A stretch of DNA of 38,252 bases, from positions 1 to 38,252 of the forward strand of contig JAHDBN010000021.1 of NCBI GenBank assembly GCA_020630335.1, given 5' to 3'. This document shows positions 1-38,252 of the stretch, piece after piece; position 1 is the first letter of the stretch, and each line of letters opens with the position of its first letter. Origin of the DNA: Bacteriovoracaceae bacterium. Lineage in GTDB: Bacteria > Bdellovibrionota > Bacteriovoracia > Bacteriovoracales > Bacteriovoracaceae. The position numbers and the translations under genes are program-made. Under the pieces are notes generated by a model that searched no databases, was not told the origin of the DNA, and worked only from the letters and a program-made list of their open reading frames with translations.

Positions 1-88
1 CTTTGATTTTGTATTTTTTAATTGCAGCTTCAGCTAATCTTCTAAGAGAAATCAGCTGAGATCTATAACTTTTATGAATAAAATTCAT
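1..88 (-). CDS. 5' end of an unidentified gene (cut by window edge)
   Basis: An open frame begins with ATG at 88 on the minus strand, 10 bases after the yidC stop, and runs off the window after 29 codons with no stop. The visible protein starts MNFIHKSYRSQLISLRR and continues as a basic, helix-like stretch ending in KKYKIK. There is only a weak purine-rich (AAGAA) ribosome site. The close spacing suggests co-transcription with rpmH-rnpA-yidC. A helical N-terminus of this type occurs in aminoglycoside-phosphotransferase/homoserine-kinase-like proteins, but 29 residues are too few for a family call. Confidence 0.45.
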   Translation of the reverse strand, partial: MNFIHKSYRSQLISLRRLAEAAIKKYKIK

Positions 89-98
89 TTCTTGAAAT

Positions 99-1559
99 TT
101 ATTTAACTCTTTTTAATACGAAAAAATGAAGGGCTATACCAAATAATGTAGAGATAAAAATATAAAGGTTTAATCCACTTGGAAGATCTTTCATAATAAA
201 AGCAAAAATTAATGGAAGGAACATCATTACTTTTGCTTGAGTTTTATCCATTCCTGTAGTTGGCGTGATTTTTTGTTGGGCAAACATAGCAAGGCCCATA
301 AGAACAGGTAAAATATAATAAGGATCTTTTTCACTTAAATCCTTTACCCACCCTATCCAAGGAGCATCTACTAATTCCACTGCATTGTACAAAACTTTAT
401 AGAAAGCAAAAAATATAGGCATTTGAAGTAACATGGGAAAACATCCACTTAATGGATTTGTTCCTGCTTTTTTAAAAAGCATCATGGTTTCTTTTTGCAT
501 TTTTGCTGGATCGTCTTTGTATTTCTTTTTAATCCTATCAATCTCAGGCTGAATTTTTTTCATTTTAGCCATATTCTTTGTAGATATGTATTGAAGAGGA
601 AAAGTTAAAAGTCTAATTAATAAGGTTAATAAAACTATCGCCCATCCCCAGTTTCCAATCATAGAGTAAAAGTATTGAAGACCTCTTAAAACTGGAATAG
701 CGATAATTGAGAAGAAACCAAAATCTACCGCAAAATGAAGATTTTTTCCGATTTTAATTAATTGATCGTATGTTTTTTTAACAAAAATAAATGAAGTATT
801 TTCTTTGATTGGAGTGATAATTTCAAACTGGCTTTCTATTTCTCCAGGCCTTGCTACGATTTTAGAAGGAGAATCCTTTCCTACTATTCTTGTTAGGGTG
901 TGATAATAATAATCATTTCCAAACCATTGAAGGTTTTCTTGAATACTTTCTTCATCTCCAATAGTTAACTCTTCAAGGTCACTTTTGTTTGTTAGGTAAG
1001 TAAATTTTGAAAAGTGCACATTATTTTTTTCCATACTTTTAGAAGGAAAAATATATTTTATATGGGTAAAGTTTACGTTTTTAGTAGTTTTAAAATTTAA
1101 TAAACCATTTTTTTCTAAAGATATATTAATGACGATATTTGGATTAGAAGCTGTAAAATTGTTTTCTGAGTTCTTAGTAATTGTAAAAATTTGTGGAGCT
1201 GAAATATTTCCTTGGATAAATTGAACTCTTTGAAGAAAACTATCTTGTTGAAAAAGTTCATTTGCCGAAGTGTTCTTATAGCTGGCTTTTTTAATATCTA
1301 ATCTGTTGTTAAGTTCGTATTTGAAATCTCCGCTATTGAAGCTAAAAAGCTCTTCTTTTTGATTTGGAGTGTTTTTAGGAGCTATTGGTTCTATAGGGGC
1401 AGCTGTATTGATTTTAGTACTCTTATTGGTTTCTTTTGTTGTTACTACTTCGTTTGTAACTTGAGTTTTTTTAGGAGGAGCAAAATAAAATTGCCAAGCA
1501 AATAAAATAATTCCAGATATTAATACTGCAGTCATGGCACGTGTTTGATCAGATTTCAT
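99..1559 (-). CDS. yidC: YidC membrane protein insertase
   Basis: Inner-membrane insertase/chaperone that folds proteins into the membrane alone or with SecYEG. The 486-aa protein has an N-terminal membrane segment (about residues 8-27), a low-complexity linker, a periplasmic domain (about 65-280) and the conserved C-terminal five-helix core. The core includes LLIRLLTFPLQ with the groove arginine at about 316, a charged cytoplasmic hairpin (about 328-365) and FPMLLQMPIFFAFYKVL. It ends in a short basic tail, KRVK. An AAAGGA ribosome site sits just before the ATG. It follows rnpA by 9 bases, the classic rpmH-rnpA-yidC order. The linker carries APIEP at residues 54-58, which is the protein copy of the repeated 14-bp DNA motif (see 1387-1400). 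Confidence 0.97.
   Translation of the reverse strand: MKSDQTRAMTAVLISGIILFAWQFYFAPPKKTQVTNEVVTTKETNKSTKINTAAPIEPIAPKNTPNQKEELFSFNSGDFKYELNNRLDIKKASYKNTSANELFQQDSFLQRVQFIQGNISAPQIFTITKNSENNFTASNPNIVINISLEKNGLLNFKTTKNVNFTHIKYIFPSKSMEKNNVHFSKFTYLTNKSDLEELTIGDEESIQENLQWFGNDYYYHTLTRIVGKDSPSKIVARPGEIESQFEIITPIKENTSFIFVKKTYDQLIKIGKNLHFAVDFGFFSIIAIPVLRGLQYFYSMIGNWGWAIVLLTLLIRLLTFPLQYISTKNMAKMKKIQPEIDRIKKKYKDDPAKMQKETMMLFKKAGTNPLSGCFPMLLQMPIFFAFYKVLYNAVELVDAPWIGWVKDLSEKDPYYILPVLMGLAMFAQQKITPTTGMDKTQAKVMMFLPLIFAFIMKDLPSGLNLYIFISTLFGIALHFFVLKRVK
1387..1400 (+). repeat. Origin-region 14-bp motif, copy 1 (in yidC)
   Basis: GGTTCTATAGGGGC. Read on the coding (minus) strand it encodes APIEP in the YidC linker. 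It is the only copy left of dnaA and matches the consensus GGTYCTATNGGRSC derived from the nine copies in this window. Confidence 0.8.
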
Positions 1560-1568
1560 TTTTTTCCT

Positions 1569-1904
1569 TTAATTAAAGAATAAATTTATGTTGTTCTTTA
1601 ATTTATAAAAATAATTTTCTTTTTTAGTTTTATTGAAATTAATTACAATGAGCGCATCATATCCTAAATGCTTATATTTTGATAATCTAAAAGATTCTTT
1701 AATTAATCTCTTGGTTTTATTTCTAAAAACTGCATTACCACATTTTCTAGAAACGCTTATGCCTATTCTTGAATGATTAAAATCATTTTTTTTGAAATAA
1801 ACTTTAAAAAGTTCGTTTGTTGTTGTTTGAGAGTTATCTCTTAAATTAGAAAAATCTTTTTTAGAAAGAAGTCTAAAAGCTTTTGGGAAATTACTTTTTT
1901 CCAA
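1569..1904 (-). CDS. rnpA: Ribonuclease P protein component
   Basis: Basic protein subunit of RNase P, which matures tRNA 5' ends. The recognisable domain begins [13 protein letters not shown] and includes the signature [20 protein letters not shown], followed by RLIKESFR, typical of RnpA. The frame is open upstream to an ATG at 1994, which would give 141 aa with an N-terminal 30 residues that merely read rpmH in another frame. I place the start at the TTG at 1904, giving 111 aa, close to the family length of about 115 and overlapping the rpmH 3' end by 14 bases. The start is uncertain; the longer form would be a Thermus-like rpmH/rnpA nested arrangement. Confidence 0.85.
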
Positions 1905-2040
1905 CGCTAACAGTAAGTCTCTTTCTTCCTTTTCTTCTTCTTCTTTTAATAACAGCTTGTCCGTCACCTGAAGACATTCTTTTAAGAAACCCATGAGTTT
2001 TTAATCTTTTACTTCTTTTTGGTTGATATGTTCTTTTCAT
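1891..2040 (-). CDS. rpmH: 50S ribosomal protein L34
   Basis: A 49-aa protein starting [19 protein letters not shown] and ending in a [18 protein letters not shown] tail, the full L34 pattern. It is a component of the large ribosomal subunit. The start ATG at 2040 is preceded by an AAGGT ribosome site. It is the first gene of the leftward rpmH-rnpA-yidC operon, divergent from dnaA, as in many bacteria at the origin. The rnpA frame opens inside it. Confidence 0.97.
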
Positions 2041-2174
2041 ATTTTTTACCTTAATAGATATCTTTTATTTGATAAAAGAAGTTAGCAAATTTAAGTTTTC
2101 GAGTCAATATGACATCTGCTAAGTTAAACATCCCTAAAGATTAGAGAAACTTTTAGTTAAAGGATTCATAACTA
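2041..2174. other. rpmH-dnaA intergenic region, candidate replication origin
   Basis: A very AT-rich 134-bp spacer between divergent rpmH and dnaA. Genes on both sides run away from it, as expected for an origin. I see no cluster of DnaA boxes in it; one DnaA-box-like 9-mer lies just inside dnaA at 2280. It also contains the rpmH promoter. Origin assignment rests on context only. Confidence 0.35.
2079..2107 (-). promoter_or_regulatory. Putative sigma-70 promoter of rpmH operon
   Basis: On the minus strand TTGACT (-35, 2107-2102) and TAACTT (-10, 2084-2079) are separated by 17 bases, with the -10 about 38 bases before the rpmH ATG. The -35 is near consensus and the -10 moderate. Predicted by eye only. 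Confidence 0.5.
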
Positions 2175-3770
2175 GTGACAAATAATAATTTTCCAATCGC
2201 AAACTTTCTAGATTCAAAAAGCTTAAGTAATGAAAATCATGAGGTTAACTCCTCATTTTCTGCACCGAGACAAAATCATTTTTCCACAAATGATTCATTT
2301 AACAAGGTAGAATTATCAGAGATTAGGTTAGAAATTTTAAGATCTATTCAAAAATTTGTTTCTACTGAAAAATTTGATGCCTTTTTCGCAAATTCTATGA
2401 TTATTGAATCCGTGAATAGCAATGAAATTGTTTTTTGCATAGCATCAGAGTTTAATAAAAAAATGATTCTTGAGTATTATTTTGAATTGCTTAAAAATTC
2501 AATTCAAGAGGTTCTTAAGAAAGAATATCAAATAAAATTTATAGTTTCTGGCCAAAAGTCTTCTTCCAACGCAGCTACTGTAGAGAAATCTAAAGTAGAA
2601 ATTTCTAATTCAGAATCAACTTACACTATTAATAAGGCCAAAACTGTTAAAAACATGTCTTTTAGCATAAATGATTTAAGGCCCAAAACTGAAGAAGTGA
2701 TGAGTGGGATTAACTCTAAATATATTGAAAGGACTCAAACCCCTAAAACTTTTCATCATGTAATTGATAAGAAAAAAACATTTGAATCATTTGTGGTTGG
2801 GCCATCAAATAATTTAGCTCATGCTTCTGCTACTGCTGTGTCTACCAGGCCAGGTGAAGTTTACAGTGCTTTATATGTTTACGGAGGATCTGGCTTAGGT
2901 AAAACTCACCTATTACATGCGATAGCTAATAAATTATTAAAAACAAAACCTAGTTTAAGAATAGACATAACTTCAGCTAATGATTTCATGTCTGAGATGA
3001 TTGATGCTTTTAAAAATAAAGACATTGTGAATTTTAGAAAGAGATATTATGAAAACATTGATGTTTTAATGATCGATGATATTCACATGATGAAGGATCG
3101 TTCTACGACACAAAATGAATTCTTCCATGTTTTTAACGAGCTTCAAAGAAGAAGAAAGCAGTTAGTTTTTACTTCAGACAAAGAACCTAAAGACATTACT
3201 GGTTTAGAAGATAGGATTAAAACTAGATTAAGCTCTTCTTTAGTTGTTGATATACAGCAACCAGATTTTGAAACGAGAGTTGCTATTTTGAAACAAAAAG
3301 CAACTGAAGAAAATATTTATATTCCAGATGATGTCATTGATCTTATTGCTTCTAATGTAAAATCAAATATTAGAGAACTTGAAGGATCTTTAATTAAATT
3401 AGGTGCATGTGCTTCTGTATTTAATATTGATATTGATCTTGAAATTGCCAAGGAGCAATTAAAAATAAATCCTGATAATCATCAAAAAACTGTAAACCTT
3501 GAAACAATTACAAAAACTGTTTCTAAATATTTAAATATCCCTGTTGCTGATATTAGATCTAGCGCTAGAAAAAAAGAAATTACTCTAGCGAGACATATTT
3601 CAATGTATTTTTCTTATTATATTGGAAGGTTTACTTATGTTCAGATAGGTGATTATTTTGGGAAAAGAGATCATACTTCTGTTATGCATGGAGTGAATAA
3701 GATTAAAGATCTTCAGAAAAAAGACACTGATTTTTCTAATAAACTTTACGAAATTGAAACTCAATTTTAA
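2175..3770 (+). CDS. dnaA: Chromosomal replication initiator DnaA
   Basis: Initiates replication by binding DnaA boxes and melting oriC. The 531-aa protein has an N-terminal domain I (about 45-110), a long low-complexity linker (about 115-190), and the AAA+ domain with Walker A GGSGLGKTH (about 236-244) and Walker B VLMIDDIH (about 297-304). The C-terminal domain IV carries the signature RDHTSVMHG (about 498-506). The linker is longer than in E. coli DnaA (467 aa). The start is GTG at 2175, 10 bases after AAAGGA. It is divergent from rpmH and followed after 51 bases by mnmE. Confidence 0.97.
   Translation: MTNNNFPIANFLDSKSLSNENHEVNSSFSAPRQNHFSTNDSFNKVELSEIRLEILRSIQKFVSTEKFDAFFANSMIIESVNSNEIVFCIASEFNKKMILEYYFELLKNSIQEVLKKEYQIKFIVSGQKSSSNAATVEKSKVEISNSESTYTINKAKTVKNMSFSINDLRPKTEEVMSGINSKYIERTQTPKTFHHVIDKKKTFESFVVGPSNNLAHASATAVSTRPGEVYSALYVYGGSGLGKTHLLHAIANKLLKTKPSLRIDITSANDFMSEMIDAFKNKDIVNFRKRYYENIDVLMIDDIHMMKDRSTTQNEFFHVFNELQRRRKQLVFTSDKEPKDITGLEDRIKTRLSSSLVVDIQQPDFETRVAILKQKATEENIYIPDDVIDLIASNVKSNIRELEGSLIKLGACASVFNIDIDLEIAKEQLKINPDNHQKTVNLETITKTVSKYLNIPVADIRSSARKKEITLARHISMYFSYYIGRFTYVQIGDYFGKRDHTSVMHGVNKIKDLQKKDTDFSNKLYEIETQF
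2280..2288 (+). other. Single DnaA-box-like site inside dnaA
   Basis: TTTTCCACA fits the relaxed bacterial DnaA-box pattern TTWTNCACA. It lies about 105 bases inside the dnaA coding region. It is alone, so it could be chance or an autoregulatory site. Confidence 0.3.
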
Positions 3771-3783
3771 GTAAATTACCTAT

Positions 3784-3797
3784 GGTTCTATCGGGGC
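3784..3797 (+). repeat. Origin-region 14-bp motif, copy 2 (dnaA-mnmE spacer)
   Basis: GGTTCTATCGGGGC, the only copy in non-coding DNA. It sits 13 bases after the dnaA stop and 24 bases before the mnmE ATG. Its presence outside genes shows that the motif is not just a protein repeat. Confidence 0.85.
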
Positions 3798-3809
3798 AGT
3801 CGTGCTAGA

Positions 3810-3821
3810 TTCTCGCGAGAA
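3810..3821. promoter_or_regulatory. Perfect 12-bp palindrome at mnmE start
   Basis: TTCTCGCGAGAA ends directly against the mnmE ATG and covers where a Shine-Dalgarno would sit (GCGAGAA). The central CGCG is unusual in this AT-rich window. It could be an operator or could form a small hairpin that limits translation. Function is inferred only. Confidence 0.4.
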
Positions 3822-5156
3822 ATGACTGACTATTTTGATAAATTCGATTCTATTATCGCTGTAAGTACTGGAAATTACTTTAAATCTGCAATTTCTGTAA
3901 TTAGAATTTCTGGTCCTATAGAACCAGATGCACTTCTCCCCTATTTAAGTTGTTCTGCCCCCATAGAACCAAGAAAAGCAATATTCACTAAACTGTTGAA
4001 CAATAATGAGACTTTAGATGAAATCGTTTTAACATATTTCAAAGGGCCTTCAAGTTTTACTGGAGAAAATGTCTTTGAGCTTTCTGTTCATGGAAACCCT
4101 ATAAATGTTAATAGAATCATTGATTTTCTAACTAAAGAGTTGAATTTAAGAAGTGCTGAAGCAGGTGAATTTTCTTATAGAGCACTAAGAAATAAGAAGC
4201 TTAGTTTAAACCAGATCGAGGGGCTAGATTTAATTTTAAGTTCTAATTCTGATTTTGCCATTTCTCAAGGCTTAAACCTTCTCTCTGGAGATGTGAATTC
4301 AGACTATACTGAAATTAAAAAAGCTTATTTATACCTATGTTCTACGCTAGAAGTAGTTATTAATTTTTCTGAAGATTTAGGTGAAAAAGAAGCATTTGAT
4401 ATATTCAAGGATAGCTTTGAATCATTTAAAAACTTGATTGAAAAGCTCAAGGAACGTGCCCCCATAGAACCAGAAATATTAATTAAGCCCAAGATAGTTC
4501 TTTATGGAAAGCCAAATTCTGGCAAAAGCACACTATTTAATAGATTACTTAAGAAGAAAAGATCTATTGTTTCTTCAACTGAAGGCACTACTAGAGATTA
4601 CATAGCAGATACTATTTCAATAAAAGGAGTATCTTTTGAGTTAATTGATACTGCTGGAATACGCTCTACTGAAGATGAAATTGAAGAAGCAGGAATTGAG
4701 TTTTCAAAAAATCTTTTAGATAAAGCATTTTTTAAAATACTTCTCACGAAAGATGATATTAAAGATGATTCTTTTGATTTAGTGATAAAAACCCATTCAG
4801 ACTTTGGTCCTATGGGACCACTTGAAGATCATGTATCGAGAATAAATGGTCCTATCGGGGCGAATCTTCTTGAAAAAAATACAGATTTTGATAACTTTGT
4901 TCTTAGCTCTATTATTAATAAATTTGAGATGAGCATAGAAAATAATCCTATAATAATACCAAGACATAACAAGATAATAAATGAACTTTACAATATTTCC
5001 AATAATTTCAATAACTTAGTTGATATTGAGTCTGATTTTGCAATACTTTCTTCTGAAGTTGGTTCTATGGGGGCATTATTAGAAGAGCTTATTGGTCAGG
5101 TAAAGTCTGATGATGTATTAGATAACATCTTTGCTAATTTTTGCATTGGAAAATAG
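3822..5156 (+). CDS. mnmE: tRNA modification GTPase MnmE (divergent)
   Basis: With MnmG it installs the 5-carboxymethylaminomethyl group on wobble U34 of tRNAs. The 444-aa protein has an N-terminal folate-binding-type domain (about 9-120, with RISG at 28-31), a helical domain, and an inserted G domain with P-loop GKPNSGKST (229-237), TTRD (256-259) and DTAG (276-279). The C-terminus is FCIGK with the conserved cysteine. Two features are odd. The usual glycine-rich GxGG loop near residue 17 reads GNYFKS. The expected NKxD guanine-specificity motif appears as THSD (324-327). Six copies of the repeated DNA motif lie in frame and encode GPIEP (31-35), APIEP (46-50 and 213-217), GPMGP (329-333), GPIGA (343-347) and GSMGA (414-418). 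It is followed closely by mnmG. Confidence 0.95.
   Translation: MTDYFDKFDSIIAVSTGNYFKSAISVIRISGPIEPDALLPYLSCSAPIEPRKAIFTKLLNNNETLDEIVLTYFKGPSSFTGENVFELSVHGNPINVNRIIDFLTKELNLRSAEAGEFSYRALRNKKLSLNQIEGLDLILSSNSDFAISQGLNLLSGDVNSDYTEIKKAYLYLCSTLEVVINFSEDLGEKEAFDIFKDSFESFKNLIEKLKERAPIEPEILIKPKIVLYGKPNSGKSTLFNRLLKKKRSIVSSTEGTTRDYIADTISIKGVSFELIDTAGIRSTEDEIEEAGIEFSKNLLDKAFFKILLTKDDIKDDSFDLVIKTHSDFGPMGPLEDHVSRINGPIGANLLEKNTDFDNFVLSSIINKFEMSIENNPIIIPRHNKIINELYNISNNFNNLVDIESDFAILSSEVGSMGALLEELIGQVKSDDVLDNIFANFCIGK
3912..3925 (-). repeat. Origin-region 14-bp motif, copy 3 (mnmE)
   Basis: GGTCCTATAGAACC on the plus strand; the reverse complement GGTTCTATAGGACC fits the consensus. It is the most symmetric copy, palindromic except at position 4. 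It encodes GPIEP (MnmE residues 31-35). Confidence 0.85.
3957..3970 (-). repeat. Origin-region 14-bp motif, copy 4 (mnmE)
   Basis: GCCCCCATAGAACC on the plus strand, i.e. GGTTCTATGGGGGC on the minus strand. It starts 45 bases after copy 3 and encodes APIEP (residues 46-50). Confidence 0.85.
4458..4471 (-). repeat. Origin-region 14-bp motif, copy 5 (mnmE)
   Basis: Identical to copy 4 over all 14 bases, 501 bases downstream. It encodes APIEP (residues 213-217), just before the G domain. Confidence 0.85.
4806..4819 (+). repeat. Origin-region 14-bp motif, copy 6 (mnmE)
   Basis: GGTCCTATGGGACC, with dyad-symmetric outer arms (GGTCC/GGACC). It encodes GPMGP (residues 329-333), just after the aberrant G4 position. 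Confidence 0.85.
4848..4861 (+). repeat. Origin-region 14-bp motif, copy 7 (mnmE)
   Basis: GGTCCTATCGGGGC, starting 42 bases after copy 6. It encodes GPIGA (residues 343-347). Confidence 0.85.
5061..5074 (+). repeat. Origin-region 14-bp motif, copy 8 (mnmE)
   Basis: GGTTCTATGGGGGC, the same sequence as copies 4 and 5 in the opposite orientation. It encodes GSMGA (residues 414-418). It lies 84 bases before parS site 1. Confidence 0.85.
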
Positions 5157-5157
5157 T

Positions 5158-5173
5158 TGTTCCACGTGGAACA
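5158..5173. promoter_or_regulatory. parS: parS centromere site 1
   Basis: TGTTCCACGTGGAACA is a perfect 16-bp palindrome matching the well-known chromosomal parS form bound by ParB. It sits in the 23-bp mnmE-mnmG junction, and parA-parB lie 2.5 kb downstream. ParB would load here and spread to organise the origin region. Confidence 0.93.
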
Positions 5174-5179
5174 TTTGAG

Positions 5180-7024
5180 ATGAATATGTACGATATTATA
5201 GTTATTGGTGGAGGACATGCAGGAGTTGAGGCTTGTCATATCGCTAGTAAATTTAAATTAAAAGTTGCTCTAATAACATTAGAGTCTGTTCCTATTGGAT
5301 CTGCTCCATGTAACCCATCTATTGGTGGGATTGGAAAAGGACAAGTTGCCAGGGAAATCGACTGTATGGGTGGCTTAATGGGCAAGCTTGCTGATTCTGC
5401 TGGAATACAATATAGAATTCTCAATGAATCTAAAGGGTACGCTGTTCAGTCCACGAGGGTTCAGATAGATAAAGACTTATATGCAATAAATGCCGAGGAA
5501 TCAATTAAGCTAATACCTAATATTGATATAATTAAAGAAAAGGTAATCTCTATAGATAAAGTTAATGATTTTAAAGTTATTACTGAAAAAAATGAATATA
5601 TATCAAAAAAATTAATCTTAACTGTAGGAACATTTCTAAATGGAAAGCTTCATATGGGAAAAGAGACATTTGAAGGTGGAAGGATAGATTCTGAAAATTC
5701 TGAAGGGTTAGAAGATATATTTTCAAATATTAAAATTAGAAATATTAGATTTAAAACAGGAACTCCTCCTCGTATTTTAAAAAGATCTATTGATTTCTCT
5801 AAGCTAATTGAGCAGAAATCAGATCCAAAAGCTATAAATTTTCATCTTTTAAATGATAATCAAAGAAAAATAGATCAACTATCGTGTTATCTAACTCATA
5901 CTAATCAGAAAACAATAGATATAATAAGTGAAAACAAAGAACTTTCTCCTATGTATAATGGTCAAATAGAAGGAACTGGAGCAAGGTATTGCCCAAGTAT
6001 AGAAGATAAGGTTTTTAGGTATCCAGAAAAAAGCAATCATCACATTTTTGTAGAACCAGAAGGTTTAAATACAGATCTTTACTACCCTAGTGGAATTTCT
6101 AGTTCTCTTCCTAAGAAAATACAAGATGAATTTATTAAAACGATAAATGGATTAGAAAATTCCGAAATATCTAAGTATGGATATGCTGTTGAATATGATG
6201 TTATTGATACAACTTATTTAAATTCAGGACTTGAGCATTCAGAAATACCAGGACTTCACTTCGCAGGCCAGGTAAATGGTACTTCTGGTTATGAAGAAGC
6301 TGCTGGGCAAGGATTAATAGCAGGAATTTACGCTTCTATGGTTCTATCGGGGCAAGATCCTATAAAACTATCTAGAGAAGACTCTTATATAGGAGTAATG
6401 ATTCAGGATTTAATTACAAATACAAGAGATGAGCCTTATAGATTGTTTACATCAAGATCAGAGAATAGACTTTCTATAAGAGAAGACAACTGTCATTTAA
6501 GAATGAAGAAATACAGAGATTTATTAAATATTAATGATGAATTTGATGAATATTTAAATATTTTGGAAGATGAGTTTTTATGTTTGAGTAAATTCTGCGA
6601 TGAAACAAGTGTTTCTTTAGATAATATATCTAAATACAATGATGAACTAGCTAAGGTTTTTAAAAAATTAGAGAAGAAAATCTTTATTTCAGATATTTTA
6701 AAGGTCCCTACTGTAGATCCAGTAGATTTTCTTAATTATATAACTAATCAATGTAAAATTTCTTTTAATTTTAGATCTATTAGAACTGCAGCTATATCTA
6801 AAAAATACGAGGGTTATATTAAAAAGCATGATGTTTACACTAGAAAGATTCAAAAAGTTGATAGAATGAACATAGATCTCAATAAAATGCTAAATTCTAG
6901 TAATATATCTTTTGAGTGCAAGCAAAGAATCAAAAAATCTAGACCTGAAACTTTTAAAGATTTAAAAAATATAAATGGAATAAGACAAGCAACATTAGCT
7001 GTTGTTGCTAGTGGTGTTTATTAA
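5180..7024 (+). CDS. mnmG: tRNA uridine 5-carboxymethylaminomethyl modification enzyme MnmG (GidA)
   Basis: FAD-dependent partner of MnmE in tRNA wobble-U34 modification. The protein (614 aa from this start) begins MNMYDIIVIGGGHAGVEAC with the dinucleotide-binding glycines. It contains NPSIGGIGKGQ, GTFLNGKLHMG, GTPPR and GYEEAAGQGLIAG, all typical of MnmG. The frame is open upstream to an ATG at 5141, but that would overlap mnmE and translate parS (VPRGT), so I prefer ATG 5180; ATG 5186 is also possible. A copy of the 14-bp motif lies at 6340-6353, in a different codon frame from those in mnmE. The gene overlaps rsmG by one base. Confidence 0.95.
   Translation: MNMYDIIVIGGGHAGVEACHIASKFKLKVALITLESVPIGSAPCNPSIGGIGKGQVAREIDCMGGLMGKLADSAGIQYRILNESKGYAVQSTRVQIDKDLYAINAEESIKLIPNIDIIKEKVISIDKVNDFKVITEKNEYISKKLILTVGTFLNGKLHMGKETFEGGRIDSENSEGLEDIFSNIKIRNIRFKTGTPPRILKRSIDFSKLIEQKSDPKAINFHLLNDNQRKIDQLSCYLTHTNQKTIDIISENKELSPMYNGQIEGTGARYCPSIEDKVFRYPEKSNHHIFVEPEGLNTDLYYPSGISSSLPKKIQDEFIKTINGLENSEISKYGYAVEYDVIDTTYLNSGLEHSEIPGLHFAGQVNGTSGYEEAAGQGLIAGIYASMVLSGQDPIKLSREDSYIGVMIQDLITNTRDEPYRLFTSRSENRLSIREDNCHLRMKKYRDLLNINDEFDEYLNILEDEFLCLSKFCDETSVSLDNISKYNDELAKVFKKLEKKIFISDILKVPTVDPVDFLNYITNQCKISFNFRSIRTAAISKKYEGYIKKHDVYTRKIQKVDRMNIDLNKMLNSSNISFECKQRIKKSRPETFKDLKNINGIRQATLAVVASGVY
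6340..6353 (+). repeat. Origin-region 14-bp motif, copy 9 (mnmG)
   Basis: GGTTCTATCGGGGC, identical to copy 2 and sharing flanks (CTATGG before the common part, A after). Here the reading frame is shifted, giving V-L-S-G-Q rather than the P-I-E-P-type tag. This argues for selection on DNA rather than on protein. Confidence 0.85.
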
Positions 7025-7641
7025 TGAGTAAATTAGAAAAATTTTCTAAAGATTATCTAGAAATATTAAACACAGATCTTAAGGGTTTAAATTTAACAAG
7101 GATAGTTTCTCTAGAAGATTTTCAGGTTAAACAGGTAGAAGATTCTTTATTTCCTTTAGAAATAATCCCTGAAATATTTAAGAATTCTAAAAGAGTTATT
7201 GACCTAGGTTTTGGTGGAGGATTTCCTATTCTTCCCTTGGCCTTAGAACTAGAAGATAAATTGTTCATTGGACTTGAAGCAAGAAAGAAAAAAGTTGATG
7301 CCGTTAGACTTATAGCCAATAGGTTAAATATAAAGAACGTAACTGTTTATCATACAAGATATCAAGATTTTCACTATGAAAGCGGAGATCTTATAATCAG
7401 CAAAGCTATGGATAAGGCCCATAGCGTTATTAATCAAATTAAAACCAAGGAAGATGTAAGCATTTGTTTTTATAAAGGACCTAAATTTTTTACAATAGAG
7501 CAACCATTACTGAAGACAATTGATAAAAAATGGGAGAATATGTTTTTAAAAGAATACGAACTTTCCACTGGAGACAAAAGAGTTTTCGTGGGTTATAAAA
7601 ATGTTCCACGTGGAACAAAGAAAAATAAGAGAAAAGATTAA
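7024..7641 (+). CDS. rsmG: 16S rRNA (guanine527-N7)-methyltransferase RsmG (GidB)
   Basis: SAM-dependent methyltransferase acting on G527 of 16S rRNA. At 205 aa it is close to the family length. Motif I is RVIDLGFGGGFPILPLAL (about 57-74), where the usual PG is PI; the downstream LEARKKKVDAVR is characteristic. Its ATG overlaps the mnmG TAA (coupled translation, no clear Shine-Dalgarno). The 3' end encodes NVPRGT (193-198) because parS site 2 lies within the coding sequence, followed by a lysine-rich tail. Confidence 0.93.
   Translation: MSKLEKFSKDYLEILNTDLKGLNLTRIVSLEDFQVKQVEDSLFPLEIIPEIFKNSKRVIDLGFGGGFPILPLALELEDKLFIGLEARKKKVDAVRLIANRLNIKNVTVYHTRYQDFHYESGDLIISKAMDKAHSVINQIKTKEDVSICFYKGPKFFTIEQPLLKTIDKKWENMFLKEYELSTGDKRVFVGYKNVPRGTKKNKRKD
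7602..7617. promoter_or_regulatory. parS: parS centromere site 2 (inside rsmG)
   Basis: A second perfect TGTTCCACGTGGAACA, 2444 bases from site 1. It lies within the last codons of rsmG and ends 27 bases before the parA ATG. Besides segregation, ParB bound here could repress parAB. Confidence 0.93.
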
Positions 7642-7644
7642 CGC

Positions 7645-8460
7645 ATGGCAAAAATTATTTCTATTTCAAATCAAAAGGGTGGAGTTGGAAAAACAACTAC
7701 TGCTATTAACTTAGCAGCTTGTTTAGCAGCAGCTGAAAGAAAAACTCTTATACTTGATCTTGATCCTCAGGGAAATGCTAGTTCGGGACTGGGCGTAGAT
7801 AAAAATATTTTCAAAGATTCAAATATTTATCATGCACTTATAGGTAATAAAGATATAAGACAAACAATTTATCAAACAGACTTAGAGATGCTTGATATTT
7901 GTCCTTCGGATAATAATTTAATCGGTGCTGAGATTGAGCTTGTAAGTGAAATTGCAAGAGAGTCAAAACTTAAGATGGCCTTAGAAAAAGTTAGATCTGA
8001 GTATGAATTTATTATTATAGATTGTCCGCCATCACTTGGTTTGTTAACCGTAAATGCTTTGAACGCGAGTGATAGTTATATTGTTCCATTACAAACTGAA
8101 TATTTTGCAATGGAAGGCCTTTCTCAATTACTTCAAACTATTAGATTGGTAAAAACTTCTTTAAATCCAAAGATTGAACTTGAAGGAATTTTATTAACAA
8201 TGTTTGATGGTAGAACAAGTTTATCAAGACAAGTTGCAGAAGAAATTTGTACTCACTTTGAAGGAAAAGTTTTCAATTCAATCATCCCGAGAAATATTAA
8301 ATTAAGTGAGTCACCAAGTTTTGGTAAGCCAATTATTTTATACGATATTAATTCAAAAGGAAGTGCTAGTTATTTATCACTTACGAAAGAATTATTACTT
8401 AAAAATTTAAAGAATAACGATAGTCAAAAAGATTTATTATCAGAAATGGGTACATATTAG
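7645..8460 (+). CDS. parA: Chromosome-partitioning ATPase ParA (Soj)
   Basis: Walker-type ATPase that moves ParB-parS complexes and so segregates origins. It has 271 aa, with deviant Walker A NQKGGVGKTT (about 8-17), LDLDPQGNASSGLG (about 37-50) and Walker B IIIDCPPSLGLLTVNAL, all canonical. The start lies 3 bases after the rsmG stop; no strong Shine-Dalgarno is visible, so it may be translationally coupled. parB follows after 8 bases. Confidence 0.96.
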   Translation: MAKIISISNQKGGVGKTTTAINLAACLAAAERKTLILDLDPQGNASSGLGVDKNIFKDSNIYHALIGNKDIRQTIYQTDLEMLDICPSDNNLIGAEIELVSEIARESKLKMALEKVRSEYEFIIIDCPPSLGLLTVNALNASDSYIVPLQTEYFAMEGLSQLLQTIRLVKTSLNPKIELEGILLTMFDGRTSLSRQVAEEICTHFEGKVFNSIIPRNIKLSESPSFGKPIILYDINSKGSASYLSLTKELLLKNLKNNDSQKDLLSEMGTY

Positions 8461-8468
8461 GAGTTATA

Positions 8469-9389
8469 ATGACTAAAAAGTCAGTGCTAGGTAAGGGTAT
8501 TGGTGCATTGTTAAATACAAGTATTGCAACACCTACAACAAATAATTTTCAAAAAACAAAAAAAGAAAAAGTTTCAAGTGATATAGAATTAAAAAACTCT
8601 GAAACTTCTTTAGTTCCAATTTCAAAAATTAAACCAAACGTTGATCAACCAAGAAGAGTTTTTAGAAATGAAGACATCGAAGAACTTGCTGCTTCGATTA
8701 AAGAAAATGGAATCATCCAACCTTTAATTGTTACCTTTGATGAAGATGATAAAAAATTTGAAATAATTGCAGGGGAGAGAAGATTTAGAGCTGCTAAAAA
8801 AATTGGACTTGATCAAGTTCCAGTTTTTATTAAAAGAGTTACGAAAAAAGAAAAATTGGCAATGGCCATTATTGAAAATATTCAAAGAGCTGATTTAAAT
8901 TGTGTTGAAGAAGCATTGGCTTATTTTCAATTAATTGATGAGTATAATTTAACTCAAGATCAAGTAGCTACAACTGTTGGAAAGAGTAGATCATCTATTG
9001 CGAACACTTTAAGAGTTCTGAGGCTTCCAAAAGAGGTCCTTGTTATGCTTCAAAAAGAAGAGTTAAGCTTTGGACATGCTAAAATCTTGATCGGTCTTAA
9101 AGATGAAAAGAAGATTCAAGATTTAGCTAAGAGTTGTTTGAAGAATGAATGGTCTGTTAAGCAATTATCGGATCACTTGAATCCTAAAAAAGAAGTTAAG
9201 CAAAAAACTAAATCAAAAAACACTAAAAAGCATGACGAGAAACTTGACGCACTTAGACAAAAACTTGAAAGGCAGACTGGCTTTCACTTTGAAATTAAGA
9301 GCAATGAGAAAGATAAAGGTAAGATTGCTATTAAGTTTAGTGATAAAGAAGAATTCAATACAATTTATCAATTTCTCTTAGATCTTTAA
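8469..9389 (+). CDS. parB: Chromosome-partitioning protein ParB (Spo0J)
   Basis: CTP-dependent clamp that loads at parS. The 306-aa protein has a basic N-terminus with GKGIGALL (ParA-interacting region), the CTPase/nuclease-like domain with GERRFRA (102-108) and ENIQRADLN (136-144), a helix-turn-helix with DQVATTVGKSRSSIANTLRVLRL (about 164-186), a lysine-rich linker and a C-terminal dimerisation region. A strong AGGAG precedes the ATG. The cognate sites are the two parS palindromes at 5158 and 7602. Its sequence gives no reason to think it also reads the 14-bp motif. Confidence 0.96.
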   Translation: MTKKSVLGKGIGALLNTSIATPTTNNFQKTKKEKVSSDIELKNSETSLVPISKIKPNVDQPRRVFRNEDIEELAASIKENGIIQPLIVTFDEDDKKFEIIAGERRFRAAKKIGLDQVPVFIKRVTKKEKLAMAIIENIQRADLNCVEEALAYFQLIDEYNLTQDQVATTVGKSRSSIANTLRVLRLPKEVLVMLQKEELSFGHAKILIGLKDEKKIQDLAKSCLKNEWSVKQLSDHLNPKKEVKQKTKSKNTKKHDEKLDALRQKLERQTGFHFEIKSNEKDKGKIAIKFSDKEEFNTIYQFLLDL

Positions 9390-9415
9390 TTTCTTTGAGT
9401 ATCTAGATAATTGAA

Positions 9416-9443
9416 TTGACTATCAAATACGTAGAGTTTAAAT
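9416..9443 (+). promoter_or_regulatory. Putative promoter of the ATP synthase operon
   Basis: TTGACT (9416-9421) and TTAAAT (9438-9443) with a 16-base spacer, in the 91-bp gap between parB and the first atp gene. The -35 is good and the -10 weak. Confidence 0.4.
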
Positions 9444-9480
9444 AAATCTTAAATTAAATTTTAGCTAGGATTAAATCAAA

Positions 9481-9918
9481 ATGGTTGGAGATATTCTTAC
9501 TCAACTTGGAATCAATAACACTGTATTTATTCAATTTGGAATTATTTGTGCTTTGTATTTTATTTCAAAGAAAGTTCTTTTTACTCCTCTTCAAAAAGTA
9601 ATTGAGTTACGTATTGAAAAAACGACAAAGACTGAAGAACTTGCTGGCGAACTTAAATCAGAATACGAAAATTTAAAGTATGAGTATGATGAGAAAATTG
9701 AGTCAGCTTATAAGAGCACACAAGAAGAAAAAAATAATAAGAAAAAAGAAATTGAAAAAGATTTAAATTCAAAATTTAAGTCAGCAGAGAGTGATAGTAA
9801 TAAAAAACTAGAAGAAGAAAAAACTAAAATTGAAAATGAATTTTCAGCAAAGAAAAATAGTATTTTATCAGAGGCAGATTCTTTGGCTGATCAATTAGTA
9901 GAGAGGATACATGGTTAA
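9481..9918 (+). CDS. atpF: ATP synthase F0 subunit b' (first b-type subunit)
   Basis: Peripheral-stalk subunit linking F0 to F1. The 145-aa protein has one membrane segment (about 15-33), then the conserved FTPLQKVIELRIEKT, followed by a long charged coiled coil (about 45-140). It has no signal peptide. It overlaps the next b-type gene by 8 bases. Two tandem b genes without a and c upstream is the arrangement seen in delta-proteobacteria; here they form an asymmetric stalk (inference). Confidence 0.88.
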   Translation: MVGDILTQLGINNTVFIQFGIICALYFISKKVLFTPLQKVIELRIEKTTKTEELAGELKSEYENLKYEYDEKIESAYKSTQEEKNNKKKEIEKDLNSKFKSAESDSNKKLEEEKTKIENEFSAKKNSILSEADSLADQLVERIHG

Positions 9919-10438
9919 GTTGTTAATTACTTTATTGATATCTGTAAGTGCTTTTGCTGCTGGAGGAGGTTCTCATGCAGGGCCAGGAAGTCTAATTTAT
10001 CCAGCTATTAATTTAAGCATCATAGCGGCTCTTTTTATTTGGAAAGTAAAACCAGTTTTTCTTAGCTACTTCACTGGTAAACATGAGACGGTAAAAGAAA
10101 TCTCAGAAAGAGCAAAAACTCAAAAATTTGAAGCTCAAATGCTTTTAGAAAAACAACAAAAGAAAAATAATTCTTTACCAGAGACTTTAAAAGAAATTGA
10201 GTTAACTGCTAAAAAAGAAATAGATGGTTTCAAAGAAGAGAAAGAAAAAGAAACAGAAAATAAAATAAAAAAACTAGAAATGGATTTTGGTTCTAAAATT
10301 GAAATTAAAAAGCAAGAAATGGTTAAAGGAATAAACTCTGAGCTTTTAGAAAAAATAATAGCTGCTGCTAAAAACAAGGTTAAGGGGAATCCTGAGCTTG
10401 TTAAGAAAATTGATAGTAGCCTTACTCAAGGGTTTTAA
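9911..10438 (+). CDS. atpF: ATP synthase F0 subunit b (second b-type subunit)
   Basis: The 175-aa second stalk subunit begins MVKLLITLLISVSAFAAGGG, which resembles a cleavable signal peptide (cleavage near residue 17). A membrane helix (about 29-48) and a lysine/glutamate-rich coiled coil follow. An N-terminal leader of this type is known for some b subunits of delta-proteobacteria. It overlaps the b' gene by 8 bases and atpH by one base, implying coupled translation. Confidence 0.88.
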   Translation: MVKLLITLLISVSAFAAGGGSHAGPGSLIYPAINLSIIAALFIWKVKPVFLSYFTGKHETVKEISERAKTQKFEAQMLLEKQQKKNNSLPETLKEIELTAKKEIDGFKEEKEKETENKIKKLEMDFGSKIEIKKQEMVKGINSELLEKIIAAAKNKVKGNPELVKKIDSSLTQGF

Positions 10439-10974
10439 TGAAAGAACAAGAAGTAGCAAAAGTTTACGCTCAAGCCTTAAGGTCTATAGGTAAAGACTCT
10501 AATGTTGATGTAGTAAATGAATTAGTTAAGTTTAACGATGCTTTAAATGTTTCTACAGATTTAGAACAAGTTATGTTTTTAGATGCTTTTTCTGATGAGG
10601 AAAAAACATCTATTTTTGAAAGTTTATCTTCTAAGCTTAATTTAAATTCAACTGTTTCTAATTTTATTAAATATTTAATTACTGAAAAAAGAGTAAATCT
10701 TATTAATCAAATCTATAAAGAAGTTGTTGTTATGGATGATGAGGAAAAAGGTTTTCTTAAAGGAACAATAGAAGGTTCATCTCAGAGTATAGATGATGGA
10801 GCTAAGACTAAGTTAATAAATCATTTAGAGAAAAAGCTTGGTAAGAAAATTAATCTTGATTACAAGAAAAATGAAAAAGTAACTGCAGGTTATAGAGTAA
10901 GTGTTGGAGATTATTTATTAGACGCAAGTTTAGATAATCAATTAGATCAATTTAAAAAAACGATACAGTTTTAA
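10438..10974 (+). CDS. atpH: ATP synthase F1 subunit delta
   Basis: Connects the top of F1 to the peripheral stalk (OSCP homologue). Its 178 aa match the family length. The all-helical N-terminal domain contains VAKVYAQALRSIG, and the C-terminal region ends with KKNEKVTAGYRVSVGDYLLDASLDNQL, close to the conserved GG-hvxhGD-hhhD-S pattern. Its start overlaps the preceding stop by one base (TAATG). Confidence 0.93.
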   Translation: MKEQEVAKVYAQALRSIGKDSNVDVVNELVKFNDALNVSTDLEQVMFLDAFSDEEKTSIFESLSSKLNLNSTVSNFIKYLITEKRVNLINQIYKEVVVMDDEEKGFLKGTIEGSSQSIDDGAKTKLINHLEKKLGKKINLDYKKNEKVTAGYRVSVGDYLLDASLDNQLDQFKKTIQF

Positions 10975-10992
10975 TTATATAAAGAGGTAAAA

Positions 10993-12510
10993 ATGACTAC
11001 GGCTATTAGACCAGAAGAAATCACTTCAATCATTAAAGATCGTATAGCGAACTTTGAATCTCGTTTAGATGTAAGCGAGATTGGAACAGTTCTTACTGTT
11101 GGTGATGGTGTTGCAAGAGTTTTTGGATTAAAAAATGTTCTCGCTGGAGAGCTTGTTGAATTCGAAGATGGATCTAAAGGAATGGTTCTTAACTTAGAAA
11201 GTAATAACGTTGGTATTGCTGTTCTTGGTGATGATAAAGAAATTAAAGAAGGTTCTAAGGTTAAAAGAACTGAAACTATTGTTGAGGTTCCAGTAGGGCC
11301 TGAGCTTTTAGGAAGAGTTGTAAATCCACTTGGTGAGCCAATTGATGGTAAGGGACCAATTAATGCAAAAAATACTTCAAGAGTTGAAACAAAGGCTCCT
11401 GGAATTATTGCTAGAAAATCAGTTCACGAACCACTTCAAACAGGAATTAAAGCAATTGATGCCATGATTCCAATTGGAAGAGGGCAACGAGAGCTTATTA
11501 TTGGAGATAGAAAAACTGGTAAGACTGCAGTTGCAATCGATACGATCATCAACCAAAAAGGTAAAGATGTTAAGTGTGTTTATGTAGCAATCGGGCAGAA
11601 GCAATCAACAGTTCGTCAGGTTTATCAAAAATTAGAAGAAACTGGAGCACTTGAATATACAACAATTGTTTCAGCAACGGCTTCTCAATCAGCACCTCTT
11701 CAATTTATCGCTCCTTATTCAGGTTGTGCGATGGGTGAGTATTTTTTAAATAACGGACAACACGCATTGATTGTTTATGATGATCTAACAAAACAATCTC
11801 AAGCATATAGACAATTATCACTTCTACTAAGAAGACCTCCAGGAAGAGAAGCTTTCCCAGGAGATGTATTTTATATTCACTCAAGACTTCTAGAGAGAGC
11901 TTGTAAAATTAATGATGATTTAGGTAATGGATCACTTACAGCACTTCCAATTATTGAAACTCAAGAGGGTGACGTTGCTGCTTATATTCCTACAAACGTT
12001 ATTTCAATTACTGATGGCCAGATTTATCTAGAGTCAGATTTATTTAACTCTGGTATTAGACCAGCGGTTAACGTTGGACTTTCAGTTTCAAGGGTTGGTG
12101 GTTCAGCACAAGTTAAAGCGATGAAAAAAGTTGCTGGTACTCTTCGTTTAGATCTTGCTCAGTTTAGAGAGCTTGCGGCCTTTGCAGCTTTTGGATCTGA
12201 CTTAGATGAAGCAACTCAAAGTCAGTTATCTAGAGGGGAAAGACTAGTTGAGCTTTTAAAACAAGGTCAATACGCTCCTTTTGATGTTTATGATCAAGTA
12301 GCAGTTATCTTTGCTGGTACTAAAGGGATGCTTGATAAAGTTCCTGTGAATAAAATTAAAGATGCTGAGAAAGATTTATTAGATTTCTTACACAATAGGC
12401 ATTCAGGGTTAATGAAAGATTTATCTGAGGGTGGAAAAATTACTGATGATATTGCAAAAGGTTTAACTGATGCAATTAATAGTTTTAACGAAGTTAACAA
12501 GTACGAATAA
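10993..12510 (+). CDS. atpA: ATP synthase F1 subunit alpha
   Basis: Non-catalytic nucleotide-binding subunit of the F1 hexamer. Its 505 aa are the usual length. It has the P-loop GDRKTGKTA (about 171-179), [17 protein letters not shown], and the C-terminal [10 protein letters not shown] containing the arginine finger. AGAGG lies ahead of the ATG. Strongly conserved and certain. Confidence 0.98.
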
Positions 12511-12513
12511 TTT

Positions 12514-13386
12514 ATGGCGAATATAAAAGATCTTAAAAAGAGAATTAAAAGTACTAAGGGAACGTACAAAATTACAAGTGCGATGAAATTAGTATCTGCT
12601 GCTAAGCTTGCAAGGGCCCAGCAAAGAATACTTTCTCTTAAGCCTTATTCTGAAGAATTAATGAAAACTCTTAGAACTGTTGCGGCGGTAACTAATGAGT
12701 ATGAGCATGATTATTTCAACTTTGATGCTGAAAACAAGCTTGCTCATTTATTGGTAATTTCTTCTGATAAAGGTTTATGTGGTGGTTATAACGGACAGCT
12801 TTATAAGAAGGTAAAGAGTTTTATAGATGAAAATTCTGATCTGGATATTAAAGTTCACTTTATTGGAAAAAAAGTTAAAGAACTTATTTCTGATGAAGTA
12901 AACGTTGGTGAGCATTACACTTTTGAAAAAGTAGAACCTGATCATTCTGAAATTGTAGATATAGCTGAAGAGTTAAGTTTAGATTTTACGACTGGTGAAG
13001 TTGGTAAAGTTTTCGTAGCTTTCAATTCTTTTGAGTCAGCAATGAGTTGTTCAGCGGTGGTTGAGCAAGCACTTCCATTTTCTATGCCTGAAGAGGATAA
13101 GGAAAAAATCAAAGAAGACTTTCCATTTGATTTTAAATACGCACCGAGTGCGGAAGAAATTTTAGATACGATGATTCCAGAAGTATATATCAATACTATG
13201 TACACAGCAGTTCTTGATGCCATTGCAAGTGAGCATGGTATGAGAATGGTTGCAATGGAAAATGCTAGTAAAAACTGTAATGAAGTAATTAGAAAATTAA
13301 CTTTAAAAATGAATAAATTAAGACAAGCTGCAATTACAACTGAGTTAATCGAAGTTGTATCTGGGGCTGAGTCATTAAACGGCTAA
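12514..13386 (+). CDS. atpG: ATP synthase F1 subunit gamma
   Basis: Central rotor shaft of F1. The 290-aa protein has the conserved N-terminal KRIKSTKGTYKITSAMKLVSAAKL, SSDKGLCGGYN in the middle, and a C-terminal helix ending RQAAITTELIEVVSGAESL. It starts 3 bases after the atpA stop. Confidence 0.97.
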   Translation: MANIKDLKKRIKSTKGTYKITSAMKLVSAAKLARAQQRILSLKPYSEELMKTLRTVAAVTNEYEHDYFNFDAENKLAHLLVISSDKGLCGGYNGQLYKKVKSFIDENSDLDIKVHFIGKKVKELISDEVNVGEHYTFEKVEPDHSEIVDIAEELSLDFTTGEVGKVFVAFNSFESAMSCSAVVEQALPFSMPEEDKEKIKEDFPFDFKYAPSAEEILDTMIPEVYINTMYTAVLDAIASEHGMRMVAMENASKNCNEVIRKLTLKMNKLRQAAITTELIEVVSGAESLNG

Positions 13387-13394
13387 ATTTTTAG

Positions 13395-14831
<1,437 letters not shown>

Positions 14832-14832
14832 G

Positions 14833-15249
14833 ATGTTTACTTTAGATATTCTCACTCCGAGTGGTGTAGTTGTTAAAGACTTTAAATGTACAGAGGTTTT
14901 AGTTCCTACTGTTCAGGGTGAGATAGATATTCTTGAAGGACATACACATGTTCTTACAAAGCTTTCTACAGGTATCGTTACTGCTAAAGATGCTGAAGGG
15001 AAAGCTTGGTGTTTTTCTGTTACACACGGAACTTGTAAAGTTCTAGGTCAAAATATTTCAATTCTTTCTATGACTTCCGAGTCTGCTGAAAAAATTGATG
15101 TCGATAGAGCGAAAGCTGCTCTTGAAAAAGCTGAGAAAAAATTATCAGAATCTATTGCTAGTGATAGTGAACTTCAAAAATTTAGAAGAAAGAAAGAAAG
15201 AGCTGAGATGAGGATTAAGCTTGCTTATACTCGTGGGGATTCTTATTAG
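14833..15249 (+). CDS. atpC: ATP synthase F1 subunit epsilon
   Basis: Rotor subunit and inhibitor of the hydrolytic activity. It has 138 aa. The N-terminal beta sandwich includes LDILTPSGVV, VPTVQGEIDILEGHT and the VL.KLSTGIV region, followed by the C-terminal two-helix domain (about 90-138). The open frame extends upstream to 14812 inside atpD, but ATG 14833, one base after the atpD stop, gives the proper N-terminus. It ends the recognisable ATPase block; atpB and atpE are not in the window. Confidence 0.95.
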   Translation: MFTLDILTPSGVVVKDFKCTEVLVPTVQGEIDILEGHTHVLTKLSTGIVTAKDAEGKAWCFSVTHGTCKVLGQNISILSMTSESAEKIDVDRAKAALEKAEKKLSESIASDSELQKFRRKKERAEMRIKLAYTRGDSY

Positions 15250-15455
15250 TGTTTAAAGATTTTCTTTATATTGTATTTTCTGTCGTTTTATGCATTACTT
15301 TAAATTTAAGATCTTTGAGTAACGAGCCACTATTTTTTGAAAATATTTACTTTCATCATTTTTTTATAGCAATGCCATATACTGGTATCTCTTTTGTAAA
15401 ATTAAAGGAATTTTTTAATAAATATTATCCTAAATATCGAGAAAAGTATTTATAG
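15249..15455 (+). CDS. Small putative membrane protein
   Basis: A 68-aa frame with a GTG start whose G is the last base of the atpC stop. The N-terminus (about 4-20) is strongly hydrophobic (DFLYIVFSVVLCITL), and a second, aromatic-rich hydrophobic patch spans 30-48. The C-terminus is basic. No family is recognised. The stop-start overlap with atpC and the 13-base gap to yfbR support real translation in the same operon. Confidence 0.55.
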   Translation: MFKDFLYIVFSVVLCITLNLRSLSNEPLFFENIYFHHFFIAMPYTGISFVKLKEFFNKYYPKYREKYL

Positions 15456-15468
15456 CAGGAAGGTATAA

Positions 15469-16053
15469 ATGAGTCATTTTTATGCATATGTTTCTAGAAT
15501 GAAGTTAATAGAGCGTTGGTCTCTTATGCATAATTTAAGGCCTGAAAATGTTCAAGAGCATAGTCTTCAGGTTGCAGTTGTTGCTCATGCATTGGCTGTC
15601 ATTGGAAATAAATATTTTGGAAAAGAATATAATGTAGATAAGGTTTGTACCTTAGCTGTGTTTCATGACGCTTCTGAGGTTTTAACTGGAGATCTTCCTA
15701 CACCTGTTAAATATTATAATCCAGAGATAAAAGAAGCTTACAAAGCTATAGAAGATAAAGCGACAGAGAGATTGTTATCTTATTTACCTGCTGATCTTGT
15801 TCCTGATTATGAAAAGATTTTTAAGAAGCAATCTGAAGACGAAGACCTTTGGAGGTTAGTAAAAGCAGCTGATAGTCTTTGTGCTTATATAAAGTGCTTA
15901 GAAGAAAATGCAGCAGGTAATAGAGAGTTTAATAGGGCGAAAATAAGCATTGAGACTGCTTTATTGAAAATGAACTCAGATGAAGCCAATTATTTTATGA
16001 AGCATTTCTTACATAGCTTTTCTTTGAGTCTTGATGAGCTTAGTCTGCAGTAA
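15469..16053 (+). CDS. yfbR: 5'-deoxynucleotidase YfbR (HD domain)
   Basis: Metal-dependent phosphohydrolase that removes phosphate from deoxyribonucleoside 5'-monophosphates in dNTP homeostasis. The 194-aa protein aligns along its length with what I recall of E. coli YfbR. It has RMKLIERWSLMHN, ENVQEHSLQVA (metal His 31), FHDASEVLTGDLPTPVKY (HD pair 66-67), and KAADSLCAYIKCLEE with the last metal Asp. Trp 17 matches the deoxyribose-selecting tryptophan. A strong AGGAAGG ribosome site is present. Confidence 0.95.
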   Translation: MSHFYAYVSRMKLIERWSLMHNLRPENVQEHSLQVAVVAHALAVIGNKYFGKEYNVDKVCTLAVFHDASEVLTGDLPTPVKYYNPEIKEAYKAIEDKATERLLSYLPADLVPDYEKIFKKQSEDEDLWRLVKAADSLCAYIKCLEENAAGNREFNRAKISIETALLKMNSDEANYFMKHFLHSFSLSLDELSLQ

Positions 16054-16059
16054 ACCTTA

Positions 16060-16875
16060 ATGAAATTTCTAATATTATTATTAATTATTTCTTGTTCAAG
16101 TATTGATAAATCAAAAGGAACTGATTTTCATGTTCATGTTGGATTTCCATCTGATAATACAGGCGATGATATGACTTTCGATGCCTCGAGGTCTTTGGTA
16201 GCTATTAGAAGCATTGATATAAATAGAGCATTGATTATTTCTAGAGGTTATCAGCGTCATAGAAAAAAAGATGAAGTAGTTAAGGAAAATAATTATGTTT
16301 TAAAAATGCAACAAGAAAAACCTGATAACTTTATTGGAGCTTGTGGAATTTCTGTTACTCATTCTTGGGCCTTTGAAGAATTAAAAAGATGTAAAGCAAT
16401 AGGTTTTCGAGTAATTAAGTTGCATTTTATGTCTGATAAAGTTGATTTACTTAAAAAAAATAAAAATACTAAAAAAATATTGGAATTTATAAATGAAAAT
16501 AAGATGAATGTACTTGTACATGCAGCTTATCCAAAAGCAAGAAGTAATCAATCTTTAGAGTTGTTAAAGATTATCAATAAATACTCCGGTATTCATTGGA
16601 TCATAGGCCATCTTTTTGGCAGAGATTTTAAACTGATAGCTAAAATTGAACATTCTAACTTTATTGTTGAAACTTCAGTTCTTCCTTTGTGGATGAAGAG
16701 AGAAAAAGATAAAAAAATTCTTTTAGAATTTATGAGAGAAATAGGGATTAAAAAATTTGTTTTTGGATCTGATTGGCCGGTTATTCATCCTGCTGAACAA
16801 TTAAAGGCGCTTAAGGGTTTGGGCCTTTCAAACTCAGAAATTAATAAAATTATATATACTGACTTTAAGATTTAA
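16060..16875 (+). CDS. Lipoprotein metal-dependent amidohydrolase (TIM-barrel)
   Basis: A 271-aa protein with lipobox LIISC (Cys 12), so probably a membrane-anchored periplasmic enzyme. The rest resembles the amidohydrolase-2/ACMSD-type family: metal motif DFHVHVG (His 24 and 26), His 154 in VLVHAAYP, His 184 in IIGHLFGRD, and the terminal FGSDWPV with Asp 238. The substrate is unknown. Amidohydrolases of this family are usually cytoplasmic, so the lipoprotein signal is notable. Its stop overlaps the stop of the convergent cytochrome gene. Confidence 0.75.
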   Translation: MKFLILLLIISCSSIDKSKGTDFHVHVGFPSDNTGDDMTFDASRSLVAIRSIDINRALIISRGYQRHRKKDEVVKENNYVLKMQQEKPDNFIGACGISVTHSWAFEELKRCKAIGFRVIKLHFMSDKVDLLKKNKNTKKILEFINENKMNVLVHAAYPKARSNQSLELLKIINKYSGIHWIIGHLFGRDFKLIAKIEHSNFIVETSVLPLWMKREKDKKILLEFMREIGIKKFVFGSDWPVIHPAEQLKALKGLGLSNSEINKIIYTDFKI

Positions 16876-17537
16876 TGGTTATTAGAAAATCCAGATAAGA
16901 ATTTTTTTATTTCAAATTTTTCTTTTTCACTTATTGTATATGGCCAAGGTGGCATCAAGTTATTTTCTAGTTGATACTTTATAGCTAAAAAATTTCCTCT
17001 TTTAAGACTACCCCTAGATAAATAATCATCGTTATTATGGCATTTAGTACATGAATTTATAGTAAGAGGTTGATTGTAATAATCTTCAAAATTTAAAGAA
17101 TTTTGATTATTAATTAGCTTTCCATAAGTTTTAATTTTTATATTCCAATAATAAAGAATCATTTTTTCATTTAAAGTTAAATTTTCATAAGATCTTGAAG
17201 TAGGAGTAATAGTTCTTGGGCCATTTGAGTGACACAAAGTACATTTAACTGAAAAAGGAACTTTCTTATTATCTTTAAATTGATAGTAGTTAACTTTTTT
17301 GTTCTTCTTGTCGACAATAATCTTTAATTGATCAAAATCATCCTCGAAACTGTTTTTTGTATGATTTTGATTCATGTACCAAGTATCTTGATACTTAGTT
17401 GATTTCAGTTTTATTTGATTAAAGACATTTTTGTTAAATTGATTTTTTGATTCTTTTGATTCAAAGCTAATGAAATTTGAATTACAAGATGCCAGTATGA
17501 ATACTGACATCTTGATAATTATTATAATGATTTGCAT
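16872..17537 (-). CDS. Diheme c-type cytochrome lipoprotein (putative)
   Basis: A 221-aa protein with two CxxCH heme motifs, CTLCH (99-103) and CTKCH (163-167). A possible methionine ligand lies in NNLMPPWP (about 195). The N-terminus is isoleucine-rich with a lipobox LASC (Cys 18). Alternative start ATG 17510 would leave only 8 residues before that cysteine, so ATG 17537 is kept, overlapping the upstream gene by 16 bases. A strong hairpin (17485-17514) covers the start region. Role unknown; probably periplasmic electron transfer. Confidence 0.7.
   Translation of the reverse strand: MQIIIIIIKMSVFILASCNSNFISFESKESKNQFNKNVFNQIKLKSTKYQDTWYMNQNHTKNSFEDDFDQLKIIVDKKNKKVNYYQFKDNKKVPFSVKCTLCHSNGPRTITPTSRSYENLTLNEKMILYYWNIKIKTYGKLINNQNSLNFEDYYNQPLTINSCTKCHNNDDYLSRGSLKRGNFLAIKYQLENNLMPPWPYTISEKEKFEIKKFLSGFSNNH
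17485..17514. other. Long hairpin at the start of the cytochrome gene
   Basis: Two 14-base arms (17485-17498 and 17501-17514) are complementary except for one position that becomes G-U in the minus-strand RNA; the nominal loop is 2 bases. It overlaps codons 8-18 of the cytochrome gene and the alternative start ATG 17510. There is no U-tract on the minus strand, so it is not a classical terminator for the upstream gene. It may control translation. Confidence 0.5.
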
Positions 17538-17944
17538 GTGAAAGAATATTTCTTGCTTAAATATAATAATTCAGCACTTGTTTTGATAGAGTAACTTGGA
17601 AATTTATTACATCTTGCTCTGTTGCAATCCCAATATTCATGAGTTTCTTGAAGTACATTTAATTTAGGTGAGACTCTAGATGTTGCTTGAAACAAGTTAA
17701 ATTTGTATAACTCTACAAATGTATAATACGAACTACCTGGTATGTTTTTAAGTTCACCGAATCCTTTAAAGTGATCTAAAACTTTACCAGTTTTAAAGTC
17801 TAATAGCTTCAAGCTTGCATCAAAATATTCGTCAAAATTTGAGTTTTTAATTGAAAATTCAATATCAAAAGGGGCGTCTCCTTCACATTGATATTCCTTA
17901 GCAAAGCTGATTTGGGTTAAAAGTAGTAAAAGTAAAAGTTTCAT
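17522..17944 (-). CDS. Secreted protein of unknown function
   Basis: A 140-aa protein with signal peptide MKLLLLLLLTQISFA (cleavage about residue 15-16) and a mature part with four cysteines in EYQC, WDC, ARC and FTC, which could form two disulfides. No family is recognised. An AAAGGAG ribosome site precedes the ATG. It is the first gene of a two-gene unit with the diheme cytochrome and is divergent from the LysR gene. Confidence 0.65.
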   Translation of the reverse strand: MKLLLLLLLTQISFAKEYQCEGDAPFDIEFSIKNSNFDEYFDASLKLLDFKTGKVLDHFKGFGELKNIPGSSYYTFVELYKFNLFQATSRVSPKLNVLQETHEYWDCNRARCNKFPSYSIKTSAELLYLSKKYSFTCKSL

Positions 17945-18002
17945 AATTTCTCCTTTGGTTAGTTAAGGATTAGAAAATACATAGGATGATAGTATTTGAT
18001 AA

Positions 18003-18017
18003 ATTAATAAGCTTAAT
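18003..18017. promoter_or_regulatory. Possible LysR-type operator
   Basis: ATTAATAAGCTTAAT is an interrupted dyad (ATTAA/TTAAT) with the T-N11-A shape of LysR-family sites. It lies 19 bases before the lysR ATG, in the 92-bp divergent spacer. In such AT-rich DNA this could be chance. Confidence 0.25.
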
Positions 18018-18036
18018 GTATTTATTAATTTAATTT

Positions 18037-18864
18037 ATGGATACTGGGTCGTTTAAAGCATTTATCTCTATTGTAGAGCATGGGTCTATGAGTAAGGCAG
18101 CTATTAATATAGGTCTTACTCAACCTGCTTTGTCTCTGAAAATTTCTAGAATTGAGGAGAATTTGAAAACCTCTCTATTTATCAGGAAAAACAAAAAACT
18201 GTTTTTGACTCCTGCCGGGGAAGATTTTTTAATTTTTTCTAGATCTATGATTAATCAATATGAAAATTTCTTATCTGAGTATGATCAGTTTCAAAATGAG
18301 CTCTCCGGAAGGTATAGAATTGCAGGTTTTTCATCGATAATGAGATCTTTACTAATTCCTGGACTGAAAAATTTAATGCTTAAAAATCCAAAGATAAACT
18401 TAGAGTTTAATTCTTTTGAAGTTGTAGATCTAGTTGATGTTTTGAAAAGCTCAAGAGCAGATATAATTGTTCTTGATTATCATCCTAATTTAAATAAGGT
18501 AGAAGAAGTTGTGATAGGAGAAGAAGAATATGTTGAGATAGTTAGCTCGAAGCATAAAAAGGTGGAAGATATATATTTTGATCATGGGGCACACGATAAT
18601 GCGACTGAGAGTTTTTTTAATTTTCAGGGAATGAGTTTCAATAAAAAGCGTGGTTTTATGGGTGACGTTTATGGAATTTTGGACGCAGTTGAATATGGCC
18701 TAGGAAAAGCAATTATGTCTAAACATCTTGTTGAAAATAATAAGAAGTTCAAAATTATCAGGCATAAAAATAAATACAAAAGACCTTTGGTTATGTGTTA
18801 TTTAAAACAAGACTATTACAGTCCATTACATCATAAAATCCTAGAATCATTAGTAGAAATTTAA
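18037..18864 (+). CDS. LysR-family transcriptional regulator
   Basis: A 275-aa protein with the N-terminal winged helix-turn-helix (about 1-60): FKAFISIVEHGSMSKAAINI, GLTQPALSLKISRIEENLKT and LTPAGEDFL are diagnostic. The C-terminal effector domain (about 90-275) is less conserved. Family members usually control a divergent neighbour, which here is the secreted protein/diheme cytochrome pair, so that is the most likely target (inference). Length is slightly short of the usual 290-300 aa. Confidence 0.87.
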   Translation: MDTGSFKAFISIVEHGSMSKAAINIGLTQPALSLKISRIEENLKTSLFIRKNKKLFLTPAGEDFLIFSRSMINQYENFLSEYDQFQNELSGRYRIAGFSSIMRSLLIPGLKNLMLKNPKINLEFNSFEVVDLVDVLKSSRADIIVLDYHPNLNKVEEVVIGEEEYVEIVSSKHKKVEDIYFDHGAHDNATESFFNFQGMSFNKKRGFMGDVYGILDAVEYGLGKAIMSKHLVENNKKFKIIRHKNKYKRPLVMCYLKQDYYSPLHHKILESLVEI

Positions 18865-18917
18865 TCCATTCTGAGATTGAAAATATAAAATTGATATAAT
18901 TACCCAAGAGGTAATTT

Positions 18918-19703
18918 ATGAAAATTTTAATAATATCACTAATTCTTTTATTTGTTTCTTGTAAGGAATCAGATTTAAATAGTTCTGCTAGTTCTGAAAA
19001 TGTCAGAAAAACGGATCCTACTTTTGAGAGTCGGGTAGATGAGATCCCACATAATGTTAGTGTAATGTTTGAACCTGAAAATTATTCAACACATATCAAG
19101 CTCTTTGAAGTTCCTGATGGATATACATACCTAGCAGTAAGTGATTTTGAATATGGAGATATTAATTACATAAAAGATGAGAATGAAGTATTTCTTAAAT
19201 TAAGAAATCACGATGATCTGGAAGATGTAACTCATAACTCTATGATCAAAATATTTTTTGGAAATGGTATTAAATATAGAATTATTAATTTAGGAGTTAG
19301 TTTTTCTGTGATGAAGCATAACCATGGGCCATCAACTGCTGATCAAGAATATCATTGGATGAAAGAAGATAATAATTTAATTACACTTGATACAGGTACT
19401 AATGAGTTAGATGATGAAAATGAATTATCATTTAGTACATCTTTCAAGCTTACTAGCTTAGAGGGCTTAGATTTTTCTACAACAGAAGTTAGTGATAAGG
19501 CATCTTTTGATAGCTGCATAAGTGAAAATAGAGAGGTTGAAAATAGTACAGAAGAAGAGAGATGGATCACTTGTACTGGTGTCTATGAGTGGGATAGTGC
19601 TGAACAAAATTCGCCTAAAATCTTTATTAAGGTTAAAGATAGCCTAGATGTAGAAAAAACCTTATTGGTAATGATTCACTTTCTTGATCCAGAGAATTTA
19701 TAA
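18918..19703 (+). CDS. Lipoprotein of unknown function with a His-rich motif
   Basis: A 261-aa protein with an unmistakable lipobox (FVSC, Cys 15). The mature protein is acidic and probably beta-rich. It contains MKHNHGPSTADQEYHW (around 134-149) with three histidines that could bind a metal, and two further cysteines around 195 and 215. An AAGAGG ribosome site is present. Its stop overlaps the start of the choice-of-anchor-B gene (TAATG), so the two are almost certainly made together and may act as a pair on the cell envelope. Confidence 0.65.
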   Translation: MKILIISLILLFVSCKESDLNSSASSENVRKTDPTFESRVDEIPHNVSVMFEPENYSTHIKLFEVPDGYTYLAVSDFEYGDINYIKDENEVFLKLRNHDDLEDVTHNSMIKIFFGNGIKYRIINLGVSFSVMKHNHGPSTADQEYHWMKEDNNLITLDTGTNELDDENELSFSTSFKLTSLEGLDFSTTEVSDKASFDSCISENREVENSTEEERWITCTGVYEWDSAEQNSPKIFIKVKDSLDVEKTLLVMIHFLDPENL

Positions 19704-21187
19704 TGAAAAAACTTTTAATTATATTACTATTAATTTCTTGTTCAGCTGAATTCAGATCTTCTTTGTTAGATAAAGGATTGAGCACAAGAGAACCTTCATC
19801 GGATACAACTACAACTACTGATACAACTACAACTACAGCCAGTGAGCAAACATACAGCTTGAACTTGGTTAAGAAATTAGATCTGAGAACCTCAGGGACA
19901 GCAGCTAGGATACAAAGAGGAGTATGTGTAAATGATATCTGGGGATGGAAAGATCCAGAAACTCAAAAAGAATACGCTTTAGTAGGATTAATTAACAAAA
20001 CAGCTATAGTAGATGTTTCAGATAGAGAAAACCCGAAACATCTAGTTGATATAATAACTGAGGATGGGCCATTAACTTCAGCCTTGGGAAGCCCAAATGT
20101 TTGGAGAGATATCAAAGTTATAAAAGATCATGCAGTTATAGTTGCAGAACAAAGTAATCATGGGATGCAAGTTTTTGATTTGAAAAGATTAAGAGGGTTA
20201 GATGGTAGCAGTGTAGTGTCTATGGATCCCGATGTGGTTTATAATGGTTTTGGAAATGCTCATAACGTAGTTGTTAATGAAGAATCTGGATTTGCTTATG
20301 GAGTAGGCTCTATTCAATCAAGTGGAGGTAAGAATCCTTGTGATTTCAGTCTTCATGCCGTAAATATGAATAATCCAAAAGAACCTTCTTTTGCAGGGTG
20401 TATTTCTGCAAATATTGCTTCTGGTGGTTCTCAACAAGAAATTAATGAAAATTTAAAACTTTCAGAAAATCCAACTTTTGCAGAATGTACAGCAAGGGAT
20501 TTGGAAAGTGATTCTAATAATAATGGGCCAATGGCTGAACATGATGAAAATGATGCTTGTGGAAAATTTTATACTCATGATTCTCAATGTTTAATTTATA
20601 ACGGACCTGATGAAGATCATAAAGGAAAAGAAATCTGTGTTGTTTCAAACGGACCTATAAATGTTGGAGCATCTAGTAGCTCTGAACCTCATGACTATCA
20701 TTTTATAGATGTTAGTGATAAATCAAGCCCTAAGCTTTTATCAACTTATAAAATTTCAAGTAATGCTGGGTATGCTCATCAAGGTTGGTTTGATGATAAA
20801 CATGAATTCTTTTTTGCCAATGATGAATTAGATGAAATGAATCATGGAATAAAAACAAGAACTATTATTATTGATGCAAGAGATTTAGATAATGTAAAAG
20901 AGCATATGTTTTTTTCTCACAAATCGAATGCAATAGATCACAATCTCTATATAAAAGATAACAGGATGTATAATTCTAATTATACATCTGGCCTTTGGGT
21001 TTATGATGTATCTGATGTTGAGAATAAAAATATTATTGAGTTAGCAAATCATGATACTAATCCTGGAAATGATTCTGCAGAATTCAAAGGAGTATGGTCT
21101 AATTATCCTTACTTTGAATCAGGTACAATTATTGCTACACATATAGAAAGTTGTGAATTGCTAATTTTTGAAGAAAGTATTGATTAG
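19703..21187 (+). CDS. Choice-of-anchor-B family lipoprotein
   Basis: A 494-aa protein with lipobox LISC (Cys 13), a threonine-rich linker (about 34-46), then a beta-propeller-like region. CVNDIWGWKDPETQKEYALV, AIVDVSDRENPKHL and later YHFIDVSDKSSPKLL are LVIVD-type repeat features of proteins annotated as choice-of-anchor B. These are surface or periplasmic proteins of unknown activity. A cysteine-containing insertion (about 210-310) interrupts the repeats. Translation is coupled to the preceding lipoprotein. Confidence 0.75.
   Translation: MKKLLIILLLISCSAEFRSSLLDKGLSTREPSSDTTTTTDTTTTTASEQTYSLNLVKKLDLRTSGTAARIQRGVCVNDIWGWKDPETQKEYALVGLINKTAIVDVSDRENPKHLVDIITEDGPLTSALGSPNVWRDIKVIKDHAVIVAEQSNHGMQVFDLKRLRGLDGSSVVSMDPDVVYNGFGNAHNVVVNEESGFAYGVGSIQSSGGKNPCDFSLHAVNMNNPKEPSFAGCISANIASGGSQQEINENLKLSENPTFAECTARDLESDSNNNGPMAEHDENDACGKFYTHDSQCLIYNGPDEDHKGKEICVVSNGPINVGASSSSEPHDYHFIDVSDKSSPKLLSTYKISSNAGYAHQGWFDDKHEFFFANDELDEMNHGIKTRTIIIDARDLDNVKEHMFFSHKSNAIDHNLYIKDNRMYNSNYTSGLWVYDVSDVENKNIIELANHDTNPGNDSAEFKGVWSNYPYFESGTIIATHIESCELLIFEESID
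19802..19837 (+). repeat. Two tandem 18-bp repeats (Thr-rich linker)
   Basis: GATACAACTACAACTACT is followed directly by a copy that differs only at the last base. It encodes D-TTTTT twice in the linker after the lipid anchor. The unit is a multiple of three, so copy-number change would alter linker length and not reading frame. Confidence 0.8.
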
Positions 21188-21192
21188 TTTAT

Positions 21193-21420
21193 TTACTTGT
21201 CATCTTTTTTAGGAGCATATTTAGGTTGAACCATTTCACCACCCTCATCAAAATTCACAGGAACACCTCGAATCATACAACTTTTAGAGTAATCTGAAAA
21301 AACAGATCCATCTTCACATTTATTACAATCAGGGTAATTAATTGCTTTGTTAGTACAATCTTTTTTTGAGTCTTGGCATGAGTAGAGTATTGCTGAAATA
21401 AGTATTAATAATTTTAACAT
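21193..21420 (-). CDS. Small cysteine-containing lipoprotein
   Basis: A 75-aa protein with lipobox LYSC (Cys 15). The mature part is short, with CTNKAINYPDCNKCEDGS and SKSCMIRG resembling a small disulfide knot, and a lysine/aspartate tail. No family is recognised. It converges with the choice-of-anchor-B gene, with 5 bases between the stops. Confidence 0.6.
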   Translation of the reverse strand: MLKLLILISAILYSCQDSKKDCTNKAINYPDCNKCEDGSVFSDYSKSCMIRGVPVNFDEGGEMVQPKYAPKKDDK

Positions 21421-21461
21421 AATAAATCCTTTAAGTTATTTGATCATAAATCTTCAAAATA

Positions 21462-22517
21462 TTAAATACTTTCTCCGTGAAATTTTTCCCATTCACTAGA
21501 AATTTGATGATCTAGAAAGCTTGGAATAGTTGTTACTCCAGAGTGTAAATCAAAATGAGTAAGAATTTCAGCAGAAAGATTATGAAAGTAGAAAATAGGA
21601 TCTATGTATTTCATTAATGTTGGTTTATCTATTGCAAAATTAATAGGTGCTTTGTCTGCTAAAGCGGCTACTTTGGGAATATTTTCACCAAACTCATCAC
21701 CGCCACCCATATTTGCAAGTATCTTTCCAATAAAAGCACTGACATCATATTTTTCAGAAATAATATTATTTCTTCCTGTTGCAGTTATTATTGCAAAAGA
21801 ATTTTTAGCACATTCATTTACTTCTTGAACACTATTTCCATTAATAGTTTTACAGCCCATTGTTTCAGCTAGTGATATTCTAGAAGGATCTATTTCGACT
21901 ATAGTAACAATTGCTTTGGCATCTAATAAGCGTCTTGTTATCCCCTGGCCAACTTTACCAAATCCAAAAATAGTAAAAGGTTTTTCAGATAAATCATTTA
22001 AACTAGTTAGCTCTTTAAATGCCCTGAAGAAACCTTCACTTGTTCCTAGTACGGTTTCTATTTTTTTCGTTCTACTAAAATCAATATCAATAACGGGATA
22101 AGCTAGATCTTTTGAATCTCGATACTTTAAAGCACCTGTTCTTGTAAGTTCTACAGTTCCTATTCTGGGAGTAATTTTTCCTAAAAATTCTGCAGAGCAA
22201 TCTAATATAATATCATAATTATTCTTAATATTATCATGATCAAGTTCAACATGAATCCCAGCATCTTCTAAAACTTTTTTGGCCTTCATTTCAGGTGGAA
22301 TGATACTAACATTTGTAATAGTTAACTCAGCGCCACTTGAAGCTAAAACTTCAACTTTTTTTAAAGTTTCGAATGTGAGAGGAATATTTTGTAATATTTT
22401 AATACCTTTAAGAGGTTTATTTATTTGAAAATGCTCTAATTGTTGATTTAGAAAATAGTTATCATTAGGTTCAAATAAAGAATCTAGTAAACTAAAAGAA
22501 GATAAATTGTAATTCAT
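21462..22517 (-). CDS. S-adenosylhomocysteine hydrolase-like NAD-binding protein
   Basis: A 351-aa protein related to adenosylhomocysteinase. A Rossmann motif FTIFGFGKVGQGITRRLLDA occurs around 180-200, followed by VEIDPSRISLAETMGC and the ANMGGGDEFGENIP region that resembles the ANIGHFDNEID of true enzymes. It is about 80 residues shorter than adenosylhomocysteinase, and the HxTxxT substrate motif and C-terminal PxHxLDExVA signature are not visible. Full hydrolase activity is therefore doubtful. It may be a regulatory or related dehydrogenase-type protein. Confidence 0.7.
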   Translation of the reverse strand: MNYNLSSFSLLDSLFEPNDNYFLNQQLEHFQINKPLKGIKILQNIPLTFETLKKVEVLASSGAELTITNVSIIPPEMKAKKVLEDAGIHVELDHDNIKNNYDIILDCSAEFLGKITPRIGTVELTRTGALKYRDSKDLAYPVIDIDFSRTKKIETVLGTSEGFFRAFKELTSLNDLSEKPFTIFGFGKVGQGITRRLLDAKAIVTIVEIDPSRISLAETMGCKTINGNSVQEVNECAKNSFAIITATGRNNIISEKYDVSAFIGKILANMGGGDEFGENIPKVAALADKAPINFAIDKPTLMKYIDPIFYFHNLSAEILTHFDLHSGVTTIPSFLDHQISSEWEKFHGESI

Positions 22518-22555
22518 ATATTAAACTATAATCAATTTTAGATGTTGAGGACATA

Positions 22556-23980
22556 GTGATTTTTAAAGATAAATTCATACTAATTTTGTCAGGATTAAGC
22601 TTAATGCTTTTTTCTCAGGAAATTAAAAGAGACGATCTTATCTATAAATATTCTAGAAGTGTTGTTAAGAAAGGCAAAAATATTGTTCCAAATGAAATTG
22701 TAATAAATAAAAATAACAAAAAAAAAGAAGAAGATTTAATTTTCTTTAATTATAAAAAAACTGAAACTGGAGCGGCGCCAGAGGTTGATCAAATAATTAA
22801 GGAGATTTCTAAAGATAGAAAGTATAAATACAAAGAAAATGCTTTTATTGATATTGAAGTGGAAAAAATAAATATTAAAAACTCAAAAAAAGATATTTTA
22901 AAATATTATTTTGCAGAAAGTTTAGATTCTAGTAGCACCTATGATTCAAAAAATAATGGAAAACTATCAATAGGTTTTATGTTGAATGCAAATGAATCAA
23001 AAAGAATTTTAGAAATTAAATCAGTAGACACGGCTCCAGTTTTAATAAATATAAATATAGAAAAAAAGAAAAAAATAAAATATAAGATTCCTTCATTTGA
23101 TATAAATAGTTTGAAAGTATTTTTAGAAAAAAGAAAAATTCATTACAGTGATGGTTATTTACTTTTAGATTTAGGAATAGTTAAAGCGAAAAGTATAAAA
23201 TCTTTAAAGAAAGAGAAATGTAAATACTATTTTGATTCTAAATATAGATTACAAAAAAATATAAAAAATGCCAGATATGTGTTTTTATGCTTATCAAATG
23301 GAATCAGGACAGTTGAAATTTTAGAGAATAATAAGAGTTATTTTTTAAATTATTTTATTAAAGAAGAAACAGTAACTTTTGAGAAGTTGAAACCAAAGAA
23401 ACAAAATACCATCTTAGTGCTAGAGAGAGAAGATGGGAGCATTGTTGATGTGGAAGAGGAAAGCTTTCTAAATGTAACTAATAGAAAAAAACCCATAAAG
23501 AAAAGTCTAAACGCTTACTCTTTTGAGAATATGATGATTTTTAAGCAAATAAAAAATATGTTTTATATGAATAAAGGTGGAAAAAGAGTAAAAATAAAAT
23601 CTGGCAATCAAAGCTTAAAGAAAATATCACTTACATCAGAAGTAAATATTAAAAAAATTTTAAAAGCATTAGATGCAAAGTGGAATAATTTGAGTTGCTT
23701 GATTGAGATTGATGCAAAAGAAGATTTAGAATATATCGAATATGGGTTAATAGGAAAGAGATCAAGAGAGGTTGATAACCCTGACATAGAAGAACTGGAT
23801 GCAGATTTTATAGTTAAAAATAAGAGATCAATAGGAAAAGATATTACAAGAAGCACAAAAAAAATATATTACTATTTTGAAGCTCTTGGCCTTTTAAGTT
23901 TAAAATTAAATTATAAAAACAAAAGCTCTGATTATATGAATGTTAATTGCTTGAATGAATACGTAATAGAGCAATTCTAG
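22556..23980 (+). CDS. Lysine-rich secreted protein of unknown function
   Basis: A 474-aa frame starting GTG at 22556 with GAGG upstream. The N-terminus (KDKFILILSGLSLMLFSQ) looks like a signal peptide with cleavage near 20. The mature protein is extremely rich in Lys, Asn and Ile, without recognisable repeats or catalytic motifs. It is divergent from the SAH-hydrolase-like gene (38-bp spacer) and precedes ligA by 34 bases. I do not recognise a family. Length and open-frame quality support a real gene. Confidence 0.6.
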   Translation: MIFKDKFILILSGLSLMLFSQEIKRDDLIYKYSRSVVKKGKNIVPNEIVINKNNKKKEEDLIFFNYKKTETGAAPEVDQIIKEISKDRKYKYKENAFIDIEVEKINIKNSKKDILKYYFAESLDSSSTYDSKNNGKLSIGFMLNANESKRILEIKSVDTAPVLININIEKKKKIKYKIPSFDINSLKVFLEKRKIHYSDGYLLLDLGIVKAKSIKSLKKEKCKYYFDSKYRLQKNIKNARYVFLCLSNGIRTVEILENNKSYFLNYFIKEETVTFEKLKPKKQNTILVLEREDGSIVDVEEESFLNVTNRKKPIKKSLNAYSFENMMIFKQIKNMFYMNKGGKRVKIKSGNQSLKKISLTSEVNIKKILKALDAKWNNLSCLIEIDAKEDLEYIEYGLIGKRSREVDNPDIEELDADFIVKNKRSIGKDITRSTKKIYYYFEALGLLSLKLNYKNKSSDYMNVNCLNEYVIEQF

Positions 23981-24014
23981 CGTAAGGATAGAGAATTTGT
24001 TATAAATATTCTAA

Positions 24015-25913
24015 ATGAGTATTAAGGAAATAAAGAAATTAGAAAAAAAGATTCTTGAAAACAAAGAGCTTTATTATAAAGGTAAAGCGAAAATTTCAGA
24101 TGTAGAATATGATGCTTTAGAAGAAAGTTTAAGAAAAATAGATCCACTCAATCCAGTGCTGACACTTGTTGGCCATAAAGTTAAAAATTCTAAAAAAATT
24201 AAGCATGCTAAAAAAATGTTATCTCTAGATAAGTCTTATGAAATTAAGGATCTAATTAAATGGAAAAAAAATGAAGATTTAGTTGTTACTCATAAAATCG
24301 ATGGATCGAGCTGCTCTCTAGCTTATAAAGATGGTAAATTAGATATTGCAAAAACGAGAGGAGATGGTTTGTTTGGCGAAGATATTCTAAACAAAGCTTT
24401 ATTTATCGAAAATATTCCAAAAAGTATTGATAGCAAAGAGGAGATAGAGGTAAGAGGAGAGATTTTCTGTACGAATAATTCTTTTTTGGATTTAAAAAAT
24501 GAAATGCTCTCATCTGGAATGGATGCTCCTAGCTCTCAAAGAAATATAGTTGCTGGAATTTTAGGTAGAAAGGAAAATTTTTATCTTGCTAAGTATTTAA
24601 GTTTTTATGCTTTTGAAGTGATAAAAGAAATCAAAGAAAAAAATGAAATTCAAAACCTTGAATTTTTAAAAAAAATAAATTTTAAAACACCAGATTTTTT
24701 TAAAGTACAAACCAAAAATGAAATTGAAAAAGTGATTAATGATTATAAAGAATTTAATATTAATGGTGAGTATTTAGTAGATGGGTTGGTTTTTACTATT
24801 AATGATTGTTCTAAACATGATGAGCTTGGAGAAACTGCTCATCATCCTAAATACAAGATGGCGTTTAAAATTCAAGGTGAAATTAAAAATAGTGAGATAG
24901 AAGATATTTTGTGGAATGTAAGTAGAAATGGAATTTTAACACCGGTTGCAAAGATTAAACCTGTTGATTTAAGTGGAGCAATAATTACAAATGTAACGCT
25001 TCATAATTATGGATTAGTTTTAAAAAATAAAATAAAAAAAGGTGATATTATAGAAATAGTGAGATCAGGGGAAGTAATTCCAAAGTATCTCAAAACAATT
25101 AAATCTTCTAAGAATAAATTAAATTTTCCTAAAGTGTGTCCAAGTTGCAATGAAGAAGTTGTAATCGAAGATATTAGATTGATTTGTAATAATAAAAAAT
25201 GTATTTCTCAGGTTATTCATAGTCTTAATTATTTTGTTAAAAAAATAGGAATAGATGATTTAAGTGAGAAGCGAATAGAAGAGATGCTCTCAAAAAAAGT
25301 AATTTCAACTATTCCAGATCTGTATAAATTAAAAAAGAAAGATTTTTTAACGTTAGATAAGGTTAAAGAAAAGTTATCGGATAAATTGTATATGAATATA
25401 CAAAATTCAAAAAACACTACTCTTGTTAAATTTATATCTTCTCTTGGTTTAACTGGTGGAGCTGAAAATACGTGTCAAAAGATAGTAGATGCTGGTTACA
25501 ACTCTGTAGAAAAGATATTGGAGATAAGAAAAGAAGATTTAATAGAGTTAGAGGGGTTTGCTGAGAAATCATCAGAGAGCTTTGTGAATTCTTTAGGGGC
25601 CAATAAGCCTTTGATTACAAGGTTATTAGAGTATGATTTTGTTTTTGAGAAAATAGAAGAGAAGAAAACATATCTTGAGGGGATTAATTTCTGTATAACA
25701 GGAAAATTAGAAAAACCTCGTTCTGAAATCGAAAAAAATATTAAAATGGCAGGTGGAAAAGTCTCTAAATCTGTAAGTTCTAAAACCAATATACTTGTTT
25801 GTAATGAAATGAATTCAAATTCAAGTAAGTTTAAAAAGGCAAAGGAGCTTGGGATTGAAATTATTACAGAAAAAGATTTGGAAGAGAAAATAAGAAATGA
25901 GGATGTCTTATGA
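24015..25913 (+). CDS. ligA: NAD-dependent DNA ligase LigA
   Basis: Seals nicks in replication and repair using NAD+. The 632-aa protein has an Ia-type N-terminus (YYKGKAKISDVEYDAL), the adenylation site HKIDG with active Lys 94, an OB fold, a four-cysteine zinc finger (about 375-396: CPSC and a later CNNKKC), helix-hairpin-helix motifs (about 470-540), and a C-terminal BRCT domain (about 550-630) starting YLEGINFCITGKLEK. It is slightly shorter than the typical 670 aa but complete. The end overlaps radA by 17 bases. Confidence 0.96.
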   Translation: MSIKEIKKLEKKILENKELYYKGKAKISDVEYDALEESLRKIDPLNPVLTLVGHKVKNSKKIKHAKKMLSLDKSYEIKDLIKWKKNEDLVVTHKIDGSSCSLAYKDGKLDIAKTRGDGLFGEDILNKALFIENIPKSIDSKEEIEVRGEIFCTNNSFLDLKNEMLSSGMDAPSSQRNIVAGILGRKENFYLAKYLSFYAFEVIKEIKEKNEIQNLEFLKKINFKTPDFFKVQTKNEIEKVINDYKEFNINGEYLVDGLVFTINDCSKHDELGETAHHPKYKMAFKIQGEIKNSEIEDILWNVSRNGILTPVAKIKPVDLSGAIITNVTLHNYGLVLKNKIKKGDIIEIVRSGEVIPKYLKTIKSSKNKLNFPKVCPSCNEEVVIEDIRLICNNKKCISQVIHSLNYFVKKIGIDDLSEKRIEEMLSKKVISTIPDLYKLKKKDFLTLDKVKEKLSDKLYMNIQNSKNTTLVKFISSLGLTGGAENTCQKIVDAGYNSVEKILEIRKEDLIELEGFAEKSSESFVNSLGANKPLITRLLEYDFVFEKIEEKKTYLEGINFCITGKLEKPRSEIEKNIKMAGGKVSKSVSSKTNILVCNEMNSNSSKFKKAKELGIEIITEKDLEEKIRNEDVL

Positions 25914-27222
25914 GTGTGATAATTGTGGATATCAAGTTTCTAAATGGATGGGGAATTGCTCAAAATGTCGTAGTTGGAATTCGTTTTTAGAAGTAGAAAA
26001 AATTATAAAAAAATCTAAGAAAAATCTTCAAATTAAAAAAATCAATGAAATATTTCAAGACAGCTTTAAGAGAATTGATACTGGGATAAATGAAGTAAAT
26101 AGGGTTCTTGGTAAAGGATTAACCCTTGGATCATTGACTTTACTTGGAGGAGAGCCTGGGGTTGGGAAATCAACTTTATTAATGAATATAGTTGATAATT
26201 TAGTTGTAAATAGTAAAAGAAAAGTTCTCTATGTAAGTGGTGAAGAGAGTGAACATCAAATATCATTAAGGGCCAAAAGATTAAAGATTTCTAGTAATTC
26301 AATTTATTTATTACATACTTCAAGTTGGGATAATATAAAAGAAGCATTAATAAATCTAAAGCCTGACTTCTTTATATTAGACTCAATTCAAACAACAAGA
26401 GTAGATGATCTATCTTCTTCTACAGGATCTGTTTCTCAAATAAAAGAAGTCACTAGTGAAATTTTAAATTACTGCAAACCAAATGACATTACAGGTTTTA
26501 TTATTGGCCATGTTACAAAAGAAGGTAGTATTGGTGGCCCAAAGGTTTTAGAGCATATAGTTGATACTGTTTTATATTTAGAAGGAAATAATGAAAATGA
26601 TTATAAAGTTTTAAGATCAAAAAAAAATAGATTTGGAAATACTCTTGAAATTGGAATACTAGAAATGACCAATAAAGGATTTATTTCATCGAAAATTTAT
26701 AATGATTTAAATAAAAATGATACTTGTAAAAAAATTGGCAGTGCTATTAGCTCTGCTCTGGAAGGTGGAAGGACTATTATCTTTGAAATAGAAGCCTTGG
26801 TTCATGAGAATAAACTAGGAAATGTTAAGAGAGTCACTCAAGGTTTTGATATAAAAAGACTTTCAATGTTAATTGCAATAATAGAAAAATATTTCGAAAT
26901 ACCTCTTCATTTTAATGATATTTATATAAATATTAGAAGTGATATAAAAATAAATGATAACTCAATAGATTTAGCTGTAATAGCTTCTATACTTAGTTCT
27001 TATTATAAAAAAGCAATTGATTCGAAGTCTATTTTTATTGGAGAAGTCAGCTTAAATGGAGATATAAAGAAGAGTAGAAAATTTGAAAAAATGATAATAG
27101 AAATTAAAGAGCATTATTTTAAAAAGATTGTAACTGGAAATTTTTCAGAAAAAAGGGGTTTGGCCAATTTAAGTTTTGTTAAATTGGCCAGTGTCATTGA
27201 ACTAAATCAATGCTTTTCCTAA
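25897..27222 (+). CDS. radA: DNA repair protein RadA
   Basis: RecA-like ATPase that promotes branch migration in recombination. The 441-aa protein has the N-terminal C4 zinc finger (CDNC ... CSKC, about 6-24), P-loop GGEPGVGKSTLLMN (about 84-97), the RadA-specific KNRFG motif (in SKKNRFGNTLEIG, about 246) and a Lon-like C-terminal domain (about 275-441). ATG 25903 is an alternative start. The gene overlaps ligA at its 5' end and the antisense small lipoprotein by 4 bases at its 3' end. Confidence 0.95.
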   Translation: MRMSYECDNCGYQVSKWMGNCSKCRSWNSFLEVEKIIKKSKKNLQIKKINEIFQDSFKRIDTGINEVNRVLGKGLTLGSLTLLGGEPGVGKSTLLMNIVDNLVVNSKRKVLYVSGEESEHQISLRAKRLKISSNSIYLLHTSSWDNIKEALINLKPDFFILDSIQTTRVDDLSSSTGSVSQIKEVTSEILNYCKPNDITGFIIGHVTKEGSIGGPKVLEHIVDTVLYLEGNNENDYKVLRSKKNRFGNTLEIGILEMTNKGFISSKIYNDLNKNDTCKKIGSAISSALEGGRTIIFEIEALVHENKLGNVKRVTQGFDIKRLSMLIAIIEKYFEIPLHFNDIYINIRSDIKINDNSIDLAVIASILSSYYKKAIDSKSIFIGEVSLNGDIKKSRKFEKMIIEIKEHYFKKIVTGNFSEKRGLANLSFVKLASVIELNQCFS

Positions 27223-27374
27223 AGTCTTCTCGATTCTACTTCTCTTTCAGCTTCAGCTTTTACAGGAAATGCTTCCTCGAATTTTTTAAACTCTTCACTG
27301 TGGTCTCTGGTTTTCATTAGTGAGCAGCTAAAAAAGCTTGATGATACTAATAAAAATAAAATGGATTTAATCAT
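27219..27374 (-). CDS. 51-aa lipoprotein
   Basis: A short gene on the minus strand starting ATG at 27374, preceded by a very strong AAGGAGG ribosome site. The protein starts MIKSILFLLVSSSFFSC, a classic lipoprotein signal with lipobox FFSC (Cys 17), and the mature part is a charged helix (EEFKKFEEAFP, then AEAEREVESRRL). A TATAAT-like -10 lies about 25 bases upstream. The stop overlaps the radA stop by 4 bases. Function unknown, but the ribosome site and signal make it convincing. Confidence 0.72.
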   Translation of the reverse strand: MIKSILFLLVSSSFFSCSLMKTRDHSEEFKKFEEAFPVKAEAEREVESRRL

Positions 27375-27450
27375 GATTCCCTCCTTGGATGGGGTGCTCT
27401 ATTATATTATAACAATAGTTTTTATTTCTTATCGGTAGGGGCAAAAATTT

Positions 27451-28266
27451 CTAAATAGGAAAGGTGTAATTTCCTGATGAAACGAGTTTGAAACTTAAAT
27501 ATGGCACTAAGATCTTATCTGACTCTTTATCACCAATCATTAATGAAGCATTTAAGTCAATTTTATGCTCGTATGAGGCCTTTAAAATCATTCCAGGTAA
27601 AGGCTTTCTCGTAAAGCTTAATTGAGTATAGTCATCATTCTCTCCATTTACGTGATATGGAGAATAATACCAATCTAAAAATTCAATATTATGGCCTTTA
27701 TAAAAAGCATTAATCGCTTTTTTACACGCTTCATAATCTTGAACCTCAAATAAGTTTCTAGCTATTCCTGATTGATTAGTGACAACGATAAATTCAAATC
27801 CTTTATTTTTAGCATCGATTAAGCTGGGTATGATTTCTTTGTTGAAGATAAGTTCTTCTGGCTTGTGTGGATAACGAGTATCTTTATTTAAAACTCCATC
27901 TCTGTCTAAAAAAATAACTTTCCTTTTTCCGGCTTGAGAGCAAATTGGAAAAGCTTTAAGTTTTTCATGATCTATGTTTTTTATATCATTAGTTTTTATT
28001 AGTCCTGAAAAATAGAGGCCATCAAATGAATTCTTTTTTAAAGAGTAAGATTCATCGTAAATATAGGAATGATTATTATTTTTTTCAATACTCAAAGATA
28101 ATGAATTGATTTTTGATTTTTCTAAGAAAAAATTAATATCACATCCATTGTAATAATTAGTATCTATTACTAAAAATGTATTCTTATCAAATGAATATTT
28201 AATATTTTCTATTGGAAAATCTTTACTCCCAATTATGAAAATATTTTCGTTACTAGATTTTTCCAT
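27451..28266 (-). CDS. HAD-family phosphatase (GmhB/HisB-N-like) with unknown N-terminal domain
   Basis: A 271-aa protein. From about residue 115 it is a HAD-IIIA hydrolase: FLDRDGVLN (nucleophile Asp 121, acid Asp 123), VVTNQSGIAR (162-170), RKPLPGM (220-226) and MIGDKESD (243-250). This is the pattern of heptose-bisphosphate or histidinol-phosphate phosphatases. The zinc-binding cysteines that precede RKP in GmhB are absent. Residues 1-110 are an extra domain that I do not recognise. The start lies 34 bases inside the glpK 3' end, so the two are coupled. Confidence 0.78.
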   Translation of the reverse strand: MEKSSNENIFIIGSKDFPIENIKYSFDKNTFLVIDTNYYNGCDINFFLEKSKINSLSLSIEKNNNHSYIYDESYSLKKNSFDGLYFSGLIKTNDIKNIDHEKLKAFPICSQAGKRKVIFLDRDGVLNKDTRYPHKPEELIFNKEIIPSLIDAKNKGFEFIVVTNQSGIARNLFEVQDYEACKKAINAFYKGHNIEFLDWYYSPYHVNGENDDYTQLSFTRKPLPGMILKASYEHKIDLNASLMIGDKESDKILVPYLSFKLVSSGNYTFPI

Positions 28267-29708
28267 TTTTTCTTTTTCTCAAAATAATATTTTTCGTTGT
28301 TAGGATGAAATGTTTTATCTAGTTTCCAAAAGTTTGAAACATCTTCAATTTTTAAATCATTATTTCCAATTAAAGAACCTGTAATAGCACCAAAGGCTGT
28401 AGTTTCTATGTTTTTAGGTCTGTTAATTAAAATTTCTGAAAAGCTTGATTGCATTTCCATTAAATAATTATTTTCTACTGCTCCGCCGTCGACATTTAAA
28501 GACTTGATTTTCTTTTTAAAGTCTAGCTCAAAAGATTCAAGAAGATCATTGATTGATAAGCAAATCCCTTCGAGACAAACTTTAGAAATATCACTTTTTT
28601 GAGTATCTCTCGTCATACCCCAAATACATCCCCTGGCTGATGGATTCCAATAAGGAGATCCAATTCCAGTGAAAAATGGGAAAAAGAAAAGATCTTCAGT
28701 TCTATTGTTTTCTGATTTTTTGGCAAGGTTCTCTATGTCTTTAGATTTCTGAATAAAATTAAAGTTGTCTCTTAAAAATTGAACTGCAGCGCCAGCAATA
28801 AAAGCACTTCCTTCTAAGGCATAGATAGATTTATCTTTAAATTTAAAAGCAACTGTTGAGAGTAAGCCATTATTCGAATGAATAATTTCAGAACCAGTAT
28901 TTAGAAGAGCAAATCCTCCTGTTCCATAGGTGCACTTAATATCACCCTCATTAATGCAAGCTTGTCCAAAAAGAGCAGATTGCTGATCACCAAAAAGACA
29001 TGTAATTGGAATTCCATCTGGTAAGAAATCAAGGCCTTCTGTAGTGCCAAAGTTTGAGAAAGTATCTTGAATGTTTGGAAGAAAATCTTTTTTAAGATCA
29101 AAAAAACTTAAAAGTTCTTGATCCCATGAAAGTGATTCTAAATTCATTAACAAGGTTCTAGAAGCATTAGATGGTTCTGTTGCAAAAGATTTAGAATTAC
29201 TGAGTTTGTATAATAAAAAAGTATCAATGGTTCCTAGGCATAAATCATTATTATCAGCTGCTTTTTTGACGTTAGTTGAGTTGTTTAAAAACCAATTCAT
29301 CTTGGTAGCACTAAAATAAGGATCTAGAGGAAGTCCTGTTTTATTTTTGAATTTATAATTTTCTTTGTTTTCTTCACACCAAGATGTGGTTCTCTTATCT
29401 TGCCATACAATTGCTTTTTCCAGGGGAATACCATTCTTGCTAAATGCACAAGTCGTTTCTCTTTGATTTGTAATTCCAATAGATTTAATATCTTTGGGAT
29501 TAATGTTTGATTTTTTTATTATATTCTGAGTAGTTATTTTAATGGTTTCCCATATTTCATTTAAATCATGTTCTACCCAAGAATTTTCTGGGTAATATTG
29601 TTTAAATTCTTTATTATCAAATGCGATAATTTCATTTTTAGTGCAATCAAAAATCATTGCACTTGTTCCAGTTGTTCCTTGGTCTATGGCCAAAACATAA
29701 TTATTCAT
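28233..29708 (-). CDS. glpK: Glycerol kinase
   Basis: Phosphorylates glycerol to glycerol-3-phosphate. Its 491 aa are close to the usual 498. It has the FGGY-family ATP-binding start YVLAIDQGTTGTSAMIF, NQRETTCAF, WQDKRT, CLFGDQQSALFGQ, TYGTGGFALLNTG and the C-terminal DGGAVENNYLMEMQ, all diagnostic of GlpK. No glpF or glpD is nearby. The downstream HAD phosphatase overlaps its end, so the pair may handle a glycerol/phosphosugar step (inference). Confidence 0.96.
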   Translation of the reverse strand: MNNYVLAIDQGTTGTSAMIFDCTKNEIIAFDNKEFKQYYPENSWVEHDLNEIWETIKITTQNIIKKSNINPKDIKSIGITNQRETTCAFSKNGIPLEKAIVWQDKRTTSWCEENKENYKFKNKTGLPLDPYFSATKMNWFLNNSTNVKKAADNNDLCLGTIDTFLLYKLSNSKSFATEPSNASRTLLMNLESLSWDQELLSFFDLKKDFLPNIQDTFSNFGTTEGLDFLPDGIPITCLFGDQQSALFGQACINEGDIKCTYGTGGFALLNTGSEIIHSNNGLLSTVAFKFKDKSIYALEGSAFIAGAAVQFLRDNFNFIQKSKDIENLAKKSENNRTEDLFFFPFFTGIGSPYWNPSARGCIWGMTRDTQKSDISKVCLEGICLSINDLLESFELDFKKKIKSLNVDGGAVENNYLMEMQSSFSEILINRPKNIETTAFGAITGSLIGNNDLKIEDVSNFWKLDKTFHPNNEKYYFEKKKKWKNLVTKIFS

Positions 29709-29726
29709 AAGAAAATTATTAATGAT

Positions 29727-29939
29727 TTATCTTAAATCGTCTGTAGAAATATCTTGCTCGGCAACTATTGAGATCATACCAACCCAAACTTTCGCAATTC
29801 TATCATTCATTGTACTCAAAAAAATCATAGAGAGAGTTGAAATTACCAACATAAGTAGTAGGTACTCAACAAGAGATTGACCTTTTTTGTTAAGAATTTG
29901 TGATATTCTTTTAAAATATACATATTTCTTTAAAAGCAT
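29727..29939 (-). CDS. Flp-type/class III signal peptide pilin-like protein
   Basis: A 70-aa protein with a basic N-terminus, then KKGQSLVEYLLLMLVIST. This is the Gly-cleavage type IV prepilin-like signal with the conserved Glu at +5 followed by a hydrophobic helix (about 24-43). The C-terminal 25 residues are polar. It resembles Flp or TadE-like pseudopilins. No other tad genes are nearby. The start is uncertain because no clear ribosome site is seen. Confidence 0.65.
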   Translation of the reverse strand: MLLKKYVYFKRISQILNKKGQSLVEYLLLMLVISTLSMIFLSTMNDRIAKVWVGMISIVAEQDISTDDLR

Positions 29940-29973
29940 AGGATAATTATAATATAAAAAAGGAAGAAACTTT

Positions 29974-30528
29974 ATGAATAGTAAAAAGTTACCATTAATG
30001 GCAGGTATTGGGTTCTTTGTAATTTCTGCAATAGCTGTTAAGTTGATATTTTTTGGAACTTCTCTAAATGCTAAGCCTTTTGTATTGGGGTCTGCTCAAA
30101 AGGCTCATTATGAAAACATATTTACAAAAGAAAAGTATGAATTAGCAAATGGTGAAAAAGTTGAATTTTTAAAATACAAAGAACCATTTGTAATGATTAA
30201 CTTTTGGGCAACATGGTGTGTTCCTTGTTTGAAAAAATTTAAGTCAATTAAAAAGCTTCAAAAGAAATTTGGAGATAAAATTAAAGTTATTGGGGTAAAT
30301 GTTGATCAGGAATTATCAGATAAAAAGTATCAAGCTTTCATCAAGAAAAATAAATTAGATTTTAAATCGATTAAAGATCCAGAGAGTAAAATTTTATCAA
30401 AATTTCATCTAGCACATATTCCTGCGGTAATTTTATATCATAAAGGAAAAGTTATTCATTTTAGTAACGATCAAAAATCTTATAATCATGACAAGATTGT
30501 TACTCAAATTAGTTCACTTTTAAAATAA
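29974..30528 (+). CDS. TlpA-like thioredoxin, membrane-anchored
   Basis: A 184-aa protein with an N-terminal membrane anchor/signal (about 7-30) and a thioredoxin fold with active site FWATWCVPCLKKF (CVPC at 82-85). The cis-proline region is AHIPAVILY. Such periplasmic proteins reduce disulfides, often for cytochrome c maturation. A strong AAAGGAAG ribosome site and a TATAAT-like box lie in the 34-bp spacer to the divergent pilin gene. Confidence 0.88.
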   Translation: MNSKKLPLMAGIGFFVISAIAVKLIFFGTSLNAKPFVLGSAQKAHYENIFTKEKYELANGEKVEFLKYKEPFVMINFWATWCVPCLKKFKSIKKLQKKFGDKIKVIGVNVDQELSDKKYQAFIKKNKLDFKSIKDPESKILSKFHLAHIPAVILYHKGKVIHFSNDQKSYNHDKIVTQISSLLK

Positions 30529-30594
30529 TTCTCATATCGCTTTTTTTTCATTAGAATTTTCTTAGACAAAATAACGAACTCAAAGGAGAGAGAA

Positions 30595-30984
30595 ATGTTA
30601 AGTGAATTTAAAGATTTTGCAATGAAGGGAAATGTTGTTGATCTAGCTGTAGGTATGGTAATTGGTGGAGCTTTTGGAAAAATTGTTTCAGCTTTAGTAA
30701 CACACTTAGTGACACCGCCAATTGGAATGATGATGGGTGGAGTAGATTTTTCCAAATTAGGAACAGTTTTAAATCCTGATGAAGTTGCAGGTGGAGCAGA
30801 GCCAGTAATCTTGGGTTATGGTGCTTTTATTCAATCAATTCTAGATTTTATTATTATTGCTTTCGCAATATTCTTAGTTGTTAAAATGATTAACTCTGCT
30901 AAGAAAAAAGAAGAAGAAGCTGCTCCAGCAGGTCCTTCTGAAGTAGATCTTTTAACAGAAATCAGAGATTCTTTAAGAAAATAA
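30595..30984 (+). CDS. mscL: Large-conductance mechanosensitive channel MscL
   Basis: Releases solutes on hypo-osmotic shock. The 129-aa protein starts [20 protein letters not shown] with the N-terminal amphipathic helix and TM1 ([18 protein letters not shown]), followed by the periplasmic loop, TM2 (about 80-100) and a C-terminal helix with [20 protein letters not shown] precedes the ATG. A clear terminator follows. Confidence 0.97.
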
Positions 30985-31009
30985 TTTAGAAAGATATTTT
31001 AGGATTTTA

Positions 31010-31036
31010 AGGGAGGTATTAAGCCTCCCTTTTTTA
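31010..31036 (+). terminator. Intrinsic terminator after mscL
   Basis: AGGGAGG (31010-31016) pairs with CCTCCCT (31024-31030) across a 7-base loop, followed by a T-run. It is 26 bases after the mscL stop. It also lies just beyond the stop of the convergent redoxin gene (31041) and may serve both strands, though its T-tract is good only on the plus strand. Confidence 0.88.
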
Positions 31037-31040
31037 TTTA

Positions 31041-31610
31041 TTAATATTTAACTGAGCAACCATAAGGTTTAGTCTTAATTGTATTATTAATTTTTTTACC
31101 CTTAATCAAATCATCTAAATTCATAGCAACATAATTCTTTGCTTTCTTTACATCTTCTTTATCATAGCTAGAAATACTATCTATAGATCCATCATAAACT
31201 ATGTGATTATTCTTAATAATAAACATATGTGGAGTAGTTTTTGCGTTATACATTTTTCCTATTTTTCCATCAACATCTCTTATGAAATGAGTAGAAGCAA
31301 ATTTTGATGAGTCTAAAAATTCTTTAAGTGCTGGTTTTGTAAAATATCCTTGCTTACCTTTTGCTGAAGATAGAATTGTAATCCACTTAATTCCTTTTTT
31401 TGTATATTTTTTCTTAAGTTCTTGCATGTTATTTGAGTCATAATGCTTTTTAACGAAAGGACAATCTTTGTTATACCATTCTAGAACAACAGTATGATCT
31501 TTATAATCAGAAAGTTTTTTTGATTCGTTGATTTTAAAATCAGGTGCGCTAACAAGAATATCTGATTTGGAAAAAAGGTTTAGTGATAAAATTAGAATTA
31601 AAAATTTCAT
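31041..31610 (-). CDS. Secreted redoxin/thioredoxin-family protein
   Basis: A 189-aa protein with a short signal sequence (about 1-20) and a thioredoxin-like domain. EWYNKDCPFVKKHYDSNNMQ, WITILSSAKGKQGYF and TTPHMFII match the redoxin family (CPFV around Cys 50). Only one cysteine is in the active-site region, so activity is probably peroxiredoxin-like or needs a partner. AGGAG precedes the ATG. It is the last gene of the long minus-strand run, 7 bases after hutH. Confidence 0.8.
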   Translation of the reverse strand: MKFLILILSLNLFSKSDILVSAPDFKINESKKLSDYKDHTVVLEWYNKDCPFVKKHYDSNNMQELKKKYTKKGIKWITILSSAKGKQGYFTKPALKEFLDSSKFASTHFIRDVDGKIGKMYNAKTTPHMFIIKNNHIVYDGSIDSISSYDKEDVKKAKNYVAMNLDDLIKGKKINNTIKTKPYGCSVKY

Positions 31611-31617
31611 AAATCTC

Positions 31618-33144
31618 CTAATGTAAGTTAATATTTTTCTTTACTAGATTGAGAATAATATCGTCATGAATTAAAGTTCTTATTTTCTCTATATCATCAC
31701 TAAAAACTCGATCTTCTGTTATTTTAGGCACATCTTTTCTAATTAGCTCGTGAACTTTTTGTAAAATAGGCGATGTTTTTTTGTCAATAAAATCAAGAGC
31801 TTGAGTGTTGCATAAAAATTCAATAGCTATACAATTCTCTAAATTGTTTAATATTTGAGAAAGCTTTCTTCCTGAAGTTATTCCCATACTTACATGATCT
31901 TCTTTATCGGTTGATGTAGGAATAGAATCTACAGAAGCAGGAAAACATAGTGTTTTATTCTCTGAGGCTAGAGCTGCAACAGTTACATGAGCAATCATTA
32001 GCCCAGAATTTAGGCCCGTAGATTCAACTAAAAATGCTGGAAGTTCAGAAAAGGTTGGGTTCATCAATTTTTCTATTCTTCTTTCTAATACACTTGAAAG
32101 TTCACTTAATCCCATGGCCAAATAATCCATGCATAAGGCTAGGTTTTCTCCATGAAAATTCCCTCCAGATAAAACTTTTTCTTTTTCTGAGAAAATTAAA
32201 GGATTGTCTGTTACAGAATTAACTTCAATATTGATAACTTCTTCGGCATGAGCAAGGGTTTGCCTGCAAGCTCCATGTATTTGAGGAAGACAGCGAAGAC
32301 TATAAGGATCTTGGACTTTTCCGCAATTTTCATGAGAATGAAGTATTTGTGAGTCTTTTAGAAGTAAGTTTAAATTCTGAGCAACTTCTATGATTCCTTT
32401 ATGAGGCTTAAGCCTTGTAATATCTGGATCAAATGGTTTACTAGACCCTTGAAGTCCATCAAGAGTCATTGCTGCCGCAATATCACAAAGCTTAAACATT
32501 TTTTTTGCTCTAATAATACTCAAAGAACCAAGTGCATTCATTACAGTGGTTCCATTTATTAAAGCAAGGCCTTCTTTTGGCTGAAGTGTAACTGGATTTA
32601 TTTTTAATTCTTCAAGGATTTCTTTTGTGAGTCTTAAGTTGTTTTTATAATATGCTTTTCCTTCACCAATTAAACAAAGTGCCATGTGAGCTAGAGGTGC
32701 GAGATCACCTGAAGCTCCAACTGATCCTTGAGAAGGTATATAAGGAATAATATCAAGTTCTAGAAATTTAAAAATTAACTCAAGCGTTTTAATATTAATT
32801 CCAGAGTAACCTTTAATTAAACAGTTTGCTCTAATAAGCATTATCGCTCTTACAGTCTCTCTTTTAAAAGGTTTGCCAACACCCGTGCAATGAGATCTCA
32901 CGAGATTGATTTGTAATTGTTCAAGATCTTCTTTTTTTATAGATGTATTTGAAAGAGCTCCGAAACCAGTGTTAATACCATAGACTGTTTCGTTTTTATC
33001 AATTATCTTTTTGATATAATCCTGAGATTTAAGCATTTCTTTTTTTAAGTTATGTGGAATGCTAAAAGTAATTTGTTCTTTTGATCTAGAAACATTGTAT
33101 ACAATTTCTGAATTCAGAGAAGAGCCATCTAAGATAATATTCAT
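31618..33144 (-). CDS. hutH: Histidine ammonia-lyase
   Basis: Converts L-histidine to urocanate and ammonia. The 508-aa protein has the self-forming MIO prosthetic triad Ala-Ser-Gly (144-146) in GSVGASGDLAPLAH, catalytic-tyrosine region YGINTGFG (55-62), LVRSHCTGVG and ALINGTTVMN. The rest of the histidine-utilisation pathway (hutU, hutI, hutG) is not in the window. It lies between rpe and a redoxin in a short-spaced run. Confidence 0.93.
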   Translation of the reverse strand: MNIILDGSSLNSEIVYNVSRSKEQITFSIPHNLKKEMLKSQDYIKKIIDKNETVYGINTGFGALSNTSIKKEDLEQLQINLVRSHCTGVGKPFKRETVRAIMLIRANCLIKGYSGINIKTLELIFKFLELDIIPYIPSQGSVGASGDLAPLAHMALCLIGEGKAYYKNNLRLTKEILEELKINPVTLQPKEGLALINGTTVMNALGSLSIIRAKKMFKLCDIAAAMTLDGLQGSSKPFDPDITRLKPHKGIIEVAQNLNLLLKDSQILHSHENCGKVQDPYSLRCLPQIHGACRQTLAHAEEVINIEVNSVTDNPLIFSEKEKVLSGGNFHGENLALCMDYLAMGLSELSSVLERRIEKLMNPTFSELPAFLVESTGLNSGLMIAHVTVAALASENKTLCFPASVDSIPTSTDKEDHVSMGITSGRKLSQILNNLENCIAIEFLCNTQALDFIDKKTSPILQKVHELIRKDVPKITEDRVFSDDIEKIRTLIHDDIILNLVKKNINLH

Positions 33145-33175
33145 ACTTTTGAAATACTTAAGAGTTCTTATATAG

Positions 33176-33844
33176 TCAATGAATTAAACTTTCATATTGA
33201 TCATTCATTGATTTAGGATAATTAAAAAAGTACGAACCACTAACTAAATTAGTGGCACCAGCTTTTATAACTTCTTGGGAGGTTATATTATTAATCCCTC
33301 CATCCACTTGGATAATTAAATTTGGATTGAGGCTTTCTTTTCTTTTTGTTGCAATTTGAATTTTTTCTAGAGTGGATTTAATAAATCCTTGTCCACCAAA
33401 ACCTGGTTCTACAGTCATGATAAGTAAAAGATCTATGGAAGAAAAAATATCATCACTCATTTCTTCTATCTTTGTATTAGGTTTAATAGATATTCCAACG
33501 CTCTTAAAGTGAGACTTTGATTTGTTAATAAGATCCAAGTGGTTTTTAGTTGCTTCAAAATGAAAAGTAAAGTTGTGTATATTAAGGTCTTTAAATCTTT
33601 CTATATATACATCTGGGTTACTAACCATTAAGTGAGCATCTAATGGAATTTTCGTATTTTCTTTAACTTTTTTTAAAATAGGTGTTCCAAAAGTTAAGTT
33701 TGGAACAAAGTGTCCATCCATTATATCAAGGTGTAACCATAAATTTTTCTTCTCTAAGTGCAAAAGATTTAATTTCTCAATATCTTCTTTTAAATTATAA
33801 AAATTTGCAGAGAGTAAACTTGGTGAAATTGTTATATTCTTCAT
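33176..33844 (-). CDS. rpe: Ribulose-phosphate 3-epimerase
   Basis: Interconverts ribulose-5-phosphate and xylulose-5-phosphate. A 222-aa TIM barrel with SPSLLSANF, LHLDIMDGHFVPNLTFG, DAHLMVSNPD, TVEPGFGGQGF and QVDGGIN, the full set of conserved motifs and metal ligands. Its ATG overlaps the fmt stop by 4 bases (ATGA). Confidence 0.96.
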   Translation of the reverse strand: MKNITISPSLLSANFYNLKEDIEKLNLLHLEKKNLWLHLDIMDGHFVPNLTFGTPILKKVKENTKIPLDAHLMVSNPDVYIERFKDLNIHNFTFHFEATKNHLDLINKSKSHFKSVGISIKPNTKIEEMSDDIFSSIDLLLIMTVEPGFGGQGFIKSTLEKIQIATKRKESLNPNLIIQVDGGINNITSQEVIKAGATNLVSGSYFFNYPKSMNDQYESLIH

Positions 33845-34773
33845 GAGATTATTATTTCTTTATTTATTCCATTTAAAAAGTCAGCATCAGTCATTTGTCT
33901 TTTTCCTTCAGGTTGAATGATTTCTAAACGGATAGTTCCGTTCTTTATACCCAAAAGCATCTGGCCCATGTGAATTTTGAAAACTCCTGGGTCTAAATGA
34001 AGGCTATACTTTGATATTTTATGAATCTTTAGAATTTTTTTATTTATATACAAAAAACTTTTCGGCCAAGCTGCATATCCTTTGATCATATTTAAGACAT
34101 TTTCAAAGTCATGGTTTAGTGGATCTATCTTAGCATCACTTTTTTTGATTAAAGGAGCAAAGCTTACCTTGCTCTCATCTTGTTTGGTAAATATAAGTTT
34201 GTCTTTATTAACTAATTCAATAAATTTATTAATACTTATTGCTGCTTCATTTTTAAGTTTTTCAAACATCTTTATAGCATTATCATTTTCATCTATATCT
34301 ACTTCATGGGAATAACATATATCTCCAGCGTCCATTTTTTTAACCATTTTTTGAATACTCACCCCTGTTTTTTTATCACCATTTAATAATGCATATTGAA
34401 TAGGGGCTGCTCCTCTGTATTTAGGAAGAAGAGATGTGTGAATATTAAAACAACCAATTCGAGGAAAATCTAAAATCTCCTGAGAGATAAATTGAGAAAA
34501 AGCTAAAACTATGATGAGATCAATTTTTGAATTTTTAAGAAAACTAATAATTTCTTCATTTTTATTAATTTTATCTGTTTGATAATAAGAAATATTATTT
34601 TTAATACAAAAATCTATAACAGGAGGGTTTTTAATTTTTTGTCCTCTATCTCTTTTCTTACTAGGATTAGAAATGCAGGCTAAAAGATCTATTGAAGAAT
34701 TATTAAATAGAGCTTGAAGAGTTGGAACTGAAAAATCAGGTGTTCCTAAAAATACAGTTCTTAATTTACTCAT
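33841..34773 (-). CDS. fmt: Methionyl-tRNA formyltransferase
   Basis: Formylates initiator Met-tRNA. The 310-aa protein has VFLGTPDFSVPTLQAL, the catalytic region NIHTSLLPKYRGAAPIQYALLNGDKKTGVSI and the C-terminal OB-like domain. It overlaps def by 8 bases upstream and rpe by 4 bases downstream. The def-fmt pairing is a common bacterial arrangement. Confidence 0.97.
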   Translation of the reverse strand: MSKLRTVFLGTPDFSVPTLQALFNNSSIDLLACISNPSKKRDRGQKIKNPPVIDFCIKNNISYYQTDKINKNEEIISFLKNSKIDLIIVLAFSQFISQEILDFPRIGCFNIHTSLLPKYRGAAPIQYALLNGDKKTGVSIQKMVKKMDAGDICYSHEVDIDENDNAIKMFEKLKNEAAISINKFIELVNKDKLIFTKQDESKVSFAPLIKKSDAKIDPLNHDFENVLNMIKGYAAWPKSFLYINKKILKIHKISKYSLHLDPGVFKIHMGQMLLGIKNGTIRLEIIQPEGKRQMTDADFLNGINKEIIIS

Positions 34774-35368
34774 CTTCTTTATTTCTTTTTAATCTCTTTT
34801 TTTCTTTAATCATTTTTTTTCTATAGAATTCAAATTTTAATTTACTTAATTTTTCAATAAACAAGATACCGTCTAGATGATCATTCTCATGCTGAATACA
34901 TATTGATAATAAACCATCAGCACTCATTGATTGATCATTTCCATAAATATCTTGATAATCAACAACTAACGTTTCAAATCTTTTTACATCATCAAAAATA
35001 TCAGGAATAGAAAGACATCCTTCTTGATAAGTAGTTTCTCCCTCTAAATCTCTTAAGACAGGATTAATAAAAACAAGAGGATTAACATTTGAAAGTTGAT
35101 AATGATTATTTTCTTCATCTATACAATCTCTGTCATAATCAACATCTAAAACAAAGATTCTTTTACTAATACCAATTTGAGGGCCAGCAAGTCCTATACC
35201 AGGTGCATGATACATTGTTAGTAACATGTTTTGAGATAGCTCTTTGAGCTCTTTATCAAAACTGGTAATTTCTTCGCCTTTAGTTTTAAGTACTGGATCT
35301 GGGTATAAAACAATATCTAGTTTTGTAGCTCCGGAAGGGTATAGGGGTTCATCGCAAGTAATATTCAT
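34766..35368 (-). CDS. def: Peptide deformylase
   Basis: Fe/Zn hydrolase removing the N-formyl group from nascent proteins. A 200-aa protein with motif I GIGLAGPQIG (57-66), motif II EGCLS (116-120; metal Cys 118) and motif III QHENDHLDG (159-167; metal His 160 and 164, catalytic Glu 161). The N-terminus has about 17 residues before the usual start and lacks a strong ribosome site, so the true start may be slightly different. Coupled to fmt. Confidence 0.96.
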   Translation of the reverse strand: MNITCDEPLYPSGATKLDIVLYPDPVLKTKGEEITSFDKELKELSQNMLLTMYHAPGIGLAGPQIGISKRIFVLDVDYDRDCIDEENNHYQLSNVNPLVFINPVLRDLEGETTYQEGCLSIPDIFDDVKRFETLVVDYQDIYGNDQSMSADGLLSICIQHENDHLDGILFIEKLSKLKFEFYRKKMIKEKKRLKRNKEDE

Positions 35369-35386
35369 AAAAAATATTTACCAGTA

Positions 35387-36466
35387 TTAATGAAGCTTTT
35401 CCAGTTTAAAATAGTGAAATACACAAAATGCAGCCATTAACAGGTGCAAAGAGAACACTGAGAGAAATGGAGAAACATTATAAGACTGTCCCATTGATAT
35501 TAAGCTTCCAGCAATAAACCAGAAACTTAACGTAAAAAGTAGTGTAAGAAAGAGACTTCCCATGACCGAAGCATTTCTTTTTCCAACTACATGAATGCTA
35601 AAGATAGGAAATATTGTAAACAGCAAGCACGCTACAGAAGATGCAATTTTTTCATAATAAAGAACAAAATATGATCTAACATTTATGCCAGCTTCTTTCA
35701 TATTATCAATAAAAGATTTTAAGCTAATTAGACCAAGAGAATAAATACCATCTTGATACTTTTTAAAATCTCCAGCTGATCGATCAAGAGTAGTGCTGTA
35801 TTTCCCTACAACTTCTGTTTTGGGGAAATTGGGAGCAGATAAGTTTTTAAGAATTCGAGCATTCGTAAAAGTCCAAGATTTATTTTCATCTATGGTTGCG
35901 TGATCACCTTGAATAATTTTATCTACAATATTATTTTTAGTAAGAAAAAGTTTAGGTTTTACAACTTTATTTTCTTTTTCATCAAAGAATAAAAAAGATC
36001 CAAAATATCCAATACCCTTAAACCATATAGATCCATCTTTGGAAATTTTCTTTTTGAATTTAAATGAGCTTTTTTTACTACTTTTTATACTTAAATCATA
36101 AAGATAAGTCTCATAGTAACCTCTGTTAAAAAGCTGAATGCCAAATGTAATTAAGCCTCCTAGAAATAAAATATGAGCAAGTTTTTTCTTAGGAAAGCTA
36201 CCAGAGAGAATAGCCGTTAATTCACTATGGTTTTTCAAATTAATAAACAAAAACAAAGAACTAAACAAACAACAAATTGGAAGAATTTTTTCTATAATGA
36301 TACTGGTCTTTAAAAATAAATTCCAAAACATTGCATCTATACCATATTTTGTCTTCATGGCGAATGCTATAAAATCTCCCAGAGATCCCATGAAAAACAT
36401 TGCTATAAAAACAATAATGAAATATTTAATCCATTTAAAAAAAATAAACTTACTAATCTTAGACAT
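35387..36466 (-). CDS. LptF/LptG-family permease (YjgP/YjgQ)
   Basis: A 359-aa inner-membrane protein with hydrophobic helices near the N-terminus (about 12-35, 50-72, 95-113), a periplasmic beta-rich region (about 120-260), and three C-terminal helices (about 265-355). The C-terminal YFVLYYEKIASSVACLLFTIFPIFSI resembles the conserved region of LPS-export permeases. LptF and LptG cannot be told apart by eye, and no lptB is in the window. It starts directly at the end of the outer-membrane protein gene. Confidence 0.83.
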   Translation of the reverse strand: MSKISKFIFFKWIKYFIIVFIAMFFMGSLGDFIAFAMKTKYGIDAMFWNLFLKTSIIIEKILPICCLFSSLFLFINLKNHSELTAILSGSFPKKKLAHILFLGGLITFGIQLFNRGYYETYLYDLSIKSSKKSSFKFKKKISKDGSIWFKGIGYFGSFLFFDEKENKVVKPKLFLTKNNIVDKIIQGDHATIDENKSWTFTNARILKNLSAPNFPKTEVVGKYSTTLDRSAGDFKKYQDGIYSLGLISLKSFIDNMKEAGINVRSYFVLYYEKIASSVACLLFTIFPIFSIHVVGKRNASVMGSLFLTLLFTLSFWFIAGSLISMGQSYNVSPFLSVFSLHLLMAAFCVFHYFKLEKLH

Positions 36467-37342
36467 TTATTTAATTTTAATAGTTAAGGAAGATGTAATT
36501 TCTCTTAATTTTTCATCTTTTAATAAAAAGGAAGTTAAGTTATCGTCTTTTAATTTTAGATCTCGAAAGGCAATATCTAGAGATAATTTTCCAGCATTCC
36601 ATCCTAATCCTGCTGAATATCCTTGAGTATTTTCAAACTTATCAGACTTATAACCAACCCTTGCATTAAATTTATCAAGAAATTTTGCCTGTGCACCAAT
36701 TTTATAAAACATAGTATCAGAAAAGTTTAAGCGGTAATTATAACCAAGATCTCCCATAATTTGGATTGAATCATTTACTATATATTGAAGTCCAGCAGAT
36801 CCAGTAGTTTTATTCTTTTTAAAAGTATTAAGTAAATCGTTGGCAACTAATCCAAAAGTTGCATTTTGACTTGCAACCATAACAAACCCAAGATTAGCTT
36901 GATGCTTCTTATCTTTTTTCCCAGTTAGGATGTTTTTATCTATTGAGTAAAGATAAGTTAATCCAAAAGCACTTTTTGCACTAAACATTGAGCTCATATT
37001 TGTTCCAAATCGATGACGTTTGGTGTTTCCTTCAGAGTAGTTTTGATACATAAAACCACCTCTTGCTAATTCAGTAGCATCGTAAAGGCCAAGAGTTAGG
37101 CCATCAAGCTCATCATTAGATTTTCTAACTGAGTTAGAAAAAGAACTTTTGTTGTATCCTGCGTAGAAAGTGCTTCCTCGACTAAAAGCAGAGCTAGCTG
37201 GATTCAGTAACATTGTATCAACTGAAAGTATTGAACCTACACCTGATCCTGAAGTTGAAATCATCTGAGTGCTTTCAAGTTCTCTAATTGGTGCTGATAA
37301 TGCGATAGAGGTAATAGTAAATAAAAGTAATAATGTTTTCAT
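36467..37342 (-). CDS. Putative outer-membrane beta-barrel protein
   Basis: A 291-aa protein with signal peptide MKTLLLLFTITSIALSA. It contains alternating aromatic and glycine-rich strands typical of a beta barrel, such as STFYAGYNKSSF, GGFMYQNYSEG and FNARVGYKSDKF. The N-terminal part (SGSGVGSILSVDTMLLNPASSAFSRG) resembles the PorV/FadL-like group, where an NPA motif is common. AAAGG precedes the ATG. The gene is divergent from priA, with only about 23 bases between starts. Confidence 0.7.
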   Translation of the reverse strand: MKTLLLLFTITSIALSAPIRELESTQMISTSGSGVGSILSVDTMLLNPASSAFSRGSTFYAGYNKSSFSNSVRKSNDELDGLTLGLYDATELARGGFMYQNYSEGNTKRHRFGTNMSSMFSAKSAFGLTYLYSIDKNILTGKKDKKHQANLGFVMVASQNATFGLVANDLLNTFKKNKTTGSAGLQYIVNDSIQIMGDLGYNYRLNFSDTMFYKIGAQAKFLDKFNARVGYKSDKFENTQGYSAGLGWNAGKLSLDIAFRDLKLKDDNLTSFLLKDEKLREITSSLTIKIK

Positions 37343-37365
37343 GGCCTTTAGTATAAGAAGTATTT

Positions 37366-38252
37366 ATGATCATGAAAACAATCCAAATGATTTGTTTCGA
37401 AAATAAAATGTATTGTGACGTAGCCGTAAATTATCCTAAAACGAACTCAGTCTTAACATATAAGCTTTCAGAGAAAGATAACTTTTCTTTGGGAAGTATT
37501 GTTGAAGTACCACTTGGTAGAAGAAAGGAGTTGGGCTGCATCGTTGGGTTTAAATCTGAAGCAGATGTGGATAAATCGATTAAATATAAAAGCATAATTA
37601 AATCAGAGTATGCTTCTTTTAAATTAGATGAGTCAGAATTGAAACTCTATAAATGGGTTTCGAAGTATTATATGTATTCTTATGGGAAACTGATTTTTGA
37701 TTCTCTTCCTAAATATATGAAAAGAGAAAAAGAACCAGAATTTCTTGAAGGAAAAAATGATGATTTTCCATTTAATTTTAATAATGATCAAAAAGAGATA
37801 ATAGATTCGTTTAAATCTCAAAATTTTTCTCAAAGTTTAATTCATGGTGTGACTGGAAGTGGAAAGAGCTTAGTCTTTCTTCAGATGATGAAAAAAGTTT
37901 TATCTGAAGGTAAGTCAGTGCAATACTTATTACCAGAAATTAATTTAACAAGTCAGTTTTTAAAATTTTTCTCTGAGTTTTTAGGAGTGAAGATTTTTTC
38001 TTATCATAGCTCAATTAAAAATTCTCAAAAGTTTAATTTGTGGAGATGGTTAAAGAATAACGATGAACCAGTTCTCATAATTGGAGTGAGGAGTTCAGTT
38101 TTTCTTCCTGTAAAAAACTTAGGATTAATTATTATAGATGAAGAACATGATAAATCATTTAAGCAAGATGATAGATGTAGGTTCAATGCTAGAGATGTTG
38201 CGATAAAAAAAGCTCAGATTAATAATGTTCCAATAGTTATGGGAAGTGCTAC
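37366..38252 (+). CDS. priA: Primosomal protein N' (PriA helicase), 3' end cut
   Basis: Replication-restart helicase; the visible part is about 295 residues. The N-terminal DNA-binding domain includes VEVPLGRRKELGCIVGF. The helicase core begins with Walker A HGVTGSGKSLVFLQ (about 159-172), followed by LLPEINLTSQF, IIGVRSSVFLPVKNLGLIII and DEEHD (Walker B). The sequence breaks at the window end inside the helicase domain. ATG 37366 has an AGAAG site 5 bases upstream; ATG 37372 is an in-frame alternative. Confidence 0.93.
   Translation, partial: MIMKTIQMICFENKMYCDVAVNYPKTNSVLTYKLSEKDNFSLGSIVEVPLGRRKELGCIVGFKSEADVDKSIKYKSIIKSEYASFKLDESELKLYKWVSKYYMYSYGKLIFDSLPKYMKREKEPEFLEGKNDDFPFNFNNDQKEIIDSFKSQNFSQSLIHGVTGSGKSLVFLQMMKKVLSEGKSVQYLLPEINLTSQFLKFFSEFLGVKIFSYHSSIKNSQKFNLWRWLKNNDEPVLIIGVRSSVFLPVKNLGLIIIDEEHDKSFKQDDRCRFNARDVAIKKAQINNVPIVMGSA

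Follow-up and report, generated by a model that had tools for sequence, protein, structure and literature searches.

The window is the whole stretch of DNA that was analysed (38,252 nucleotides from a Bacteriovoracaceae bacterium). It includes yidC and rnpA (on the minus strand), dnaA, mnmE, mnmG, rsmG, parA, and parB. The gene mnmE (3822..5156, + strand), which hosts most of the array described below, encodes TrmE_N, helical, and GTPase domains. parA (7645..8460, +) encodes the canonical chromosomal ParA1, and parB (8469..9389, +) encodes the canonical ParB1, which has the ordinary parS-contact residues. Canonical parS sites (TGTTCCACGTGGAACA, with no strand assigned) lie at the mnmE-mnmG junction (5158..5173) and at the 3' end of rsmG (7602..7617).

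Nine copies of another 16-bp site span 1386-6354, and six of these are within mnmE (3911-5075). A search for TGGTYCTATVGRRSCA found 8 exact positions in the window and a ninth with one mismatch. Given the base composition, the expected number of exact matches is 0.0003 for the window and 0.02 for the whole genome. Outside the window, the 2.36-Mb genome has just two further exact positions (versus the 0.02 expected). Each of these isolated sites (1501-1516 of locus L009, on contig C31, and 1501-1516 of locus L010, on contig C38) is in frame within a long open frame and encodes ASIGP.

The yidC copy (1386..1401, +; TGGTTCTATAGGGGCA, asymmetric) lies in a minus-strand gene and encodes APIEP in a linker. 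Another copy (3783..3798, +; TGGTTCTATCGGGGCA, asymmetric) is non-coding and is between dnaA and mnmE. Within mnmE, copy 1 (3911..3926, +) is symmetric (TGGTCCTATAGAACCA) and encodes GPIEP; copies 2 (3956..3971, -) and 3 (4457..4472, -) are asymmetric, with TGGTTCTATGGGGGCA on the minus strand, and both encode APIEP; copy 4 (4805..4820, +) is near-symmetric (TGGTCCTATGGGACCA) and encodes GPMGP; and copies 5 (4847..4862, +; TGGTCCTATCGGGGCG) and 6 (5060..5075, +; TGGTTCTATGGGGGCA) are asymmetric and encode GPIGA and GSMGA. The mnmG copy (6339..6354, +; TGGTTCTATCGGGGCA, asymmetric) is in a frame that would carry TAG; its central C avoids the stop, and it encodes VLSGQ. An earlier note on this stretch had claimed that the six mnmE copies are in frame and encode these six pentapeptides, that the yidC copy gives APIEP, that the mnmG copy gives V-L-S-G-Q in another frame, and that one copy is non-coding. 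All of these claims held in full.

Across the family, the consensus of 189 near-symmetric copies from 41 loci is TGGTYCTATAGRACCA, which is a 16-bp palindrome. Only the Y/R step varies freely, and G is found at position 3 in essentially every one of these copies. Another 76 of the 265 sites (~29%) belong to an asymmetric class, TGGTYCTATVGGGGCA, which predominates in the window. The site itself is either such a palindrome or a derivative of one. Because it is palindromic, inversion keeps the phase, and the same type of peptide results from either orientation of the DNA: GPIEP from one strand is GSIGP from the other. (The earlier note had claimed that the peptide type was independent of orientation, which held; the palindrome refines it.) Copies are mostly 24 or 27 bp apart in genes and mostly 22-37 bp apart outside of genes. 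We rejected helical phasing of the copies, as the spacings follow no 10.5-bp rule.

The pentapeptides are a by-product of conserved DNA sites

We searched proteins for G[PS]I[EG]P, which is blind to the DNA, and then read the codons. Among the 141 copies that we found, GGT was used in 140, ATA in 140, and CCA in 134, while P/S and E/G vary. As background, ATA accounts for 23% of the isoleucine codons in the genes concerned. These copies are not independent, because of the expansion of tandem arrays, but they are drawn from many genera. We also considered a single orthologous site, mnmE copy 2, which is shared by 10 genomes. There, ATA GAA CCA is constant in 10 of 10, while a single codon is kept in just 5 of 120 invariant amino-acid columns elsewhere.

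The same site is found in several genes with differing peptides (GPIEP/APIEP, SYRT, or VLSGQ). In mnmG, copies are either read in another frame (SYRT) or escape TAG through their centre (VLSGQ). Of the copies in the TAG-bearing frame, all five have a change that eliminates the stop; coding forces this, and it is not independent evidence. In mnmE, the alternatives to the observed frame are one with TAG and one that encodes W/R-S-Y-R-T, which explains why the observed frame is favoured. In other words, the frame bias in mnmE follows from what the protein tolerates, selection acts on the DNA, and the pentapeptides are a by-product of the DNA sites that are kept.

Within MnmE, 153 of 171 copies are between the G4 and G5 motifs. 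Six outgroup MnmE proteins mostly have gaps in these columns, which makes the array chiefly a loop inserted into the GTPase domain. A few copies are in a variable N-terminal loop. In the window, copy 4 is at the start of the G4-G5 insertion, which holds the tandem array in relatives. The earlier note had argued that a coding gene acts here as a cis-acting array, and had proposed checking whether the tags fall at variable loops or insertions. It had also stated that conserved peptides with varied synonymous bases would refute selection on DNA. The codon and alignment checks support its view, the tags are mostly in the insertion, and the opposite of the refuting outcome was seen.

Two other features of these MnmE proteins stood out. 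Just before the insertion, the G4 motif is [TS]HxD or a close variant instead of NKxD in the family members that were displayed (loci L111-L148); in the window, it is at 4780-4805 (about residues 320-328 of MnmE). It is possible that the nucleotide specificity of the family's MnmE differs. Also, the window's MnmE (3822-5156) scores below both NCBIfam cut-offs for MnmE (242 vs. 252.6 bits and 275 vs. 380 bits), and automatic annotation might overlook it.

A family-wide array beside the replication origin

Exact matches to the site are present in 122 of 129 Bacteriovoracaceae genomes, including all 73 of the high-quality ones. In the rest of the phylum, 9 of 240 genomes have a single site each, which is near the control rate. 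The site is a family-wide feature of the Bacteriovoracaceae. In nine well-assembled genomes from the family, 53 of the 55 near-matches (at most 1 mismatch) are at dnaA-mnmE-parAB, and in each genome these occupy one origin stretch of 1.4-9 kb. The two exceptions are single hits with one mismatch.

In relatives (40 fetched regions), the usual gene order is dnaA (reverse), rnpA, yidC, mnmE, mnmG, rsmG, parA, parB. In the window's genus, dnaA is oriented towards mnmE, with yidC-rnpA facing away (99-3770 of the window). Most of the family instead has dnaA beyond rnpA-yidC-mnmE, on the opposite side, which means that a local rearrangement has taken place at the origin.

In relatives, the sites are mostly in mnmE, with 24- or 27-bp spacing and up to 11 copies. 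Others are in the linker of yidC, the N-terminal linker of parB, mnmG, or downstream of parB. In 26 of 38 regions, sites are found both upstream of mnmG and from parB onward, so that they flank canonical parS and parAB. In nearly all genomes, about 0.1-5 kb separates the sites from canonical parS and parAB, and canonical parS and ParB1 coexist with the array. In one region (L143), the main array of five sites is non-coding; it occupies the space between mnmE and mnmG, and successive sites are spaced at 27, 29, 27, and 29 bp. In genus g43 (genome G115), the sites are few and weak. Overall, the array, which consists of 16-bp parS-like sites clustered beside the replication origin, is kept for its DNA sequence.

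We also considered a phage source for the site and rejected it. The palindrome is present in 60 IMG/VR contigs, which is about the chance level (by a rough estimate). The only contig with two copies (L222) is a phage, and its copies (1961-2012) are in a collagen-like protein with GPIGP repeats, which is a coincidence.

ParB2 and the comparison with known sites

The array site resembles parS (TGTTYCACGTGRAACA), the site of chromosomal ParB/Spo0J, in that both are 16-bp palindromes with several copies near oriC that may sit within genes. The half-site of the array is TGGTYCTA, as compared to TGTTYCAC for parS. T, G, T, Y, and C are common to both, so 5 of the 8 positions are kept and 3 are changed. 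In the published numbering, parS is G1 T2 T3 Y4 C5 A6 C7 and the array site is G1 G2 T3 Y4 C5 T6 A7; that is, T2 is changed to G, A6 to T, and C7 to A. The array clusters near oriC as canonical parS does, but it does not match the parS consensus. Also unlike parS, it forms tandem arrays of up to about 11 copies, and it is found beside perfect canonical parS rather than replacing it.

Which protein might read the array? The window's genome encodes exactly two ParB_N proteins, ParB1 in the window and a second, ParB2, outside it (G000:C26:13221-14033, or L051:1384-2199). The parB2 gene is directly downstream of a second parA, and the two form one operon (L051:598-1371 and 1384-2199); the pair is also found in genomes G067, G043, and G115. 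ParB2 is present in 119 of 129 genomes from the family and in 0 of 240 others from the phylum. The sole high-quality genome without it is G071, where parA2 is cut at a contig end. We rejected a true absence there in favour of an assembly gap.

ParB2 belongs to the ParB/Spo0J superfamily, with a ParB_N domain, CTP-binding motifs, and a helix-turn-helix. Its sequence matches structures of ParB, Spo0J, and Noc (best E = 1.7e-17), and the top matches of its predicted fold (model pLDDT of 78) are to Noc. It scores 52.5 bits against PF02195 and 82 bits against TIGR00180 (cut-off 58.45), while HTH_ParB is just below the Pfam cut-off (21 vs. 22.6). The GERR motif is invariant.

We compared ParB2 to the DNA contacts that were mapped in Caulobacter ParB and in Noc (PMC7383237). 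G170 and S172 are kept; E162, V/I171, K173, and R178 are present; and an ungapped alignment gives Y201 and L204. Across the aligned ParB2 sequences, there is no variation at the positions equivalent to 162, 173, and 178. These contact residues are unlike those of both ParB and Noc, while ParB1 retains the ordinary contacts. From sequence alone, ParB2 appears to have a third specificity, and the array sites resemble parS altered at three positions in each half-site. Both the site and the helix of ParB2 are nearly invariant across the family. We also looked for plasmid relatives of ParB2 that adjoin the same site, and found only weak ParB matches (identity of about 27-33% among those listed).

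A close parallel to the proposed ParB2 system is Noc and its site NBS in Bacillus: Noc is a paralogue of ParB with a re-specified recognition helix, and NBS is a palindrome derived from parS. parS and NBS differ at half-site positions 1 and 6, with A1 and C6 in NBS (PMC7383237). The full NBS string is A1 T2 T3 T4 C5 C6 C7; this, like the full parS string, is general background. The base changes differ: the array site has G1 and T6, while in NBS T2 is retained and the departures from parS are at positions 1 and 6. ParB2 is not a member of the Noc family (88 bits vs. the TIGR04285 cut-off of 315), and it lacks the Noc specificity set of Q173, K179, K184, and R201 (PMC7383237), having K173, C/S/A179, and Y201 (ungapped) instead. 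Unlike Noc, ParB2 is paired with a parA gene. NBS sites are spread over the chromosome, outside the terminus. In contrast, the array sites are confined to the origin region.

As a ParABS system, ParA2-ParB2 and the array meet the expectation that parA and parB share an operon, but not that the cognate site is near that operon. About 0.37-0.42 Mb separates the operon from the array (in G043, G004, and G104), and no copy of the site was found near it, unlike at typical parABS loci.

In the same phylum, Bdellovibrio bacteriovorus also has two canonical parS near ori, and DNA that flanks parS blocks the formation of ParB foci in non-replicating cells, via an unidentified factor (PMC10547168). We did not find the array or ParB2 in any other family of the phylum (240 genomes), so the flanking factor in Bdellovibrio is not the same factor. 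The Bdellovibrio case nonetheless shows that the surroundings of parS matter in this phylum. In the papers that we searched, we found no description of the array or ParB2, and nothing linking Bacteriovorax with ParB and parS or Halobacteriovorax with MnmE.

Candidate readers of the array

We propose that the array is read by ParB2, the family-specific second ParB with an altered recognition helix. This is likely, but it is an inference and there is no binding data. In this view, each palindrome would be a loading point for a CTP-bound ParB2 dimer, which would act as a clamp and slide over the origin DNA. Together with ParA2, it would form a second complex that segregates or organises the origin and that flanks the canonical centromere, with the sites in mnmE and yidC on one side and those within parB and downstream of it on the other.

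There are several caveats. The co-occurrence of ParB2 with the site is a single phylogenetic event and would fit any family-specific protein. The asymmetric sites (~29%) are not explained by a simple symmetric dimer. The weak arrays of g43 are not explained either, given that the helix of ParB2 is unchanged there. And a match to parS at 5 of 8 half-site positions is only mildly unlikely by chance.

A bolder reading is that this is a family-wide second system for origin segregation or insulation. It would comprise ParA2-ParB2 and a third class of site, beside parS and NBS, in an array that flanks canonical parS-parAB and that mnmE carries in frame, as an insertion in the part encoding the GTPase domain. 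We lean slightly towards this reading; binding and segregation are inferred. Sequence cannot discriminate between origin segregation, insulation of the canonical partition complex, and a role like nucleoid occlusion.

A rival that remains possible is that this is an origin site that is read at the DNA level by another protein, such as a replication regulator, a nucleoid-associated protein, or an unrecognised repressor. In its favour, the array is beside dnaA, no copy is near parA2-parB2, asymmetric variants exist, and the co-occurrence with ParB2 reflects one event. Against it, the site is a dyad of 16 bp, as long as parS, and it matches parS at 5 of 8 half-site positions; also, the family has a ParB paralogue with a changed recognition helix, with the same taxonomic range, and otherwise without a known site.

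It is unlikely that the canonical ParB1 uses the sites as secondary targets. Their proximity to canonical parS and parAB (about 0.1-5 kb in nearly all genomes) would fit. However, ParB1 retains the ordinary contacts, and perfect canonical parS persists in these genomes; the half-site departs from parS at 3 of 8 positions, among them position 6, which is one of the two differences between parS and NBS (PMC7383237); and the array is missing from families with ordinary ParB1.

Even less likely is a mobile or selfish palindromic repeat that spreads in frame. Rickettsia palindromic elements are palindromic DNA that is read in frame in protein-coding genes, and they are dispersed. The array is similar in having in-frame insertions in coding genes, with tandem expansion at 24- or 27-bp periods. 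But its conservation is limited to 16 bp, the copies are confined to one origin region rather than dispersed (in nine genomes), and sites are kept orthologously across genera.

Selection for the GPIEP-type peptide, as a tag or as a loop of MnmE, is all but excluded: the peptide does recur, with as many as 11 copies in a single MnmE, but synonymous sites are frozen while P/S, E/G, and G/A vary, the array in L143 is non-coding, and the peptides in mnmG differ.

The parS-like nature of the site, its range across the family, and ParB2 as its probable reader go beyond the earlier note. The phylum includes predatory bacteria with non-binary fission, in which the cell-cycle control of ParB/parS is unresolved. 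In the Bacteriovoracaceae, the gene for a conserved tRNA modification enzyme, mnmE, has come to carry a centromere-like array, and selection on the DNA overrides the choice of codons. If ParB2 does read this array, then two ParB specificities would serve one chromosome at one origin, which would be a natural test of how recognition by ParB evolves and of how sliding-clamp systems coexist.
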